DNA of 64,000 bases from Nitrosopumilus sp. K4. GTDB lineage: Archaea; Thermoproteota; Nitrososphaeria; Nitrososphaerales; Nitrosopumilaceae. The translations under genes were made by a program, and so were the position numbers. The DNA is taken from NCBI RefSeq assembly GCF_018128925.1, contig NZ_CP067007.1, positions 908,164 to 972,163 on the forward strand. The letters are read 5' to 3'. How positions within the stretch are numbered: position 1 is the first letter of the stretch; every line of letters starts with the position of its first letter. The notes below the pieces were generated by a model. That model saw nothing but the letters and a program-made list of their open reading frames with translations. It was not told the origin of the DNA and made no database searches. Of the stretch, positions 1 through 64,000 are shown in pieces.

Positions 1-409
1 CAATTGCCAAAACAGACACACATATTGCAAATAAAATTATGATTGTCCACTCTCCAAGAAAATTAATTCCAAACAGATTCTCAAAAAACCCCGCCGTAAC
101 AAACCCAACAGCACCGGTAACAAAAAACATAGAAGCAATTGTTAAAAGAAAATACAGCCACAAGGCAGGCATTCCTAATTTTTTATATCCATCTATGATG
201 CTGGTTTGAGTTACATTTGCATATCTTGATCCATATTCAAAAAAAGGGTATTTCATAGCCATTACCAAAATTACAAATCCAATCAATAGCAACCCATAAT
301 CAGCACCTGCTCTTGTAGATTGAACTAAATGAGACACGCCTATTGCAGTACTTGCAAAAAGCACACCAGGGCCTGCAGTCTTTGAAAAAGATGAAAGTTT
401 GTCGTTCAT
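1..409 (-). CDS. Nramp-like metal ion transporter, N-terminal part (gene runs off the left edge)
   Basis: I translated this myself from the ATG at 407-409; the frame stays open to base 1, giving about 136 residues with no stop, so the C-terminal part lies outside the window. The segment starts with a short polar region, then GPGVLFASTAIG and three further hydrophobic stretches. That layout resembles TM1-TM4 of Nramp-family divalent metal transporters, which begin with a GPG motif before TM1. In classical Nramp proteins TM1 carries DPGN, which binds the metal; here the matching place reads IGVSH, so the substrate may not be Mn/Fe. Family assignment is moderate and substrate is unknown. Confidence 0.6.
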   Translation of the reverse strand, partial: MNDKLSSFSKTAGPGVLFASTAIGVSHLVQSTRAGADYGLLLIGFVILVMAMKYPFFEYGSRYANVTQTSIIDGYKKLGMPALWLYFLLTIASMFFVTGAVGFVTAGFFENLFGINFLGEWTIIILFAICVSVLAI

Positions 410-499
410 TTTAATAAATGAAAGAAAGGTACGATATAACAAATTATCAGAATTTAAAAAGTAACTCAAAGTTAAATATAAGAAAAAATTATTTTTCTC

Positions 500-805
500 A
501 TGCTTTTTGGAGTATTTGCAATACATAGTCCAGAATCATGTCCAATGAACAATAAAGAGAGCAGAGAAATGTTCATGCAAATTCAAGACAAAATCGAAGC
601 TAATCTAGAAAGTTTCAAAGTATCAAAGATTCTAGGATTCTACATGTCTGTGCTGGAGCATGAATGGATCATCATCTTAGATGCAGATAATTCACACGAT
701 ATTGAAAAACTCTGCATAGAAGTCGGAATTTCATCTGTAAGTACTGTGAAAATTGTTCCAATCAACATGTATTCAGATGCAATAGAAAAAATGAAGTCAC
801 TATAG
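500..805 (+). CDS. Small conserved protein, probable ferredoxin-like (dimeric alpha-beta barrel) fold
   Basis: The protein has 101 residues and no signal or membrane segment. Its pattern (beta strand MLFGVFAIH, helix with many charged residues, strand KILGFYMS, strand EWIIILDAD, helix, strand VKIVPIN) suggests a small alpha-beta barrel fold of the DUF3303/GYD sort. I do not recognise a specific function. It is divergent from the transporter on its left; the AT-rich stretch around 474-483 (taaatata) is a plausible TATA box about 25 nt before the ATG. It could be a small sensor or a binding protein; no catalytic residues are evident. Confidence 0.6.
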   Translation: MLFGVFAIHSPESCPMNNKESREMFMQIQDKIEANLESFKVSKILGFYMSVLEHEWIIILDADNSHDIEKLCIEVGISSVSTVKIVPINMYSDAIEKMKSL

Positions 806-815
806 CATCAATTTT

Positions 816-1367
816 TTATTTTTTATATCTAAAACATCCCACAGTATGATCATTGATCATGCCTACTGCCTGCATTAGGGCATAACATATTGTGGGTCCA
901 ACAAAAGTAAAACCTCGTTTTTTTAGATCCTTGCTTAGTTTTTCAGAAAGGGGAGTAGATGCAGGAATTTCAGATAGTTTTCTGAATTTATTTTTGATGG
1001 GCCTGTAATTTACAAACCCCCACAAGTATTTGTCAAAAGAGCCAAATTCCTTTTGAACCTTAAGAAATTGTTTGGCGTTGTTTACTGCAGATGTTATTTT
1101 TAGTCTGTTTCGAATTATCGAGTCATCTAAAAGCAGTTTTGAGAGTTTTTTCTCATCAAATCTTGCAACTTTTTTTGGATCAAAGTTTGAAAAAGCCTTT
1201 CTGTATCCCTCCCTTCGGTTTAGAATTGTAACCCAAGAAAGTCCAGCTTGTGCGCCTTCAAGAATCAAAAATTCAAATAATTTCTGATCATCATGGACAG
1301 GTCTGCCCCATTCATCATCATGATATGAAATGTTTGGTTCATCTTTTGCCCATTGACATCGATTCAT
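816..1367 (-). CDS. tag: DNA-3-methyladenine glycosylase I
   Basis: Base-excision repair enzyme that removes 3-methyladenine from alkylated DNA. The 183-residue length matches the Tag family. Residues known in E. coli Tag are present: zinc ligands C4, H16, H174 and C178 (the last two within DHTVGC), the base-pocket residues Y15, E37 and W45, and the start MNRCxWAxxEP. The helix-hairpin-helix segment precedes the C-terminal FVGPTICYALMQAVGMINDH block. The gene ends just beyond the end of the upstream small gene (convergent). The family is mainly bacterial, so this copy may have been acquired by transfer. Confidence is high. Confidence 0.93.
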   Translation of the reverse strand: MNRCQWAKDEPNISYHDDEWGRPVHDDQKLFEFLILEGAQAGLSWVTILNRREGYRKAFSNFDPKKVARFDEKKLSKLLLDDSIIRNRLKITSAVNNAKQFLKVQKEFGSFDKYLWGFVNYRPIKNKFRKLSEIPASTPLSEKLSKDLKKRGFTFVGPTICYALMQAVGMINDHTVGCFRYKK

Positions 1368-1444
1368 GATTAAAAAAACAATTTCAGATTCAAATATCTT
1401 TGTAACTTGTCAATATTAATAATCACAATTGAGATATCAAAATC

Positions 1445-1870
1445 GTGAAACTAAATCAACAGTTATTTCAGATTAATCGAAATTTTCTAATCTGTTTTAT
1501 TGTCTCATCTTCACTTTCTGCAATAACAGCTCAATTACTTTCAGAATATGAAAGCCACATAGTCACAACAATAACAATTGTGATTGGATACACCATTTAC
1601 TTTGGAATTTTTTCATTTCTTTTTTACATGGACAATAGAAGGCGTTACAGCCAAATGAAAAAAGGTTTGATTAAAAAAGAGATCCTCAGTTTAATTTCTT
1701 CATTTGGGATTGGAGAAATCGTATACCTAGGCATAAGATGGCCCACCCTATACTATTTTCTTGAAATCAACATAGAGGCTTTTGCTGCTTCGTTAATTTC
1801 AGAAGGCATTGCAACTGTATGTTACATGGCATCTGTAACAATTTTTTTGAGAAAAACAAAGACGTTTTAG
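1445..1870 (+). CDS. Small integral membrane protein of unknown function
   Basis: The protein has 141 residues, starting at GTG. I see about four hydrophobic segments (roughly residues 15-32, 40-62, 80-100 and 112-134) with a short basic loop (DNRRRYSQMKKG) between the second and third, so it is an inner membrane protein. No motif points to a substrate. The gene ends one base before the end of the convergent dienelactone hydrolase gene. I would expect homologues mainly in thaumarchaea, but cannot test this here. Confidence 0.6.
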   Translation: MKLNQQLFQINRNFLICFIVSSSLSAITAQLLSEYESHIVTTITIVIGYTIYFGIFSFLFYMDNRRRYSQMKKGLIKKEILSLISSFGIGEIVYLGIRWPTLYYFLEINIEAFAASLISEGIATVCYMASVTIFLRKTKTF

Positions 1871-1871
1871 A

Positions 1872-2840
1872 CTATAAATTTTCTTTTAGAAAACGCAAGG
1901 TCTTTTGCCATGCATCCTGTGATGCATCGGGTGCAAATCTTTCACCTGAAGGGTTTGCAAATGCATGGTCAACTCCAGGATAGATATGAATTTCGTTTTG
2001 GATGGATAATTCATCTAGTGTTGATTTGAATTCATTAACATTATCTGGTGTAATTCCCCTATCAAGTTCTGCAAATATTCCTAAAACGGGCCAAGATATG
2101 ACAGAAAGGGATTCAACATCAGATGTTACAGAACCATAGTAAATCACAGTTGCATCCATGGAATTATTGTTTAATGCAAGAATAAGGGATTGGCCACCAC
2201 CAAAGCACCATCCAATAGAACCAATTCGGTTTATAGAAAAATTTTCTTCAACATAAGAAACTGCGGCATTCATGTTTTGAATGCCTTGCTGTTTGTCAAA
2301 GGATGAAACTAGGCGTCTTGCTTCCTCAGAAGTGGTCCCAACTTTGCCATTGTAAAGATCAACTGCTAAAACAACATAACCATGAGATGCAAGTTTGTCT
2401 GCCATATCTTTGATGTTTTGATTCAATCCCCACCACTCATGAATCATAATTACGCCTGGGAAATCCCCATCAGATGAAGGTTTGGCAAGATAGCCATTTG
2501 TAGATTGAAAATAGTTCACATTTTCGGAGATTGTTTCAAATTTTCCTGTCTTGAAAATTTTAGAATTGTTATTCCCTAACGAATAGTCAGGCAACACATG
2601 GATAGCCCATCCACGCTGAATTAATTTTTCAACAGATGAGAAATTGACGCATGCAGGCATTCCAGTTGTTTGTTTCAACACTAATTCCTTTCCTTCAGTA
2701 CAGGTAACATTTGCAGGATCTTGTCCTGCTTTTATCTGCTTTAAGGGAGGAGGAAAATAAGCAATTGTTTGTGCCTCAGCATAAGACACAATTCCAATTG
2801 AAAATACCAAAAACAAAATAAAAAATGAAAGAAGTTTCAT
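1872..2840 (-). CDS. Secreted dienelactone hydrolase family protein
   Basis: An alpha/beta hydrolase with a cleavable signal peptide (residues 1-23, ending AEA), so it acts outside the membrane. Residues 24-100 form an extra N-terminal region with two Cys, seen in some archaeal exported proteins; the hydrolase domain follows from about residue 105. The dienelactone hydrolase triad is visible: C212 in GWCFGG, D260 in AELD and H292 in VDHAF. The oxyanion region HEWWGLN (134-140) is also typical. Substrate is unknown; the family hydrolyses small lactones and esters. Length is 322 residues, longer than the usual ~235 because of the N-terminal addition. Confidence 0.85.
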   Translation of the reverse strand: MKLLSFFILFLVFSIGIVSYAEAQTIAYFPPPLKQIKAGQDPANVTCTEGKELVLKQTTGMPACVNFSSVEKLIQRGWAIHVLPDYSLGNNNSKIFKTGKFETISENVNYFQSTNGYLAKPSSDGDFPGVIMIHEWWGLNQNIKDMADKLASHGYVVLAVDLYNGKVGTTSEEARRLVSSFDKQQGIQNMNAAVSYVEENFSINRIGSIGWCFGGGQSLILALNNNSMDATVIYYGSVTSDVESLSVISWPVLGIFAELDRGITPDNVNEFKSTLDELSIQNEIHIYPGVDHAFANPSGERFAPDASQDAWQKTLRFLKENL

Positions 2841-2886
2841 CAGTTAGTCATAAGAACAAATTAGATTTAAAGTATCTTTTAGATAT

Positions 2887-3093
2887 GTGTTAAAACACAT
2901 TTGGTCATTGGATTATACAAATCTCATAATAGGTGCAATTATCGTTAGCACAGGAGTTGTCATCGTATTTGTTGGAAATTACTTTTCAAAGAAAATAGGT
3001 AATATTCATGTGGTGATTTACTTTATGGGGGCATTTGTGATTTTTGGAGGAGTCTTGTTACTGTTATTATTTGACAAGCCGTCTATTTTTTAG
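2887..3093 (+). CDS. Small two-helix membrane protein
   Basis: A 68-residue protein starting at GTG with two hydrophobic segments (about residues 10-31 and 41-62) joined by a short polar turn with basic residues. It reads divergently from the dienelactone hydrolase gene with a 46-base spacer. It ends 3 bases before the end of the convergent DUF5654-like gene. No known family is recognised; it is called because it fills the space exactly and has a coherent two-pass topology. Confidence 0.45.
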   Translation: MLKHIWSLDYTNLIIGAIIVSTGVVIVFVGNYFSKKIGNIHVVIYFMGAFVIFGGVLLLLLFDKPSIF

Positions 3094-3096
3094 AAA

Positions 3097-3462
3097 TTAT
3101 TTGTTAAGGGATTTATTTTGGTTTGCAGTGTGATCTTTGGCATTATGTTCTGTCAGTTCAGATTGGACAGTGGTTTTGAAATCACATAGTTTGCAGAAAT
3201 ATGTTTTTGTCATGATGTTTTTTGCTTTAGAGGCAGCACGTGCAACAATAATTGTCAAGATTACTGCAATAATTGTCACCACAAGTGCATACAAAATCAT
3301 AGGTCCTACTTGGTCTTGGGTTCCAAAGAGTTCTTTGAATAATAATTTAATTGCGTCGTTCCAAGCCAATGCTGCAACTAAACCAAAGGCAGCAGCAACA
3401 AGAGCCGAAATTTTATCTAAAATTTCTTGCTTTACTGAAGGGGGTTTCTCGTCCTCACCCAT
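3097..3462 (-). CDS. DUF5654-like membrane protein with a C-terminal C2H2 zinc finger
   Basis: A 121-residue protein. Residues 8-40 (KQEILDKISALVAAAFGLVAALAWNDAI) and 53-78 are the two membrane segments typical of small archaeal DUF5654 proteins, which have the AALAWNxAI motif. After about residue 85 it carries a classical C2H2 finger: C90-X2-C93-X12-H106-X4-H111. The finger follows the second helix directly and would face the cytoplasm if the acidic N-terminus is also inside. This fusion could tether a nucleic-acid- or protein-binding finger to the membrane; that is inference. Function is unknown. Confidence 0.75.
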   Translation of the reverse strand: MGEDEKPPSVKQEILDKISALVAAAFGLVAALAWNDAIKLLFKELFGTQDQVGPMILYALVVTIIAVILTIIVARAASKAKNIMTKTYFCKLCDFKTTVQSELTEHNAKDHTANQNKSLNK

Positions 3463-3488
3463 TTTCTACTATTTTTTCTAAAATACAA

Positions 3489-3497
3489 TCTATAAAA
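3489..3497 (+). promoter_or_regulatory. TATA-like box upstream of the 3519 small frame
   Basis: The sequence tctataaaa sits about 25 nt before the ATG at 3519, the spacing expected for TBP/TFB-directed leaderless transcription in archaea. It could instead serve a non-coding transcript. Confidence 0.35.
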
Positions 3498-3518
3498 ACA
3501 TGCATAAAATATCAAAGC

Positions 3519-3602
3519 ATGAGTTGTATGCTTATTGCAAGTGCTATAAGCACAAAGGTTGCAGCTGCAATTTTTGAAGTTTGCATGAAGTTTCGCTTTT
3601 GA
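3519..3602 (+). CDS. Possible 27-residue hydrophobic small protein
   Basis: The short frame MSCMLIASAIS...FRF (27 residues) lies in the space between two minus-strand genes. It is supported mainly by a TATA-like box (tctataaaa, 3489-3497) placed about 25 nt before the ATG, which fits a leaderless archaeal transcript. The peptide is a single short hydrophobic helix with two Cys. No homologue is known to me and the frame could be chance. Confidence 0.25.
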   Translation: MSCMLIASAISTKVAAAIFEVCMKFRF

Positions 3603-3684
3603 ATCCTGATTTATAATTTTAGGTCAAAAAAGACAAGTAACAAGCACAGAGAAGGAATTTGAGAACACACTTGAGTTATGAAGA

Positions 3685-4419
3685 TTATGCCACACCAGGA
3701 GTAGGCATAGATGCAGGTTTTCCAGATGTCTGTTCAAAGTATTTTTTAGTATCTTCGATCATTTTTTGATTTTCCTTGCTAATCTTTTCTAACCTTTCTT
3801 CAAATTTTTCAGTCTCAATTTGTACATTAATGATTTCAGCCATAGTTTTGATGGATTTTATTATAGCATCATCATCAGGCAACATCATTCTACAAGTAGT
3901 ATACAAAACAATACAAGGCACGTCTGAATCCTTTAATGCAGATATGGCTCCAGCATCAGTGCCAAGAATTGTTGCATGGGGGATAATGGGCAAGTTGTAT
4001 TTTTCCAAAAACGGTTTAGAGTCAGAAGTGATTGCCAATCCATATGAAGTAGGTCCATGTTTGTAATTGTCGCCAACTTCCAAACCTCTTGGAATGATTA
4101 TTTTTTCAATCCCATTGTCTTTTGCAAATTTTATAGAGTTCTTTACAAAATCATAAGCAGATACAATATTTAGTGGAAAACCAGCCAAAATTGCATACAC
4201 GTTATCCTTGTTGTATATTCTATTGGGGCCAAAAATTTCACCATTTTTTATGACATATGACGGAGAGATTTCTGCAATCTCCAACTCTCCAACATCTTTC
4301 ATTTGTAATTGAGATACAAGATAAGACGTGGCAAATGCTCCAACCAGTCCGACACTTGGAAATGCCACAATCAATAATTTTTCATCTTGGGAAGCCATAC
4401 AAAGATAGAGTTTTGCCAC
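3685..4419 (-). CDS. PAC2 family protein (proteasome assembly chaperone-like)
   Basis: Soluble protein of 244 residues matching the archaeal PAC2 family (related to eukaryotic proteasome assembly chaperone 2). Typical features are the N-terminal VAFPSVGLVGAFATSYLV segment, the alternating alpha-beta pattern with a GxEVGxN-like region (GLEVGDNYKHG), the LGTDAGAISAL stretch, and a C-terminal coiled-coil helix (about residues 200-235). The ATG at 4396-4398 (MASQDEK) is a better start than the upstream one, because homologues begin close to the first beta strand. Archaeal PAC2 homologues are linked with proteasome assembly, but this has not been shown for most of them. Confidence 0.8.
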   Translation of the reverse strand: MAKLYLCMASQDEKLLIVAFPSVGLVGAFATSYLVSQLQMKDVGELEIAEISPSYVIKNGEIFGPNRIYNKDNVYAILAGFPLNIVSAYDFVKNSIKFAKDNGIEKIIIPRGLEVGDNYKHGPTSYGLAITSDSKPFLEKYNLPIIPHATILGTDAGAISALKDSDVPCIVLYTTCRMMLPDDDAIIKSIKTMAEIINVQIETEKFEERLEKISKENQKMIEDTKKYFEQTSGKPASMPTPGVA

Positions 4420-4571
4420 AATTTAAAAATCACTAAAAGATTGGTCGTGCCCCTGTTTGTTGGAAGGTTTGAGTTTAGACATGATACATCCAAAGTCAAC
4501 ACAATTTTTGAGAAGTATAAGAACACGCTCAAAAATTCTGTGTTTGTTTAATGTTTAAAACTAATTTTTCA

Positions 4572-5369
4572 TCATAGAGAATTTTCATAAACATAGTTTT
4601 GGACAAAGCCATGGCTTTGATTCCACAAGTAATCAAAATAGTCCAAACACCATTCTCTAAAAGAATCATCAGAGCTTACCAACATCGTTCTCAAATCCAG
4701 TTCACCGTCAACTCCAGGAAATATTAAAGAACACAGATCTTCAGAAACCCACATCATTATGTTTAATTTGTCAATCATTCTTCTTTCCATCAGTCCTTTT
4801 CGGACAAGTTGTTCTTCGCCAAGCGTTCCTTGAAGAGACTTCCAGCCAGGAGGCAAAGTCATGTCTTTTGCCAAAATAAAAGACATTTTAACATCGTGTT
4901 TTTTAAAATGAGGAATGGCAATTTTGTACGTATCTAAAGATATGACATTAGTGCAATGTTTCACATATTCTTTTGTATGAAGAATGATTTTTTTGTAAAG
5001 TTCTATATTGTTTACAAATCCACGGGAGACTTTACAGTTTTGTAAATCACCAATTCTTTTGATGAATTTGGAAGGAAGAAACATCAATGAATGGTTTTTC
5101 AGATATTCTTGTTTTTCCTGCAAAAAATCAAAACCGGATAGTAAATCCAGTGCAATCATGCCTCTTTCAGTCAATGACAGGCAATAATCAGAATTTTTTT
5201 TAATCAAATTAAGAGATTGCAATTTCAACAAGTGTCTTTGTGTTCCCGGAAAGCTGATTTTCAGTTGCTTGGCAATGGAAGTAGATTTCATTGGTTTTTT
5301 TGAGAGAATATGTAGGATTTTCAGACTCGTATCGCCAACAATATCATGTAAAAGATGTGAATTTTTCAT
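4572..5369 (-). CDS. Winged-helix transcription regulator with DUF1724-type effector domain
   Basis: A 265-residue protein. Residues 10-75 form an ArsR-like winged helix (TSLKILHILSKKPMKSTSIAKQLKIS, recognition helix about 40-53, wing about 60-68). Residues 95-255 resemble the DUF1724/FilR1 domain seen with such HTH domains in methanogens and thaumarchaea, including a run of short strands and the segment MMWVSEDLCSLIFPG. In that family the C-terminal domain is thought to sense a ligand. The gene is flanked by non-coding sequence on its 5' side. Target genes are unknown. Confidence 0.72.
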   Translation of the reverse strand: MKNSHLLHDIVGDTSLKILHILSKKPMKSTSIAKQLKISFPGTQRHLLKLQSLNLIKKNSDYCLSLTERGMIALDLLSGFDFLQEKQEYLKNHSLMFLPSKFIKRIGDLQNCKVSRGFVNNIELYKKIILHTKEYVKHCTNVISLDTYKIAIPHFKKHDVKMSFILAKDMTLPPGWKSLQGTLGEEQLVRKGLMERRMIDKLNIMMWVSEDLCSLIFPGVDGELDLRTMLVSSDDSFREWCLDYFDYLWNQSHGFVQNYVYENSL

Positions 5370-5516
5370 AACATATGGACCTCACCACATGACACATCTA
5401 AGCAAGTTGCAACATCATAAAACATACCAGTCATGTTCATTTTTCTTCATTAAGATATTTAGAACTAAACATACATGTTTACTAAATATTTTATTCTATT
5501 AGGAAACGGCTAATCT

Positions 5517-5801
5517 GTGAAGTATGTAAAAGATGACTCAATTGAGGACATGCCAGTATGTGATTGCTGTCTTTCAAAAATAGAGTTTCTACCATACAGG
5601 ATAGTCAGTCTTGTCGACCAGCGTGACATCCCAAAAGTGCTCCACTTTCATTATTTTTACCCCTGCTGGGATCTACAGCAATTCTTTCAAAGATATACAG
5701 ACCACAAGATAGTCTCAGTAGGGTTTTCGTGTCACGAGTCGTTACTTGAAAAGCCACACATAATAAGAAACATGAAACACAATCTTGATCTATGGGATTA
5801 A
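5517..5801 (+). CDS. Small Cys-containing protein of unknown function
   Basis: A 94-residue protein starting at GTG. A CDCC cluster at about residues 15-18 plus a later single Cys, and several His (HFHYFY), suggest possible metal binding, though no known zinc-ribbon spacing is complete. No signal peptide or membrane helix. It reads away from the DUF1724-type regulator with a 147-base shared upstream region, so the two may be co-regulated. No family recognised. Confidence 0.5.
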   Translation: MKYVKDDSIEDMPVCDCCLSKIEFLPYRIVSLVDQRDIPKVLHFHYFYPCWDLQQFFQRYTDHKIVSVGFSCHESLLEKPHIIRNMKHNLDLWD

Positions 5802-5972
5802 GGTTGTAGGTAAAGATCACAATGAAGAACGATTCCAGGATAGTACAAAGGTAAAATAAGGCGACAAGATAGTTTTCAGAAATTCATCCATTTCCGTCGG
5901 TCATAATTTTTGTTCTGTCATATACAATCCAACAGGTTATTTCTAGCAGTATTGAGATGGTTTCTTTGTGTT

Positions 5973-6110
5973 TCATTTAGTTCTGGTTTTTCTTAGTTTT
6001 AAGGAAACAAAAATCACAGTGGCAATAACACCTATTGCAACATACAACATAGTGTGAGGGTCTTCGAGCAATATAGATACCACATCAGAGGGATTTATCA
6101 TGAAATTCAT
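5973..6110 (-). CDS. Single-pass small membrane protein (45 residues)
   Basis: I translated this from the ATG at 6108-6110 to the TGA at 5973-5975: 45 residues beginning MNFMINPSDVV. It has an acidic/polar N-terminus, one hydrophobic helix (about residues 20-37, MLYVAIGVIATVIFVSL) and a strongly basic tail (KLRKTRTK), the inside-positive pattern of a genuine single-pass protein. It is the only coding signal I see in the 400 bases between 5801 and 6203. Position upstream of the cupredoxin gene on the same strand may mean co-expression. Function is unknown. Confidence 0.5.
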   Translation of the reverse strand: MNFMINPSDVVSILLEDPHTMLYVAIGVIATVIFVSLKLRKTRTK

Positions 6111-6202
6111 TTTCACAAAGTAGCAAATAAAATAGAAACACATATTTCATAAGTGGAAAAGACTAAACGAATTTGCACCTAAGTAGAAATTAATTTTAGA
6201 GA

Positions 6203-6790
6203 TTAATTCACAGTGACTGAGGCATTTGCCCAGGGATGAATCATGCAAAAATAAGCATACTCGCCAGATTCTTCAAATTTGTGTGAAAAAGTTTTGCCAG
6301 ACATTACGAGTCCACTGTCAAATTTTCCATCAGGGCCATTAACAATATCTCCACTGGTTACAGTATGGGCAGAAGAGTCATCATTTCTCCAAATTACTTC
6401 TCCACCTTTGAAGATTATCAACGATGGTGGATCATAACATTTGTCAACATCATCACATCCAGGTACAGATGTTCCTGCTGGAATGCTTACCAGTCTTGAA
6501 GGTAGTTTTGATGTAGTAAGTTCTTTAGCTGTTTTACCAATATCTTTTGTTTCTTTTACAATATCTTGGGTTTTTTCTGAGACGTCCTTCATTACTTTAG
6601 TGCCTGATTCAGAAAGTTCTTTGATTTTTTCTGTAGTTTTTTTAGTGACATCTTTAATTGGTTCAGTGGATTTTCCTATTGTGACAGGAATGTCTTGAGG
6701 AGAGCCAGTACCACCAGTCATGGTAAAACCTACAGCTGCTGCAACAATTGCAATTGCAATGACAATGCCTGCCTTATCCATGGATCCCAT
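6203..6790 (-). CDS. Membrane-anchored cupredoxin (plastocyanin-like) lacking the usual axial Met
   Basis: A 195-residue protein with an N-terminal membrane anchor or signal (residues 8-25). It then has a charged amphipathic helical stretch (about 45-95) rich in Lys, Glu and Thr with a ~11-residue rhythm, and a C-terminal type I copper domain (about 97-195). Copper ligands are H142 (SSAHTV), C182 and H185 in YFCMIHPW. The expected axial Met three to five residues after H185 is absent (the segment is HPWANAS). Two extra Cys (C112, C118) could form a disulfide. Thaumarchaea use many such small copper proteins for electron transfer. Loss of the axial Met would be expected to alter redox potential. 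Confidence 0.85.
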   Translation of the reverse strand: MGSMDKAGIVIAIAIVAAAVGFTMTGGTGSPQDIPVTIGKSTEPIKDVTKKTTEKIKELSESGTKVMKDVSEKTQDIVKETKDIGKTAKELTTSKLPSRLVSIPAGTSVPGCDDVDKCYDPPSLIIFKGGEVIWRNDDSSAHTVTSGDIVNGPDGKFDSGLVMSGKTFSHKFEESGEYAYFCMIHPWANASVTVN

Positions 6791-6968
6791 TGAGAGTAAA
6801 AATCAATATTGTTCTAATAAAGAGAAAATACGATTTTCAATTGTGAATTCCTAGAAGTTTGAACTGTTTTGGCCACAATTCATGTTTTGAATCCAACCTA
6901 GCAAGCCTACAAGGTGGGTCTTAAAACGACATTAGCGTGAAACATAATTTTTGTTGTAAAAAATTCTT

Positions 6969-7009
6969 GGAGGTCCTTGATGTGACTTGTCAAGTTAGTT
7001 CAAGACTCC
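6969..7009. other. Imperfect hairpin between the cupredoxin and DUF302 genes
   Basis: GGAG (6969-6972) and CTTGA (6976-6980) pair with TCAAG (7000-7004) and CTCC (7006-7009), with a small asymmetric internal loop. It lies 31 bases beyond the stop of the DUF302 gene and could be a 3' UTR hairpin. The surrounding 6791-7039 spacer otherwise shows no gene. Confidence 0.25.
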
Positions 7010-7039
7010 GAAGGTTTTACTCTTGAGAGACAAAATCAA

Positions 7040-7426
7040 TCATTTTACATCATCAATGACTTGGATCAATTTAGTTTCGATCTCTTTTCCCATTGACTTT
7101 AATTCCGGATTTGATGCAACTGAAAGCAATTCAGTAGGTTTTGCTAAACTGATAAAATTTTCATTATTTTTCTCATATACTGCAATAGTACAGGGAAGTA
7201 GCAACCCAACATTAGGATCAGAGTCTAATGCTTGTTTTGCAGCTTGAGGGTTACAAACCTCCAGTAGTTTGTATTGGTGTGGATAATCAACTCCTTTTTT
7301 TGCAAAAATTTCCTTAAAATCTAGGGTTCCTAAAACACCAAACTTTATTTCTGAAAGTTTGGCAGTGATTTCTGAAATAACATCATCTATGTTTTTTTGA
7401 GTTTTTACAGCATAGTTAAACGTCAA
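7040..7426 (-). CDS. DUF302 family protein
   Basis: A 128-residue cytoplasmic protein matching DUF302. The order is VKTQKNIDDVISEI helix, FGVLGTLDFKEIFAKKG, KLLEVCNPQAAKQAL and LLLPCTIAVYEKN, followed by a C-terminal helix. The conserved CNPxxA and LLPCxxxVYE motifs place it in the family, which has a swapped-hairpin alpha-beta fold. DUF302 proteins often sit near sulfur, copper or membrane stress genes; here a cupredoxin gene lies downstream on the same strand. The biochemical role of the family is not known. Confidence 0.88.
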   Translation of the reverse strand: MTFNYAVKTQKNIDDVISEITAKLSEIKFGVLGTLDFKEIFAKKGVDYPHQYKLLEVCNPQAAKQALDSDPNVGLLLPCTIAVYEKNNENFISLAKPTELLSVASNPELKSMGKEIETKLIQVIDDVK

Positions 7427-7671
7427 TGCTAGTAAGTCGGTGAATCTATGGAATATAGTTTTCTAGAAAGGTCAAATGACGACGCCTTGTCTATACCTCA
7501 ACAACATAACGCTCTCATTACAATTTGAACCCTAGGTACAACAAAATCAAAAAATATTCATTTTTTAACATATGTTTTTTGTGGGATTTGAACCACATCA
7601 AGTCATCAAAAGAGCCTATGGATTTTAGTTTAGTACGGTTTGTATGTGCAATCTGTTAGTAAAATAATAAA

Positions 7672-8571
7672 TCACGATATGTGTTTTTGAGGTAAAATAA
7701 CAGTAAAGGTTGTAGGATTGTTTGTTACTTCTATTTTACCACCATGTGCCTCTGCAATTTGTTTACAACTAACTAGACCTAATCCAGTACCTGTTTGTTT
7801 AGTAGTAAACAAAGGATCAAATATTTTTAAGATTAGTTTCTCAGGAATACCAGGTCCAGAATTTTCAAAAGAGATTAAAACATTATCCGTATCTCGAGTT
7901 ATTTTAATGTCTATTTTTCCAGAATCATTCATTGCTTGTATCGCATTAAGAAGAATATTTACAAAAAGAATACGTATTGCTTCAAAATCACAATAAAGAG
8001 AAACATTATTTTTGGATTTATGCACTGATATTTTTTTAGGAACAGATATTCCTGTAAAAGAGGAATCCAAAATTTCAGAGATGTTGTTTAACTTGAAATT
8101 TAGTTTCTTGGAAGCCACAAAGCCCAATACATGATCTATTTGATGTGCAATTCTACTTATTGCAGTATTTATCAGATCAAATTTGATAGTTTCTTTTTCA
8201 GATATATCAGGATATTTTGATTTTAAAATATCCACAGAAGTTTGTATAACGGCTAAAGGATTTCTAACATCGTGTGCAAATCGAGAAGAAAGTTCCCCAA
8301 TCACTTTTAATTTCTCATCTTTGATAATTTTGTCAGTCTTGATTTCGTCAATTAAAAAAATTTTATCACATTTTGTGTTAAATTTCATATGATGTTTTTC
8401 TACAGATTCTATATCGGGAGCAGAACAAATACAATGCAAAATGTCTTCCTTTTCATTAAACATCATTTGATGTACTGTAACACCGAATTCATCTGCTTCA
8501 TCTTCTAATCCCATAATTAATTGCTCTTTTGTGTAATCTCCCAATTTGTGCATATCCAGAAAAATAGGCAT
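7672..8571 (-). CDS. DUF4242-histidine kinase fusion
   Basis: A cytoplasmic sensor kinase of 299 residues without membrane helices. Residues 1-72 resemble DUF4242 (a small nickel-binding/SCO4226-like ferredoxin fold; MPIFLDMHKLG, a VTVHQ segment and several His and Cys). A linker follows, then HisKA with H100 in SRFAHDVRNPL. The ATPase domain has N-box NILLNAIQAM, G1 ENSGPGIP, F-box FDPLFTTK and G2 GTGLGL. It should autophosphorylate H100 and pass phosphate to a receiver protein. No receiver gene is adjacent; the nearest in the window is at 48243. The fused N-terminal domain is the likely sensor, possibly for a metal or small molecule. Confidence 0.88.
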   Translation of the reverse strand: MPIFLDMHKLGDYTKEQLIMGLEDEADEFGVTVHQMMFNEKEDILHCICSAPDIESVEKHHMKFNTKCDKIFLIDEIKTDKIIKDEKLKVIGELSSRFAHDVRNPLAVIQTSVDILKSKYPDISEKETIKFDLINTAISRIAHQIDHVLGFVASKKLNFKLNNISEILDSSFTGISVPKKISVHKSKNNVSLYCDFEAIRILFVNILLNAIQAMNDSGKIDIKITRDTDNVLISFENSGPGIPEKLILKIFDPLFTTKQTGTGLGLVSCKQIAEAHGGKIEVTNNPTTFTVILPQKHIS

Positions 8572-8728
8572 TAATCATCAGATGGAATTGGCGTTAAAAA
8601 ATGCATAGGAGTTTGAGATAGGTCAAAAATACCCATAGTCTAACTGCCAATAAGGATAATCAAGGTCTCAAAAGATCCTAATCAATTCAAGACCCACGTT
8701 TAAAGAGGGCGTTGTTCCTAAGACAACT

Positions 8729-11197
8729 TTAGTTTTCTTTAATTTTTGAACCTTTAAGGATAACATCATCAGATCCCTCAAACTCCTTTCCATCCAAAGT
8801 TGAGCCTGTTAAAGTAATTGTTACAGTTGCTCTAGTTGGAGTACCATCTGGAAGGAACAGACAGATGTCTTGGGTATCAATGTGTAAAATTACATCTGTT
8901 AATCCATCTCGGTCAACATCTTCCAGATGGAGTTTATTATGAGATTCAGTGATTGGTGATGATTCTAGATGAAGAGATGGAGGGTCGATTTGAGTTGCAT
9001 CAAAATCAGGTAAAGAAAAGATTGTAGTAGGAATTACACCCTTTGATTTACACATTATAGAATCAGGAGAAAGGTCAACAGTGATTGGTGTTATCGGGTT
9101 TTCAGCAATAATTTCTACAGAGTCAGAACTTGTATCACCATCATAGTCTGTTACAGTGCATGTTGCAGTAAATGTTCCTCCGGTTTCATATGTGTGTGAG
9201 GGGTTTTTGGATTCAGAGATTCCTCCATCACCAAAGTCCCAAGAGTATGTAAATGGAGCATTGCCAGTTGTGCTATCACATGTAAAGGAAACATCTAGTG
9301 GAGTTAGGCCTCGTGTAACATCAGATGTTACATCTGCAACTGGAGTTTCGTCAGGAATTATAAAAACAAATGTACCTAAATTGTTTGTCTCATCAGACTC
9401 ATCAATTGGATTGACAGGCGTGTCTCCAGGAATTGTTGGTGGATCAAGCAAAATCTCCAAAGTGTGTTCTCCAGGAGGCAGTGATGGAAGAACAACAACA
9501 TCTACTGGACATTCATTGGTGCTGGGAGGAACAGGAGGAGGAATAGGAGGTACACATCCAGCAGGAACTACAGGAAAATGTCGGTCATCAGGGAATCCAT
9601 TTTCGTCATTATCAGGTCCTATACGTTCACCCAATCGGAAGATTCTTGCAAATACATCTACAGCATCCTCATCTCCTTCATTTGTTGGAGACCACGTGAA
9701 AATTACATTATTTCCAGATGGTTCAATTTCCACAGCACCGCCACCAAAGCCAAGGTCTGGTTGGAATAGTCTAAGATCAACAGAAGTAGTGCCTTCGTCA
9801 GTATCACCGTCTGCATCCGTTACAGTACATGTCGGATTAAAGATTCTAGGTTCAGCGTATGTGTGAACAGATATTGGTTCGTTGCTGGTAGTTCCATCAT
9901 CAAAATCCCAAAAATATGTGAAAGGCTCATTGCCAGTTGTGCTTTGACAGGAAAATGTTATGGCAGTACCAACTGTAGGTGGTTCTGTTTCAAAAGTCAA
10001 AGACAGTACAACGCTTGGTGATGAATCACATGCATCCCCAACTCCATCTGAATCAGCATCAGTTTGTGAAGGATTTGGGATTAGAATACAATTATCGACA
10101 TCATCAGGTATTCCATCTCCATCGGTATCAAGGATTACATTGACATCAAATGAAAATGTCGGACTTGTTGCAGGTATTACAATGTAAGGGTAAATTGGAG
10201 AGTATGTTAAGTCTAACCCAACAGATAATTCCCAGTTGTAATTTCCATTTTCTAAAACATCAAGTGGTTCTGAAGATACCAAATCTAGAGACACAAGCTC
10301 AATTGGGAATCCTGGATTAGACGAAGATTCCAGAGATGGTAAATATCTTACAGGTCGTAACTCTAAATCATTTTCCCACATCAAATCTGGTTTTGTGTCG
10401 GACACAGTTGCTCCATTTTCAGGGGAGATTAGATTTGGTATGCACAAAACTTCGTTTACAGGATTTCCTGAAATAGAGATGTATGGTTGTACACTGTCTA
10501 TTTTTCCGCCGCAGTGATTATTTATTTGACCATTATTTTCAAATCCCGTAACCCATACACCCAGTAAATTAAAGTTGTTTAATACAGCTCCTGAATCAAG
10601 TATGATTGCAGCATGATCTGTACGAATGTTACCGTGATTGTTGATAGTGCCTCCAAAAATTTCTACTCTAGTAGACGTAAGATCCATGGAATCAAAATTG
10701 TTCAATACCGCATCAGGGCCATTGATGTTTAATCGGGTAGAGAATTGTATAACATTTATCGCATCGAAATTATCTATCCTACTTCCAGAATTGATATTGA
10801 AATCACTAAAACTAGAAGGATAATAAGAATTAAGTTCCAGATAACCACCAGATTCATTTATTAAAACAGAGCCTGAATTATTTTCTACAACACCATAAGA
10901 GGTCAAACGTCCGCCGTGATGTAGAATGATTGTTCCTTCATTTATTATGGTACCTTCATTAAATACAACACCATAAACAGAAAGGGTGATGCCAGAATTA
11001 ACAATCAAGGTATCACCAGAGTTCACATCGAGTATACCATCAACTCTACAGGTATCAGGATTAACCCATGTTAATCCAAGGGCCTCACATGAAGCCTGAT
11101 CAGATATATCTCCACTGACTGCAAATACGTCTTGAGAAAATCCAATTAGCCCGAAAACCACAATACCAAATAACAATAGTAGAAATATACCTCTCAT
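8729..11197 (-). CDS. Large secreted protein with beta-helix-like, thrombospondin-3 and PKD domains
   Basis: Starting at the ATG at 11195-11197 gives 822 residues with a clear signal peptide ([11 protein letters not shown]...VFA); the longer frame to 11317 would put 40 basic residues before it. After the signal come short repetitive strands (NEGTI, NNSGSV, NHGNI) like a parallel beta-helix. Next are Ca-binding thrombospondin type 3 repeats ([25 protein letters not shown]), a PKD domain with WDFDDG, a CARDB-like segment ending in ESDETNNLG, and a second PKD domain with WDFGDG. A C-terminal beta domain completes it. No anchor is seen. Likely a cell-surface or extracellular adhesion protein. Ligand unknown. 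Confidence 0.78.
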
Positions 11198-11265
11198 AAC
11201 CAAAATGATGAACTTATGAAATAATTTAAAGATGATCTTGTGTATGCGATCAAAGAATACAACCC

Positions 11266-11601
11266 TCAAAAGAATAATTGATTTTGGTTCAAGACATGAA
11301 ACCAAATGGTTACGCAACCAAATCTATCATTAAATTCGATTTTGTACTGTAAACAGATGTCTCGAACCGTTTCTGCCCTCTCCTTATGAAATGTAAGAAA
11401 CTTCATAACAGTTGCAAAAATCCATTGTTTTCCTTTCTCGTTTGATATCATCATAAAATGCTTTGACTGCTCTGTCAGGTCTCCATGAATCTTCATAAAC
11501 GCAAAAAAGTCAGCGAGTCTTCTCTGATATCTGTCCTTAGTGATAGGGCTCTTGATTCCAAACAAGAAGTTTTCCAGTGGGTTGGTCTCATATTCTGACA
11601 T
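11266..11601 (-). pseudogene. Remnant of a tyrosine recombinase (N-terminal domain only)
   Basis: The 111-residue frame begins NPLENFLFGIKSPITKDRYQRR and continues with WIFATVMKFLTFHKERA, a pattern I associate with the N-terminal SAM-like (core-binding) domain of thaumarchaeal integrases. It then runs into unrelated residues and stops. A complete enzyme has about 350-400 residues and a catalytic R...HxxR...Y domain, none of which is present downstream. The remnant lies 50 bases from the 3' end of tRNA-Arg, the classical attachment position. I read it as a leftover of an old integrated element; a small functional DNA-binding protein cannot be excluded. Confidence 0.55.
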
Positions 11602-11650
11602 TTTTTCACATCTATTAGGCTGGAAACCAATTTAAGAACCACTAAAGGTA

Positions 11651-11725
11651 CGGGCCCGACCGGATTCGAACCGGCGACCTAACGCTCCGCAAGCGTTCGC
11701 ACTATCCATGCTATGCAACGAGCCC
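11651..11725 (-). tRNA. tRNA-Arg (anticodon GCG)
   Basis: The reverse complement folds as a complete cloverleaf. The acceptor is GGGCTCG/CGGGCCC, the D stem GCAT/GTGC, and the anticodon stem AACGC/GCGTT with loop TTGCGGA (anticodon GCG at positions 34-36). The T stem is GCCGG/CCGGT with loop TTCGAAT, and the discriminator is G. There is no intron and no encoded CCA. An integrase remnant lies just past its 3' end. Confidence 0.95.
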
Positions 11726-11763
11726 AAAAAATTTGGTCAATGTTGGTTTAATTTGGATTACTA

Positions 11764-12591
11764 TTATGCATCAAATCTTGTAAAAACGTAAGGAGTGTCA
11801 TCAAGTTCTCTAAAAGTCCAGGCAGATGGCAAGATCACAGTATCAATTACTTGCAATCCATACTTGTGAATCAAAGTTCCCCAACCGGCTTTGGACATTG
11901 GATCTGGGGGATATTTTTGAGAAAAGGTTCCTGCAAAAACCATTCCTGTGTTAGTTGATTCAGATTTTGATTTTAAATTATCCAATACGCCAGTGGCCAA
12001 AGAGATTCCCCCCATCTGAGCCAACCCACCAATAAAGAAAAGAGGTTTTTTTAAATTCAAATGAGAATAGTCAAAGGTTGTGGCATCAGTGCAGTTTGCA
12101 TCAAATTCAATTCCAGTATAATCTGAAATGGATTTTTGAAGATCTACTAGCATGTTATCAATTTCAAAGCTAAAAGAATCCATTCCCAAAACTTTGGCGC
12201 AAAATGCAATCCGTCCATCACCGGAGCCAACATCTATGAGTTCATCAAATCCAAGTTCTTTTGCATGTAAGGACATAACATATGCGGAGAGAATCCATGT
12301 TGGAGAGAAAGGAGCTCTGCTTGAACCGTGTTGAATGCTGTTTAACCAATATTTGTTAATGTCACCCTCATAAACAATACAGTTTACATCAGAAATTTTT
12401 TGTTCATATGAATTATAGTAAATCGGATTGTTTTTTGCAAAGGTATGAAGCCAATCCAAATCATTTTGTTCAATTTGAAAGGTTTCAGAGTTCAGTAATG
12501 GAATTACTTCCTGAATGTTTGCAGAGCCAGAATATGTTTTTGAAAATTCTTTTTTCAGACTAACAATATTTTGTGCAAGGGCATTAATCAT
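11764..12591 (-). CDS. SAM-dependent methyltransferase-like protein
   Basis: A 275-residue protein with a class I methyltransferase core: motif I is DVGSGDGRI (120-128), followed by an acidic strand end in FSFEID and an NCTDATTFDY segment as in motif III. An N-terminal helical region of about 100 residues precedes it. The substrate is unknown; the long N-terminal region and SRAPFSPTWI segment before motif I are not typical of a named family. The stop of the neighbouring coiled-coil gene (12593) is next to the start here, so the two are probably one operon. Confidence 0.72.
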   Translation of the reverse strand: MINALAQNIVSLKKEFSKTYSGSANIQEVIPLLNSETFQIEQNDLDWLHTFAKNNPIYYNSYEQKISDVNCIVYEGDINKYWLNSIQHGSSRAPFSPTWILSAYVMSLHAKELGFDELIDVGSGDGRIAFCAKVLGMDSFSFEIDNMLVDLQKSISDYTGIEFDANCTDATTFDYSHLNLKKPLFFIGGLAQMGGISLATGVLDNLKSKSESTNTGMVFAGTFSQKYPPDPMSKAGWGTLIHKYGLQVIDTVILPSAWTFRELDDTPYVFTRFDA

Positions 12592-12592
12592 T

Positions 12593-13021
12593 TCAAATGC
12601 CTTTGTCGTATTGCTCTACAAATTCTCTGGTGCTCATTTGTTGTCTTAATTCATCGTAAAGTTTTGCTTCATTTTCAATTTCCTCTTTTGATTTTTGAGC
12701 AGAGTTTCCAGCCTGAAGATTGTCGGTAGTTTCTTGAATGGATTTTGAGAGATTTTCCATTATTTGAGGGTGGATTTTAGAGTTGAATTCATCAGAAATT
12801 GTTTTTTCAGTTTCTGCAATTTTTTTAAGCAATGATTCGTGTTTAGTGCCATCAAGTTGTTGTTTTAACATTGTAGTCATCGACGATATATTCATGATTT
12901 GATAGTATGTTTCTACAATCTCATGAACAGACAATTTGGATTTTGTTGCATTGTTGATTAAACCAGCAAGTTTCTCAGATTCAGTCTGAAACATTCTTGA
13001 GATGTCATCAAAAGAACTCAT
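12593..13021 (-). CDS. Helical coiled-coil protein of unknown function
   Basis: A 142-residue, almost entirely helical protein rich in Glu, Lys, Ser and Thr. It has heptad-like stretches (about 30-60 and 65-120) and a C-terminal DELRQQMSTREFVEQYDKGI. No Cys, membrane or catalytic motifs. It lies one base upstream of the methyltransferase-like gene on the same strand, so it may be a partner protein. I recognise no family. Confidence 0.6.
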   Translation of the reverse strand: MSSFDDISRMFQTESEKLAGLINNATKSKLSVHEIVETYYQIMNISSMTTMLKQQLDGTKHESLLKKIAETEKTISDEFNSKIHPQIMENLSKSIQETTDNLQAGNSAQKSKEEIENEAKLYDELRQQMSTREFVEQYDKGI

Positions 13022-13058
13022 AGTGTAAAAAGGATTTCAAATTTTTAAAAACGTTGGG

Positions 13059-13766
13059 TTATGCTTCTTTTTCTGCCTTGTTGACATAAACATAATTCAT
13101 AATCAAGCCGGCAATTATTCCACCCAAGATTGGTGCTGCCCAATACAACCAGTGGAATTCCCAGAATCCAGAAATCAATGCAGGACCAAATGTTCTTGCA
13201 GGGTTGACAGATGCGCCAGTTAATGGAACGCCAATCAAGTGTATTAAAAATACCATACCTCCAATTGTGAATCCGTGCCATCCAGGAGAGGCTTTTTTGT
13301 GAACTGCGCTCATAAAGATTACAGTAACCAAGAAAAATGTCAGGATTGCTTCTACTGCAAATCCTGATCCAATACTGTTATTGATAAGATCACTTGGTCC
13401 GCCTTGGGTTGCAAAGTTTACTTTGGCACCAATTTCAGGCAATATTGCTTTTAGAGTGGCAGCAGCTGCTACTGCTCCAATTAATTGTGAAATAATGTAA
13501 CCAATTCCATCTGCAATCCCAATCTTTCGTGTAATCATCATAGGAATTGTTACTGCAGGATTAATGTGAGCACCAGATACATGACCAAATGCGTAAATCA
13601 TTAATGCAATAGCTCCTCCGTGTCCTAGTGAAATGAATAGAACAGACATTGTGGTTAATTCCTCTCCAAATGATGCAATTGCAAGAATTACTGAAAGAGG
13701 TCCGAAAAACACCAAGCCATATGTTGCGATTGCTTCTGCAAGGTATGCTCTTGGATTAACCATCAA
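13059..13766 (-). CDS. Aquaporin / glycerol facilitator (MIP family)
   Basis: A channel protein of 235 residues with six hydrophobic helices and both signature half-helix loops: HINPAVT (NPA at 69-71) and ASVNPARTFGPAL (NPA at 188-190, with the selectivity-filter Arg at 191). The size and paired NPA motifs define the MIP family; the archaeal AqpM group is the closest known type. It would conduct water and perhaps small neutral solutes such as ammonia or glycerol; I cannot tell which. It starts at one of two adjacent Met codons. It is divergent from the peroxiredoxin gene. Confidence 0.92.
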   Translation of the reverse strand: MMVNPRAYLAEAIATYGLVFFGPLSVILAIASFGEELTTMSVLFISLGHGGAIALMIYAFGHVSGAHINPAVTIPMMITRKIGIADGIGYIISQLIGAVAAAATLKAILPEIGAKVNFATQGGPSDLINNSIGSGFAVEAILTFFLVTVIFMSAVHKKASPGWHGFTIGGMVFLIHLIGVPLTGASVNPARTFGPALISGFWEFHWLYWAAPILGGIIAGLIMNYVYVNKAEKEA

Positions 13767-13860
13767 GCAAAAGCCAATCCAATTTCCATATAAAACATTC
13801 GGACCAGATTCCTGATCACAGTCATAAAGTAATTAATTATGGAAAACTCAACAAACCATT

Positions 13861-14319
13861 ATGATTTCAGAGGGAGACAGTGTTCCAAAATTTGAGATAA
13901 ATGATGCAAACGGGGATAAAATAAAATCAACTGATCTTAAAGGCAAAAAGCATGTAATCTATTTTTATCCAAAAGATTTCACACCAGGATGCACCACAGA
14001 AGCTGATGAATTTTCAAGAGATTATAAGAAATTTCAAAAATTAGGAATTGAAATTATTGGAATAAGTCCTGATGATGTAGAGTCTCATAAAAAATTCTGT
14101 GAGAAAATGGGAATAAAATACCCATTACTTGCAGACGTAGACAAGGTTGTTTCAAAAGCGTTTGGTGTATGGGGTTTAAAAAAATTCATGGGTCGTGAAT
14201 ACATGGGAGTAAACAGAAGTACATTTTTGGTGGATGAGAAAGGAAAAGTTTTCAAAGTATTTCCAAAAGTAAAACCAAAAGGACATTCAGAAGAAGTACT
14301 AAAAGAATTTTCAAAATAA
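13861..14319 (+). CDS. bcp: Peroxiredoxin (Bcp/AhpC-TSA family)
   Basis: A thiol peroxidase of 152 residues, the usual Bcp size. The peroxidatic motif is DFTPGCTTEADEF with C44, preceded by the PxxxT context (YPKDFTPGC). In E. coli Bcp the resolving Cys is five residues on (C50), but here that position is Asp. The only other Cys is C80 (HKKFCEKMG), seen as the resolving Cys in another Bcp subgroup. It reduces hydroperoxides with electrons from thioredoxin-like donors. The stop overlaps nothing and the next gene converges on it. Confidence 0.92.
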   Translation: MISEGDSVPKFEINDANGDKIKSTDLKGKKHVIYFYPKDFTPGCTTEADEFSRDYKKFQKLGIEIIGISPDDVESHKKFCEKMGIKYPLLADVDKVVSKAFGVWGLKKFMGREYMGVNRSTFLVDEKGKVFKVFPKVKPKGHSEEVLKEFSK

Positions 14320-14344
14320 AGTAAAAGAAAAAGTTGTTGAAAGA

Positions 14345-15283
14345 TTAGAAACCTTTTGGTAATGTTCCTCTAGATGTTTTTGGTTTTTCAGGTTCCGGTT
14401 TTGGTTCAAATCCTTTTGGTAATGAACCTCTTGCCTTTGCTCTTTCTGCAACTTCTTGTTCAATGATTTCAGACTCGGCTTGTTGTGCAGTTTCTTGTGC
14501 TTCTCGTTGTTCTCTCTCCAGTCGTTCCAAGTAATCTTTTTCATATTCCTCAAGTTGCTCTTGTCGTGATTTGTTTTCATCATTACTTGGAGGAGGCGCT
14601 TGTTGAGTTTGAGCTTGTGGTTTTTCTGTTCCTTTTGGCAGTGTTCCTCTTTTTGGTTTTGGAGGAGGTGCTTGTTGAGTTTGAGCTTGTGCAGCTACGC
14701 CTTCAACAGTTAAAGCTGTTCCACTAAAACTACCAAATGTTTTGGTTGGAGGATGGTATGCAAGTCTTGCTCTAGTTGCAAAGTATTGGTTTGATGGTTG
14801 TGTATATCCAGTTACCTTTGCTTTTTGTTCATTCCAATTTGATGTTGGAACTTTACCTACAGGAGCAGTTCTTCTTACAAAGTATCTGTTTGGTGCTGGT
14901 GTATATCCAGTAACTGTTGCCCTGTATTTGTGCAAGTCAGTCATTGGAGCATTCATGTATGCATTTTCAAGTGCATCTTGAATTGTTGCTGGTGGTTGTG
15001 ATGTTGTCTCAGCTGGCTTTGGTGCATCTGCTGGCTTAGACTCTGCTGGTTTATCAAATCCTTTTGGCAGGGTGCCTTTTGGTTTTGTTGTTGCAGCTGG
15101 TCTTTCAGCTGGTTTTGGTGCTGGTTTTGTCTCAGCAGGCTTTGTCTCAGCTGGTTTTGGTGCTGGTTTTGTCTCAGCAGGCTTTTCTAATTGTGATGAT
15201 AATTTGGATAGTTTTTCTTCGAGCTGTGCAATCTTGTCTTCAAGATCTTTCTTTGTTGCAGTCTTTGCCTTTTTAGTTGCCAT
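14345..15283 (-). CDS. Coiled-coil, Pro/Ala/Lys-rich protein with GTLPKGF repeats (longer duplicate)
   Basis: A protein of 312 residues with no signal peptide. Its parts are an N-terminal basic and coiled-coil stretch (1-36, KKDLEDKIAQLEEKLSKL), a PAETKPAPK repeat region (37-95), and a compact aromatic segment (103-190). The aromatic segment holds two copies of a VTGYTxPxNxYFxxR motif (123-139 and 157-171). A second coiled coil lies at 240-282. The motif G[TS]LPKG occurs four times (69, 213, 286, 306), the last as the exact C-terminus. No known family. It shares 555 bp with the gene at 15682. Probably cytoplasmic and protein- or nucleic-acid-binding, but that is a guess. Confidence 0.7.
   Translation of the reverse strand: MATKKAKTATKKDLEDKIAQLEEKLSKLSSQLEKPAETKPAPKPAETKPAETKPAPKPAERPAATTKPKGTLPKGFDKPAESKPADAPKPAETTSQPPATIQDALENAYMNAPMTDLHKYRATVTGYTPAPNRYFVRRTAPVGKVPTSNWNEQKAKVTGYTQPSNQYFATRARLAYHPPTKTFGSFSGTALTVEGVAAQAQTQQAPPPKPKRGTLPKGTEKPQAQTQQAPPPSNDENKSRQEQLEEYEKDYLERLEREQREAQETAQQAESEIIEQEVAERAKARGSLPKGFEPKPEPEKPKTSRGTLPKGF
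14630..15185. repeat. 555-bp direct repeat, copy 1
   Basis: Bases from about 14630 to 15185 match 15688 to 16243 at a constant offset of 1058, with no difference seen in the lines I compared, and the encoded residues are identical. It covers the shared core of the two GTLPKGF proteins but neither gene's ends. Identity at synonymous sites points to a recent duplication or ongoing gene conversion. Confidence 0.9.
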
Positions 15284-15305
15284 TCCTTACAGTAAGAAGT
15301 GTATT

Positions 15306-15319
15306 GTTTATTTACATTT
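15306..15319 (-). promoter_or_regulatory. Shared promoter element (TATA-like), copy 1
   Basis: The reverse strand reads aaatgtaaataaac here, and the same 14 bases occur at 16385-16398. In both cases the element starts exactly 23 nt upstream of the start codon of the two duplicated genes, outside the 555-bp repeat. It fits BRE plus TATA box. A TTGATCAAG sequence follows at 15319-15327. Confidence 0.55.
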
Positions 15320-15422
15320 TGATCAAGCAGTCATCTAGTTTGTAAATATTACAAAATACAAGATCAATCATGTAAAAAAATTCATCATAAATTATTAAGA
15401 CATGTAATCCCAGATATGGGAA

Positions 15423-15626
15423 TCAATCAGGTTCCCAGAACTGCATTACAAACAAGCAATTATTACATCTCCACAAGCGTACATGAATACCATTATCAAT
15501 ATCAGATACATATTTTCCATTTTCCAATTTAGTGACACGTGGAAGATAACTCAGTTCAGGATTTTCAAGCCATTCATTTTGCCCACAGTTAGGACATTTA
15601 ATTTTTGGAGGCACAATATACCACAT
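15423..15626 (-). CDS. Small zinc-ribbon protein
   Basis: A 67-residue protein with two CxxC knuckles: CPNC at about residues 10-13 and CNNC at about 54-57. Between them is a beta-rich stretch, typical of a zinc ribbon. It lies between the two duplicated GTLPKGF genes on the same strand. Function unknown; it could bind nucleic acid or a protein partner. Confidence 0.7.
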   Translation of the reverse strand: MWYIVPPKIKCPNCGQNEWLENPELSYLPRVTKLENGKYVSDIDNGIHVRLWRCNNCLFVMQFWEPD

Positions 15627-15681
15627 ACATAATCAAAGAATAGTGTTACGATGAAAAATAGAAAATAAAGAAGTTATTGAA

Positions 15682-16362
15682 TTAGAATCCTTTTGGCAGT
15701 GTTCCTCTTTTTGGTTTTGGAGGAGGTGCTTGTTGAGTTTGAGCTTGTGCAGCTACGCCTTCAACAGTTAAAGCTGTTCCACTAAAACTACCAAATGTTT
15801 TGGTTGGAGGATGGTATGCAAGTCTTGCTCTAGTTGCAAAGTATTGGTTTGATGGTTGTGTATATCCAGTTACCTTTGCTTTTTGTTCATTCCAATTTGA
15901 TGTTGGAACTTTACCTACAGGAGCAGTTCTTCTTACAAAGTATCTGTTTGGTGCTGGTGTATATCCAGTAACTGTTGCCCTGTATTTGTGCAAGTCAGTC
16001 ATTGGAGCATTCATGTATGCATTTTCAAGTGCATCTTGAATTGTTGCTGGTGGTTGTGATGTTGTCTCAGCTGGCTTTGGTGCATCTGCTGGCTTAGACT
16101 CTGCTGGTTTATCAAATCCTTTTGGCAGGGTGCCTTTTGGTTTTGTTGTTGCAGCTGGTCTTTCAGCTGGTTTTGGTGCTGGTTTTGTCTCAGCAGGCTT
16201 TGTCTCAGCTGGTTTTGGTGCTGGTTTTGTCTCAGCAGGCTTTGTCTCAGCTGGTTTTGGTGCTGGAGTTTCAAGTTGTGTAGATAATTTGTTTAACTTA
16301 GCTTCTAATTCTGCAATCTTGTCTTCAAGATCTTTCTTTGTTTGCTTTTTAGCAGCTACCAT
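15682..16362 (-). CDS. Coiled-coil, Pro/Ala/Lys-rich protein with GTLPKGF repeats (shorter duplicate)
   Basis: A 226-residue paralogue of the 14345 product. The coiled-coil start (KKDLEDKIAELEAKLNKL) differs slightly. The PAETKPAPK region has one unit more, and the core with the two VTGYTxPxNxYF motifs is identical. It ends at once after the first downstream motif so that GTLPKGF is again the exact C-terminus (220-226). It lacks the second coiled coil of the longer copy. The promoter element at 16385 has the same sequence and spacing as that of the other copy, so both may be expressed together. No known family. Confidence 0.7.
   Translation of the reverse strand: MVAAKKQTKKDLEDKIAELEAKLNKLSTQLETPAPKPAETKPAETKPAPKPAETKPAETKPAPKPAERPAATTKPKGTLPKGFDKPAESKPADAPKPAETTSQPPATIQDALENAYMNAPMTDLHKYRATVTGYTPAPNRYFVRRTAPVGKVPTSNWNEQKAKVTGYTQPSNQYFATRARLAYHPPTKTFGSFSGTALTVEGVAAQAQTQQAPPPKPKRGTLPKGF
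15688..16243. repeat. 555-bp direct repeat, copy 2
   Basis: The partner of 14630-15185. The match ends on one side within the PAETKPAPK repeats, where this copy carries an additional unit, and on the other side at the ccttttgg of the GTLPKGF codons. Both boundaries thus fall in internally repetitive sequence, which would favour recombination there. Confidence 0.9.
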
Positions 16363-16384
16363 TTAACTGGGTTGAATAACCGGG

Positions 16385-16398
16385 GTTTATTTACATTT
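16385..16398 (-). promoter_or_regulatory. Shared promoter element (TATA-like), copy 2
   Basis: Identical over 14 bases to 15306-15319 and at the same distance (23 nt) from the start codon of the shorter duplicate. The bases around it differ between the copies, so the match is not simply part of the long repeat. Confidence 0.55.
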
Positions 16399-16420
16399 GG
16401 GTTGATTCCCATCGACAAAC

Positions 16421-16438
16421 CTTGATCAAGTTTTATAA
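16421..16438 (+). promoter_or_regulatory. CTTGATCAAG palindrome next to a TATA box
   Basis: A perfect 10-base palindrome (16421-16430) touches a TATA-like ttttataa (16431-16438), which lies 18-25 nt before the ATG at 16456. A nearly identical TTGATCAAG sits at 15319-15327, next to the promoter of the longer GTLPKGF gene. A regulator operator is plausible but unproven. Confidence 0.4.
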
Positions 16439-16455
16439 GCATAAAAGAACAACTC

Positions 16456-16836
16456 ATGGCAATGGATGACTTTGAAAAAGAATACCCAGGATTTGATTGG
16501 AAAAATACTCCTGCCTACAAGCATCCAGGGGGAAAAGATTGCCCATGTCCAAAACATGAGTACATCAGAGAACAGATCAATTTTACAAAACAAGTAAACG
16601 AAAAAGGAAAAGAAGCTTCAAAGGTAACTCTCAAGTTTTGTCCCGATCATTACAGAGTATACATGGACGAGGTAATTCCTTCAATGCCTATGAAATACAA
16701 GATACTAACAAAGATCGCATTAAAGCTTGGAGCAATTCAAGTGGAGCAGTTAAAGTACATGGAATCAGAACTATGTTTTTACTGTAAATTTGGTTCAGGT
16801 GGACATGAAAAGAAAACAGAGCTTCCACCAATGTAA
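16456..16836 (+). CDS. Conserved Cys-containing cytoplasmic protein, function unknown
   Basis: A 126-residue protein without signal or membrane segments. It contains Cys/His groups that could bind a metal: CPCPKH near residue 29, FCPDHY near 62 and LCFYCKFGSGGH near 106. The spacing does not fit a standard zinc ribbon. The start is supported by a TATA-like box about 20 nt upstream. It converges with the small DnaJ-type zinc protein. I recognise no family. Confidence 0.62.
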   Translation: MAMDDFEKEYPGFDWKNTPAYKHPGGKDCPCPKHEYIREQINFTKQVNEKGKEASKVTLKFCPDHYRVYMDEVIPSMPMKYKILTKIALKLGAIQVEQLKYMESELCFYCKFGSGGHEKKTELPPM

Positions 16837-16839
16837 AAG

Positions 16840-17070
16840 TCAATCAGGAGTCAGTAAAATTTTTGGTTTGTTCGGTGTGTCATGATGGCAACGTTTTCCA
16901 CATAACGGGCATCGCTTTCTATCCAAGAAGACACATTGACAGATATGAGAATCAAGATAAGACTTTGCAGGTTTGTTGGGCTCTCCGGTTCCGTTACAAA
17001 AAGGGCATTCAGAATCCAATAGATCAATAGTTCCGGTTCCGTTGCATACTGCGCATTTATCATCTGCCAT
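16840..17070 (-). CDS. Small DnaJ-type zinc-finger protein
   Basis: A 76-residue protein with CxxCxGTG motifs as in the DnaJ central zinc domain: CAVCNGTG (about 6-13) and CPFCNGTG (about 23-30). These are followed by a further set, CQC and CPLCGKRCHH. It has no J domain, so it is not a full DnaJ. Such stand-alone Cys-rich proteins may act as zinc-binding chaperone-like or protein-interaction modules. It converges with the upstream gene (3 bases between stops). Confidence 0.7.
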   Translation of the reverse strand: MADDKCAVCNGTGTIDLLDSECPFCNGTGEPNKPAKSYLDSHICQCVFLDRKRCPLCGKRCHHDTPNKPKILLTPD

Positions 17071-17182
17071 GAGTAATTTTACAAAAGCAGTGATTTAAAA
17101 TGAATGTGTTAAGATTATTTTCAAAAAATTAAGAATTTAACAATCTAGTTAAGCTTATACTTGATCTAAATTGTGAGAGGAT

Positions 17183-18628
17183 GTGGCAATAGAAGACATT
17201 CCAGAATTCATCAGCGAGTTAGAAAAAAACGGGGAGCTCAAAAGAGTAAAGACAGAAGTTGATTCAGATTTAGAGATTGCCGAGATTTTGAGACGGTCAA
17301 TGTATTCAAATGGTCCTGCAATTCTTTTTGAAAATGTAAAAAATTATGACATGCCAGTTTTAGGAAATGCATTTGGATCAATGAAGAGATTAGAAATAGG
17401 ATTACAAATGACAGACTTTACCGAAATTGGTCAGAGAATTGTAGATATGACAAAGATGGACATACCATCAGGTTTTCTAAACAAAATAAAGAAACTACCA
17501 GAATTATCAAAGATGACAGAGTCTTTTCCAAAACCAGAAAATAACGGGCCGGTTACTGAGATTACATCAAACAATGCATCATTTGATGACCTGCCAATCT
17601 TAAAATCATGGCCAAACGATGCTGGAAAGTTCATCACACTTGGACTTGTCGCAACTAAACATCCTGAAACAGGTGTTAGAAATCTCGGTGTTTTTAGAAT
17701 GCAGGTTTTAGATAGCACGCATGCATTAATGCATTGGCAAAAACACAAGAGAGGTGCACATCATAGTGAAATTTCAAAAGACAAAGGAGAAAAAATCCCA
17801 ACTGCCATAATTATTGGAGGAGAGCCTGCAACAGTGTTTTCGTCAATTGCACCTGTTCCAGAAGGTCTAGACAAGTATCTATTTGCAGGAATTACAAGAA
17901 AGAAAGGAATCAAAACCGTAAAATGCAAAACAATTGATTTAGACGTTCCAGCAAATGCAGAGATTGTTTTAGAAGGGTATGTAGATCCAAACGACATAAG
18001 AGAAGAAGGTCCATTTGGTGATCACACGGGGTATTACACACCTGTTGAACCATATCCAACATTTACATTGACAGGAATTATGAGAAGAAAAAATCCAACA
18101 TATGTTACGACCGTAGTAGGAAAACCCATTCTAGAAGATGCATACATTGGAAAGGTGATTGAACAGTCATTTTTGCCATTGATCAGAATGTTTCATCCAG
18201 AGGTGGTAGACTTTAGCATGCCTGCAGCAGGCTGGTTCCAAGGGTTTGCAATAATTTCAATAAAGAAAAGATATCCAGGACAGGCAAAAAAGGTCATGAT
18301 GGGACTTTGGGGAATGGGACAGCTTGCATTAACTAAGATGTTTGTCGTAGTAGATGATGACATCAATGTTCATGACATCAATGATGTAATTTGGGCAATC
18401 ACTACAAGAGCAGATGCTGCAAGAGATACCACAATCATAAACAACACACCAACAGATACTTTAGATCCAGCATCACCACTTGTTAATCTAGGTTCTAAGA
18501 TGGGAATAGATGCAACACAAAAAACTAAAGAAGAGGGATATCAAAGAGAAATTCAACAGCAAGTAAAGGTTGACGAAAAGACAAAAGACCTTGTAGATGC
18601 AAAGTGGAAAGACTACGGTTTAGATTAG
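17183..18628 (+). CDS. UbiD family decarboxylase
   Basis: A 481-residue member of the UbiD/MqnL decarboxylase family, which uses prenylated FMN. Recognisable stretches include LGNAFGSMKR, the TKHPETGVRNLGVFRMQVLD segment, the EGPFGDHTGYYTP motif (the ExxExxxxD-type active-site region) and NPTYVTTVVGKP. Start is GTG (VAIEDIP). Its partner gene at 18620 is MqnC, which converges on it with a 9-base overlap. In the futalosine route a UbiD-like enzyme removes a carboxyl group late in menaquinone synthesis, so that role is likely here, but the family has many substrates. Confidence 0.85.
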   Translation: MAIEDIPEFISELEKNGELKRVKTEVDSDLEIAEILRRSMYSNGPAILFENVKNYDMPVLGNAFGSMKRLEIGLQMTDFTEIGQRIVDMTKMDIPSGFLNKIKKLPELSKMTESFPKPENNGPVTEITSNNASFDDLPILKSWPNDAGKFITLGLVATKHPETGVRNLGVFRMQVLDSTHALMHWQKHKRGAHHSEISKDKGEKIPTAIIIGGEPATVFSSIAPVPEGLDKYLFAGITRKKGIKTVKCKTIDLDVPANAEIVLEGYVDPNDIREEGPFGDHTGYYTPVEPYPTFTLTGIMRRKNPTYVTTVVGKPILEDAYIGKVIEQSFLPLIRMFHPEVVDFSMPAAGWFQGFAIISIKKRYPGQAKKVMMGLWGMGQLALTKMFVVVDDDINVHDINDVIWAITTRADAARDTTIINNTPTDTLDPASPLVNLGSKMGIDATQKTKEEGYQREIQQQVKVDEKTKDLVDAKWKDYGLD

Positions 18629-19738
18629 TTTGATAGGATTATAGAAATTATCTCTTTCTTCGGCCTTATAGCCAATCTGATGAATTGCATCAACAATGAT
18701 TTTGTCTGTCAATTCAGTAGAGCGTGCACCAGTACAAGATACCACTTCTTCTCCAATCAAAGTACCGCCAAAGTCATCTGCGCCATACTGCAAAGCAAGT
18801 TGTGCCATACCAATACCGTTTGTTAGCCAAGAAGACTGGATATGAGGGATAAGACCATCAAAAACCAGTCTAGAGATTGCAATCATTTTGAGTAGCTGAA
18901 CACCTCCAGTTCCATATGTAACTAGATCTTCTTCTTGCATCAAAGTGTTGTTGGGTTCAAAATTCCACGGAATAAACGCCATAAAGCCTTTGGTTTTTTC
19001 TTGGAGTTTTACAATTTTGAAAAAGTGTTCTACAATATCATTATTGTTTTCAACATGTCCATACATCATCGTAGCTGATGCAGGCAATCCAACACTGTGA
19101 GCTTCTTCCATAATTCGCAACCAATCAGCACTTGAGATTTTCTTTGGACTGATTACGTCTTTAACAGAATCAACAAGTATTTCAGCTCCAGCTCCTGGGA
19201 TAGATTGAAGTCCAGCTTCTTTTAGTCTAGAAAGCACTTCTTTGGTGGATGTCTTTTCAACTCTAGCAATCATATCGACTTCAGATGTAGATAATCCATG
19301 AACACCAATGTCAGGGAATTTTTCACGAATCAGTTTGAATGCATCTTCATAATATTCAATTTTCAGATTAGGATTATGACCGCCTTGAATCAACACTTGT
19401 CTAATCTTAAACATATCCCATGCAGTTTTCACCCTAGATTCAATTTGATCTAAAGTCAGCGTATATGCCTCATCAGAGCCAGGCGAACGATAAAACGCAC
19501 AGAACTTACAGTCTGTAATACACACATTAGTATAATTCAAAATAATGTTATTTACAAAAGAGGCTTTCTTCCCAAATTGTTTTCTTGTAAGATGACCAGA
19601 TGCCAGCCCCATCAAATGGACATCATCTGATCTTAACAATCGAAGACAATCATCAGGGCTTGGTCGTTGTCCATTTAGAGAATTTTCAAGAATATCTCCA
19701 ATATCGCTTTTGTGAAGTTGTTTAGTGGTTTGACTCAA
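18620..19738 (-). CDS. mqnC: Cyclic dehypoxanthinylfutalosine synthase (MqnC-like radical SAM)
   Basis: A radical SAM enzyme of 372 residues. The Fe-S cluster motif CX3CX2C is C73-C77-C80 in NVCITDCKFCAFYR, as in MqnC and related CofH. Also present are LIQGGHNP, the GLSTSEVD segment and PGAGAEIL. These favour MqnC, which closes the futalosine ring in menaquinone synthesis, over the F420 enzyme CofH, although the two are similar and I cannot fully exclude CofH. The convergent neighbour is a UbiD-like decarboxylase, which supports the menaquinone reading. Confidence 0.85.
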   Translation of the reverse strand: MSQTTKQLHKSDIGDILENSLNGQRPSPDDCLRLLRSDDVHLMGLASGHLTRKQFGKKASFVNNIILNYTNVCITDCKFCAFYRSPGSDEAYTLTLDQIESRVKTAWDMFKIRQVLIQGGHNPNLKIEYYEDAFKLIREKFPDIGVHGLSTSEVDMIARVEKTSTKEVLSRLKEAGLQSIPGAGAEILVDSVKDVISPKKISSADWLRIMEEAHSVGLPASATMMYGHVENNNDIVEHFFKIVKLQEKTKGFMAFIPWNFEPNNTLMQEEDLVTYGTGGVQLLKMIAISRLVFDGLIPHIQSSWLTNGIGMAQLALQYGADDFGGTLIGEEVVSCTGARSTELTDKIIVDAIHQIGYKAEERDNFYNPIKLI

Positions 19739-19861
19739 TTAACTTGTCATCATTCCTCTTTGAATTGTATTTAATCCTTGGTAGAAAAAGTTAGAAAATA
19801 ATTTCAAACTAAAGGAGTGATTCGTGCTCAAAAGATGATATTTTCAAGCAACATCATTCAC

Positions 19862-19875
19862 GTTATTTTTAAGTA
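19862..19875 (+). promoter_or_regulatory. Probable promoter of the aromatic amino acid operon
   Basis: The TATA-like ttatttttaagta lies about 25-37 nt before the ATG at 19899, in the spacer that separates the operon from mqnC. This is the only long spacer before the run of aro genes. Confidence 0.4.
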
Positions 19876-19898
19876 GGGCACCAAAAGGAGATTGTCTC

Positions 19899-20681
19899 AT
19901 GGTATCTGGGTTACAAATTAGATTAAACAGAATTCTCAGAAAAGGAAAGATGCTTTGCATTCCAATGGATCACGGAATTTCAAATGGACCTATTGAAGGC
20001 CTTGAAGATCCTGCATCTATAATTTACAAATGTGAAGGACACGGCCTAACAAGCGTCATAATTAACAAAGGAATCATCAAATCACTTCCAAAACCAACAA
20101 ACGTTGGAATCTTAGTTCATTTTTCAAGCAGCACATCATTATCATTATCACCAAATCGTAAAATGCTTACAGGTACTGTTAAAGAGGCAGTAGCACTTGG
20201 GGCAGACGGAGTTTCTTTGCACATTAACATTGGTGGAAAAGAAGAACCAGAAATGCTAGAGCAATTAGGATTGACTGCAGATCAATGCCACAGATGGAAC
20301 ATGCCACTTCTTGCAATGATGTATCCAAGAGGAGAGAACATCAAGAACCCACACGATCCAGAAATTGTAGGTCATGTTGCAAGAATCGGTGCAGAATGTG
20401 GGGCAGATATTGTAAAAACAATGTACACAGGAGATGTAGATTCATTTGCTAAAATTGTAAAAAGCACACCAGTTCCAATTGTCGTTGCAGGAGGGCCAAA
20501 AGCTAAAACAGATTTGGATATTTTACAAATGACTGAAGACATAATGGCTGCAGGGGCAAAAGGCGTCACATATGGCAGGAATATCTTTGCACATAAATCG
20601 CCAGAAAAGATGACAGAAGCTCTAGCAGCAATTATTTTCAGAAAGGAATCTGCAAAGGAAGCAATGAAAAGAATTGAGTAA
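19899..20681 (+). CDS. 2-amino-3,7-dideoxy-D-threo-hept-6-ulosonate (ADH) synthase
   Basis: First enzyme of the archaeal shikimate route. It joins L-aspartate semialdehyde with 6-deoxy-5-ketofructose 1-phosphate, replacing DAHP synthase. The 260-residue protein has the class I aldolase (DeoC/FbaB-like) barrel: the start LNRILRKGKMLCIPMDHGISNGP, the phosphate-binding GADGVSLHIN region, the Schiff-base Lys in ADIVKTMYTG, and VVAGGPK near the end. It opens the operon and overlaps the next gene by 8 bases. Confidence is high because the DHQ synthase II gene follows directly. Confidence 0.93.
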   Translation: MVSGLQIRLNRILRKGKMLCIPMDHGISNGPIEGLEDPASIIYKCEGHGLTSVIINKGIIKSLPKPTNVGILVHFSSSTSLSLSPNRKMLTGTVKEAVALGADGVSLHINIGGKEEPEMLEQLGLTADQCHRWNMPLLAMMYPRGENIKNPHDPEIVGHVARIGAECGADIVKTMYTGDVDSFAKIVKSTPVPIVVAGGPKAKTDLDILQMTEDIMAAGAKGVTYGRNIFAHKSPEKMTEALAAIIFRKESAKEAMKRIE

Positions 20682-21732
20682 AAACAGAGAGTTAATCGTT
20701 TCACCAAAGGTGTCATCAGCACAATTAGCCAAGTTCATCCCACAATTAGAATCAGAAGGAGTCAAAATGGTGTATCTAGACCCAAAAAAACTTGGAAAGA
20801 AAAAAACAAAACTTGACATTGTTTATCCATCAACATCTGCAAAATATGTGGTTCTTGAAAAAGAAGGACCAAAACCCAAAGGAAAGAAAGTAGGAAGAAA
20901 ATTCCAAGTATTATCAAATAATGATATTGAAAATATTCTAACTATTGCAAAAAAAGGACTTGATTTCGTAATAGTAGAGGTCAAAGACTGGAAAATTATT
21001 CCATTGGAGAACATCATTGCAAAACTGCACAAAATCCATACCAAAATTTTTGCAATAGCAAGAACGCCTGAGGAAGTAAGAAAAATGTTCTCAATTCTCG
21101 AAGTAGGAGTTGATGGGGTTATCTTTAGCACATCATCAATAAACGAAGTAAGAGAAGCAATGGTCTATTTGGGTACCAGAAGTTTTGACTTGAAGCCAGC
21201 AAAAATCACAGAGATTAAAGAAGTCGGAGATGGAGAACGTGTATGTGTAGATACAGCTTCGATGCTACACAAAGGAGAGGGGATGTTGATTGGCAGCAGA
21301 TCAAACTTTTTGTTTCTAGTTCATAATGAATCAGTAGGGTCTTCATTTACATCGCCAAGACCATTTAGAGTGAATGCAGGGGCAGTTCACTGCTACACAT
21401 TATCACCAGATGGTACAACAAATTATCTTTCAGAAGTAGAAACAGGATCTGAAGTGTTAATCCTAAATTCAAAAGGAAAGGCAAGAAGGGCAACGGTTGG
21501 AAGATCAAAAATCGAAAGACGCCCAATGTTAATGATTAAAGCAAAAGTAGGAGACGAGGTAGGAGGCATTATTGCACAAGACGCAGAAACAATTAGATTC
21601 GTAAAACCAAATGGCCAATTAGTTTCAGTTACACATCTAAAGAAAGGAGACACAGTAATGGTTCATGCAAAAGCTGCTACAGGAAGACATTTTGGAATGG
21701 AAGTGTCTGATGAATATATTTTAGAAAAATAA
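20674..21732 (+). CDS. 3-dehydroquinate synthase II (archaeal type)
   Basis: Second enzyme of the archaeal shikimate route, turning the ADH product into 3-dehydroquinate by oxidative deamination with NAD. The 352 residues include the family hallmarks DGERVCVDTASML, the GEGMLIGSRSNFLFLVHNE segment and RPFRVNAGAVHCYTL. The TTG at 20674 overlaps the stop of the previous gene, which suggests translational coupling. A near-N-terminal start is needed because conserved residues (VSPKVSSAQLAKFIP) begin at once. Confidence 0.93.
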   Translation: MSKNRELIVSPKVSSAQLAKFIPQLESEGVKMVYLDPKKLGKKKTKLDIVYPSTSAKYVVLEKEGPKPKGKKVGRKFQVLSNNDIENILTIAKKGLDFVIVEVKDWKIIPLENIIAKLHKIHTKIFAIARTPEEVRKMFSILEVGVDGVIFSTSSINEVREAMVYLGTRSFDLKPAKITEIKEVGDGERVCVDTASMLHKGEGMLIGSRSNFLFLVHNESVGSSFTSPRPFRVNAGAVHCYTLSPDGTTNYLSEVETGSEVLILNSKGKARRATVGRSKIERRPMLMIKAKVGDEVGGIIAQDAETIRFVKPNGQLVSVTHLKKGDTVMVHAKAATGRHFGMEVSDEYILEK

Positions 21733-21733
21733 A

Positions 21734-22405
21734 ATGAAACACAAAACATGTGTATCAATTGCTGAAAACACACCCACAAAATTAAAAAAAACTCTCAAAA
21801 TAGCTTTAAAGAAATCAGATTATGCAGAAATAAGATTTGATTTTCTCAAAGCAGAACAGATTCCAAAAGCATTGAACATGGTCAAAGCAGAACTTACAAG
21901 AGCAGTATGCACACTACGACCAAAAACAGAAGGGGGCGCATTTGAAGGAAGCGAAAAAGAAAGAATCTCAATTTTAAAATTAATTTCAGAATACAATCCA
22001 TTTTTACTTGATGTAGAGTACAACACTATCAAAAAACACAAAGACTTAGAAAAATATCTTAGATCATCAAAAACAAAATTATTAGTTTCTTGGCACGATT
22101 TTAAAAAGACTCCAAATTCTGCAAATTTAAAAAACCAATTGAAAAAAATGTCAAGGCATTCATCAATTGTAAAAATAGTAACAACTGCAAAAACAGTAGA
22201 TGATTCTACTAGAGTTCTGGAACTATACAACAAGAAAGGAAAAACAACACTCATTGCATTTTCCATGGGGGATGCAGGAAGAATTTCAAGAATTTTGTGC
22301 CTGTATTTAGGCAGCCCATACACATATGTCTCTCTTGGAAAGCCTGTGGCTCCAGGTCAATTCAGTTTAGACGAAGTTAAAAAAATAACAAATCTCAAAA
22401 AATAA
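21734..22405 (+). CDS. aroD: 3-dehydroquinate dehydratase, type I
   Basis: Class I AroD of 223 residues, forming 3-dehydroshikimate through a Schiff base. The catalytic pair is H121 in LLVSWHDF and K147 in IVKIVTTAK. Also typical are the N-terminal ADE-like AEIRFDFL and CTLRPKTEGGAFEG, and the C-terminal GxPYTYVSLGKPVAPGQ. It begins one base after the previous stop, in the operon order expected for the pathway. Confidence 0.95.
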   Translation: MKHKTCVSIAENTPTKLKKTLKIALKKSDYAEIRFDFLKAEQIPKALNMVKAELTRAVCTLRPKTEGGAFEGSEKERISILKLISEYNPFLLDVEYNTIKKHKDLEKYLRSSKTKLLVSWHDFKKTPNSANLKNQLKKMSRHSSIVKIVTTAKTVDDSTRVLELYNKKGKTTLIAFSMGDAGRISRILCLYLGSPYTYVSLGKPVAPGQFSLDEVKKITNLKK

Positions 22406-22493
22406 GAGGAAAGTTCCTAGCACACAAGATTTGACTTGGATGTGCAGAACAATAGTTGAGAGTTTAAATCAATCAATGATTGAGAAAAACCAC

Positions 22494-23312
22494 ATGGCAA
22501 CATATGCAGTGATTGGAGATCCAATTGATCATTCATTGTCTCCAAATATACACAGTGCAGCGTTTAGGGAATTAAATTTGGAGCATTCATACATTGCATA
22601 TAGAATTCCCAAAGGAGAGTTAGAAGAAGGAATCGAGGCACTCAAGAAAATAAAGATAGCAGGATTCAATGTAACAATACCACACAAAGTCGAAATGATG
22701 AAATTTTTAGACAAAACAGATGAATCGTGCAGTATTATCGGTGCCGTCAACACAGTTACAAATGACAACGGAACTCTCAAGGGATACAATACAGACATGG
22801 ATGGATTTTTAGATCCCATAAAGAAAAAAGAAATTCAGATCAAAGGTCGTAAAATTTTATTGCTTGGTGCTGGGGGAGCAGCAAGAGCAATTGTTGCAGG
22901 GTTTGCAAAAGAACATGCAGCATCAATCACAATAGCAAACAGAACCCTTGAAAATGCAAAGAAACTAGCAATGTTTTCTGAGCAGGTAGGATTAAAATCA
23001 AAATATGTCAAAATAGACGAGGTAGGAGGCACTGCCAAAGATTACGACATCATAGTAAATGCAACATCTGTAGGATTAAAAAACGAACCAAGCCCAATTT
23101 CACTTGAAGGCATCAGCAGCAACACCATAGTCTACGATATCATATACATGCCAATGAATACAGATTTCTTAAAAAAAGCAAAAGAAAAAGGAGCCAAGAT
23201 AATTTTTGGTTATGAGATGCTATTAGGTCAAGCAGTAAGAGCATTTGAGATATGGCACGGAATGGAAGCACCTTATAATGCCATGAAACGAGCATTGTTA
23301 GGAGGGGTATAA
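22494..23312 (+). CDS. aroE: Shikimate dehydrogenase
   Basis: Reduces 3-dehydroshikimate with NADPH. Starting at the ATG at 22494 gives 272 residues (MATYAVIGDPIDHSLSP); the in-frame upstream ATG at 22431 would add 21 residues unlike any AroE. Motifs: SLSPNIHSAAF and NVTIPHK (substrate binding with catalytic Lys), the NTD pocket (YNTDMDGF), Rossmann GAGGAARAI, NRTLENA for NADP and NATSVGL. About 90 bases separate aroD and this start, the largest spacer in the first half of the operon. Confidence 0.94.
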   Translation: MATYAVIGDPIDHSLSPNIHSAAFRELNLEHSYIAYRIPKGELEEGIEALKKIKIAGFNVTIPHKVEMMKFLDKTDESCSIIGAVNTVTNDNGTLKGYNTDMDGFLDPIKKKEIQIKGRKILLLGAGGAARAIVAGFAKEHAASITIANRTLENAKKLAMFSEQVGLKSKYVKIDEVGGTAKDYDIIVNATSVGLKNEPSPISLEGISSNTIVYDIIYMPMNTDFLKKAKEKGAKIIFGYEMLLGQAVRAFEIWHGMEAPYNAMKRALLGGV

Positions 23313-23313
23313 C

Positions 23314-24168
23314 ATGGCCAAGGCAGTAGCAGTAGTTCACGGGGCAATTTCAGTCGTAAATGCAATAGCAAATCAAAAAGGAGCTACGCTAGGAATCGAG
23401 TTACAAGTAGAAGCAATTGTAGAAACAAAGACAGGAAAAGGAATAAGCATTCAATCAAAAAACAAGAGTCTCAGTTCACGACTAGTCAATAAAACGGTAG
23501 AAAAAATTGTTCCAAAAAAAGATTTAGAAAAAAACAATATTGCCATTACTCTTAATTCAGAAATCCCATTAGGATATGGATTGAAAAGTTCCAGTGCAAT
23601 TTCATCAGCAGTTGCATTAGCATGTGCAAAAATTTTCAAACCAAAAGCATCTGATCAGCAGATACTACTAGCAGGAGTAGACGCATCAATCGAGACCAAA
23701 GTAAGCATGACAGGAGCATATGATGATGCATGTTCATGTTATTTTGGAGGATTCAATGTAACAAACAATGAAAAGAAACAAAGAACACATTATGAAAAAA
23801 TACCACCAAATCTAAGTGCAGTGATATTTCTTCCAAAAAGTAGAAAGCGCGGTAATTTGAAAAATTTGAAAGTATTGTCTTCAGTATTTGACAACGCGTG
23901 GGAACTTGCACGGAAATCAAAGTACTGGGATGCTATGACAATTAACGGATTGGCAACATCAGTTTTATTAAATTCAGATCCAACAATAATTACAAACCTA
24001 ATAGAAAAAGGAGCGCTTGCAGCTTCAGTATCTGGAAATGGTCCATCAATTGCTGCAATAACAAAGAAAGAAGATGAAGCTAATGTAAAAAAAGTATTTT
24101 CAGGATTAGAAGGAACAACAATTGTTTCCAAAGTAAACAACAAAAAGGCAGAAGTTCATGAAGTGTAA
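23314..24168 (+). CDS. aroK: Shikimate kinase, archaeal GHMP type
   Basis: Archaeal shikimate kinases belong to the GHMP family and are not related to bacterial AroK. This 284-residue protein has the family ATP loop PLGYGLKSSSAISSA (about residues 88-102), the N-terminal AVVHGAISVVNAIANQKGATL and the C-terminal SVSGNGPSIAAI glycine loop. It starts one base after the aroE stop and overlaps aroA by 11 bases. Confidence 0.94.
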   Translation: MAKAVAVVHGAISVVNAIANQKGATLGIELQVEAIVETKTGKGISIQSKNKSLSSRLVNKTVEKIVPKKDLEKNNIAITLNSEIPLGYGLKSSSAISSAVALACAKIFKPKASDQQILLAGVDASIETKVSMTGAYDDACSCYFGGFNVTNNEKKQRTHYEKIPPNLSAVIFLPKSRKRGNLKNLKVLSSVFDNAWELARKSKYWDAMTINGLATSVLLNSDPTIITNLIEKGALAASVSGNGPSIAAITKKEDEANVKKVFSGLEGTTIVSKVNNKKAEVHEV

Positions 24169-25426
24169 AATAGAAAAATCAAACGTATCAGGACAAATCA
24201 CATGTCCACCAAACAAGAGTTATACACATAGAGCAATATTTCTAGCATCACTTGCTGGAGGAAACAGCAAAGTAAACAACGTGTTATTTTCTGAAGACAC
24301 AAAGGCAACCATTGAAGCATGTAAGAAATTTGGTGCAGAAATAGAGCAAGAAAATACATCAATCAATGTCAAAAATCCCATCAAAACAGACACAGACGTG
24401 CCTGAAATAAATGCTGAAAACTCTGGAACAACAATAAGAATTGCATCAGGAATTGCAAGTCTATTTTCAAAAGAAATCACACTCACAGGAGACGAGAGTC
24501 TACAAAAAAGACCAATGCAACCATTACTAGATGCACTTGAAAGTATTGGTGCAAAATGTATCTCAACAGATGGAAAACCCCCAATCAAAATTACTGGAAA
24601 AGTATCAGGAGGAGACGTTACAATTCCAGGAAGTTTTTCTAGTCAATTCATATCAGCTTTGTTAATTTGTGCTCCACTAACTGAAAAAGGAATTAACTTG
24701 GCAATTGAAGGAAATCTTGTTTCAAAACCATATCTTGATGCAACAATTGCAACAATGAGAAAATTTGGTGTCTCAGTTCAAACATTAATTCCATACAAAA
24801 GATACAACGTATCACCACAAGTGTACAATCCATCATCATTTGATGTTCCAATAGATTTTTCAAGCCTTGCGATATTGCTTTCTGCAGCAGTTCTAAACGG
24901 AAATGATTTTTCAATTAAAGGAAACATAGGGAATCTACCACAAGGAGATGAAGTATTCATAGATATTTTAGAACAATTAGGAGTGAATGTAATAATTAAT
25001 GAAAAGGAAATCAAAATTAAAGCTCCAGAAAAACTAAACGGAGGTAGGTTTGATTTGAGCAACTCCCCAGATCTTCTTCCACCACTTGCAATCTTAGCAT
25101 TAAAAACAGAAAAGCCAATAGAAGTTGTCAATGTAAAACATGCCAGGTTAAAAGAGACAGATAGAATTGCAATTCTTTCCCGAGAACTTGTTAAGATAGG
25201 AATCAAAGTTCAAGAAAATGAAGATGGGTTGATTTTAGAATCATCAAATAATTTACAACCTGCAGAATTAGATTCAGAAAATGACCACAGATTGTTTATG
25301 GTGTTTTGCATAGCAGGAATGTATGTAGGAGATTGCACGGTAACAGATCCAGAATCAGTATCAGTATCATATCCAAATTTTATCGAAGAGATGAACAACT
25401 GTGGCGCAAAGATTCAAAGATTATAA
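24158..25426 (+). CDS. aroA: 5-enolpyruvylshikimate-3-phosphate synthase
   Basis: Transfers enolpyruvyl from PEP to shikimate 3-phosphate. The 422-residue protein has the two-domain inverse barrel order: PPNKSYTHRAIFLASLA, the ENSGTTIRI signature, SSQFISALLICAPL, and the C-terminal ARLKETDRI and DHRLFMVFCIAGM blocks. In many EPSPS proteins the glyphosate-contact segment is LGNAGT; here it is AENSGTT, a class difference. A 325-base spacer separates it from aroC. Confidence 0.95.
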   Translation: MKCKIEKSNVSGQITCPPNKSYTHRAIFLASLAGGNSKVNNVLFSEDTKATIEACKKFGAEIEQENTSINVKNPIKTDTDVPEINAENSGTTIRIASGIASLFSKEITLTGDESLQKRPMQPLLDALESIGAKCISTDGKPPIKITGKVSGGDVTIPGSFSSQFISALLICAPLTEKGINLAIEGNLVSKPYLDATIATMRKFGVSVQTLIPYKRYNVSPQVYNPSSFDVPIDFSSLAILLSAAVLNGNDFSIKGNIGNLPQGDEVFIDILEQLGVNVIINEKEIKIKAPEKLNGGRFDLSNSPDLLPPLAILALKTEKPIEVVNVKHARLKETDRIAILSRELVKIGIKVQENEDGLILESSNNLQPAELDSENDHRLFMVFCIAGMYVGDCTVTDPESVSVSYPNFIEEMNNCGAKIQRL

Positions 25427-25451
25427 AATTTAAAAAAAATCAACTAAAGAG

Positions 25452-25543
25452 GCAAGAGGCGCGACCCTGTATAGAGTGAAAAGCATTCTCTTCACCCGCA
25501 GCGCGTTAGCGCAGATAACATGTCTTTTTCGCAGGGCCGCGCA
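25452..25543. ncRNA. Candidate structured RNA element in the aroA-aroC spacer
   Basis: In a spacer otherwise very rich in A+T, this ~95-base stretch is about 55% G+C (my count) and can fold. Outer helix: 25459-25463 (gcgcg) and 25465-25469 (ccctg) pair with 25538-25542 and 25532-25536, with one A-C mismatch. Inside are a hairpin at 25473-25489 (agagtg/cattct, one G-U) and a hairpin at 25501-25512 (gcgc-gtta-gcgc). A TATA-like attataaaattt lies upstream (about 25420-25431). It has no open frame of interest. It could be an independent small RNA or an operon leader element; strand cannot be fixed. The rest of 25427-25751 holds nothing I recognise. Confidence 0.45.
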
Positions 25544-25720
25544 AATTATGCAGTATAATTTACACGTTTTTGCATATATCATATACGTTATTGTGATATT
25601 TAAGATTTATTTGAAATAATTACATAATATATCAAGAAATCATACATATATTTAGTATATCTACTCATTGATCTGAAAAAGTCCCAAAACAAATAGAAAT
25701 TTTTTCCAAAGACAGGATGA

Positions 25721-25730
25721 GGAATTATAA
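25721..25730 (+). promoter_or_regulatory. Probable TATA box of the aroC transcription unit
   Basis: The sequence ggaattataa lies 22-31 nt before the aroC ATG, which would give a leaderless transcript. It suggests that aroC and the genes after it form a second transcription unit. Confidence 0.45.
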
Positions 25731-25751
25731 GCATCGTTTTGTACTCATTAT

Positions 25752-26849
25752 ATGTTGCCGGGAAGTTCTATTGGTCAGCGACTTGTTTTAACTAGTTTTG
25801 GTGAAAGTCATGGAAGATCAATAGGCGCAGTTCTAGAAGGTTGTCCTGCAGGATTAGAATTAGACGAGAAAGACATTCAAAAAATGTTAGACCAAAGAAG
25901 ACCAGGTCAATCACTAATTACAACTCAAAGAAAAGAAGGCGATAAGGTTGAAATTATTTCAGGAGTGTTTAGAGGGCATACAACAGGTGCACCAATTACA
26001 ATGGTCATTTGGAATAGTGATCAAAAATCAAAAGACTATGAGAACTTGAAAACAAAATTACGTCCAGGGCATTCAGACTATCCTGCAATGATAAAGTACA
26101 ATCACTTTAATGATTACAGAGGAGGAGGAAGATTTTCTGGAAGATTAACAGCTACTCATGTAATGGGAGGGGCAATAGCTAGAAAATTATTAAAAACAAC
26201 ATTAGGAATTGAAACAAACTCATACACATCACAAATTGGTAAAATAAAGATGGAAAGAGAATTTGATGAAAAAATGGTGAAATACATTTACAAAAATGAT
26301 GTCAGATGTCCAGAAGAAAAGACTGCAAAGAAAATGAAAGAATCCATAATGAATGCAAAAAGAAAAGGAGATTCACTTGGAGGAATTATCGAATCAGTGA
26401 CAACGAACGTTCCAGTGGGATTAGGAGAACCGATTTTTAATTCACTTGAATCAGATTTAAGCAGAGCAATGTTTTCTATTCCATCTGTAAAAGGAGTAGA
26501 ATTTGGTTCAGGTTTTGAAGGTTCAAAATTATTTGGTTCTGAAAATAATGATCTTTACACAATAAAAAAAGGCAAGATAGTTACTAGAACAAATAATTCA
26601 GGAGGGATATTAGGAGGAATTTCAAATGGCATGCCAATTACGATGAGGGTTGCATTCAAGCCAGCATCATCAATTGCTCAAAAACAAGATACAGTAGACA
26701 TCAAAACCAAAAAACCTGCAGTACTCCAAGTGAAAGGAAGACACGATCCATGTGTGGTTCCAAGAGCACCTCCAGTGGTGGATTCACTAGTTTCATTAAT
26801 TATTGCAGATCATGCCTTAATTTCAGGCACAATAAAGCCGGTTTTATAG
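25752..26849 (+). CDS. aroC: Chorismate synthase
   Basis: Makes chorismate from EPSP using reduced FMN. The 365-residue protein carries the family signatures TSFGESHG near the start, RPGHSDYPA, RGGGRFSGRLTA and, near the end, RHDPCVVPRAPPV. Starts at the ATG at 25752 with a promoter-like box just upstream. The next gene begins 4 bases after its stop. Confidence 0.96.
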   Translation: MLPGSSIGQRLVLTSFGESHGRSIGAVLEGCPAGLELDEKDIQKMLDQRRPGQSLITTQRKEGDKVEIISGVFRGHTTGAPITMVIWNSDQKSKDYENLKTKLRPGHSDYPAMIKYNHFNDYRGGGRFSGRLTATHVMGGAIARKLLKTTLGIETNSYTSQIGKIKMEREFDEKMVKYIYKNDVRCPEEKTAKKMKESIMNAKRKGDSLGGIIESVTTNVPVGLGEPIFNSLESDLSRAMFSIPSVKGVEFGSGFEGSKLFGSENNDLYTIKKGKIVTRTNNSGGILGGISNGMPITMRVAFKPASSIAQKQDTVDIKTKKPAVLQVKGRHDPCVVPRAPPVVDSLVSLIIADHALISGTIKPVL

Positions 26850-26853
26850 AGAC

Positions 26854-28224
26854 ATGTCAGATATCAACGAACTTCGTAACAGAATGGATGAAATTACAAT
26901 CGAAATGATCAAACTACTAAAAACCAGAACGGACATTGCAAAAGAGATTGGAGAAGTCAAAAAGAACATTGGGAAAGGAGTCACAGATGAAACAAGAGAA
27001 GACAATCTTCGCTCTAAGGTTTTAGAATTATGCAGTAATCTAAATTTTGATGAATCAATTGCCACGAAATTTCTGAATTTTTTACTTAATGAATCAGTAA
27101 AGGTTCAATCAACAAACAAACAAACACATCTTTCGATATTTCTCAAAGCAAAATCACTTGAACAAGAGGGAAAGAAAATAATACACATGGAGGTGGGAGA
27201 ACCAGATTTTCTACCGCCCGAAGTTGTAAAAAAAGCACTAGAGGAAGTGTTTGACAAAGGATTTTTGAAATACGGTCAAGCGAAAGGAATGCCTACATTT
27301 AGAGAAGCGTTAGGAAAATATGTCTCAAAGAAATTTTCATCAAACATCACACATGAAAATATCATTGTTAGTCCGGGTGCAAGGTTTTCAATTTTTACTG
27401 CAATTACAACACTTTTGAATCCAGGGGATGAAATGATAGTAATAGAGCCTGCATGGCCAGCATACAAAGATTGTGCATTAAATGCAGGAATCAAAGTAAG
27501 GACAGTCAGTACAACTTTGGAAAACAATTGGGAACCATCAATTGAACAAATTGAACAAATGATTAACCCCAATACAAAAATGATTGTATTAAACTATCCA
27601 AACAACCCAACTGGAAAAATCCTTCCTGAAAAACTGCAAGACGAAATAATTGAAATTGCTAAAAACAATGATCTGTATGTTCTAAGTGACGAAATTTATT
27701 CAGAATATGCATTCAAAGATTGGAAAAGTGTTCTTGCATACAATTATGAAAAAAGTATAATCACACAGTCATTCTCAAAATCACATGCCATGACAGGATT
27801 CAGAATAGGATACGCAGTATCAAGTCCCAAAATAGTTGAAAAAATGGCAAAACTTGAGGCATTGTGTTTGACTAATGTGTCCGAACCAATTCAATACATA
27901 GCAATGAAAGCACTAGAAGCAGACACTTCAAACAATACCAATACAGTTAGAAAGAGACTTGATTCATTGATTCAAGATACAAAAGAGATGAACTTGGATT
28001 TTGTAATTCCGGATGGTGCAATGTACCTATTTGCCAGAGTCAATCACGAGGGGTTTGATGGAGTAAAATTTGCAAACTCTCTTCTTGAGAAAGGACTTGC
28101 AGTAGCTCCAGGTCAAGGATTTGGCGACTACAAGAACTTTATCAGGATTTCAGCTTGTCAGGACGAAAAGACACTAAAAGAAGGTATGAATATACTTAAC
28201 AGTACAATAAGAGGAATACAATGA
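26854..28224 (+). CDS. Chorismate mutase-aminotransferase fusion protein
   Basis: A 456-residue fusion. Residues 1-90 are an AroQ-type chorismate mutase (INELRNRMDEITIEMIKLLKTRTDIAKEIGEVKK, with the conserved Arg and Lys). Residues about 95-456 are a class I/II aminotransferase with MEVGEPDF, NYPNNPTG and the PLP Lys K309 in SFSKSHAMTG. The fusion would make prephenate and then transaminate an aromatic keto acid or prephenate itself. With the tyrA gene overlapping by 4 bases, it probably supplies the last steps to Tyr and Phe. Substrate range of the aminotransferase half is not evident from sequence. Confidence 0.9.
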   Translation: MSDINELRNRMDEITIEMIKLLKTRTDIAKEIGEVKKNIGKGVTDETREDNLRSKVLELCSNLNFDESIATKFLNFLLNESVKVQSTNKQTHLSIFLKAKSLEQEGKKIIHMEVGEPDFLPPEVVKKALEEVFDKGFLKYGQAKGMPTFREALGKYVSKKFSSNITHENIIVSPGARFSIFTAITTLLNPGDEMIVIEPAWPAYKDCALNAGIKVRTVSTTLENNWEPSIEQIEQMINPNTKMIVLNYPNNPTGKILPEKLQDEIIEIAKNNDLYVLSDEIYSEYAFKDWKSVLAYNYEKSIITQSFSKSHAMTGFRIGYAVSSPKIVEKMAKLEALCLTNVSEPIQYIAMKALEADTSNNTNTVRKRLDSLIQDTKEMNLDFVIPDGAMYLFARVNHEGFDGVKFANSLLEKGLAVAPGQGFGDYKNFIRISACQDEKTLKEGMNILNSTIRGIQ

Positions 28225-29075
28225 AAAAGAAAGTTACAATTATCGGTGCAGGTGGCCAAATGGGTCAATGGTTTGCAAAGTTTTTTGCAAGTAATGATTA
28301 CGAGGTAACCGGATACGATTCAGAAAACAAGATTTCAGGAAAAAACATCACAAAAGCAGAATCTCTAGTAGGCGCCATTCTTAAAGCAGATTACGTGGTG
28401 TTGTGCACACCTACAAGAAGAACACCAGAGATTATCAGACTTATTGCAAAAGAGATGAAAAGGGGAACATACCTGATTGAAATTTCTTCAGAAAAGTCCA
28501 AAGTGGTTTCGTCTTTATCAAAAATGCCTGCTAAAATCAACCCAATTTGCATCCACCCAATGTTTGGTCCAGGTACAAAATCAATAAAAGGCCAGAACAT
28601 AATTTCAGTCCCAATAAAAGATGCCAAAAAAGAACTTACTGTTGCAAAATCAATTTTTGCAGGAGCTAATTTTGTCACCATAGATGCAATTGAACATGAC
28701 AAAAAGATTGCAGTGATTTTAGGATTAACACATTTGATGAATCTAGTGTTTGCAAACATCATTTCAAAAGATGACAAGATGTCACTAACAGAAAAAATGT
28801 CAGGAACCACATTTAGGGTTCAAAAGACATTGGCAGAAAGCATCATGACTGAATCACCAGAGTTAATTGAAACAATCATTGCAAATCCGGAAATAAGAAG
28901 AGTGGCAGAAGAGTTATGGAAAGACATAGGCAGATTGCTTACAGCAGTCCAGGAATCAAAGACTGAAGAAGTAATCAACTACATCAAGTCATGCCAAGAA
29001 AGACTATCTGAGAATACAAACTTGGAAGACTCGTACAAGAAATTAACAAAAATGGTTAATGCTGTTGAAAAGTAG
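28221..29075 (+). CDS. tyrA: Prephenate / arogenate dehydrogenase family protein
   Basis: A 284-residue TyrA family oxidoreductase. It has an N-terminal Rossmann fold (IIGAGGQMGQWFA), VVLCTPTRRTPEI, the HPMFGPG motif (CIHPMFGPGTKSI) and a C-terminal helical domain with EHDKKIAVILGLTH. It oxidises prephenate or arogenate towards tyrosine. The ATGA overlap with the mutase-aminotransferase gene implies coupled translation. Confidence 0.93.
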   Translation: MKKKVTIIGAGGQMGQWFAKFFASNDYEVTGYDSENKISGKNITKAESLVGAILKADYVVLCTPTRRTPEIIRLIAKEMKRGTYLIEISSEKSKVVSSLSKMPAKINPICIHPMFGPGTKSIKGQNIISVPIKDAKKELTVAKSIFAGANFVTIDAIEHDKKIAVILGLTHLMNLVFANIISKDDKMSLTEKMSGTTFRVQKTLAESIMTESPELIETIIANPEIRRVAEELWKDIGRLLTAVQESKTEEVINYIKSCQERLSENTNLEDSYKKLTKMVNAVEK

Positions 29076-29080
29076 CAAGA

Positions 29081-29488
29081 ATGCGCTCAACTAAGATTGT
29101 AACTTCATTTATCAAAGACAAAGACAGACTTCTTCTCTTAAAGAGGAGTGAAAAGGTAAAAACCATGAAAGGGTTATGGGCAGGAGTCAGTGGAATTATT
29201 GAAAAAAACGAAGAGCCATTATCAAGAGCAAAAATAGAGATTTTTGAAGAGTTGGGAATTTCTGAAGACAAAATAAAACTGATCAAAGCAGCACAAGAAA
29301 TGCGAGTAGTGTCACCACAATACGAAAATCATGAATGGGAAATTTTTCCGTTTTTGTTTGAAGTAAAAAAAGATCCCGAAATCAAACTAAATTGGGAAAA
29401 TTCCGAGTATGCTTGGATTAGCAAAGACGAGATATCAAGCTACAAGACAGTTCCTAGTCTTGAAAAAGTATTATTCAATTTGTTGTAG
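29081..29488 (+). CDS. Nudix hydrolase with a variant Nudix box
   Basis: A 135-residue Nudix domain. The Nudix box reads GIIEKNEEPLSRAKIEIFEELGI: the pattern is kept except that the Arg of REUxEExGU is replaced (IEIFEELGI). The two Glu that bind Mg are present. It starts 5 bases after tyrA and ends overlapping the convergent thiC, so it belongs to the operon, but a role in aromatic biosynthesis is not implied. It may clean up a nucleotide by-product; substrate unknown. Confidence 0.87.
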   Translation: MRSTKIVTSFIKDKDRLLLLKRSEKVKTMKGLWAGVSGIIEKNEEPLSRAKIEIFEELGISEDKIKLIKAAQEMRVVSPQYENHEWEIFPFLFEVKKDPEIKLNWENSEYAWISKDEISSYKTVPSLEKVLFNLL

Positions 29489-30799
29489 ATTTTCGTTTTC
29501 TTTTACGTATGTTTTTTGTTGGGGCAACATCATATAGACACAAGCACCACCACACATTGTACAAGGTACGTTGTTTCCAGGATGTTGACCAGTCCTACTA
29601 TGAATCCTAGCTGCTTCTTCAGGATCGATTGATAGTGCAAGTTGTTTTTCCCAATCAAGCGTTCTTCGAGCTTCAGACATTTCAAGATCCCATTTGATTG
29701 CCTTGTCACGAATTTTTACAAGATCAGCAGCATGTGCTGCAATTCTATAAGCTATCAGTCCTTGTTTTACTTCATCAGGGTTAGGCAGTGCCAAATGTTC
29801 GGAGGGGGTCAGATAACACAAAAGATCAACTCCTTCTGCTGCAGAAACTGCTGCACCTATTGCACTTGCAATATGATCATGTCCTGAAGCAACATCAGTC
29901 ACTAACGGGCCTAAAACATAGTAAGGCACATCACCTATGAGAGATTTTGCCAATCGGACATTTGCTGCAACTTCATTTAGTGGAACATGTCCAGGCCCTT
30001 CAACCATTACTTGAACATCTTGCTCATGAGCACGTTTTGTTAGCCTAGCAACATTGATCATTTCTTGTACTTGTAATTCATCATGAGAGTCTAAAATAGA
30101 GCCTGGTCTAAGTGCATCACCTAAACTAAACGTAACATCATATTTTTTGGCAAGTTCAACCAGATAATCATAGTGAGTAAGATAGGGATTTTCTTTATCA
30201 TGTTTTAACATCCATGCTGCAGTAATTGTTCCACCCTTACTTACAACTCCACCATATCTTTGAACTTTCAAAATTCTTTTAGCAATATCTTTTGTTATAC
30301 CACAATGAATAGTAGTGTAATCAACACCATCCTTGGCATTATTTTCAAATGCTTTGATGTAATCATCTTCAGTGAGGTTTAATGGATTCTTGTGAACTTC
30401 AACACCGTAATTATATGCCTCATAGATTGGAACAGTTCCAAAAGTTATAGGGGCAACCTCTAAAAGGGTCTGACGGATTTTTTTAACATCTCCACCATCA
30501 CTTAAATCCATCATAGTGTCAGCATGATATTTGACTGCAACCTTTGCTTTCTCAATTTCTTCTTCGAGATTAACATTTAATGTAGAAGTTCCAATGTTCA
30601 CATTAACTTTGGTTTTGAGGCCCTTTCCAATCCCAACGTTATGAATTTTTTGTGGTCTTACATTGTTACTTGGAATGATTATAGACCCTTTTGCAATTTT
30701 TGGAATTAGCCAATCTAGTGTCACATCCTCGTCTTTGGCAACTTGTTTCATTTCATCAGTTGCAACACCGCGACGTGCTGCACTCATTTGAGTACCCAT
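29471..30799 (-). CDS. thiC: Phosphomethylpyrimidine synthase
   Basis: Radical SAM enzyme that makes HMP phosphate for thiamine from aminoimidazole ribotide. Starting at the ATG at 30797-30799 (MGTQMSAARRG) gives 442 residues; the upstream ATG at 30830-30832 adds 11 residues that do not look conserved. Typical blocks are MMDLSDGGD, TIHCGI, GDALRPGSILDSHDELQ, VEGPGHVPLNE and YVLGPLVTDVASGHDHI. The C-terminal Fe-S site is CTMCGGAC (CX2CX3C), as I recall for archaeal ThiC rather than the CX2CX4C of E. coli. The thiDN gene lies nearby, confirming a thiamine locus. Confidence 0.95.
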   Translation of the reverse strand: MGTQMSAARRGVATDEMKQVAKDEDVTLDWLIPKIAKGSIIIPSNNVRPQKIHNVGIGKGLKTKVNVNIGTSTLNVNLEEEIEKAKVAVKYHADTMMDLSDGGDVKKIRQTLLEVAPITFGTVPIYEAYNYGVEVHKNPLNLTEDDYIKAFENNAKDGVDYTTIHCGITKDIAKRILKVQRYGGVVSKGGTITAAWMLKHDKENPYLTHYDYLVELAKKYDVTFSLGDALRPGSILDSHDELQVQEMINVARLTKRAHEQDVQVMVEGPGHVPLNEVAANVRLAKSLIGDVPYYVLGPLVTDVASGHDHIASAIGAAVSAAEGVDLLCYLTPSEHLALPNPDEVKQGLIAYRIAAHAADLVKIRDKAIKWDLEMSEARRTLDWEKQLALSIDPEEAARIHSRTGQHPGNNVPCTMCGGACVYMMLPQQKTYVKENENLQQIE

Positions 30800-30895
30800 T
30801 AAGTAAACTACGTCCTTGCCTGATTTAAACAATCGTCAAACTTAAAGAAATCATGAAGATGAAAATCATAATAGCACATTAAAAAAATAGATCTG

Positions 30896-30905
30896 TTTTA
30901 TAAAC
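30896..30905 (+). promoter_or_regulatory. TATA box before the 30927 small gene
   Basis: ttttataaac is placed 22-31 nt before the ATG at 30927, the position expected for a leaderless archaeal mRNA. Confidence 0.45.
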
Positions 30906-30926
30906 AAGAATACCTAATACGATCAC

Positions 30927-31022
30927 ATGAGAACTGCAAGAGAGTGGATTCATTGTGGAAGAGAATTTCAAAGTATGAAAGACCAATTTTGTTCATACGA
31001 ATGTGCAAAACAAGCATCATAG
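30927..31022 (+). CDS. Small Cys-containing protein (31 residues)
   Basis: I translated this from ATG 30927 to TAG 31020-31022: MRTAREWIHCGREF...FCSYECAKQASS. The CxG...C-x3-C pattern recalls a very small zinc-binding protein. The strong TATA-like box with leaderless spacing supports expression, and it fills the gap between thiC and the coiled-coil gene. Function is unknown. Confidence 0.45.
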   Translation: MRTAREWIHCGREFQSMKDQFCSYECAKQAS

Positions 31023-31030
31023 ATTAGAAA

Positions 31031-31249
31031 TTATTTTAGGTCAAGACAGGATTGGAGAACCTTCCTCTCATCCTTAATTTTAGATACCCTATCTAAAATA
31101 GGCTCAATTATACGCATAGAGTCTGGGGAATTTGTAAAATTTTCTTTGATTTGTGTTATTCGCTCTATTAATTCAATTTCAGCTAAAAGTAAAGATGCAA
31201 GCTTTTTGAGATCTTCATTCTCTTTTTTTAATGAATCAATCTCAGTCAT
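31031..31249 (-). CDS. Small coiled-coil protein
   Basis: Starting at the ATG at 31247-31249 gives 72 residues: a helical leucine-rich coiled coil (DSLKKENEDLKKLASLLLAEIELIERI) and a basic/acidic C-terminal part. The upstream start at 31270 would place the start inside the next gene's coding region. It lies directly after the zinc-ribbon gene on the same strand, 2 bases beyond its stop, so they probably form a pair. No family recognised. Confidence 0.55.
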   Translation of the reverse strand: MTEIDSLKKENEDLKKLASLLLAEIELIERITQIKENFTNSPDSMRIIEPILDRVSKIKDERKVLQSCLDLK

Positions 31250-31251
31250 AA

Positions 31252-31452
31252 TTATTTGGCAGAACTCCACGATTCTTTTATTTTGTAAGTTCCATTATCG
31301 TTAGTTACAAAAAACTTTTTTCCGCATTTGAAGCATTGCCAAACAAATGAGTCTTGAAGTTTAGATTGGTATTGCATAGGAAGCAGGCAAACGGTACAAA
31401 GTAATTCGTCAGGAGGATCATCAACAAGTGGAATTTTTTTGCCATTCATCAA
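31252..31452 (-). CDS. Small zinc-ribbon protein
   Basis: A 66-residue protein with two CxxC knuckles (CTVC near residue 19 and CFKC near 40) separated by a short strand region, a typical zinc ribbon. It pairs in an operon with the coiled-coil gene at 31031. Function is unknown; such short ribbons often sit in transcription or translation proteins. Confidence 0.65.
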   Translation of the reverse strand: MMNGKKIPLVDDPPDELLCTVCLLPMQYQSKLQDSFVWQCFKCGKKFFVTNDNGTYKIKESWSSAK

Positions 31453-31551
31453 TAGATATGAAAATAGATTTGATGTATAAATTCTCTACGAGAATAAGTT
31501 TCAAAACAACCTCATAGCAAAATAGATTAGTACAGTGAATCAAAAAAAATC

Positions 31552-32850
31552 ATGAATTTACTATCAATAGGAGGTTCAGATCCATCAGGAGGGGCAGGAA
31601 TTCAGAGCGACATCAAAACATTTGATGAGTTTGGCGCGCATGATTTGACAATCATCACTGCAATTACATCACAAAACACATCAACATTTGGAAAGATTCA
31701 ACCAGTATCACAAAAACTTCTAAGTGATCAGATAGACACAATGTTTTCAGATTTTAAAATAGATGGAATAAAAATTTCAATGGTGTATAATTCTCAAATA
31801 ATTAAAACAATATATCAAAAATTAAAGGATAAAAAAACAATAATCGTTATTGATCCAGTAATCAAATCAACTACGGGAGGAATGCTTTTAGAAAAATCAG
31901 CTCTAAAAGATTTTAAAAAATATATTGTTCCGTTAGCGACAGTCATCACACCAAACAAATTTGAGGCTGAATTTTTAACAAATTCAAAAATTAATTCAAA
32001 AAAATCATTAAAAGACACTGTAAAAAAAATTCAGAGATTAGGAGCCAAAAACGTAGTAATTACAGGAATAGAAGAAAAGGGCAAAATTACAGATTTTGTT
32101 TTTGAAGAAAAAACCCAATACTCTATCTCCAGTAACAAAATATCTAAAACCAATCACGGAAGTGGTGGAAATTATTCCTCAGCAATACTATACTCTTTAT
32201 CCACAGGCAATTCACTAAAGGATGCTGTAAAATTTGCAAAAAAATTCACCTATAATTCAATCAAAAATGCAAGAAAAATAGGCAAAGGAATAGCAATAAC
32301 TGAAAACAAGAATTATGATAAATTATTTACAGAATTAAGTAAATCAATTTCAAAGTTTACAGAAATTACAAATATTTACAAAAACATCCCAGAATGTCAA
32401 ACAAATTTTGTATATTCCAAAAAAGAACCAAAAACAGCAAAAGAGGTTCTTGGAATTCAGGGAAGAATTGTCAAGACAGGTAAAACTGTAACAGTGGCAG
32501 GGGATCTCCAATATGGAGGCTCAAAACACGTAGCAACAGCATTGATTGAAGTAAGCAAAAAGTTTCCAGAAATTCGCTCTGCAGTAAATCTGAGATATCA
32601 AAACAAAATGATTTCAAAAATAAGAAAAAAATTCAAAGTATCAAGTTATGATAGAGACAAAGAACCAGATAAAATCAAAAGCAATGGATCTTCGGTAGCA
32701 TGGGGGATAAAAAATGCAATAAAAAACTCCAAAGAACCACCAGACGTCATATTTCACAAGGGGGATTTTGGTAAAGAGCCCATGATAATAGTTTTTGGAA
32801 AAAACCCTTCAAACACACTAGAAAAAATTCTAAAAATCATACATGATTAA
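31552..32850 (+). CDS. thiDN: ThiD-ThiN fusion: HMP(P) kinase and thiamine-phosphate synthase
   Basis: A 432-residue bifunctional enzyme. Residues 1-255 are HMP/HMP-phosphate kinase (LLSIGGSDPSGGAGIQSDIKTF, the IKISMVYN and TPNKFEAEFLT segments, and GSGGNYSSAI near the end). Residues 275-432 are ThiN (EVLGIQGRIVKTG, DLQYGGSKHVATALI, NLRYQ, SYDRDKEPDKI, VIFHKGDFGKEPMI), the archaeal replacement for ThiE. Together with ThiC it provides the pyrimidine branch and its coupling with the thiazole. Start ATG 31552. Confidence 0.95.
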   Translation: MNLLSIGGSDPSGGAGIQSDIKTFDEFGAHDLTIITAITSQNTSTFGKIQPVSQKLLSDQIDTMFSDFKIDGIKISMVYNSQIIKTIYQKLKDKKTIIVIDPVIKSTTGGMLLEKSALKDFKKYIVPLATVITPNKFEAEFLTNSKINSKKSLKDTVKKIQRLGAKNVVITGIEEKGKITDFVFEEKTQYSISSNKISKTNHGSGGNYSSAILYSLSTGNSLKDAVKFAKKFTYNSIKNARKIGKGIAITENKNYDKLFTELSKSISKFTEITNIYKNIPECQTNFVYSKKEPKTAKEVLGIQGRIVKTGKTVTVAGDLQYGGSKHVATALIEVSKKFPEIRSAVNLRYQNKMISKIRKKFKVSSYDRDKEPDKIKSNGSSVAWGIKNAIKNSKEPPDVIFHKGDFGKEPMIIVFGKNPSNTLEKILKIIHD

Positions 32851-32908
32851 TTAACGTCCAGTTCAAATCCATACTTGAACATAAATAGCCATATTTCAAA
32901 TCAATTTC

Positions 32909-33610
32909 ATGAAAGGAGTGATCCTAGCAGGTGGATTAGGTACAAGATTACAACCATACACCACATTTCTTCCAAAACCAATGTTACCATTAGGAGAAAA
33001 ACCAATTTTAGAACATTTGATTGATTGGACTAGAAAAAACGGCGTAAAGTCAATTGTACTATGTGTAAGTTACCTAAGAAAAACAATTGAAGATTATTTT
33101 GAGGACGGTAGTGCTTTTGGAGTAAAAATTGAATATGCAATTTCAAACAAACCATTAGCCACAGCAGGACAATTAAAAACTGCTGAAGAGTTTATTGACG
33201 AAACATTTGTTTGCATGTATGGCGATTCAATATATGATTTCAGTCTAAGAAACATGATAAAACAACATCAAAAGAAAAAAGCATTTGTTACAATGAGTTT
33301 GCACGAATACAAAACAAATTTACCATACGGTGTAATAGATACTGCAAAGAACGGCAAGGTACTTAGCTGGAATGAGAAACCAGAGATAAAAGCTAACATC
33401 AACATGGGATGTTATGTCATGGAACCAGGAGTGATGAATCTGATTCCAAAGAATAGACCATATGGAATGGATGATGTCATTAAAAAAGCAATGTCAAAAA
33501 GAAAACTCGTCAGTAGTTTTCTTACAAAAAGAGGATTTACAGATATTGGAAACAAAGCATCTTACAAAAAAGCAAATCAAGAATATCTACAAAAGCTAGG
33601 AAAGATCTAA
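32909..33610 (+). CDS. Sugar-phosphate nucleotidyltransferase
   Basis: A 233-residue NTP-transferase: the signature GGLGTRLQPYT at the start, FLPKPMLPLGEKPILEHL, the DSIYDFSL metal-binding region and YGMDDVI near the end. It lacks the C-terminal beta-helix of GlmU, so it transfers a nucleotide to a sugar-1-phosphate of unknown identity (Glc, Man or GlcNAc type). A Gna1-like acetyltransferase follows with 9 bases between, which hints at an amino-sugar nucleotide pathway. Confidence 0.86.
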   Translation: MKGVILAGGLGTRLQPYTTFLPKPMLPLGEKPILEHLIDWTRKNGVKSIVLCVSYLRKTIEDYFEDGSAFGVKIEYAISNKPLATAGQLKTAEEFIDETFVCMYGDSIYDFSLRNMIKQHQKKKAFVTMSLHEYKTNLPYGVIDTAKNGKVLSWNEKPEIKANINMGCYVMEPGVMNLIPKNRPYGMDDVIKKAMSKRKLVSSFLTKRGFTDIGNKASYKKANQEYLQKLGKI

Positions 33611-33619
33611 AAATAAAAA

Positions 33620-34057
33620 ATGAACAATACAATAATCAGAGAATTGAGAAGAGAGGATTTATGGAATGGTTTTCTGACTTCGTTAGACTCACTTAGAGAA
33701 GCAAGCAAAATTGAAAAACAAAAAGCTGAAGAAATTTTTGAGAAAATAAATTCAAACAAAGATCACATAATTGCAGTGGCAGAAATAGATGGGAAAATTG
33801 TGGGTTCCACTACCCTGTTTATAGAATCAAAATTCATTCATAACGGTAGCTTGGTTGGCCATATAGAAGATGTCGTAGTAGACAAAAATCACCAAGGCAA
33901 GGGAATAGGAGAAAAAATTGTAAAATACCTACTTAATGTTGCAAAAAACAGAGGTTGTTACAAGACAATTTTAGACTGTACAGATGACGTAAAGCCATTT
34001 TACGAAAAAATAGGTTTTAAGAAAAGTTCCAATGCATTAAGATTTGATCACAGCTAA
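33620..34057 (+). CDS. Gna1-like GNAT acetyltransferase
   Basis: A 145-residue GNAT protein most like eukaryotic glucosamine-6-phosphate N-acetyltransferase: GHIEDVVVDKNHQGKGIGEKIVKYLL (acetyl-CoA loop QGKGIGEK), then CYKTILDC and VKPFYEKIGFK, the order seen in GNA1. The nucleotidyltransferase gene next door fits a UDP-GlcNAc route. Most archaea use a different acetylation step, so specificity should be tested. Its end overlaps the convergent membrane protein gene. Confidence 0.8.
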   Translation: MNNTIIRELRREDLWNGFLTSLDSLREASKIEKQKAEEIFEKINSNKDHIIAVAEIDGKIVGSTTLFIESKFIHNGSLVGHIEDVVVDKNHQGKGIGEKIVKYLLNVAKNRGCYKTILDCTDDVKPFYEKIGFKKSSNALRFDHS

Positions 34058-34494
34058 AAGTACTCTTTTTTTGGACGTTTCTTTTTTATTTTGAATAATA
34101 CAAATCCAACTATCATAACAGGAGCAGATAAGACCATAAATAAAATTGGAACATATCTAACAGAATCAGTTATGTATTGTTCAGGAATTTGGTCAACAAC
34201 AGAATAGCAAATTGCCATTCCAACTAGCATAATTATTCCACCACCAATTATCATCAATCCGTTTGGTCGTGAGCCATAGCGTCTAGACATTAAAAATGAA
34301 AGGCCAGCTAAAATAGAGGCAGGTGCAACTCCAATTGAAATAAATTGTAAAATTTTTGGATTTGCTTCAAAAGCTGTCGCAAATTCAAAATCAGCAGGGA
34401 TGTTTGTCATAAAATAGTAAATTGAAATCATCTCTCCAGAAAACATTGCAAAAAGACCAATGCTTGCAATTGCAGCCCATTTCTCTAGTGCCAT
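34054..34494 (-). CDS. Membrane protein of unknown function (four helices)
   Basis: A 146-residue protein with four hydrophobic segments (about 8-29, 50-66, 76-97 and 114-134) and a very basic C-terminus (KIKKKRPKKEYF). An SMRRYGSRPNG-like basic loop separates helix 2 and 3. The inside-positive pattern suggests both ends lie in the cytoplasm. No motif for a substrate. The coding ends overlap by 4 bases with the acetyltransferase gene. Confidence 0.62.
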   Translation of the reverse strand: MALEKWAAIASIGLFAMFSGEMISIYYFMTNIPADFEFATAFEANPKILQFISIGVAPASILAGLSFLMSRRYGSRPNGLMIIGGGIIMLVGMAICYSVVDQIPEQYITDSVRYVPILFMVLSAPVMIVGFVLFKIKKKRPKKEYF

Positions 34495-34536
34495 GTTATT
34501 AAAAAATCAAGTTGATAAATAAACCATTCAGAAATA

Positions 34537-35571
34537 TCATACAATGCCAACCAAGTTTGCAAGTTCTTTTCTACATGCGGCGCCTAGTTTTTCAGCAGCT
34601 TGTTCTGGAGAAACATCGTTGAGGAAAATACCATAACCTCGTTCTAAGCCAGACCAAGATTTTGTTATAGGATAAATTTCAATATGCCAATGGATTTGTC
34701 TACTGTTTTTCTTTTCAGGAGAAAGATGAAAGACCAAATTATAAGAAACATTTTTGATGGTTTTTGACAATCCACCAAGAGTTGCTCTCAAAATAAGAGA
34801 CAAATCATTAATTTCTTTTTGAGTTATTTTTGAAAAACTTGTTGTGTGTTTTTTAGGAGATATCCAAAATTCGTATGGGTATGAAGGTGCCCAAGGACAA
34901 AATGCAATAAAACCTTCTGTTTGAAGAACCTGACGAGGGCCACCAATTTCTTCATTAACCGTTTGACACATAGGACATACACCTTTTTCATTTAGAATCT
35001 TATGAGATGCTTCTGCCTCTTCTTCTATTATAGGAGGAATTGTAGAAAATGTCAAGATATTCAAATGTGGATGAGGATTAGTGCTTCCTGCCAATTCTCC
35101 CTGATCAGCAAAAATTGAAACATAAGTAACGCCTTTTTGCGTGTAAAGCCATCTTAGTCTATCCTGCACAACAACTAAAACATTTGACCATTGTTCTGAA
35201 TCAATAGTGGCAAATGTGTCCTTTTCTTTAGGAGATGCAACTACAACATAATGATAACCATAAGCAGGTTCGCTATAATGAGGCCTATCACTGTAAGTAT
35301 TTTCAGTATCAATTGACACGATGGGATTCTTACTTTCAAAAACTCTAATTGACCAACCTTCAACATATTCATCCTCACTGTCCTGTAACCGTTGAAGCAT
35401 GCCATCTTTTGCAACAAGAGACAAAACAGAAGGATTAGTCATAGATTCATTTCCAGGAGCATATGGAGATTTTTTTGGATCAACTACTTTGTCATCTTTT
35501 TTTGAAACGATCATAAAACGCTCAGAAACATAGTCTTTGCGCATGTCTCCCATAGTTGATTTTGCACTCAA
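34537..35571 (-). CDS. galT: Galactose-1-phosphate uridylyltransferase-like protein
   Basis: A 344-residue GalT family protein (HIT superfamily). The N-terminal half holds GSTNPHPHLN, the HPH active-site type; a zinc-like CPMC pair (about 200) follows. Then come FCPWAPSYPYEFWISPKKH and the C-terminal IHWHIEIYP metal region. Typical GalT has HPHxQ; here the residue after HPH-x is Asn, so the nucleotide-sugar specificity may differ. The neighbouring nucleotidyltransferase and Gna1-like genes point to a sugar-nucleotide role. Confidence 0.82.
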   Translation of the reverse strand: MSAKSTMGDMRKDYVSERFMIVSKKDDKVVDPKKSPYAPGNESMTNPSVLSLVAKDGMLQRLQDSEDEYVEGWSIRVFESKNPIVSIDTENTYSDRPHYSEPAYGYHYVVVASPKEKDTFATIDSEQWSNVLVVVQDRLRWLYTQKGVTYVSIFADQGELAGSTNPHPHLNILTFSTIPPIIEEEAEASHKILNEKGVCPMCQTVNEEIGGPRQVLQTEGFIAFCPWAPSYPYEFWISPKKHTTSFSKITQKEINDLSLILRATLGGLSKTIKNVSYNLVFHLSPEKKNSRQIHWHIEIYPITKSWSGLERGYGIFLNDVSPEQAAEKLGAACRKELANLVGIV

Positions 35572-35762
35572 AGAGCGTTAAAACGTTTACGGAGATCCAA
35601 AAACAAAAAGATTTCAAAATTATTATGATCGTAATTTCATCAAAACATACAATAAATTATTTCAAGAAAACAAAACATCCTATTTTTGAAAAATCAGATC
35701 GCAAACTAATGATGGAAGCTTTAAACTAGAGCACTAAAAGTGAAAAATCAGGTAAAAACCCA

Positions 35763-37049
35763 ATGAAAAATTCTGACATCCATATGATTTACGTTCTGTT
35801 AGATGGAGTAGGAGATCTTCCTCATCCAGATTTAGATGGAAAGACACCATTGGAGGCAGCAAACACCCCAACATTAGACAAATTATCTAAAAATGGCGTA
35901 ATTGGAGAAGTGATTTCAGTTGGAAAGGGCATTGCACCAGAGTCAGATATTGCAGTGTTCAATATGTTAGGATACAAATTTCACCATTCTGATTATGCTG
36001 GTCGTGGAGTTATTGAGGCAATTGGCGTCGGCATTGATTTTAAAAATGGGGATTTAGCACTTAGAGGAAACTATGCAACACTTGATGATCAGGGGGTAAT
36101 TACAGACAGAAGAGCAGGACGACATATAGAAAAAGAAGATGCAAATGGAGTTGCAAAAGAGATTGAAAGTAAAATAAATTTTTCACATCCAAACACATCA
36201 GTAGTAGTTGCTCCAACCATAGGACACAGAGTTACAGTTAGAATAAGATCAGATTCAAGAGAACTATCATCAAAGATCACAAACACAGATCCTGCATATA
36301 GCAACATTGGAGGAATGGGAGTAGCAAAAGCAGTAGGAGATTATCTGAAAATCGAGAAATGTTTACCACTTGAAGAGAACGAGGATACAAAATTTACATC
36401 AAATTTGGTAAACGAGTTTAATGAACAGTCAATCGAAATAATGAAACAAAGCCCCATCAACCAGAAAAGAAAAGAGCAAAACAAGAAATTACTAAGCTGT
36501 ATTTTACTTAGAGATGCAGGCAACAAATACCCAGATGTAATTCCCATCAATGATAAATATTCCATGAATTTTTCATGTATAGTGGACATGCCTGTAGAGT
36601 TAGGAATTTCTGAAGTACTCAAAATGAAAGCATTTGAAGCAGGGGGATTGACAGATTATGAAGAAAAAGCTAAAGTCGCAGCAAAAGCAATGGAAACACA
36701 AAATGCAATCTATGTGCACCTAAAGGGGCCAGATGAGTTTGGTCACGATGGTGATGCTATTGGTAAAATGAAAAATATCGAAGAAATTGATCAAAGGTTT
36801 TTCAAAACGCTTTTAGAAAATATCGATACAGGTAAAGTGGCAGTTGTTATTTCAGCAGATCATTCAACGCCATGTATCAACAAAGGACACAGCGATGATC
36901 CTGTTCCTGTTTTAGTTTCTGCAGATTTTATCAAAAATGACGGAACAACAAGAATGACAGAAGAACAAGCAAAGAAAGGAAGCATAGGATTGATTCAAGG
37001 AGCAGAAGTCATCGAAACATCTTTGAATTTAATTAAATCTCAAATATAG
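35763..37049 (+). CDS. apgM: 2,3-bisphosphoglycerate-independent phosphoglycerate mutase (archaeal)
   Basis: A 428-residue alkaline-phosphatase-superfamily enzyme of the archaeal ApgM type, which interconverts 3- and 2-phosphoglycerate. Visible motifs: LLDGVGDLPHP near the start, GVIGEVISVGKGIAPESDIAVFNMLGY with the catalytic Ser, RAGRHIE, the metal-binding HLKGPDEFGHDGDA, and VVISADHSTPC. The 3' end overlaps the convergent DUF309 gene by 17 bases. Confidence 0.93.
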   Translation: MKNSDIHMIYVLLDGVGDLPHPDLDGKTPLEAANTPTLDKLSKNGVIGEVISVGKGIAPESDIAVFNMLGYKFHHSDYAGRGVIEAIGVGIDFKNGDLALRGNYATLDDQGVITDRRAGRHIEKEDANGVAKEIESKINFSHPNTSVVVAPTIGHRVTVRIRSDSRELSSKITNTDPAYSNIGGMGVAKAVGDYLKIEKCLPLEENEDTKFTSNLVNEFNEQSIEIMKQSPINQKRKEQNKKLLSCILLRDAGNKYPDVIPINDKYSMNFSCIVDMPVELGISEVLKMKAFEAGGLTDYEEKAKVAAKAMETQNAIYVHLKGPDEFGHDGDAIGKMKNIEEIDQRFFKTLLENIDTGKVAVVISADHSTPCINKGHSDDPVPVLVSADFIKNDGTTRMTEEQAKKGSIGLIQGAEVIETSLNLIKSQI

Positions 37050-37593
37050 TCAGTTTGTTTTCTGCCTGCATTTCTTTAATTTTCTGTCGGATTCTATCAA
37101 CATCAATGGTAGTATACATAGATGGGGAATTGCCAAGTTTTTCTAGCGCACGTGTTAGCATTCCAATTCCAATACTTTCTTCATTTTTTTGAGCATGTGC
37201 AAATGCAACAGCAAGTAAAATAATTCCTTGGACTAGTTCTTTTTCTCTCCCAACACATTTTTTCCAAACTCCTTCAAATGCCTCGTGACTTTCCCAAAAT
37301 CGTTCATTGTTAAAATAAAAAATCCCATCACGAATTCCTTGTTCTTTTGCAATTTCTTCTTCAAAAACATGTCTGGCATTATCCAAGGTTCCAATAGGAC
37401 TGAGTTTTTCAACAAGAGACTCCATTTTGTCTTGTTCAACTGAAACATCTAATTCCACAAAATCACTTGCAACACGTGCAACTCTAATGGATGCATCCAT
37501 GTCTGCACATAGATCTCGTGCTTTATACACAAGTTCACGAGAGTTTTTGGGAGAATAGCCTTTATTCTTAAGATGAAGCATATAGCGTTCCAC
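37033..37593 (-). CDS. DUF309 family protein with an N-terminal extension
   Basis: A 186-residue protein. The C-terminal part contains the DUF309 signature YFNNERFWESHEAFEGVWK and GIILLAVAFAHAQ; the N-terminal 90 residues are an extra helical/beta region. DUF309 proteins are small helical proteins of unknown role, often encoded near central metabolic genes. Here it converges on apgM. The start at 37593 is chosen because the extension looks coherent. Confidence 0.75.
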   Translation of the reverse strand: MERYMLHLKNKGYSPKNSRELVYKARDLCADMDASIRVARVASDFVELDVSVEQDKMESLVEKLSPIGTLDNARHVFEEEIAKEQGIRDGIFYFNNERFWESHEAFEGVWKKCVGREKELVQGIILLAVAFAHAQKNEESIGIGMLTRALEKLGNSPSMYTTIDVDRIRQKIKEMQAENKLTIFEI

Positions 37594-37676
37594 GGTTAAA
37601 ATCTATCGTAATTTCTTAAATTTCTTGTCTAATTCCAATCAAGGTTTATATGAAATATCTAAAGGATTTTGGATAC

Positions 37677-38096
37677 ATGTCCATTATCGAGACCGTAAGT
37701 GACGTAGATAACACATTCTTATCGAGAAGAGAGCTCACTTGCAATTTTGCAGGGTTGGGAGGCAAACTCCAAAAACTTGATGCAGTAGACATGGTCACCA
37801 AAGAGTTCAAACTCGATGGTAAAGTTGTCATCCCAATGATATTACAAAGTCACGTTGGAAAACCAGGAATAACAGGAACTTTCTATGTTTATGAGGATGA
37901 AGGGTTAGCAAAAAAACACATCAACCCAACAATTTTCAAAAGATTAGAAAAGGCTAAAGCAAAATTGGCAGAAGCACAAGCTGCAGAACAACCAGCAGAA
38001 GAAGCTCCAGCAGAAGGTGATGCGCCTGCAGAGGCAGAGGTCAAAGCAGAAGGTGATGCGCCTGCAGAAGAAGCAAAAGAGGAGAAGTCTGAATAA
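37677..38096 (+). CDS. rps24e: 30S ribosomal protein S24e with an acidic tail
   Basis: The ATG at 37677 ([12 protein letters not shown]) matches the family start better than the in-frame ATG at 37650; it leaves 139 residues. Core: [49 protein letters not shown] and [17 protein letters not shown]. After about residue 100 is an unusual Ala/Glu-rich tail ([17 protein letters not shown]... and again AEGDAPAE) from a short internal repeat. Its stop overlaps the S27ae start (taatg), so the two are translationally coupled. Confidence 0.93.
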
Positions 38097-38269
38097 TGGC
38101 AGGAAAAAAGGGTTCTAGTCCAAATGTATACAAATACTTCAAAGTAGATGGAGACAAAGTTTCAAGAATTAGAAAAATTTGTTCAAGATGTGGCAAAGGC
38201 GTCTATATGTCTGAACATAAAGACAGACACACATGTGGTAAGTGTGGACTAACAGAGTTTAATCAATAA
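38096..38269 (+). CDS. rps27ae: 30S ribosomal protein S27ae
   Basis: I translated 57 residues from the ATG at 38096-38098 to the TAA at 38267-38269: [20 protein letters not shown]... . It has the S27ae zinc site (CSRCG and CGKCG) and the [14 protein letters not shown] ending. The start overlaps the S24e stop by one base. The gene order S24e-S27ae is conserved in archaea, which supports both calls. Confidence 0.93.
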
Positions 38270-38372
38270 TTTTTAAAAAAATATTCTGAGTTTTTGTAAA
38301 TATTATTTTTAGAAATAAATTTTTGTAAAGGATCATAATTAATAACAGTACAATGCACAAAATTTTGATACA

Positions 38373-38726
38373 ATGAACCTTGAAAAACTCTGTGAAGAAG
38401 TCATAAAATCAGACCCGAAAATAAGATTTACAGGAATTTTAAATCCCAGAGGAGATTTAGACATTCAAAAAAACAAAAATGATGATGCCTTGCTTACAGG
38501 GGATGAAGTGAAGATGTCTGTTCACTATACTTATGAAAGATGGAATCAACTTCAGAATCTAGAATACAAACTTGGAAAAGAAGTTGCATCCATTACAGAA
38601 TATGAAAATGTCATAATGATTAGCATCGTTTTAGAAAAAAATCTATTTTTATTAAGTACAGAACCAGATGCAGATTATTCAAAAATCATATCAAATGTAA
38701 AATCAATCATTGCAAAAAATCAATGA
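38373..38726 (+). CDS. Small thaumarchaeal protein, roadblock-like; paralogue of the 42998 product
   Basis: A 117-residue protein: MNLEKLCEEVIKSDPKIRFTGILNPRGDL, then VKMSVHYTYERWNQLQNLEYKLGK, ENVIMISIVLEKNLFLLSTEPD and a C-terminal helix. The layout (helix, RFTGILNPRGxL strand, strand pair, helix) recalls a roadblock/profilin-like fold, probably DUF6659 or a close relative. Its N-terminal ~100 residues match those of the 42998 product at many positions, e.g. the shared DEVKMSVHYTY. Function is unknown, possibly a signalling or regulatory partner. Confidence 0.65.
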   Translation: MNLEKLCEEVIKSDPKIRFTGILNPRGDLDIQKNKNDDALLTGDEVKMSVHYTYERWNQLQNLEYKLGKEVASITEYENVIMISIVLEKNLFLLSTEPDADYSKIISNVKSIIAKNQ

Positions 38727-38728
38727 GT

Positions 38729-39436
38729 TTAGTATAATTTCTTTTTACGGATTTTACTGCTTTTTGCTTCCAATTCATCTAGTTTTTTTAAAAACATAGG
38801 ATCTATCTTTATTTTAGATATTGATTCAGCTGAGAGTTTTACAGTGTTGGAATCAAGAGAAATGTTTGTCCTAGGCAATTCTTTTTCAATCCAGAATTTC
38901 ATAGCCTTATCTTCAAGTTTGTAGTCTCTAAATCCAGCAGGAAATCGTTTTGTGATATGATGAAGTAATGTCCTATCATCAAAGACAGCTCTAGGTTCAA
39001 AGAGACGGGTTTCATCGGCATAAACACTTTCAAAAAGGTTGCCAGTAATTTCATCAGAAAGCAACTCCATTTTTGAGATTTTTCTTATAAGATCAAGAAA
39101 ATGAAGAAACTCGTGTGCCAAAATAGCATGAATTGTCCCCTTTAGACCATAAGCAATCAATGGTGCAGATATTTGAATTACAACTTGAAATTTTTCATCA
39201 AATGTAACAGGAATTGTCCTAGCAAACAATATCCCAAATGCATAAGGGTTTGAACTGGGAGCAGATACAACTATAGAAGGTTCTACATAAGCAATTGGAA
39301 ATCTAATTCCAGATGCTTTTTCAATTCTATTGATTCCCTCAACAACTATAGGAAATCGTTTTACAACTAGATCATAGACTTTGTCAGGAATCAGTCCCTT
39401 AAGATGAGCTTCTTTTAGTCGGATTAATGGATCCAA
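38729..39436 (-). CDS. Putative zincin-like metalloprotein (HExxH)
   Basis: A 235-residue cytoplasmic protein. The segment GTIHAILAHEFLHFLDLI (about residues 95-113) carries HEFLH, the HExxH zinc-peptidase motif; a downstream Glu (SDEITG or ESVYADE) could serve as third ligand. The rest has no recognised protease signature and no signal peptide, so it may be a cytosolic zincin or an inactive homologue. It converges with the 38373 gene. Function is inference. Confidence 0.5.
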   Translation of the reverse strand: MDPLIRLKEAHLKGLIPDKVYDLVVKRFPIVVEGINRIEKASGIRFPIAYVEPSIVVSAPSSNPYAFGILFARTIPVTFDEKFQVVIQISAPLIAYGLKGTIHAILAHEFLHFLDLIRKISKMELLSDEITGNLFESVYADETRLFEPRAVFDDRTLLHHITKRFPAGFRDYKLEDKAMKFWIEKELPRTNISLDSNTVKLSAESISKIKIDPMFLKKLDELEAKSSKIRKKKLY

Positions 39437-39475
39437 TGTACCATCTCCGGAGTATTGAATGTAAAAAGGTTGATT

Positions 39476-39577
39476 CTATCTAGACTTTGGTTTTCCAGAT
39501 TTAGATTTTTTTTTACTACGTCTTTCAGCGCGTTGATCTGCCCATCTTGCATGTTTACCTTTTTTTCTAAGTGGCAT
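39476..39577 (-). CDS. Small basic protein (33 residues)
   Basis: I translated this from ATG 39575-39577 to TAG 39476-39478: MPLRKKGKHARWADQRAERR...KPKSR. It is almost entirely Lys/Arg/Ser/Gly, an RNA- or DNA-binding composition. It falls between the zincin-like and pus10 genes on the same strand, so it may be cotranscribed with them. I could not recognise a family. Confidence 0.5.
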   Translation of the reverse strand: MPLRKKGKHARWADQRAERRSKKKSKSGKPKSR

Positions 39578-39612
39578 GTTTTATCTAAAAAATAGGTGTT
39601 AGTTAATTGTTA

Positions 39613-40764
39613 TCATTTGAGACAGACATCATGAAAATCAAAATAAGTACAATGACAGTTCACATCCAGAATTGAACTGATTCCAGGTACAACATCATCA
39701 GATTCAACGAATCTCTTCACAGGTAATCCTCCTTCAGCATGAATTGTTATAACAACATCATTTTTAGATTTTTTTTTATATTTTATATCAAATATTTCTT
39801 TTTCAGTACGTCTTCCAGATTTTTCATAAACCACTACGGGATTATTGGAAATGCTTTTGATTTTTTTCAGATTTTTTGAATCAATATCGGATTCTGAATG
39901 AATGTTCATTTCTATTAATGAGGTAAATTTAGGAAGTTTTTTCGGGGATTCTTTGATCTGTTTAAAGTGAAGTAATGTCATAGGGGAGAGATTAATTTTT
40001 TTGGGCATTCGTACATTACGGTTTTGGGGGTTTAGCAGTTTTACAAAAAAAGGCCGTCCAGTTCCCAAAACCAAACTAGATTTGTCCTCACCTCCAAGCC
40101 AAGTGAATTTTGCAGTGGTTCCACCAAATTTTGAAAATAAATATTTTGAGATTTTTCCTTCAACACTTTCAAATTTTTCAATGCCATGAAGGTTACAGAT
40201 TCTGCATCCTTTACCTTTACAGTTGTGGCAAGGTTTTTGTTTTTGAGGAAGGCCACGGGTCGGTTTTGTGTATCTTCCTTGAAAAAAGAGATGTTTTGAG
40301 CGAACAATACATGATTCGTCTTTGAAATTTATTGTAAACGTAAGATCAGGATCCATAAAATCAATTATTTTTCTGTTCTTTCTTGTAAATTGATGTGCGA
40401 GTTCTTTTGTGATATCTGTTTTAACACTGTCAATTCCACGAATTTTGAATTTAGATTTAATCAGATCATCTCGGTCAATTATTGAAGGCTTGATTATTGC
40501 ACCAACCAACATTGTAGAATACTCATATTTTGACGAATAGTCTTCCATGAGATTCACATAAAACTTTAGGTTGGATAAGAGATTTTTACAGATATAACAT
40601 TTAGTGCTAGATGATTTTAGATTTTTATGTATTTTTTTGCCAAGAAGTTTGTTAGAGGATAGACGAAGTTGTTTGGAAAACAATCTACCTAAACAATTGT
40701 CACAAAGATCATATTTTTTTAAAATTTGTTTTGCTAGAGGAATAACATCAGTAAAAGTAGTCAT
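39613..40764 (-). CDS. pus10: tRNA pseudouridine synthase Pus10
   Basis: Archaeal Pus10 makes pseudouridine 54 and 55 in the tRNA T loop. The 383-residue protein has an N-terminal zinc module with CDNCLGRLF and CYIC (residues 18-58) and a THUMP-like region. The catalytic Asp block is GGEDKSSLVLGTGRPF, before the catalytic domain ending in GGLPVKRFVESDDVVPGISSIL. A second CHNCKGKGCRIC lies mid-protein. The start ATG is at 40764; srp54 is upstream on the same strand. Confidence 0.92.
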   Translation of the reverse strand: MTTFTDVIPLAKQILKKYDLCDNCLGRLFSKQLRLSSNKLLGKKIHKNLKSSSTKCYICKNLLSNLKFYVNLMEDYSSKYEYSTMLVGAIIKPSIIDRDDLIKSKFKIRGIDSVKTDITKELAHQFTRKNRKIIDFMDPDLTFTINFKDESCIVRSKHLFFQGRYTKPTRGLPQKQKPCHNCKGKGCRICNLHGIEKFESVEGKISKYLFSKFGGTTAKFTWLGGEDKSSLVLGTGRPFFVKLLNPQNRNVRMPKKINLSPMTLLHFKQIKESPKKLPKFTSLIEMNIHSESDIDSKNLKKIKSISNNPVVVYEKSGRRTEKEIFDIKYKKKSKNDVVITIHAEGGLPVKRFVESDDVVPGISSILDVNCHCTYFDFHDVCLK

Positions 40765-40793
40765 GACAAGAGGTCTATCATTTATTGAAAAAT

Positions 40794-42119
40794 CTAACCC
40801 AATCCCATGCGTCTTAGGGTACCTTGCATTTGTCTACCTTTTGATGCTTTCATCATATTTTTGGAATTTTTGTAATTTTTTAACAATTCCTTTACTTCAT
40901 GTTCAGGCCATCCAGAACCCCGTGCAATTCTCTTAATTCTAGAGGAGTTTAACAAATCAGGATCTGCTTTCTCTTCTTTAGTCATACTTTGAATGATATA
41001 ACGCCATTTGGAAACTCTGCCTTCCATTTGATCAAGTTGATCATCTTTTACCATTCCAGACAAACCAGGCATGTTATCCAAAAATCCTCTCAAAGAACCA
41101 ACTTTAGTAACTTCTTCTAATTGATAGAAAAAATCATCCATGTTCATTTTTCCACTTGAGATTCGCTTCATACGAACCTCATCGCCTTCATTTTCTAATC
41201 GTTTAGCTAAATCTAAAACAGCTTGAATATCACCCATTCCAAGTAGTCTGCCAACAAATCTAGTTGGGGAGAATTTTTCAAGATCATCAATTCTTTCTCC
41301 AGTACCGATGTACATGATTTGAGCTCCAGTAGCTGCAGATGCAGCTATTGCGCCACCACCTTTTGCAGAACTATCAAGTTTTGTGATAATAATGCCTCCA
41401 ACAGGAACAGTTTTGTGAAATGCTTCTGCTTGATTGAAGCATTGTTGTCCGATTGTCCCATCAATTACCAATAGCGCCAAATCTGGATCTGCCACCTTGT
41501 TAATTTGTTGCATTTCTGATAAAAGATCAGATTCCTCTTTATGACGTCCAGCAGTATCAATAAGAATTACGTCCAAGGGCATATTCTCAAAATGTTTTAG
41601 ACCGTTTCTAACAATTTCAGGGGAATCTTTGTTGTTTTCCTCCCCATAAACCTCAACATTAGATTTGTCACACATTGTTTTTAGTTGAACTAATGCACCG
41701 GGCCTGTAAGTATCAGCACCAATTACTCCTACTTTGTAACCTTGTTTCATCAAGAATTTAGCAAGTTTTGCAGTAACAGTGGTCTTTCCGCTTCCCTGAA
41801 TTCCAAGCATGATGATTTTATTTTGCTTTCCAGGTTTGAAATCAAACTCAGTTTCTTTTCCCAAAAGTTTTGCTAGTTCATCGTACAGAATCTTTACAAT
41901 GTGATCTTTTCTAGATAGTCCAGGAGGGGGTGTTTCGTTAAGTGATCTTTCTTCCAAATGTTTTGTAATCTCAAGAACTAATCTAACATTTACATCAGAC
42001 TGCAGTAATGCTCTTTGAACGTCTTTAGATAATTCTTTGATTAATTCCTCGTCGATTCCGGATGATTTTACAATTTTCTTTATTGCATCACGTAAATTTG
42101 TCTTCAAACCATCAAGCAT
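40794..42119 (-). CDS. srp54: Signal recognition particle 54 kDa protein
   Basis: SRP GTPase of 441 residues that binds signal peptides at the ribosome and interacts with FtsY. It has the N domain, the G domain with G1 GIQGSGKTTVTAKLA, ADTYRPGA, DTAGRH and TKLDSSAKGGG. The Met-rich M domain includes the LPGLSG-like NMPGLSGMV and the RIKRIARGSGW segment. It overlaps dph6 by 8 bases on the same strand. SRP19 is encoded elsewhere in this window (51940). Confidence 0.96.
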   Translation of the reverse strand: MLDGLKTNLRDAIKKIVKSSGIDEELIKELSKDVQRALLQSDVNVRLVLEITKHLEERSLNETPPPGLSRKDHIVKILYDELAKLLGKETEFDFKPGKQNKIIMLGIQGSGKTTVTAKLAKFLMKQGYKVGVIGADTYRPGALVQLKTMCDKSNVEVYGEENNKDSPEIVRNGLKHFENMPLDVILIDTAGRHKEESDLLSEMQQINKVADPDLALLVIDGTIGQQCFNQAEAFHKTVPVGGIIITKLDSSAKGGGAIAASAATGAQIMYIGTGERIDDLEKFSPTRFVGRLLGMGDIQAVLDLAKRLENEGDEVRMKRISSGKMNMDDFFYQLEEVTKVGSLRGFLDNMPGLSGMVKDDQLDQMEGRVSKWRYIIQSMTKEEKADPDLLNSSRIKRIARGSGWPEHEVKELLKNYKNSKNMMKASKGRQMQGTLRRMGLG

Positions 42120-42801
42120 TATTTTCCAACCCCGCCTCCACTATTTCAAACCTTCCTCGATAGCCATCCCAATGAGTCTTACTGTTTTTGATAATTATAT
42201 TATTTGAAAACAAAGGACAGTTAACAACAAAGGTTTCTGCCTCACCACCTTCAAAATTTAGATTGAATCCATATTTTTCAGACAATGAGTGTAATGTGTC
42301 TAGGTCTTCAACTGTAATTTTTTTACCTAGCCAAAAATCATCCAGCCCATCTGAGGATACACTTGTAATAATAAAATCAAAACCAGACTTTAACAAATCA
42401 CTCATGTATGTTTTTGGTTCACTATGCCACAAAGGAGATAATAATTTAATATTCAGTTTTTTACATATCATTTCAAATTTTTGTTTTTGGAAATCACTAG
42501 CAATTCCACCATGAAGCAAGCCTTCAACACCATATTCGTTTTTTGCCTTTTTCAAAAGAGTTTCAATGGAAGAAAGTTCAGTGTCGGTTTCATCAGAGTT
42601 AGAACTCAATGTCAATTGAGGAATATTCATGGCTTTTGCTTGTAATTTGGTCCACTTCAAATTAGGATGATGAAGCAAGTGACTCTCATCAGATTTTGGA
42701 TATACACTAAGAAGGCATTTGATTTCATGTCCTTGATTTTTTGCAACAAGAATTGCATATGTGCTATCTTTTCCACCAGAAAATAACGATGCTAATTTCA
42801 C
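42112..42801 (-). CDS. dph6: Diphthine-ammonia ligase
   Basis: Last enzyme of diphthamide synthesis on elongation factor 2. It is an ATP-pyrophosphatase of 229 residues with the PP-loop SGGKDS (residues 9-14). Other family stretches are GIASDFQKQKFE, LLSPLWHSEPKTYMSDLLKSGFDFIITSV and EGGEAETFVVNCPLF. It overlaps the start of srp54. An aIF5A gene lies nearby (43736), so two modified translation factors have their genes or modifying enzyme close together. Confidence 0.93.
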   Translation of the reverse strand: MKLASLFSGGKDSTYAILVAKNQGHEIKCLLSVYPKSDESHLLHHPNLKWTKLQAKAMNIPQLTLSSNSDETDTELSSIETLLKKAKNEYGVEGLLHGGIASDFQKQKFEMICKKLNIKLLSPLWHSEPKTYMSDLLKSGFDFIITSVSSDGLDDFWLGKKITVEDLDTLHSLSEKYGFNLNFEGGEAETFVVNCPLFSNNIIIKNSKTHWDGYRGRFEIVEAGLENNA

Positions 42802-42997
42802 AATAGGTGTTAAAATTTAGAGAAAATATGTTATGTGGTAAAAGGAAAAAGCCTCGGATGCTTCATTACTCATAATCCTCATCATATTTCAGACGGCTTT
42901 TCCAATCATCATCAGCATCCATTTCTGTTTGAGGTTAGTGTTATTTTAGTCTGAAAAACATCACATAACCAGATTTTGTGTACTGAGAAATAGGAAA

Positions 42998-43666
42998 TTA
43001 TTTTTTGTATTTTTGATAAAGTGAGTTTACACGTTTTTCAAGAGTGTCAATCTTAGGCTTTAATTTTGAGATATTTTTTCTAGAAGGACGTCTTACAGTT
43101 CTTTTAGCTGCAGTTTTTCTTGCTGGTTTTCTCTTTGTGGTTTTCTTTTTAGCTGCAGTTTTTCTTGCTGGTTTTCTCTTTGTGGTTTTCTTTTTAGCTG
43201 CAGTTTTTCTTGCTGGTTTTCTCTTTGTGGTTTTCTTTTTAGCTGCAGTTTTTCTTGCTGGTTTTCTCTTTGTGGTTTTCTTTTTAGCTGCAGTTTTTCT
43301 TGCTGGTTTTACTTGTTTTTTATCAATCAGTTTCCACAGTTCTGAAACAATTTTTCTAGAGTTTGAGTTAGGATCAGCACTAATCAAAAACAGATTATTT
43401 TCGAAAATCAAAGTAATGGTAATTACATTATCGTATTTGGTAACAGTTTCTCTTACTTTCCCCAGCCTATGTTGAAGGTTTTGAAGGCGGTTCCACCTAT
43501 CATAAGTATAGTGAACAGACATCTTTACTTCGTCATCAGTCAGTAATGAAGCAGCATCTGCTCTACTTTTGTGAGCAATCAAAGAGCCCCGTGAATTTAA
43601 AATCCCAGTAAATCGTATTTTTGGATTGGAGTTAAGTAATTTGTTGCAGAGTCTTTCAAAATTCAA
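42998..43666 (-). CDS. Paralogue of the 38373 protein with a histone-H1-like repeat tail
   Basis: A 222-residue protein. Residues 1-117 match the 38373 family (NFERLCNKLLNSNPKIRFTGILNSRG, DDEVKMSVHYTYDRWNRLQNLQHRLGK). From about residue 118 follow four perfect copies of a 15-residue unit (KPARKTAAKKKTTKR), a fifth partial copy and a basic end with SRKNISKLKPKID and a short coiled tail. The tail is very Lys/Ala-rich, like linker histone H1 or bacterial HctB/AlgP tails, and is likely to bind DNA or RNA. No other sequence in the window has this composition. Function is unknown. Confidence 0.68.
   Translation of the reverse strand: MNFERLCNKLLNSNPKIRFTGILNSRGSLIAHKSRADAASLLTDDEVKMSVHYTYDRWNRLQNLQHRLGKVRETVTKYDNVITITLIFENNLFLISADPNSNSRKIVSELWKLIDKKQVKPARKTAAKKKTTKRKPARKTAAKKKTTKRKPARKTAAKKKTTKRKPARKTAAKKKTTKRKPARKTAAKRTVRRPSRKNISKLKPKIDTLEKRVNSLYQKYKK
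43107..43310. repeat. Tandem 45-bp repeat (four full units and a partial one)
   Basis: Units begin at 43107, 43152, 43197, 43242 and 43287; the last is partial. They appear identical in nucleotide sequence. Each codes for the 15-residue Lys/Ala unit of the 42998 product. There are no unrelated spacers, so this is not a CRISPR array. Nucleotide identity suggests recent expansion. Confidence 0.92.
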
Positions 43667-43735
43667 TTTACATTAGATGAAAAATACCATTATTAATAAT
43701 TAATTCATAGTCAATAAAAAGAAGAAAAAGAAAAC

Positions 43736-44146
43736 CTAAGATTTGATTCTCATAATTTTTGTTCTGTCCATAACTTTCCAGTATTCGACATTTTGACCAT
43801 TTTCTAATTTTCCTTGGATTTCATCATCAACTAGGGTTACATCAATGGTCTCAAAAGACTCAGAATCCATGATTTGGATGGTTTCACCAGTTATAGAAAT
43901 AATTTGTCCAGTTCTTTTGTCAATCAAAGGCACATGCACTTGCATGCTGACAGGCCCCACATGAGGTCTTTTTTGATCATCAAAAACACCAACACCTACA
44001 ATTCTTGCTTTAGCGGCTCCATGTTTTCCCGGTTTGGACGTATCGTATTCTACGATTCTACATGGTTCTCCAGTTGCTTGATCACCTACAGGTAGTAAAA
44101 TGTAAGAACCAATCTTTAATGAACCAAGGTCTGCTGGCTTACTCAT
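43736..44146 (-). CDS. aif5A: Translation factor aIF5A
   Basis: Archaeal IF5A, the hypusine-bearing factor that helps ribosomes past difficult peptide bonds. The 136-residue protein has the hypusine loop TSKPGKHGAAKA, with K41 the modified Lys, and the C-terminal OB-like domain. Start at the ATG at 44146; a deoxyhypusine synthase gene is not in this window. The 90-base spacer from the 42998 gene indicates a separate transcript. Confidence 0.95.
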   Translation of the reverse strand: MSKPADLGSLKIGSYILLPVGDQATGEPCRIVEYDTSKPGKHGAAKARIVGVGVFDDQKRPHVGPVSMQVHVPLIDKRTGQIISITGETIQIMDSESFETIDVTLVDDEIQGKLENGQNVEYWKVMDRTKIMRIKS

Positions 44147-44284
44147 GAAAAAGCAGGTTTTTGTCGAATATTTAACGTTTACAATTGGGTGACGAGTTGA
44201 ATAGATCCAAAAAATATTTAAAGAAACCTAAAAATTTTTCAGAGTAAAAATAATTCAAAATACTAACCAGAAGATTTTAAAAAA

Positions 44285-45316
44285 TTATCGAGTCAAAAAA
44301 GTATGAAAATGAGCTTTGCTTCCAAAAAGTTGTGTGCTATCAGATAGAATAGTTTTAACACGATCAGGTTCAAAAATAGTATCAAGTAATTCATCCAATA
44401 AATTGGCATCAGAATAATTTTTCAAAGACAAAGACATCATTCTGAGAATCAATACTCGTAACACTTCAAGTAAAAATTCTGTTTCTGCAAACCTTATAGA
44501 TATAGGAACACCATGAACGAGACTAGATCTTTTTTTGTACATTTTACGCATGTTTCTGAAAATAAATTGTTTTTCCAGAAGAGTTTCTCCTAGGAGAGCA
44601 GATGTACGATGACTAATACGATATGATAATTCATCAGTTTCTTTAGACATTAAAGATTCAATTGCTATTGTTAAAAAAATCAGTCTATCATTAACATCTA
44701 CAATTTCTCTTGCTTTTTTTAACCATGAATATGCAAAATTTATTCTATTAGATATTTTGTTCTTTTTAGAATCAAAAAATGTACTTATACTTACAAAAAA
44801 ATTTTGTAATTCTTCAATTTCAGAATTAGTTAAATTATAATAAAATTTTGGATATGCCACACTTTTAGGGTTAATTGTCCCACTAGTCCAACCAGCATGA
44901 ATTCCCTCATGAAAACCTCGATAGATTATAGGACCTGCAAATAAAGGAGTGAACATCCAAGGTTTGAATAAAGTCAACACATTTAGAAATCCATTTACTT
45001 CAGCAGAACCTTCACTACCTATTTTATCAGATATACTTCCCCTATCAACCAAAGCTGAACCACCATTCATCACTTGTTTTAACACATCTACAACATTTTC
45101 TTGAATTTTCAGTTTAACTACAAGCATAGGCGAATTAAGAATCATTTTTTGTTCGAATTCATCAAGAGGTTTCAAATCAATATGTTGTTTTTTCAAAAAA
45201 TCATCAGTAATTGTTTTAATTATTTGGAAATTTCCAATACTGAAATCTTGGTCCACTTTGAAATTTAGTAGAGGGGCATAAGATGTCCATTGCATCAGTA
45301 AAAGAGAGTATTTCAC
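44285..45316 (-). CDS. ApeA-like HEPN domain protein (candidate defence nuclease)
   Basis: A 343-residue protein. The C-terminal third (about 205-320) reads as an ApeA-type HEPN domain: DVNDRLIFLTIAIESLMSKETDELSYRISHRTSALLGE, then FRNMRKMYKKRSSLVHG. The RSSLVH segment gives the R-x4-H pattern of HEPN RNases (residues about 275-280). The N-terminal 200 residues are less conserved and would hold a sensor or target-binding domain. ApeA proteins are anti-phage factors that cleave RNA; this protein is shorter than the E. coli one, so defence is plausible but not shown. An unknown gene lies upstream on the same strand. Confidence 0.65.
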   Translation of the reverse strand: MKYSLLLMQWTSYAPLLNFKVDQDFSIGNFQIIKTITDDFLKKQHIDLKPLDEFEQKMILNSPMLVVKLKIQENVVDVLKQVMNGGSALVDRGSISDKIGSEGSAEVNGFLNVLTLFKPWMFTPLFAGPIIYRGFHEGIHAGWTSGTINPKSVAYPKFYYNLTNSEIEELQNFFVSISTFFDSKKNKISNRINFAYSWLKKAREIVDVNDRLIFLTIAIESLMSKETDELSYRISHRTSALLGETLLEKQFIFRNMRKMYKKRSSLVHGVPISIRFAETEFLLEVLRVLILRMMSLSLKNYSDANLLDELLDTIFEPDRVKTILSDSTQLFGSKAHFHTFLTR

Positions 45317-45362
45317 TAGGAAAATAATCTTTTAGTCAGAATAGACATGAGAGGATTAGAAA

Positions 45363-45536
45363 AGTAGAACATAGGAAAATCTTTGAATGAAAAATCGCCT
45401 ATGAGTGGTTAGAACATCCAATTCCAGCAGAGTAGAAAAATAATGAATTCTACTCATGATCGCCAAATTGAGCAAATTTAGGTATAATTTCGACTATTCT
45501 ACTCGGCAGGCAAGTGCTCGGTTTAACTTTTCTACT
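45363..45536. repeat. Cluster of AGTAGAA/TTCTACT motifs upstream of the HEPN gene
   Basis: The motif occurs five times in 175 bases: AGTAGAA at 45363 and 45431, and TTCTACT at 45448, 45497 and 45530. Two of them form a perfect 8-base inverted repeat, GAGTAGAA (45430-45437) and TTCTACTC (45448-45455), with a 10-base loop. This 215-base spacer (45317-45531) holds no gene. The cluster could be an operator for a regulator or an RNA structure. Confidence 0.55.
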
Positions 45537-46143
45537 TTAGTTGATCTAAAATTGAGAGACTCACCAAATTAGTCATTGTCAAACCTTTTCTATTTACATC
45601 ACGTCGGGTTTCATCACAATACTTCTTTACGCTTTGGTGACTTTTTTCACTTGAAACTTCAATGATCACAATATTATCAGAATAAGGAAACGTAAATTTG
45701 GATGGAGTTTTGCAAAAAGTATCCATAAATCCCAATCCCGCCATGTGAATCTTGTCTTTTTTAAGAAGAAGGTTTGCAATTTCAACATGGTCTTCTCCAG
45801 ATTCGCCATACTCTAAGTAATAAACAGATACAAAGTTTGTATCACCTGTAGATTCCCTCTCAAAAAGATCTTCCTTTACTCTAAAAACAAACGAAGTTTT
45901 TTCTTGATTATGTTTTATCAGATCCTCAGTTATTTGTTGACCATTTTTGAATTTAGCAAGAAGATAATGGTTTGTAGAATCTGAAAAATACGGTTTGCTC
46001 TCATTTGAAAAAGTTCCCGTGACAAAAAACAATTCTTCTATATTTTTTGAGGATATCCACTGATCTTTTAGTTCAATAGATTTATGGTTATGAAGATAAG
46101 GAGCACATACATATCCAAAGTAAGTTAGTTCTTGTTCGGACAC
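45532..46143 (-). CDS. Unknown cytoplasmic protein of the accessory island
   Basis: A 203-residue protein with mixed alpha/beta segments and no membrane helix or known motif. Charged stretches and single Cys residues are scattered without a metal pattern. It is followed downstream by the ApeA-like HEPN gene (same strand, 215-base spacer) and starts about 110 bases from the 5' end of tRNA-Tyr on the other strand. It may be a partner of the HEPN protein, but the spacer and motif cluster between them could also mean separate control. Confidence 0.55.
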   Translation of the reverse strand: MSEQELTYFGYVCAPYLHNHKSIELKDQWISSKNIEELFFVTGTFSNESKPYFSDSTNHYLLAKFKNGQQITEDLIKHNQEKTSFVFRVKEDLFERESTGDTNFVSVYYLEYGESGEDHVEIANLLLKKDKIHMAGLGFMDTFCKTPSKFTFPYSDNIVIIEVSSEKSHQSVKKYCDETRRDVNRKGLTMTNLVSLSILDQLK

Positions 46144-46251
46144 TAGGACAAATGCCCAAAAACACTATTTATGCTGTATGGAATGAAACGATCTTTTCAA
46201 AAATAGGCATCTTCGATAGTTTTTTAATACTAGATAACTTCGGGAATTTGT

Positions 46252-46374
46252 CCCAAGCTAGCTCAGCCTGGTAGAGCTTCCGGCTGTAGTTGTCGGCTTT
46301 GATGGCTGACCGAATAACAGCATATCAGGCATACAGAAACCGGGTTGTCGAAGGTTCAATTCCTTCGCTTGGGA
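46252..46374 (+). tRNA. tRNA-Tyr (anticodon GTA) with a 49-nt intron
   Basis: The cloverleaf forms when 46290-46338 is removed: acceptor CCCAAGC/GCTTGGG, D stem GCTC/GAGC, anticodon stem TCCGG/CCGGG, anticodon GTA at 46286-46288, T stem GAAGG/CCTTC with loop TTCAATT, discriminator A. The C1-G72 pair is the archaeal Tyr identity pair. The intron lies at the canonical 37/38 site, and its TACAG (46332-46336) can pair with the CTGTA around the anticodon, as expected for a bulge-helix-bulge. A CCA follows at 46375-46377. A TATA-like ttttttaata lies about 30 nt upstream. Confidence 0.93.
46290..46338 (+). other. Intron of tRNA-Tyr
   Basis: 49 nt between position 37 (G, 46289) and position 38 (A, 46339). 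Internal pairing GTCGGC (46292-46297) with GCTGAC (46305-46310) makes a hairpin. Archaeal tRNA-Tyr introns are known to be needed for pseudouridine 35 formation before splicing. It is removed by the archaeal splicing endonuclease. Confidence 0.85.
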
Positions 46375-46464
46375 CCACAAATTTTTCCCGGTAAACAGTG
46401 TAAAAATAATAAAAAGATAGACTGATTTAAGAAAACAAAATGTCTTAAATTAAAAAACTATTGC

Positions 46465-46656
46465 CTATGCTGATTTCTTGACTTTTTGGGCGGCAGGTCC
46501 TTTTCTACCTTCGCCTACTTCAAACTCGACTTTATCGCCTTCATTGATGAATCCATCAACATCTGATTTGTGAACAAACAGATCTTCACCAGATTCTCTT
46601 TCGATAAAACCAAAGCCCTTTGTTCGGTTGAACCATTTTACGGTACCTTGTTCCAT
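46465..46656 (-). CDS. cspA: Cold shock domain protein
   Basis: A CspA-type single-strand nucleic acid binding protein. The start is set at the ATG at 46654-46656 ([10 protein letters not shown], 63 residues), because a TATA-like box on the same strand (46681-46690) lies 25-34 nt upstream, giving a leaderless transcript; the upstream ATG at 46680 would lie at the TATA box itself. RNP1 KGFGFI and RNP2 LFVHKSDV are present. Small CspA proteins are mostly bacterial but also known in thaumarchaea. Confidence 0.93.
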
Positions 46657-46680
46657 TTGATTTGCAAATAATGTATTCAC

Positions 46681-46690
46681 TATATTAAGT
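46681..46690 (-). promoter_or_regulatory. TATA box of the cold shock gene
   Basis: The reverse strand reads acttaatata, 25-34 nt before the ATG at 46654-46656. The position fixes the start codon of the gene. Confidence 0.5.
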
Positions 46691-46722
46691 AAGTTATCTA
46701 ATGTTCAGCGAGCAATTCAGAT

Positions 46723-47034
46723 CTAGAAATCTTTTGGGATATGATCATTGTCTTTTAGCCATTCTACCTGAGGCAAAGTAAATCTCCATACAATATCGCC
46801 TTTTTCAGACTCGTTAAAGTCCCACGGTGCAATAATTACAATGTCATTATCACGAATCCACACTCTACGTTTCAGTTTTCCTCGTATTCTGCCTCTTCTT
46901 GTTACACCGTCAGTACATTTGATAAGGACATTTTCACCACCAAGCATCTTAAGAACTCTTCCAAACATTTCACCTTCTTCAGGCAATCTTATTTCTTTAA
47001 GATCACTTTCGCTCTTAACTTGGCGTTTACCCAT
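46723..47034 (-). CDS. aif1A: Translation initiation factor aIF1A
   Basis: S1/OB-fold initiation factor of 103 residues when started at the ATG at 47032-47034 (MGKRQVKSES); the upstream in-frame start would add 8 residues that do not match the family. Motifs: EEGEMFGRVLKMLGGENVLIKCTDG, RRGRIRGKLKRRVWI and IVIIAPWDF. It binds the ribosomal A site during start codon selection. The region upstream holds an inverted repeat around its TATA box. Confidence 0.95.
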   Translation of the reverse strand: MGKRQVKSESDLKEIRLPEEGEMFGRVLKMLGGENVLIKCTDGVTRRGRIRGKLKRRVWIRDNDIVIIAPWDFNESEKGDIVWRFTLPQVEWLKDNDHIPKDF

Positions 47035-47043
47035 ACAGTATAT

Positions 47044-47068
47044 CCACAGTTTCTGCATATAACTGTGG
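47044..47068 (-). promoter_or_regulatory. Inverted repeat enclosing the aIF1A TATA box
   Basis: Arms CCACAGTT (47044-47051) and AACTGTGG (47061-47068) are a perfect 8-base inverted repeat with a 9-base spacer. The spacer and inner arm contain the TATA-like element (reverse strand ttatatgc, 47055-47062), about 22-28 nt before the ATG. A protein binding here would block TBP, so this could be an operator; a chance match is possible. Confidence 0.5.
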
Positions 47069-47139
47069 GGATTTTTCTCAGGTTTTTAGAAAAAATCAAT
47101 CAGCATAGGAATTTTATTTATAGACAACAAAAATAAAAT

Positions 47140-47700
47140 GTGGAATTTCACTGCGTTCAAGACTGCTCGCAATGCTGTATTGAAAGAGAGTATTATCCAA
47201 GTAAGAAATTTGGAAAAATAGGAGTATTAGTTTTACCTGAAGAAAAAGAAAAAATTGAAAAACTTGCAAAGAATAACAATATAAAAATAAACATTATTCC
47301 ACGAATAGGTGTTTCAGACAGTCCTAACAAATTACCAAAAGTTTTAGCATATCAGATGATGGGAATTGAAAAAAATGGAAACACATGTCCGTTTTTAGAT
47401 ACCAAAACAAATGACAAATCACCACATGGAGGACACCCATGCAAGATTTATTCAGAAAGACCATTAGCTTGTATGACATACCCATTGTTAGAAAATGAAC
47501 CGATTCAATTAGATCAGAAATGCAAATTTTGCAAAGAAAACGGAAATGCAGATGAAAATTTGAATTTAGAAATAGAATCATTGTTAAAAATCAAATCAAA
47601 AATGAATACGAATTCAGAATTTGTTTGGAGATATGCTACAGGAATAGGAGAAGAAACAGACAAGAAAGAAGTTCTTTCAGGTTGGATTTTAGAACAATAA
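47140..47700 (+). CDS. YkgJ-type Cys-cluster protein
   Basis: A 186-residue protein starting at GTG. The N-terminal CVQDCSQCC (C5, C9, C12, C13) and the later CPFL, PCKIYSERPLACMTYP and CKFCKE groups form the cysteine cluster of the YkgJ/DUF-type family, which probably binds zinc or an Fe-S centre. The exact function of the family is unknown. It is divergent from aIF1A and is followed by the Lrp-type regulator. Confidence 0.8.
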   Translation: MEFHCVQDCSQCCIEREYYPSKKFGKIGVLVLPEEKEKIEKLAKNNNIKINIIPRIGVSDSPNKLPKVLAYQMMGIEKNGNTCPFLDTKTNDKSPHGGHPCKIYSERPLACMTYPLLENEPIQLDQKCKFCKENGNADENLNLEIESLLKIKSKMNTNSEFVWRYATGIGEETDKKEVLSGWILEQ

Positions 47701-47750
47701 GACACAAAATAAACCAAAAATACAAAAACAATAGAAATTATGGATATATC

Positions 47751-48251
47751 ATGAGTGAAGACGCATGGTCAAACCTGGATAAAATAGATCAGAAAATTAT
47801 TGAAATTTTAAACAATAATGCAAGAACACCGTCAAAAGAAATTGCATCTGAATTAAAAAAGGCAGGGGAAGATGTTTCAGATAGAACAATTAGAAAAAGA
47901 ATCGAGAGGTTAGAAAAAAGCGGAATCATAAAAGGATACAAGGCCGTTCTAACAGATGTATCAGGCATTATAGAGTATCAAGCTGTCTTTATGAAATTAA
48001 AACCATCAAAATCATTAGAGGTTGTAAAAGATTCAATCAAAGATTTTATCACAAAACTAGATAATTATTTGCTTGTAGGAAATATGGAGGGAGAATGGAA
48101 CATGTTTGCAATAATCCAAGTAGAATCCGAAAAGAAAAACACTGCTCAAAGGATTGTTGAAAAGTTTTCAGAACAATTAACAGATTACAGAATTAATGAG
48201 ATCGATATTAAAGATGCAAATATTTTGAACATGTCACTTTTGTTATTGTAA
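47751..48251 (+). CDS. Lrp/AsnC family transcription regulator
   Basis: A 166-residue protein when started at the ATG at 47751 (MSEDAWSNLDKIDQ); the longer frame beginning at 47625 overlaps the previous gene and adds unrelated residues. It has an N-terminal winged-helix domain (DQKIIEILNNNARTPSKEIASELK, recognition helix DRTIRKRIERLEKSG) and a C-terminal RAM-like alpha-beta domain (NYLLVGNMEGEWNMFAIIQV). It probably senses an amino acid or similar. Targets unknown. It converges on the TPR-receiver gene with a 9-base overlap. Confidence 0.87.
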   Translation: MSEDAWSNLDKIDQKIIEILNNNARTPSKEIASELKKAGEDVSDRTIRKRIERLEKSGIIKGYKAVLTDVSGIIEYQAVFMKLKPSKSLEVVKDSIKDFITKLDNYLLVGNMEGEWNMFAIIQVESEKKNTAQRIVEKFSEQLTDYRINEIDIKDANILNMSLLLL

Positions 48252-48992
48252 TAAGGAATATTCAGATTCAGCAATATCAATTGCTTTTTTGAGCTCATCT
48301 AGAGTAAATGGTTTTTGAATAAATGCAGCTACGCCAGAACTAATAGTCTTGTATACTCGTTTTGTGGTTTTTTCATCTGCTGTAATTACAATGATTTGTA
48401 CATCATGTTTTTCTTTAAGTAATTTTGAGGCCACAACATCACCATCAATATCAGGCAATCCCATATCAAGCAAGATGATAGGTTTTTTGTCTTCAGAAAA
48501 TAGCTTCAGACATCCTTTCAATCCATCTTTGCCGTTTTCATAAACAAAAATATTTTGATATCCTAATTTTTCAACATATGTTTTAAGTTTTAATGCAATT
48601 GCTTTACTATCATCTATTATTACAATAGTATTTAGAGTATCCACAGTTTCAGGAATTATTGATTTAGCTTTTTGATAAGTTTCCTTAGCTTTGTCAAATT
48701 CGCCTAAACTCAAAAAGCATTTTGAGGCACAAAGTAAAGATCCTTGAATATTTTTTGCATCTTTAGACTTTGAATATTTTAAAAACAGATTTGCAGCTTG
48801 TAAGATTTCATCTTTAGATTCTTTTCCTTGTTCGGTTTTACATTCAGATGCCAATATGTACAATAGTGCAGATTTTAGAAAATCTTTCTTTTGTAGGTCG
48901 TTTGCTTGATTCAAAAACATGTTATGTGCAGAAATGAATTGTCTGTTTTTCAAATGAGTTAATGCAATTTCGCAATTTGCCTTAACATCCAA
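48243..48992 (-). CDS. Response regulator receiver with N-terminal TPR-like helices
   Basis: A 249-residue protein. Residues 1-115 are helical and TPR-like (repeats of NRQFISAHNMFLNQ and GEFDKAKETYQKAK). The rest is a receiver domain: VIIDDSKAIALKLK (acidic pair), phospho-acceptor Asp in ILLDMGLPDIDG, Thr in VITADEK and Lys in IQKPFT. There is no DNA-binding output domain, so it acts through protein contact. The start codon is TTG at 48990-48992; no ATG fits. A cognate kinase is not adjacent; the DUF4242-kinase (7672) is one possible partner. Confidence 0.85.
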   Translation of the reverse strand: MDVKANCEIALTHLKNRQFISAHNMFLNQANDLQKKDFLKSALLYILASECKTEQGKESKDEILQAANLFLKYSKSKDAKNIQGSLLCASKCFLSLGEFDKAKETYQKAKSIIPETVDTLNTIVIIDDSKAIALKLKTYVEKLGYQNIFVYENGKDGLKGCLKLFSEDKKPIILLDMGLPDIDGDVVASKLLKEKHDVQIIVITADEKTTKRVYKTISSGVAAFIQKPFTLDELKKAIDIAESEYSLLQ

Positions 48993-49045
48993 TATTATTG
49001 TCAGTAGTATGTTATTTTATAACATTTTGGTAGTGTTAAGGACAA

Positions 49046-50098
49046 CTATGGATTAATTACTGCACGTCCAAGAATCTTTCTAGCTTTAAGATCTTCTAAG
49101 GCATTGTTTGCCTCATCTAAAGAATATCTTTTTGAAATCATTGGATTGATGACTCCTTTTCTTGCAAGGTCAAGCAATTCTACCATATCATGATAATTTC
49201 CAGTGTATGCACCCTGTATTATAATGGACTTTAGTGGAATTGTGACCAAAGACATTTCAAGTGAACCACCAAAGAGACCAACTAAAACCAAATTACCTCT
49301 TTTTCGCAATACAGATAATCCTAGTTTAGCTGTAGGAGGAGCGTTCACAAAGTCAACAACACTGTCTGCTCCTTTTTCATTACAGATAGACATGATTTTT
49401 TTGGCAGTTTCTGGATCTTTAGAGTTTACGACAAAGTCAGCACCCATTTCTTTTGCGGTTTCTAGTTTTTGATCATCAAGATCAACACAAATTATTTTTG
49501 CTTTAGTAATTGCCTTTGCAATTTGAACACCCATTAAACCTAAACCACCAGCACCAATTACGACTAAGAATTCAGGTGAATTTTGATTTGATTTTTTTAT
49601 TGCAGTATATGCCGTTAGACCAGAACATGCCAATGATGTAGCAACTTCTGGATCTAGTCCATCTAATTTTGCAACATACTTGTAATGAGGAACAAGAGCA
49701 TAATCAGAATAACCGCCATCTTGGAAAACCCCAAGAGATTTTGGAGTGTCACACAAATTTTCATTTTCAACTTTACATGCAGGGCATTGACCACATCCAA
49801 TCCAAGGATAAACGAGTATTTGATCACCTTTTGAAATTCCTGAAACATCATTACCAACGGCCTCAACAGTTCCAGCAATTTCATGTCCAGGAGTAACAGG
49901 GTATTTCACTCCCCTATCAGTAACTTTCATGAATTGACCATCACCTAAATCATACCCACCTTCCCACAGATGCAAATCACTATGACACACACCAACTGCT
50001 TTGACCTTTACCAGTACCTGATTATCTTGAGGTGTTGGGGTTTCAGATTCAGATAGTTTCAAGGGTTCATTGGGTCCTGTAATACGGGCTGATTTCAT
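49046..50098 (-). CDS. Zinc-dependent alcohol dehydrogenase family protein
   Basis: A 350-residue medium-chain dehydrogenase. It has the catalytic zinc region VGVCHSDLHLWEGG and PVTPGHEIAGTVEAVG, and the structural zinc loop with four Cys (GCGQCPACKVENENLC). The Rossmann motif is VVIGAGGLGLMGVQIA, and the acidic CVDLDD end favours NAD. Substrate unknown. Thaumarchaea need semialdehyde reductases in the 3-hydroxypropionate/4-hydroxybutyrate cycle, and in Metallosphaera a zinc enzyme of this type serves there; that makes such a role possible but not shown here. Confidence 0.9.
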   Translation of the reverse strand: MKSARITGPNEPLKLSESETPTPQDNQVLVKVKAVGVCHSDLHLWEGGYDLGDGQFMKVTDRGVKYPVTPGHEIAGTVEAVGNDVSGISKGDQILVYPWIGCGQCPACKVENENLCDTPKSLGVFQDGGYSDYALVPHYKYVAKLDGLDPEVATSLACSGLTAYTAIKKSNQNSPEFLVVIGAGGLGLMGVQIAKAITKAKIICVDLDDQKLETAKEMGADFVVNSKDPETAKKIMSICNEKGADSVVDFVNAPPTAKLGLSVLRKRGNLVLVGLFGGSLEMSLVTIPLKSIIIQGAYTGNYHDMVELLDLARKGVINPMISKRYSLDEANNALEDLKARKILGRAVINP

Positions 50099-50181
50099 GA
50101 ATTAGCAATTCCACATTAACAATATAAGAGTTGACTGGATGTGAGAAAAAAATAGAGCCTCTAGATATTATTGAATAGAGA

Positions 50182-50868
50182 GTGATCATTCCTGTGAGCG
50201 AAGAACAACCACCTAGCATTTCTACTGCACCAGTGAATATTCTATTTGATCCAAAATCGGCTGCAAAAAAAGATGTTTGGGAAATTGATCTAATTCAGAT
50301 TTTGAATTTATTAATAAGAATTCTTGAAAAAAGTGGCAAAAAAGATCTTAGAGTTGCAGGAATGGCAGCATTATCATCTTCATTAATTTACAGAATGAAA
50401 GTTGAGAGCATATTTGCATTACAAAAAGCAGCAATGGAAAAGAAACCAATCAGACAAAGAACAGACATAGATATCGACTTAATCGACATACCATATCGTC
50501 ACGAGTCAACATATCCAGTTTCACTAGATGACTTGTTAGGATTATTACAGAATCTTATTGGTTCAATTGCAAACCCTCAATCAAGAAGAAGCAGAAGTGT
50601 TGAGATCGAGCCAATAGAGCCACCAAACTTCCAAGAGTATTTCATCTCACTTGAAAGCATTATTGGAAAATACGAAGACTTGATCATCAAAAAAATCACC
50701 GCACAGGGTTGGGGTTTACTACAAGACATCATAAAAGATCTTGATGAAGTTGATTCAATCCGATGTTTCTTTGCAGCATTATTTTTGGCAAGAGATGAAA
50801 AAGCAGATTTAGAACAGGTCGAAGACGATATCAAAATTACCCTGATAAAACAGGAATTTACAAACTGA
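50182..50868 (+). CDS. scpA: Segregation and condensation protein ScpA-like
   Basis: A 228-residue helical kleisin-type protein starting at GTG. An N-terminal SMC-binding segment (VWEIDLIQILNLLIRILEKSGKKDLRVAGMAALSSSLIYRMKVE) matches ScpA, and a C-terminal winged helix lies at about 145-228. It would bridge SMC heads in chromosome compaction. scpB follows 45 bases on; the SMC gene is not in this window. Confidence 0.85.
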   Translation: MIIPVSEEQPPSISTAPVNILFDPKSAAKKDVWEIDLIQILNLLIRILEKSGKKDLRVAGMAALSSSLIYRMKVESIFALQKAAMEKKPIRQRTDIDIDLIDIPYRHESTYPVSLDDLLGLLQNLIGSIANPQSRRSRSVEIEPIEPPNFQEYFISLESIIGKYEDLIIKKITAQGWGLLQDIIKDLDEVDSIRCFFAALFLARDEKADLEQVEDDIKITLIKQEFTN

Positions 50869-50906
50869 TCAAAAATGGAGAAAGAATTTCTTTAAGTATA
50901 TTTTCA

Positions 50907-50914
50907 AGGAGGTT
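50907..50914 (+). promoter_or_regulatory. Strong Shine-Dalgarno site of scpB
   Basis: aaggaggt ends 5 bases before the ATG at 50920, an almost complete match to the archaeal anti-Shine-Dalgarno; it decides the start. Confidence 0.65.
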
Positions 50915-50919
50915 TGGGT

Positions 50920-51495
50920 ATGACAAAAGTAGAGAATCTAGATGAGGCAACAGCAAGAATAGAAGCAGCACTTTATTCAGCAGGAAGGCCGCTTAGAATT
51001 GAAGAATTAATCAGAGCCTCAGGCACAGAATCTCGAACCAAGACGCATCAATGCTTACAATCAATCATGAAAAAAGCCAAATCAGCCTTTAAAGCAATCG
51101 AAGTAGTCACTTTACCAGATGGATCATATGTTTTTCAATTAAAACCAGAGTACAGCTCAACAGTAAAAAAATACGCAGCAAAACCAATTTTACCAAATGC
51201 AACATTGAAGACATTATCATACATAGCATATAGTCAACCAATTTCATCAAAACAACTTGTAGAAACCAGAGGATCAGGAGTATATGCACATCTAAAAGAA
51301 TTAAAACAATTAGACTTTATCACACACCAAAATGTAGGAAGATTGAAAATTTACAGCACCACAGAAAAATTCCAAAAATATTTTGGGATACAAGGAGATG
51401 TAGAAGATCTAAAACAAAGATTGTTCTCTAAGGTCAGAAAGACTGCGACAAGGTCAACCACACCCCCTCCAACAATGGTAACAGAGTTGAACTAA
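50920..51495 (+). CDS. scpB: Segregation and condensation protein ScpB
   Basis: A 191-residue protein with two winged-helix domains: RIEAALYSAGRPLRIEELIRASG and, after about 90 residues, LKTLSYIAYSQPISSKQLVETRGSGVYAHLKEL. It pairs with ScpA and SMC. The ATG at 50920 follows an AAGGAGGT ribosome site (50907-50914) with suitable spacing, which favours it over the TTG two codons upstream. Confidence 0.9.
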   Translation: MTKVENLDEATARIEAALYSAGRPLRIEELIRASGTESRTKTHQCLQSIMKKAKSAFKAIEVVTLPDGSYVFQLKPEYSSTVKKYAAKPILPNATLKTLSYIAYSQPISSKQLVETRGSGVYAHLKELKQLDFITHQNVGRLKIYSTTEKFQKYFGIQGDVEDLKQRLFSKVRKTATRSTTPPPTMVTELN

Positions 51496-51554
51496 ATTCA
51501 ATCAAGCCTAAATCTTTGCGTTTTGTATAAATTAGAGTAGTTAAAAGACAGTTT

Positions 51555-51935
51555 GTGAGAAAATCCGTCGAAAATCTTGCAACCAGCAAAACAACAGGTG
51601 GAAGAAGACATCCATTAAGAATAAGAAGAAAATATGAAACAGACAGATATCCTAACGAAGCTGTCAATGGAGCTCAGGTAACCATTACAAGAAGAGTTCG
51701 CGGAGATAATAGAAAAACTGCTTTAAAGTCAATTGATTTTGTTAATCTAGCAACAGGTGATGCTAAAGTAAAGAAGACAAAAATTCTCAAAGTTTTGGAG
51801 AATGCAACAAACAACGACTATCAAAGAAGAGGCATTATTACAAAAGGTGCAATATTAGAAACACAAGAAGGTAAATGCAAAGTCGTTTCTAAACCAGGGC
51901 AAACCGGAATAGTAAACGCAGTTCTCTTAAAGTGA
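51555..51935 (+). CDS. rps8e: 30S ribosomal protein S8e
   Basis: A 126-residue small-subunit protein with the basic start RKSVENLATSKTTGGRRHPLRIRRKYETDRYPNEA and YQRRGIITKGAILET-type ending of S8e. Start codon GTG. It heads a run of information genes that continues with srp19, gar1 and tfb. Confidence 0.94.
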   Translation: MRKSVENLATSKTTGGRRHPLRIRRKYETDRYPNEAVNGAQVTITRRVRGDNRKTALKSIDFVNLATGDAKVKKTKILKVLENATNNDYQRRGIITKGAILETQEGKCKVVSKPGQTGIVNAVLLK

Positions 51936-51939
51936 TTGA

Positions 51940-52239
51940 ATGAAAGATTACGAACACATCGTAATCTGGTTGGATTATTTCAACAAGACATTACCAAGAT
52001 CAAAAGGACGGAAATTAGAAAAAGAAAAGTGTATTTTTGATCCATCATTAAAAGAATTATCAGATGCAGCTCAATCTGCAGGATTTGAGATTACAGAAAC
52101 AGATGACAAAGTAAGATTTCCTAGACGGCCATTTGTCAGGTCAGGATACATTGTGTTACCAAAAGGATCCTCAAAGACAAAAATTCTTAACAAGATTTCA
52201 GAAAAATTAGTTTTAAAACGTTCCAAACAATCAAAATAA
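51940..52239 (+). CDS. srp19: Signal recognition particle 19 kDa protein
   Basis: A 99-residue RNA-binding protein of SRP that prepares SRP RNA for SRP54. It has the family blocks HIVIWLDYFNKTLPRSKGRKLE and RPFVRSGYIVLPKGSSKTK. It begins 4 bases after the S8e stop. Confidence 0.92.
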   Translation: MKDYEHIVIWLDYFNKTLPRSKGRKLEKEKCIFDPSLKELSDAAQSAGFEITETDDKVRFPRRPFVRSGYIVLPKGSSKTKILNKISEKLVLKRSKQSK

Positions 52240-52313
52240 AATCAATTCTAGCTCTTAGCTAAAGTAAAGTTGACAGAAGTCTATGATAAGAATATCATGA
52301 TTAGTGTTTCTAA

Positions 52314-52583
52314 TTGCAGGAGGTAGGCGAAATAATGCACCTAGCCGGTAGTGGCAGGGTAATCATTCAACTATCTGAAAAGGTAGTAGAAGGAAACATA
52401 CTCTGCGACGAGAAAGGAACTAGAGTTGCAAAAGTAATGGAATTAATCGGTCCAGTAAAAAGACCGTTTGCATCAGCAAGTCCATTAACAAACAACATCA
52501 AAAAGTACATTGGCAAAAGTGTTTTCGCAACCGAAAATTCTCCTGTAACAACACAGAAAAAATTTAGGAGAAGAAAAAAATGA
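52314..52583 (+). CDS. gar1: H/ACA ribonucleoprotein Gar1
   Basis: An 89-residue Gar1 of the RNA-guided pseudouridylation complex: a six-stranded barrel with VGEIMHLAGSGRVIIQ, GNILCDEKGTRVAKVMELIGPVKRPFASA and a basic end. The start is uncertain. The TTG at 52314 aligns best with the archaeal family, which needs the VGEIMHLAG block, whereas the ATG at 52335 follows a good AGGAGGT (52318-52324) and would remove that block's beginning. The last four bases overlap tfb (ATGA), as is common for gar1-tfb in archaea. Confidence 0.9.
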   Translation: MQEVGEIMHLAGSGRVIIQLSEKVVEGNILCDEKGTRVAKVMELIGPVKRPFASASPLTNNIKKYIGKSVFATENSPVTTQKKFRRRKK

Positions 52584-53536
52584 ATGTATTACAAACAGAA
52601 AACTGTCCTGAATGTCAAGCATCATTAATTGACGACATTCAGAATGGAGAGGTTATCTGCTCTGGTTGCGGCGTAGTAGTTGCTGATCAGATTGCAGATT
52701 ATGGACCAGAAACGAAAAGTTCGAATCTAGAAGACAAGATGAGACTAGCAAGAGCAACAGGACAAACAACTTATTCCCAACATGATTTGGGAATTGCTAC
52801 AGAAATAGCAATCAGTACTAAAGACTTCAGTGGCAAAACAATCAATCATGAAGTTGCAAATCAAATGCACAATCTCAGAAAATGGCAACAAAGAGTTAGA
52901 GTTTCCTCACCAAGGGAAAGAAGACTAGCAAACGTGTTAGCAAAAATGGGCGAAACATGTGATGGACTAGGTCTTTCAAAAAATGTTTTGGAAACTGCTT
53001 CAATGATATACAGAAATTTGGACGGACATGTTGATGTGAAGGGAAAATCAGTAGCAAGCATTACAGCTGCTACAATTTACATGGCATGCAAACAATGCGA
53101 CGTAGTAAGATCCCTCGAAGAAATTTGTCGAGGAATTTGTGCACCCAAAGATGTAAAATCAAAAACGAAACTTGCGGCAAGATACTATAGAACCATGGTA
53201 ATGGAAATGGGTCAAATTACGGCTCCAGTTGTCACCATGGACAAATACATCTCAAAAATTGCAAACATGACACAAACCGAAGTAAGGGTAGAAAGACTTG
53301 CTTTGGAGATTGCTGAAAAGACCAAAAACAGCAGTATTGCCGATGGTAAGGCTCCAAATGGAATTGCAGCAGCATATCTATATGTAGCCTCAGTACTGCT
53401 TGGTCAAAACGTTCTACAAAGAGATGTTTCTAGCATTGCAGGTGTCACAGAAGTAACAATAAGAAACAGATGCAAAGAGATTCTAACAAGCTACAAACTC
53501 AAAATTACTTTGAGACCATCTCTGGCCAATAACTAA
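52580..53536 (+). CDS. tfb: Transcription initiation factor TFB
   Basis: Archaeal TFIIB of 318 residues. It has an N-terminal zinc ribbon (C9-C12 and C27-C30), a B-finger/linker region (about 45-75) and two cyclin-like repeats (about 110-205 and 215-300) that bind TBP-DNA. It overlaps gar1 by 4 bases. Thaumarchaea usually have several TFB copies, so this may be one of a set. Confidence 0.94.
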   Translation: MNVLQTENCPECQASLIDDIQNGEVICSGCGVVVADQIADYGPETKSSNLEDKMRLARATGQTTYSQHDLGIATEIAISTKDFSGKTINHEVANQMHNLRKWQQRVRVSSPRERRLANVLAKMGETCDGLGLSKNVLETASMIYRNLDGHVDVKGKSVASITAATIYMACKQCDVVRSLEEICRGICAPKDVKSKTKLAARYYRTMVMEMGQITAPVVTMDKYISKIANMTQTEVRVERLALEIAEKTKNSSIADGKAPNGIAAAYLYVASVLLGQNVLQRDVSSIAGVTEVTIRNRCKEILTSYKLKITLRPSLANN

Positions 53537-53610
53537 ACCCAAATTCCCCCCTCTTTTCATTTTATTATTTTAGAACCAACTCGATTAGGATCAACTAATT
53601 TTCGTGGGTA

Positions 53611-53619
53611 TTATATATA
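53611..53619 (+). promoter_or_regulatory. TATA box of sufC
   Basis: ttatatata lies 20-28 nt before the sufC ATG (53639), a typical leaderless spacing. Confidence 0.6.
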
Positions 53620-53638
53620 GAAACAACCAAAACGCATC

Positions 53639-54409
53639 ATGGCAGTACTTGAAATCAAAGATCTTCACGTAGCAAGAGAAGGAAAAGAAATTCTCAAAGG
53701 TGTAAATCTGAAAACAGGACCAGGAGAGGTTCACGCAATCATGGGGCCAAACGGTTCTGGAAAAAGTACTTTAGCTTACACATTACTTGCACATCCAAAA
53801 TACGAGGTTACTAAAGGAGATATTTTGCTAGATGGTGAAAGTATTTTAGAATTATCAGCTGATGAACGTGCAAAGAAAGGATTGTTCTTAGGATTTCAAT
53901 ATCCAACAGAAGTGGCAGGGGTAGGATTTTCCCATTTTCTTAGAACAGCATACAACTCACTAAGTAAAGCATTACAAGGTGAAGACAGAGAAGTATTCAT
54001 CACAGTAAGAGAATTTCAAAAATATCTCAAAGATAACTTAAACAAGGTTGGATTAAAAGAAGAATTCCTATCAAGATATCTAAATGAAGGATTTTCAGGC
54101 GGTGAGAAAAAGCGCGCAGAGGTTTTACAAATGGCAGTATTAAAACCAAAAATTTCAATTCTTGATGAACCAGATTCGGGTTTAGACATTGATGCTGTCC
54201 AGGCAGTTGCAAAAGCAATTAGTCAAGTATCAGGAAAAGATGCAACAGTTATTGTGATTACTCACTATGCAAGAATCCTAAAGTTCCTAGACAAGCTAGA
54301 CTTTGTGCATGTGTTTGCAAGAGGCAAAGTTTTGAAAACAGGTGATGCATCACTTGCAGACAAGCTAGAAAACGAAGGTTATGATTGGATTTTAGAACAA
54401 ACCGCATAA
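53639..54409 (+). CDS. sufC: Fe-S cluster assembly ATPase SufC
   Basis: ABC-type ATPase of 256 residues of the SUF system. It has Walker A GPNGSGKST (36-44), a Q-loop (GFQYPTEV), the ABC signature GFSGGEKKRAEVLQM, Walker B ISILDEPDSGLDID and the His-switch TH. It normally works with SufB and SufD, whose genes are not adjacent here. The next gene is a small DUF167 protein. Confidence 0.94.
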   Translation: MAVLEIKDLHVAREGKEILKGVNLKTGPGEVHAIMGPNGSGKSTLAYTLLAHPKYEVTKGDILLDGESILELSADERAKKGLFLGFQYPTEVAGVGFSHFLRTAYNSLSKALQGEDREVFITVREFQKYLKDNLNKVGLKEEFLSRYLNEGFSGGEKKRAEVLQMAVLKPKISILDEPDSGLDIDAVQAVAKAISQVSGKDATVIVITHYARILKFLDKLDFVHVFARGKVLKTGDASLADKLENEGYDWILEQTA

Positions 54410-54443
54410 TCAAATTTAAACAGATTATTTTATACCACAATCA

Positions 54444-54665
54444 TTGATTTACAAAGTACACGTAGAATTTTCAAAAGAATTTTTAGAAGTTAAAGAGGAT
54501 CAAATCAACATAGGATTAAAATCAAAACCAATCAAGGGACAAGCCAATATGGAAATTATTAAGAAACTAGCAAAACATTTTGGGGTATCATCAGGACTGG
54601 TTCAAATAAAATCAGGACATAAATCTCAAGAAAAGATAATAGAAATTTCACAACAGAAAATCTAG
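54444..54665 (+). CDS. DUF167 family protein (YggU-like)
   Basis: A 73-residue protein starting at TTG with the DUF167 pattern: short beta strands, KSKPIKGQANMEIIKKLAKHFGV helix and the SGHKSQEKIIEI strand. The family is widespread and its function is not established. It follows sufC by 34 bases and is probably cotranscribed. Confidence 0.82.
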   Translation: MIYKVHVEFSKEFLEVKEDQINIGLKSKPIKGQANMEIIKKLAKHFGVSSGLVQIKSGHKSQEKIIEISQQKI

Positions 54666-54701
54666 TTTTTGTTTAAATAGGGTTTCAAAATTGTACAGAA
54701 C

Positions 54702-55379
54702 ATGTCAGAAAATGATGAACAATATTATTTCAATTTCTCATTTTTCAAAATCGATCCCAAATGGAGATGGATGGCAGATTTGGCAAAAGAAGAATCAGCA
54801 AAAGAAGTAGACAATATTTTAAACAATTCAGGAATAATGTACAGATCATATTCCAATTTAGGATTAAGAGATGACTCGGATTTTTTGTTGTGGTTTGCAG
54901 CAAAATCAATTGAAGAAATCCAATCAGTTATAGAAAAATTATACAAAACAGTTTTTGGAAAATACATCATCCCTTCTATGACTTTTCTCTCATGTACTAG
55001 ACCTTCGATTTATGTCCAAGGGGCAAGGAAAGAACATGGTTTTCTTACTGGAAAGGAACCAAAAAAACATGTTATAGTTTATCCATTTACTAAAACCAGA
55101 GAATGGTATCTTCTACCCCAAGACAAGAGACAAAAAATTATGGACGAACATATCGAAGTCAGTAAAAAATACCCACAGGTAGTACTCAATACAACTTACT
55201 CTTTTGGAATACATGATGAAGATTTTATGTTGGCATTTGAGGTTGAGAACATCAGAGACTTTCAGGATCTCATCATGGATTTGAGGGAAACAGAAGTTTC
55301 ATCATATGTGAAAAACGACATTCCAATGATTGTATGTGTCAAAAAGGATATTGTACCTCTAATCACAAGCCTAGGGTAA
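54702..55379 (+). CDS. Chlorite-dismutase / HemQ-like protein
   Basis: A 225-residue protein of the chlorite dismutase superfamily with two ferredoxin-like halves. Motifs: YFNFSFFKIDPKWR, the VIVYPFTKTREWYLLP block (Y127 and K131 in the YPxxK context of HemQ) and KIMDEHIEVSKKYP (H150, candidate heme ligand). HemQ normally decarboxylates coproheme in Gram-positive bacteria, but archaea with the Ahb pathway do not need that step. A heme-binding or heme-handling role is likely; the enzyme activity is unknown. Heme genes lie a few kb on. Confidence 0.8.
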   Translation: MSENDEQYYFNFSFFKIDPKWRWMADLAKEESAKEVDNILNNSGIMYRSYSNLGLRDDSDFLLWFAAKSIEEIQSVIEKLYKTVFGKYIIPSMTFLSCTRPSIYVQGARKEHGFLTGKEPKKHVIVYPFTKTREWYLLPQDKRQKIMDEHIEVSKKYPQVVLNTTYSFGIHDEDFMLAFEVENIRDFQDLIMDLRETEVSSYVKNDIPMIVCVKKDIVPLITSLG

Positions 55380-55472
55380 GATCTTTAAAACAATCTTAAT
55401 ATCAAAAGGGCAAATCTCGGATAAACATAAATGAAGAAATTTCAAATATCTCTTAAATTCAGTTGATAGTGC

Positions 55473-56471
55473 ATGAAATACAAGAAATTAGGTAAAAGCG
55501 GAATTGAAGTATCTGAGATAGGTTTTGGGGCATGGAGTATTGCCTTAGATTGGTGGGGAAAGAAAATTGAAGAAGATGAAGCAAAAAAGATGTTAAAAAG
55601 AGCTTATGATTTAGGAATTAATTATTTTGAAACAGCAGATATGTATGGAAAAGGAAAAAGTGAGAAACTTATCGGTGAAGTTTTCAAAGGAATGAGAGAC
55701 GAGATCGTCATTTCAACAAAGTATGGTTATGATTTTTCAAATGTAGAACAAATTGGCCATGCAGAACTTCCTCAAAATTATAGTCCAGAATACACCAGAA
55801 AAGCACTCGATGCATGTCTGGAAAGACTACAAACAGATTATTTGGATTCATTAGGATTACACAATCCAAAATTACACCACATAAGAAATGATGAGACATT
55901 CAACACCATTGATGAGTTAATCAAAGAAGGAAAAATTAGAACAGCTCAAGTCGCACTAGGTCCTGCAATAGGATGGACACAAGAAGGGCTCGAAGCAATG
56001 GACAGAAAAAGCGTTTCATCTATTCAAACCGTCTACAATATTTTAGAACAGACTCCTGGAAATGAATTAATTCAAAAAGCTGAAAAAGAAGATGTTGGAA
56101 TCCTAGTCAGAGTTCCAGATGCATCAGGAATCTTAACAGGAAAAGTAAAGGCAGACACAGTCATTCCAAGCAATGATCATAGAAAAGATCGAAAGATAGA
56201 ATGGAGAAAATCAGCACTAGAGAAAGTAGAACAATTCAGGCCAATTGCTGAACGAAACGGACTTAACATCACAGAATTTGCAATCAAATTCATATTATCA
56301 AAGAATAAGATTGCATCAGTTTTACCCACAGTTGTAAGCGAAGAAGAAATTGAAATGTTTGCAGCAATTTCTGATGGCAAATACCTTAGTTCATCAGATA
56401 TGAAAGAAATTGAAGAATTATACAATACATGGCCAGCATATGAATTAAAGGCTACACCTCAAACAAACTAG
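55473..56471 (+). CDS. Aldo/keto reductase
   Basis: A 332-residue AKR barrel. The catalytic tetrad is visible: Asp in NYFETADMYG, Tyr in the same segment (MYGKGKSE), Lys in STKYGYD and His in LGLHNPKL. NADPH would bind at the C-terminal end. Substrate unknown; it might act on aldehydes or keto groups of quinone or sugar compounds. The next gene begins 6 bases after the stop. Confidence 0.92.
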   Translation: MKYKKLGKSGIEVSEIGFGAWSIALDWWGKKIEEDEAKKMLKRAYDLGINYFETADMYGKGKSEKLIGEVFKGMRDEIVISTKYGYDFSNVEQIGHAELPQNYSPEYTRKALDACLERLQTDYLDSLGLHNPKLHHIRNDETFNTIDELIKEGKIRTAQVALGPAIGWTQEGLEAMDRKSVSSIQTVYNILEQTPGNELIQKAEKEDVGILVRVPDASGILTGKVKADTVIPSNDHRKDRKIEWRKSALEKVEQFRPIAERNGLNITEFAIKFILSKNKIASVLPTVVSEEEIEMFAAISDGKYLSSSDMKEIEELYNTWPAYELKATPQTN

Positions 56472-56477
56472 TCTCTG

Positions 56478-56813
56478 ATGGACAAAATAGATTCAGAAAG
56501 AACTTTAGAAATTATTGAAAGACTAAAGATTGCAAAAATTGGGGAGTATAAAAAATGGGAAACAATAATCAAGAAAATAAAAAAAGAAATACCGCTGAGT
56601 CAGGCAGAACTAGAATATTATTCAAGACTAACTAGAATATACAAAGAGCCCACAATAACAAGTCGAACAAGGATTTACCACGTAAGGCTCTCAGAGCATG
56701 ACGAACATCCACCGTGCCAATTATGTGGTGAAAGTTCAGAGTATTACTGTAACATAAATGACCAATACTTTTGCACAATACATGTCGTAGGTCACGACGA
56801 TAACGAAATTTAA
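56478..56813 (+). CDS. Small protein with a C-terminal zinc-binding module
   Basis: A 111-residue protein. The N-terminal part is a basic helical segment. The C-terminal part reads CQLCGESSEYYCNINDQYFCTIHVVGHD, a Cys/His pattern like a B-box or HIT-type zinc finger. It follows the aldo/keto reductase closely and overlaps the convergent ahbAB stop. No specific function recognised. Confidence 0.65.
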   Translation: MDKIDSERTLEIIERLKIAKIGEYKKWETIIKKIKKEIPLSQAELEYYSRLTRIYKEPTITSRTRIYHVRLSEHDEHPPCQLCGESSEYYCNINDQYFCTIHVVGHDDNEI

Positions 56814-57859
56814 GAAACAGTAATAGATTCTTCTAAACTAAAGTTATTTTCTACAAAATATTCTACACGTGTTTTTTTGAATTCACGGGAGCTAAACAGT
56901 ATTTTATAATCATCAACATGAATTTGGTCCTGAATGTTTTTTGCCATTTCATGTGCCTCGTCATGAGTCTTACAATGAATCATAGAAAATACATTGTAAG
57001 GCCAATCAGGATATGTAGGTCTTTCATAGCAATGACTTACCTGCGGAAATGCACCAAGTTTACCTCCAACCTCAGAAATTCTATCCTCAGGAACTTTCCA
57101 GACAATCATTCCATTTGCAGTAAATCCAACTTGACGATGTCTTAGAATTGCTGCAAATCTTCGCATTACTCCAATACTTTCATAGTATTTCATTTTTTCA
57201 AACAACTGATCTTCTGAAATGCTAAGGTTGTTTGCAGCTTTTACAAAAGGTTCATCAATTATTTCCATATCTTTTTGGAGTTCTCTGACAAACGCCTTAT
57301 CTTCGTCAGTAGGCTCAAATTTTACATTTTGTATTTCTTTTTTCTTTTCAGTTGGTGCAACTTCATGTTTCTTTTCATCTACCATGTCAAGTTTTACACC
57401 AATTTTGAATAGTTGTAATGTTGGAAGCATCCTAACTTTTGTAATTCCTTTTAAGACATTAAATTTGTCAAGTTCTGTTTTCAAATCAGAGCCAGGAGGA
57501 ACTGCCAAAGTAAACCAGAGATTAAACTGATGATCTCGTTCATAATTATGACTAACACCAGGATGACGATTAATTTGACTTGCAACGTGTTCAAGTTGAT
57601 CTTTTTCAATTTCCATTGCAACCAAAGAGCTGGTATAACCTAGTTTTCTTGTGTCAAAAATTGCGCTCAGTTGTCTCAGAACACCAGATTGTTTTAACGC
57701 ATTCATGCGTTCTTTGATAATTTCAGGAGTAGTGTCAAATTTTTTTGCAATCACATCAAAGGGTCTAGTTACAAGTGGAAAAGTCCATTGAATCTCATTG
57801 AGGATTTCTTTATCCAACTCATCCATTGAAGTCATCAAGTCAATGACTTGTTCATTCAA
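56810..57859 (-). CDS. ahbAB: Fused siroheme decarboxylase AhbA-AhbB
   Basis: A 349-residue protein made of two Lrp-like halves. Each has a winged-helix-like N-terminal part and a catalytic ferredoxin-like part with the family motif: GVSHNYERDHQFNLWF in the first half (about residue 100) and QVSHCYERPTYPDWPYN in the second (about 280). AhbA and AhbB act as a heterodimer that turns siroheme to didecarboxysiroheme in the alternative heme pathway. In several organisms they are separate genes; here they are one chain. It is divergent from the precorrin-2 dehydrogenase gene. Confidence 0.9.
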   Translation of the reverse strand: MNEQVIDLMTSMDELDKEILNEIQWTFPLVTRPFDVIAKKFDTTPEIIKERMNALKQSGVLRQLSAIFDTRKLGYTSSLVAMEIEKDQLEHVASQINRHPGVSHNYERDHQFNLWFTLAVPPGSDLKTELDKFNVLKGITKVRMLPTLQLFKIGVKLDMVDEKKHEVAPTEKKKEIQNVKFEPTDEDKAFVRELQKDMEIIDEPFVKAANNLSISEDQLFEKMKYYESIGVMRRFAAILRHRQVGFTANGMIVWKVPEDRISEVGGKLGAFPQVSHCYERPTYPDWPYNVFSMIHCKTHDEAHEMAKNIQDQIHVDDYKILFSSREFKKTRVEYFVENNFSLEESITVS

Positions 57860-57929
57860 TTAAAAATGTAGCTAGAATTTTTACGCATTGTTTTGAATAC
57901 ATAAATAGAAACTGTAGCCTTTTTGATCG

Positions 57930-58583
57930 ATGATAGTGGATCTGAATCTCCAAAACAAAAATGTGATTGTCATTGGAGGGGGAAAGGAAGCCCTAAAAAG
58001 AATAAACTCACTCTTGAATCAAAATTGTAAGATTACAGTGGTTAGTAAAAAAACAAACACAGCAATTAACAAACTTGCTACATCTAAAAAAATCAAATTA
58101 GAAAAAAAGAACATTCAAGAAGTGTCATTTCTATCAGAATTAAAGCCAGACATGGTAATCACAGCAACTGATGACAATTTGCTAAATCAAAAAATCATCA
58201 AAGCTGCAAAGAGAAAAAAGATCATAGCATACAGTTCGGATAATCCAGATGAGAGTGATTTTTCAAATCCAGCAATAATTGATTTTGAAAATACAATAAA
58301 AATTGCAATTTTCACAGGAGGAAAAAGTCCTGCAATGTCAAAGAAATTAAAAGCAAAGTCTGAGAAAATTTTCAAGAAAATTATCACAAAAAAAGAGATA
58401 GGACAAATTAAAATTCAAGAGATCGCACGAAAGATGGCAAAAGAGAGCATTCCCACTCAAGCAGCAAGAAAAGAATACATTAACAATATCATGAGTGATA
58501 ACAAGATTGATCAGTTAATAAAAGACGGTCACTTCAAAAAGGCTGAAAAGCGCGCAATTACAATATTGAGGGATTGGAAATGA
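57930..58583 (+). CDS. Precorrin-2 dehydrogenase / sirohydrochlorin ferrochelatase (CysG N-terminal type)
   Basis: A 217-residue Met8/CysG-type protein: the N-terminal Rossmann NVIVIGGGKEALKRINSLL, TATDDNLLN, the PDESDFSNPAIID segment and FTGGKSPAMSKKLK. It converts precorrin-2 to sirohydrochlorin and may insert iron to give siroheme, the substrate of AhbAB. The stop overlaps the start of hemA by 4 bases. Confidence 0.9.
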   Translation: MIVDLNLQNKNVIVIGGGKEALKRINSLLNQNCKITVVSKKTNTAINKLATSKKIKLEKKNIQEVSFLSELKPDMVITATDDNLLNQKIIKAAKRKKIIAYSSDNPDESDFSNPAIIDFENTIKIAIFTGGKSPAMSKKLKAKSEKIFKKIITKKEIGQIKIQEIARKMAKESIPTQAARKEYINNIMSDNKIDQLIKDGHFKKAEKRAITILRDWK

Positions 58584-59839
58584 AACAAAACATCATAAAT
58601 GCACGTGTTACTTTTCGTAATTCACCAATTCATGTTTTAGAAAAATTCACAATCAAGAACATAGATAATGCGTATGAGGAATTCAAAAAACATTCAGGGT
58701 TAGATGAATGTGTGATAATTCAGACATGTAACAGAATAGAGCTTTTTGGAAAATCAAAAGAATATGACGTAGATAAGATCAGAAAAACATGGGCATCTTT
58801 AACAGGGTTGGATGAAGAAACATTCAAAGAAAATTTAGAATTAGTTGAGAATCAAGAGGCATTACATCATCTCCTAAAACTTACCTCAGGTCTAGACTCA
58901 ATGGTAGTAGGCGAAGAGCAAATCTTAGGTCAGATAAAAAATTCCATCACATCTGCAAGAAATACAAAAGCATCAGGACGACATCTCAATACTTTATTTG
59001 ACAAGGCCATCCGAATAGGAACCAGAATTAGAAATTCTAGTGGGATTGGAAGGGGAGGAATATCCGTAGGGTCTATGGCAGTAAAACTAGCAGAAGAAAA
59101 CATTGATGAATTAAAATTTAAAAAAACATTACTGATTGGAACAGGAGAAGTATCCACACTGGTTGCAAAATCACTTCAGAGAAGGGGATATGATTTTGCA
59201 GTAACTAGCAGGACATTAGAGAGATCAAAAGCATTTTGTGAAACAATGGGAGGAAATCCAGTTAAATTTGAAGAGGTTCTTTCAGGATTTGAAAATTATG
59301 ATGTTTTGTTTGTAGCAACAACTGCACCTTATTTTCTTGTAACATATGACAGAATCATCAAAGCTATGAAACAAAACAAGAAAGGGATGATGATTCTAGA
59401 TCTGTCAAATCCCAGGACAGTAGATGAAAAAGTAGCTACTATTGCAGGGGTTAAACTGATGAATCTTGATCAGATTGCAGAAATGGTTGAAAAAAACATG
59501 ACGGCCAGATTAAACAAGGTTAAAACCGTTGAAAATATAATTAATGAAGAGGTTTCAGTTTTAGAAGCCTCAATGAAAAGATTAGATGCAGAACCATTGG
59601 TAAAAGATGTTTTCAAGAATATTGATTCACTTAGGGCCAAAGAATTGCAAAAAGCACTACAAATGTTAGATGAAAAAGACGAAAAGAAAATCAAAATCAT
59701 TGAAGAATTGACAAAAGCAGTAGTAGAAAGCATAGTATCAACACCTATGAACAACATCAGAAAAGCATCTGAGCAAGGAGACCCAGACATTTTGGAGACT
59801 GCCAGCAAATTATTTGACTATAAAAAACAGGCAGATTAG
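58580..59839 (+). CDS. hemA: Glutamyl-tRNA reductase
   Basis: First enzyme of the C5 tetrapyrrole route, reducing glutamyl-tRNA to glutamate semialdehyde with NADPH. Starting at the ATG at 58580 (overlapping the previous stop as ATGA) gives 419 residues; the TTG two codons upstream is less likely. Motifs: IIQTCNRIELF with the catalytic Cys, LHHLLKLTSGLDSMVVGEEQILGQIK, and the NADPH-binding IGTGEVSTLVA. A helical dimerisation domain ends the protein. The next gene in the pathway, hemB, follows. Confidence 0.95.
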   Translation: MKQNIINARVTFRNSPIHVLEKFTIKNIDNAYEEFKKHSGLDECVIIQTCNRIELFGKSKEYDVDKIRKTWASLTGLDEETFKENLELVENQEALHHLLKLTSGLDSMVVGEEQILGQIKNSITSARNTKASGRHLNTLFDKAIRIGTRIRNSSGIGRGGISVGSMAVKLAEENIDELKFKKTLLIGTGEVSTLVAKSLQRRGYDFAVTSRTLERSKAFCETMGGNPVKFEEVLSGFENYDVLFVATTAPYFLVTYDRIIKAMKQNKKGMMILDLSNPRTVDEKVATIAGVKLMNLDQIAEMVEKNMTARLNKVKTVENIINEEVSVLEASMKRLDAEPLVKDVFKNIDSLRAKELQKALQMLDEKDEKKIKIIEELTKAVVESIVSTPMNNIRKASEQGDPDILETASKLFDYKKQAD

Positions 59840-59875
59840 ACTAGGATTATATTTTACCCAGAAGGATTTTTGATA

Positions 59876-60856
59876 ATGTCATTCCCTACAAGACGTCTGC
59901 GCAGATTAAGGACATCAGCAAAGATGAGAGAACTAGTCCAAGAAACGAATCTCTCACCCAGAGACTTTATCTGCCCAGTATTTGTTCAAGAGGATCTTAA
60001 AACAAGAATCAAGGTAGAATCAATGTCTGAAATTGAAAGATTGCCTTTAGAAGACATCAACGATGAAGTAGAAACTATTTCGGATCTAGGGATCCCAGCA
60101 ATCATGTTATTTGGCATTCCCTCTAACAAAGATGAAGCAGGCTCATCAGCATTTGACGATAACGGAATTGTGCAAAAGGCGATTGCGCAAATTAGAAAGA
60201 ATTTTGGAGACAAAATAGTAATCATGGCAGATGTATGTTTGTGTCAATTTACATCAACAGGTCATTGTGGAATTATTCAAGGAAATAAAATAGATAACGA
60301 TACAAGTTTAGAAACATTAGCAAAAACTGCGGTAAGTCAAGCAAAAGCTGGAGTAGATACAGTGTCGCCTTCGGCAATGATGGACGGGCAAGTGGCTGCA
60401 ATCAGAAAGGCCCTAGATGATGAAGGGTTTACAGACGTTTCAATAATGTCTCATTCTGCAAAGCATCGTTCCTCATTTTACTCGCCATTTAGAGACGCAG
60501 CTGAATGCGCACCAAAATTCGGAGATAGAAAAACATACCAGGTTCCATTTACAAATGCAAGAGAAGCTATGATGGAAGTGGAGACAGACATCAATGAAGG
60601 AGTAGACATTGTGATGATAAAACCAGCATTATCATATCTGGATTTGATTGCAGAAACTAGAAAAAGATTCAATGTGCCAGTTGCAGCATATAGTGTGTCA
60701 GGAGAATATGCACTTGTAAAGGGGGCAGCAACTCAAGGATGGGTTAATGAAAAAGACATTACAGAAGAAATTTTGTATTCAATAAAAAGAGCAGGAGCAG
60801 ACATGATTGTCACATATTTTGCAAAATCTGCCGCAAGATTCCTTCAAGAGTCATGA
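59876..60856 (+). CDS. hemB: Porphobilinogen synthase (ALA dehydratase)
   Basis: Condenses two 5-aminolevulinates. Starting at ATG 59876 gives 326 residues; the TTG two codons upstream is less likely because a gaagga ribosome site lies before the ATG. The zinc-binding triple Cys motif is DVCLCQFTSTGHCG. Catalytic Lys residues are in SHSAKHRSSFYSPFRDAA and VMIKPALSYLD. The hemL gene is not present in the window; a small gene with ATGA overlap follows. Confidence 0.95.
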   Translation: MSFPTRRLRRLRTSAKMRELVQETNLSPRDFICPVFVQEDLKTRIKVESMSEIERLPLEDINDEVETISDLGIPAIMLFGIPSNKDEAGSSAFDDNGIVQKAIAQIRKNFGDKIVIMADVCLCQFTSTGHCGIIQGNKIDNDTSLETLAKTAVSQAKAGVDTVSPSAMMDGQVAAIRKALDDEGFTDVSIMSHSAKHRSSFYSPFRDAAECAPKFGDRKTYQVPFTNAREAMMEVETDINEGVDIVMIKPALSYLDLIAETRKRFNVPVAAYSVSGEYALVKGAATQGWVNEKDITEEILYSIKRAGADMIVTYFAKSAARFLQES

Positions 60857-61164
60857 GAAACGACGAGAGATTTGAAATAGAAAGAGCATTCGACTTATTG
60901 CCTCATGTTATAGGTTGTAGCTGGGCATCAATTTGGTTTCGAATGAACAAAATCAAAAAACCATCTAGAGAAGAATTTCGAGAGAAGACTATAGAATATT
61001 TTAAGATGATAGACCCAGTTTTTCAGTCATACCCAAAAGAAGAACAATTTGAGGCAATTCAAAAATACATTGACATCAGATCCAGTGAAGAAATAAAGAA
61101 AATTCAAGAGGGACTCAACAAAGAAGTTGAAAAAAGATATGACAGGTATGTAGATTATGGATAA
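60853..61164 (+). CDS. Small protein following hemB, function unknown
   Basis: A 103-residue protein, mostly helical and charged, with one aromatic/Cys segment (LPHVIGCSWASIWFRMNK). It overlaps hemB by 4 bases (ATGA), so it is likely translated from the heme operon transcript. No known family recognised. A role in tetrapyrrole supply is possible from context only. Confidence 0.62.
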   Translation: MRNDERFEIERAFDLLPHVIGCSWASIWFRMNKIKKPSREEFREKTIEYFKMIDPVFQSYPKEEQFEAIQKYIDIRSSEEIKKIQEGLNKEVEKRYDRYVDYG

Positions 61165-61189
61165 AATTCAAAAAGAAAAATTAGAAGGG

Positions 61190-62092
61190 TCACTGAATAT
61201 TCAATGGAATATTGACGCTCCCATAAGGCTCTGAGATCCTAAAGACATAATCTTTTGAAGGATCATAGATGAATTGTGTTCCACCATATCCAATGTTAGG
61301 ACCAAACAACATGTTGAAGATTGCAGATTCTCCAGATTGCAAAACAATTTGTCCGTTTGTAAAGTCCATTCCAGAGTATTTGAATGCCTTTTCACCATTC
61401 CAAACATCATAATTGCAAACTGCAGGACCAGTACACATCATAGAGACATTGTCTGATGAACCATTGTTTTCAGCTAAAATCCTGACAGAAAGAATTGCTT
61501 GACCGGATTCGGTAATTTCAAATGAATTGCCTTCAGTTCCAAGTCCTGGCCAATAATAGGTAACAGGACCTGCTTGGAATGATTGACCGTTTTTCTTTAT
61601 GCTGTAAGCTTCAATTTGGTGCTTTGCTGCTTTTTCACAGTTTAGTCGCGGATATGCTTTTACAATTTCAGCGCATCTCTCTAGTTCGGCTTCCAGTACT
61701 GCTAATTTAGAATCATCAGTTGTTTTCATAGGAGTTTCAGACATTTGTTGCGATACAGGAACAGAAATTATCCCAGTCTTGATTAAATGTTGAATGCCAT
61801 TAACAAATTCACCATCAGATATTGTTCCATCAGCCCACCAGCCTGCGTTATTTTTTACCCAAGCAGGTACACCTTCAGACTTTTCAGCAGAAACAGATGT
61901 CATAGGAACTACAATTATACCATCTTTGATAAGGAATTGAATTCCCTGAATAAATTCTGATTCGGAGATAGTTCCATCAGCCCACCAGCCTGCGTTATTT
62001 TTTACCCAAGCAGGTACACCTTCTGCAGTTGCAAAAGAGGTAATTGAGCCAACCAGCAGAATTGCGGTGATTGCAGTTATTTCGGGTTTCAT
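61190..62092 (-). CDS. Secreted protein with WVKNNAGWW repeats
   Basis: Starting at ATG 62090-62092 gives 300 residues with a signal peptide (MKPEITAITAILLVGSITSFATA). Two copies of a ~35-residue motif follow: EGVPAWVKNNAGWWADGTIS then EFIQGIQFLIKDGII or EFVNGIQHLIKTGII. This repeat is widespread in thaumarchaeal exported proteins. A coiled linker and a beta-rich C-terminal domain (about 150-300) with four Cys come after. It probably sits on the cell surface; the ligand is unknown. A TATA-like box (reverse strand, 62111-62121) precedes it. Confidence 0.78.
   Translation of the reverse strand: MKPEITAITAILLVGSITSFATAEGVPAWVKNNAGWWADGTISESEFIQGIQFLIKDGIIVVPMTSVSAEKSEGVPAWVKNNAGWWADGTISDGEFVNGIQHLIKTGIISVPVSQQMSETPMKTTDDSKLAVLEAELERCAEIVKAYPRLNCEKAAKHQIEAYSIKKNGQSFQAGPVTYYWPGLGTEGNSFEITESGQAILSVRILAENNGSSDNVSMMCTGPAVCNYDVWNGEKAFKYSGMDFTNGQIVLQSGESAIFNMLFGPNIGYGGTQFIYDPSKDYVFRISEPYGSVNIPLNIQ
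61826..61873. repeat. Direct repeat in the WVKNNAGWW gene, copy 1
   Basis: A nucleotide stretch of about 48 bases at 61826-61873 recurs at 61974-62021, coding for the WVKNNAGWWADGT motif. The two appear identical, more than the protein repeat itself demands, suggesting recent copying or conversion. Confidence 0.7.
61974..62021. repeat. Direct repeat in the WVKNNAGWW gene, copy 2
   Basis: The second copy of the repeat described at 61826. Its flanks diverge, showing that only the motif-coding stretch is kept identical. Confidence 0.7.
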
Positions 62093-62227
62093 TGATGTTT
62101 TTCTCAATTCATGATATATAAGATGGTGCTAACTTTTTTTCTAGTGCCAAATTTGCACATATAACATCTAGTGGTAAATAATTTTTTTCTCGTTTGGCTT
62201 TTTAAATTATCAGAGAGGATTTTTCAG

Positions 62228-62776
62228 ATGAGCAAAAATCAAGACAGACAGAATAGAAGAAACATTATGATTTCTGAAGAAGATGTAAAACAATATGTCT
62301 TTGAGCGATTTAACGATGTAAAAAGAACTAAAAAGATCAAAGACTTGGCAAGTTTTCAAGCAATGAACAAGTACATGATAATGGTTCATGGTCAAGAAGA
62401 ATTAAAAAAATTGGGCAATATTGTTGCCAATCACAAAAAAATTCCATTTGAAGAAATTCTAGAAAAATATGAAAGACATCTCAAAAGAGCATTTGAGAAA
62501 CATCCTACAACAAAAATGCACATTAATGTAATGATGCACATATTTGGATACTTTTCAAAAGATTTTAGCCAACATGAAAAAGAAATTTTTCTGAAATTAC
62601 TTGAGAAATACAGAAATGAAAAGATCACCATAGGAAATATGTTATCAAAAATTAATCCAATAATTTTTAGATTTAACAACACATATCTTGCCAGTCAAAC
62701 CTATTTTCTACTTTATTCTGATACACAATCTGAAATTCTTTTGCAAATGTTTCAGACAGACAAACAAAATCCATGA
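62228..62776 (+). CDS. DUF1722 (YbgA) family protein
   Basis: A 182-residue protein when started at ATG 62228 (MSKNQDRQNRRN); the frame start at 62171 adds 19 hydrophobic residues from the promoter region. The DUF1722 pattern is clear: KYMIMVHGQEELKKLGNIVANHKK, the MHINVMMHIFGYFS segment and TYLASQTYFL near the end. In bacteria DUF1722 is often fused to DUF523; here it stands alone. Function unknown, with possible links to nucleotide or sulfur metabolism in some reports. Confidence 0.82.
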   Translation: MSKNQDRQNRRNIMISEEDVKQYVFERFNDVKRTKKIKDLASFQAMNKYMIMVHGQEELKKLGNIVANHKKIPFEEILEKYERHLKRAFEKHPTTKMHINVMMHIFGYFSKDFSQHEKEIFLKLLEKYRNEKITIGNMLSKINPIIFRFNNTYLASQTYFLLYSDTQSEILLQMFQTDKQNP

Positions 62777-62787
62777 GTAATCAATTT

Positions 62788-64000
62788 TCAAATAGGTGTT
62801 CCTTTGTATTGATAATCAATTACTTTATGAAATGTGTTATGAGATGCAATTATTGCAATTGCTGCAATTGCAGTTCCAACAAAGTTTCGTATAGTAATTG
62901 CATAGTTTGGAATGTCAGATATCAGAGTAGTACTAAAAACAAAATAAAAATTATCAAATAACCAAAACGCCATAGTTATCCAAGAAAGCACACCTCCAAT
63001 GAGATAACCAAGACGAGTCTTATTTTTGACAAATATGATTGCAGAAAGTATTGCAATGTACCAAACCACACTTGCAAAAATCCATGCAGGTTCATATACA
63101 CTGGGCCTATCATCTAGCCAATAATACGTAGATCCTATTACAGCCATGGCTACAAGGGACACCATCAATAGTTTCTGATTTATCTGAAATCCTGTTTTTT
63201 CATGCTTTAGTTCAACAGGAGGGGGATTTTGCTGCATTTCTTTAGTTGCAATGTCAATAGATTCTCGAACAGATTTTAACCGAATGGGAATGATTTTGGT
63301 GATAGAATCATCTGTTACAACAGTATCATGAACTAGACTGTCAATCAAGGGCCGTGCAAGAGATGCCTTTACAGGAGTAATCAGATCAACCCAATAAGAT
63401 GAAAGGCGGGTTGTCAGAAATGGAATTTGAATAATGAATAGATTTTTGTTCAAATATGCTGCATAAACACGCATTAACTCTTCATAAGTCATTTTGTCAG
63501 GACCACCAATTTCATAAATTTTCCCTGCAGTTTCATCATGTTCCATACATCCAACTAGATAAGACACTACATCATCAACTGCAATTGGTTGAGCCATAGA
63601 TTTTACCCACGAAGGTGTAACCATGATTCGTAATCGTTCTACCAGATATCTCAACATGGCATAAGAGCCACCTTTTGCACCAATGATTAGCGATGCACGT
63701 AACTCAGTAACAGGAATGTTACCGGAAGATAAGATCTCACCAACTTGTTTTCTACTTTGCATGTGAGGTGATAAACCCAAACTATCATTTACTAATCCAC
63801 CAAGATAGATAATTCTCTTAACACCTGCATCAGTAGCAGCCTTAAGAAAATTTTTGGCTTGGAGTTTTTCACGAGAAGTAAATTCTTTCCATTGTTCTTT
63901 GCTACCTTCCATTGAATGAAGCAGATAATATGCAGTTTCAATTCCCGTCATTGCTTTTTTTAGCTGTTCAACATCAAAAACATCTACTTGAACATACTTT
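62788..64000 (-). CDS. NmrA-like SDR with a C-terminal membrane domain (5' end outside the window)
   Basis: The frame stays open from the ATG at 63951 to base 64000, reading KYVQVDVFDVEQLKKA before the ATG, so the true start lies beyond the right edge. The N-terminal part is an extended/atypical short-chain dehydrogenase (NmrA-like): YLLHSM, KRIIYLGG, a PVTELRASLIIGAKG segment and YEIGGPDKMTYEEL. From about residue 265 it has four membrane helices ending at the C-terminus. The product may bind NAD(P) and act at the membrane on a lipid or quinone substrate, but no substrate is evident. Confidence 0.82.
   Translation of the reverse strand, partial: KYVQVDVFDVEQLKKAMTGIETAYYLLHSMEGSKEQWKEFTSREKLQAKNFLKAATDAGVKRIIYLGGLVNDSLGLSPHMQSRKQVGEILSSGNIPVTELRASLIIGAKGGSYAMLRYLVERLRIMVTPSWVKSMAQPIAVDDVVSYLVGCMEHDETAGKIYEIGGPDKMTYEELMRVYAAYLNKNLFIIQIPFLTTRLSSYWVDLITPVKASLARPLIDSLVHDTVVTDDSITKIIPIRLKSVRESIDIATKEMQQNPPPVELKHEKTGFQINQKLLMVSLVAMAVIGSTYYWLDDRPSVYEPAWIFASVVWYIAILSAIIFVKNKTRLGYLIGGVLSWITMAFWLFDNFYFVFSTTLISDIPNYAITIRNFVGTAIAAIAIIASHNTFHKVIDYQYKGTPI

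Follow-up and report, generated by a model that had tools for sequence, protein, structure and literature searches.

Between the aroA-like and the aroC-like gene of Nitrosopumilus sp. K4, a small island of GC-rich DNA interrupts an otherwise AT-rich spacer, which raises the question of what it encodes, on which strand, and whether it serves the shikimate genes at its sides. The original prediction, derived from the letters of the window (the whole stretch of 64,000 nt that was analysed), had offered two readings, a regulatory RNA of the aro genes or an independent small RNA. The second has held, with an own promoter, an own T-run, strong covariation and several copies on its side. The GC-rich patch is well supported, as far as comparison of sequences can support it, as an autonomous minus-strand small RNA gene of ~140 nt which lies opposite in direction to aroA and aroC.

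A Minus-Strand RNA Gene in the aroA-aroC Spacer

The 92-nt island at positions 25452-25543 contains 55.4% G+C compared with 34.9% in the window and 24% in the rest of the spacer, and 0.08% of all 92-nt stretches in the window are equally GC-rich, which bears out the compositional contrast noticed at the outset. Folded as minus-strand RNA, the island reaches -42.5 kcal/mol (z -3.6), an energy attained by none of 200 shuffles, whereas the plus strand yields a weaker fold of -35 kcal/mol (z -2.0). The outer helix and the two inner hairpins foreseen from the letters are present; the mismatch assumed within the outer helix disappears on the minus strand, where the A-C mismatch of the plus strand becomes a G-U pair and 11 continuous pairs result. 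A plus-strand RNA was rejected on both grounds. Likewise, 136 G-U cells stand against 25 C-A cells in an alignment of 74 family members, which identifies the minus strand as the RNA strand.

The extent first proposed, 25452-25543, covers the folded domain, but the start of the RNA lies outside it, and the strand as well as a leaderless frame of nine codons had been missed. In the alignment with relatives, the conserved block runs past the island on the aroC side and includes a conserved TTAAATAT, the TATA box of the RNA gene (25596-25603, minus strand as for all parts of the gene), which is located ~25 nt before the RNA and keeps a fixed distance from the ATG in relatives. Transcription is predicted to begin at about the A of position 25575, which is at the same time the first letter of the leaderless micro-ORF ATGCAAAAACGTGTAAATTATACTGCATAA (25546-25575; MQKRVNYTA; stop codon TAA at 25546-25548). 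Three nucleotides past this stop codon begins the 5' strand of helix P1 (GCGCGGCCCUG, 25532-25542), which pairs with the 3' strand CAGGGUCGCGC (25459-25469), both strands featuring covariation. Hairpin P2 (GCGC-UAAC-GCGC, 25501-25512) has a stem of variable sequence with compensatory changes at most pairs. In hairpin P3 (25474-25497), the stem changes from GUGAA/UUCAC to GGCAA/UUGCC in Nitrosotalea with the tip GAGAAUGCUU unchanged, and this tip is invariant in the subtype. The last helix is followed by a run of eight Ts (25432-25439), an archaeal-type termination signal close to the 3' end of aroA, and T-runs after P1 occur in most relatives. The aroA-like ORF (24158-25426, plus strand) is convergent with the RNA gene and the aroC-like ORF (25752-26849, plus strand) divergent from it; both were taken from the ORF list under the names of the original prediction, with which their sequences agree. 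An anatomy consisting of an own TATA promoter, a covarying three-way junction, a T-run, a 5'-terminal start codon and a frame of near-fixed length can be predicted with high confidence.

Covariation in relatives, one of the checks suggested beforehand, proved to be strong. In the 74-member alignment, 91.7% of the pair cells are paired and at most 48% when the alignment is slid; as the structure guided the alignment of the rows, the percentage is inflated, and the slid and shuffled controls give a fairer measure. Double (compensatory) changes occur at 21 of 26 pairs, and the covariation score is 0.487 vs. 0.226 in shuffles. Among eight close relatives, 98.6% of the pair cells are paired (slid controls at most 58%), with six pairs doubly changed.

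Several known identities were considered and rejected. ARAGORN finds one tRNA only, elsewhere in the window, and no Rfam tRNA falls at this site, which speaks against a tRNA or tmRNA. A C/D or standard H/ACA guide RNA was dismissed, as inspection of the minus-strand core for the C (RUGAUGA) and D (CUGA) boxes showed no TGATGA or CTGA and no Rfam guide family was matched. The cmscan search recommended by the original prediction assigned the element to no Rfam 15 family at or above its gathering threshold, either for the window or, under relaxed settings, for the spacer, and returned just a distant tRNA and chance-level matches.

A Multicopy RNA Family in Nitrosopumilaceae

A BLAST comparison of the element with 60 relatives gave matches in nine other genomes, seven of them between aroA and aroC and two, from Nitrosotalea, elsewhere beside a Sir2-like ORF. 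The aroA-aroC position is conserved in Nitrosarchaeum, Nitrosopumilus and related genera. An unrelated repeat, against which the original prediction had cautioned, or a mobile element can be set aside, as BLAST gives a single match in the own genome and the locus is syntenic across genera. A covariance model built from eight aro-site sequences (R1) revealed weak second matches in some of the same genomes, and these constitute a second subtype, which shares the overall plan and carries an additional helix (GCAGAAC/GUUCUGC) within P1. The model of this second subtype alone (R2) recovers the window copy at 53.6 bits, and the two subtypes are thus related; a third model (R3) was made broad. With R2, a second copy was detected in the own genome at G000:C1:1505110-1505242 (80 bits). 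The resulting number of two own-genome copies rests on model and pattern searches; BLAST matches one of the two, and the diverged paralogue was found via the model alone. The site of this paralogue (L135, L209) is the most widely shared of the family and was matched in many genera; the conserved ORF convergent with the RNA there (21 copies) is mostly 130-200 aa long and ends in G-[PT]-V-S-V-x-[IL].

Of 400 genomes from the class, the R2 model matches 201 in 18 genera, all of them Nitrosopumilaceae among the matches listed, and in a chosen set of 29 genomes that represents 18 genera it matches every one. In a sample of 299 genomes from the whole phylum, R3 matches 56, every one of which belongs to the Nitrosopumilaceae, and no member of this family is among the non-matches listed, outside which there are 223 further non-matches. 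Relaxed filters uncovered nothing convincing in 23 genomes of other families in the order or in the genera g4, g7, g10, and g13. Among the genomes of g4 are two small ones of the same family (G007, G028; ~0.8 Mb) in which no convincing copy was found with relaxed filters, possibly a loss that accompanied genome reduction. Positive genomes, including those of Nitrosopumilus and Nitrosotalea, contain one to four copies and rarely five, with three each in G126 (C1:22398-22530, 488160-488280 and 690171-690300, all on the plus strand) and G032. The RNA genes apparently form an uncatalogued multicopy family found throughout the Nitrosopumilaceae; the literature searched, mostly open-access, does not mention such an RNA, and an earlier report may exist elsewhere.

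Further observations concern single copies. In L198, two tandem copies (G272:C184:10092-10211 and 10401-10519) with frames of nine and eight codons are ~190 nt apart and represent a recent local duplication. A contig assigned to a bacterial MAG, L101 (JAJDAE010000327.1, "candidate division KSB1 bacterium"), scores 141 bits for the RNA and is most likely a mis-binned Nitrosopumilus contig. A viral origin was rejected as well: a relaxed pattern matched nine viral contigs, and none of them contains the RNA according to the covariance model.

A Predicted Leaderless Frame of Near-Fixed Length

In the sequences examined, the start expected from the TATA box reads ATG or GTG; since the search for the start codon covered a few bases around the model start (consensus ATG), independent support comes from the TATA spacing and the stop only. 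The centre of the TATA box is 24.5 nt from the ATG in most clusters and 23.5-25.5 nt in the correctly scored ones. In 124 of 135 sequences, the frame is closed by a stop after nine codons, and in nine others after eight, ten or twelve. One decayed copy (L060, G202:C4) has its stop after five codons, and another copy (L065, G149:C189) has no in-frame stop within the 75 nt scanned. These two type-1 copies, which have lost the usual frame, also feature altered P1 ends and lower scores, and such a joint decay is what would be expected if frame and fold cooperate. After clustering by the first 33 nt with an identity cut-off of 75%, by which relatives are not counted separately, start and in-frame stop after eight to ten codons are found in 27 of 28 diverged clusters, the exception being a decayed copy, compared with a mean of 3.1 and a maximum of 10 of 28 in 2000 trials with the 45 nt past the start codon shuffled. 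The other two reading frames feature no such regularity of length. TAA, TGA, and TAG interchange among the copies, and so do ATG and GTG. Of 71 members scored, 67 have 3-5 nt between the stop codon and P1. In G008b and G266b, for which the model had misplaced the start, the start defined by the TATA box leads to nine codons (MLVQCRMMD), and in some Nitrosotalea copies with the usual stop lost, the new stop is the last codon ahead of P1. Even when the fold is ignored and 11 genomes are searched just for the TATA box, the spacing, the frame and a GCG, nearly all matches belong to this family. The nine-codon frame is quite probably translated, judging by these regularities.

The peptide itself appears to be disposable. 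Across 58 distinct type-1 frames, pN/pS amounts to 1.49, with most variation at the second codon position; depending on the copy, the products read MQKRVNYTA, MPMDIIPID, MRKDVNPID, MSLVIKSGD or VIVESLQMA, and the frames of the family feature no repeated or conserved codons and no shared peptide motif. A frame that is fixed in length and free in sequence suggests that the act of translation matters, rather than the peptide. The short frame is conserved, yet the peptides diverge freely, and a dual-function small RNA with a functional, conserved peptide is not supported; an amino-acid-sensing leader was rejected, as repeated or conserved codons are missing. A hairpin can form inside most frames (mean z of -1.8 relative to mononucleotide shuffles; 18 of 28 rank within the lowest tenth); its sequence and register differ from paralogue to paralogue, and it is weak in the subtype of the window. 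A type-1 pairing of the frame with the P1-P2 junction (ACGUGU/ACAUGU) was discarded on inspection, as it fails in several relatives.

Possible Function and Alternative Explanations

The RNA is tentatively interpreted as a structured RNA whose leaderless micro-ORF would dock a ribosome against the folded domain. When a stop codon occupies the A site, the ribosome extends over about ten nucleotides beyond it, and a helix that begins 3-5 nt after the stop would thus lie at or just inside the mRNA entry. From the leaderless start, the fixed frame and this placement of the helix, we infer a device which sets the ribosome against the fold. The ribosome would start on the leaderless AUG, melt the small hairpin into which most frames can fold, translate nine codons and terminate with its front edge against P1, by which the RNA would be held on, or timed by, the ribosome. 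Translation would expose or remodel the folded domain, which could act in trans in a translation-dependent manner, either by binding a factor or another RNA or by being remodelled when ribosomes stop arriving, and the conserved P3 tips (GAGAAUGCUU; AGAG-GNAAU-CUCU) are likely the contact to a partner. Docking or gating of the ribosome as the function is conceivable and is put forward with some doubt. The same reserve applies to the wider reading of a multicopy RNA whose nine-codon frame might be purely a ribosome ruler or dock, with an irrelevant peptide and an activity that reports or acts on ribosome availability.

Both the preservation of the folded core and the P3 tip across unrelated loci and the lack of conservation among the micro-ORF peptides would also suit a conventional trans-acting or protein-binding structured small RNA, in which the micro-ORF would have no part in switching and would just recruit a single ribosome and shield the 5' end. 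The tight length of the frame and the tight spacing between stop codon and P1 nevertheless exceed the needs of simple loading, and this explanation is rated as rather unlikely.

Alternatively, the nine-residue peptide might be the product, i.e., a signal or antimicrobial minigene with the structured part as a stabilising 3' region. Start, length and stop are conserved, and diversified peptides of paralogues would suit a signal or toxin; however, the pN/pS value, the variability of the second codon position and the lack of a common motif oppose a functional peptide, the RNA covariation is far stronger than a stabiliser needs, and no consistent modification or export gene was found near the copies, which makes a peptide product improbable. 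Similarly poor prospects are assigned to an untranslated frame, in which AUG and stop-like triplets would be a binding motif or a by-product of the 5' hairpin. The region does often fold, but the hairpin shifts in sequence and register, and the three stop codons as well as ATG and GTG interchange across 28 diverged clusters with no internal in-frame stop.

Regulation in cis is hardly credible in either form. A short frame, then a fold and then a T-run would resemble a leader-peptide attenuator of the downstream gene, but an attenuator needs a same-strand gene downstream, whereas 36 of 45 additional copies have a convergent one as their next gene (often at most 15 nt from the model end), the window RNA runs into antisense aroA, and regulatory codons are missing from the frames. 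The neighbours belong to many unrelated clusters, the Nitrosotalea copies adjoining the Sir2-like ORF and others TFB-like, SDR dehydrogenase, CorA-like or thermosome genes (names read from the sequences, not database results); a common neighbour gene was accordingly rejected, though the one locus with the convergent ORF family recurs. Such varied neighbours and mostly convergent genes argue against an aro leader or riboswitch and for action in trans. A cis-acting RNA of the aro operon, as first suspected, has the conserved aroA-aroC position in its favour but, like a riboswitch or leader of aroC, is contradicted by the opposite strand, the own TATA box and T-run, the location of the other copies by unrelated genes, and the fact that in several genomes this site holds just one of two to three copies.

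Significance and Comparison With Known Systems

Few archaea of sea and soil match the Nitrosopumilaceae, a major ammonia-oxidising group, in abundance, and little on their regulatory RNAs was found in the literature searched. The RNA family probably does something basic, since it is carried by all 56 positive genomes of the phylum sample, was kept through large sequence change and is spread over unrelated loci. A frame fixed in length and position and free in sequence is comparative evidence of selection on the act of translation. If the preferred reading of a docked ribosome is true, the family would represent a new kind of RNA device that uses a frame as ribosome ruler or dock.

Bacterial leader-peptide attenuators combine a very short frame with an RNA structure just downstream to which its translation is coupled, ahead of the controlled gene. 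The RNA described here shares the short frame and the adjacent structure, but it is a separate RNA gene, mostly facing a convergent gene. The tmRNA is a stable structured RNA containing a frame of about ten codons and is similar in this respect; in the present RNA, the frame is 5'-terminal with its own start codon, and no tRNA-like domain was detected. The closest published examples found are two archaeal ones, of which the dual-function sRNA154 of Methanosarcina mazei contains a leaderless small ORF with a highly conserved product of 20 aa (PMC11456600). Both are archaeal small RNAs with a leaderless small frame, while the lineage differs and about nine codons with an unconserved peptide are present here. 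Ribosome-associated small RNAs of Haloferax volcanii feature ribosome occupancy, most of them without evidence of coding potential (PMC12482152). The outcome proposed here, an RNA held on ribosomes, is similar, but the Haloferax RNAs were grouped through ribosome profiling, in contrast to a single family with this fold and a fixed frame. The RNA does not fully fit the definition of any of these systems, and its architecture is therefore regarded as new, the function proposed for it being less certain.
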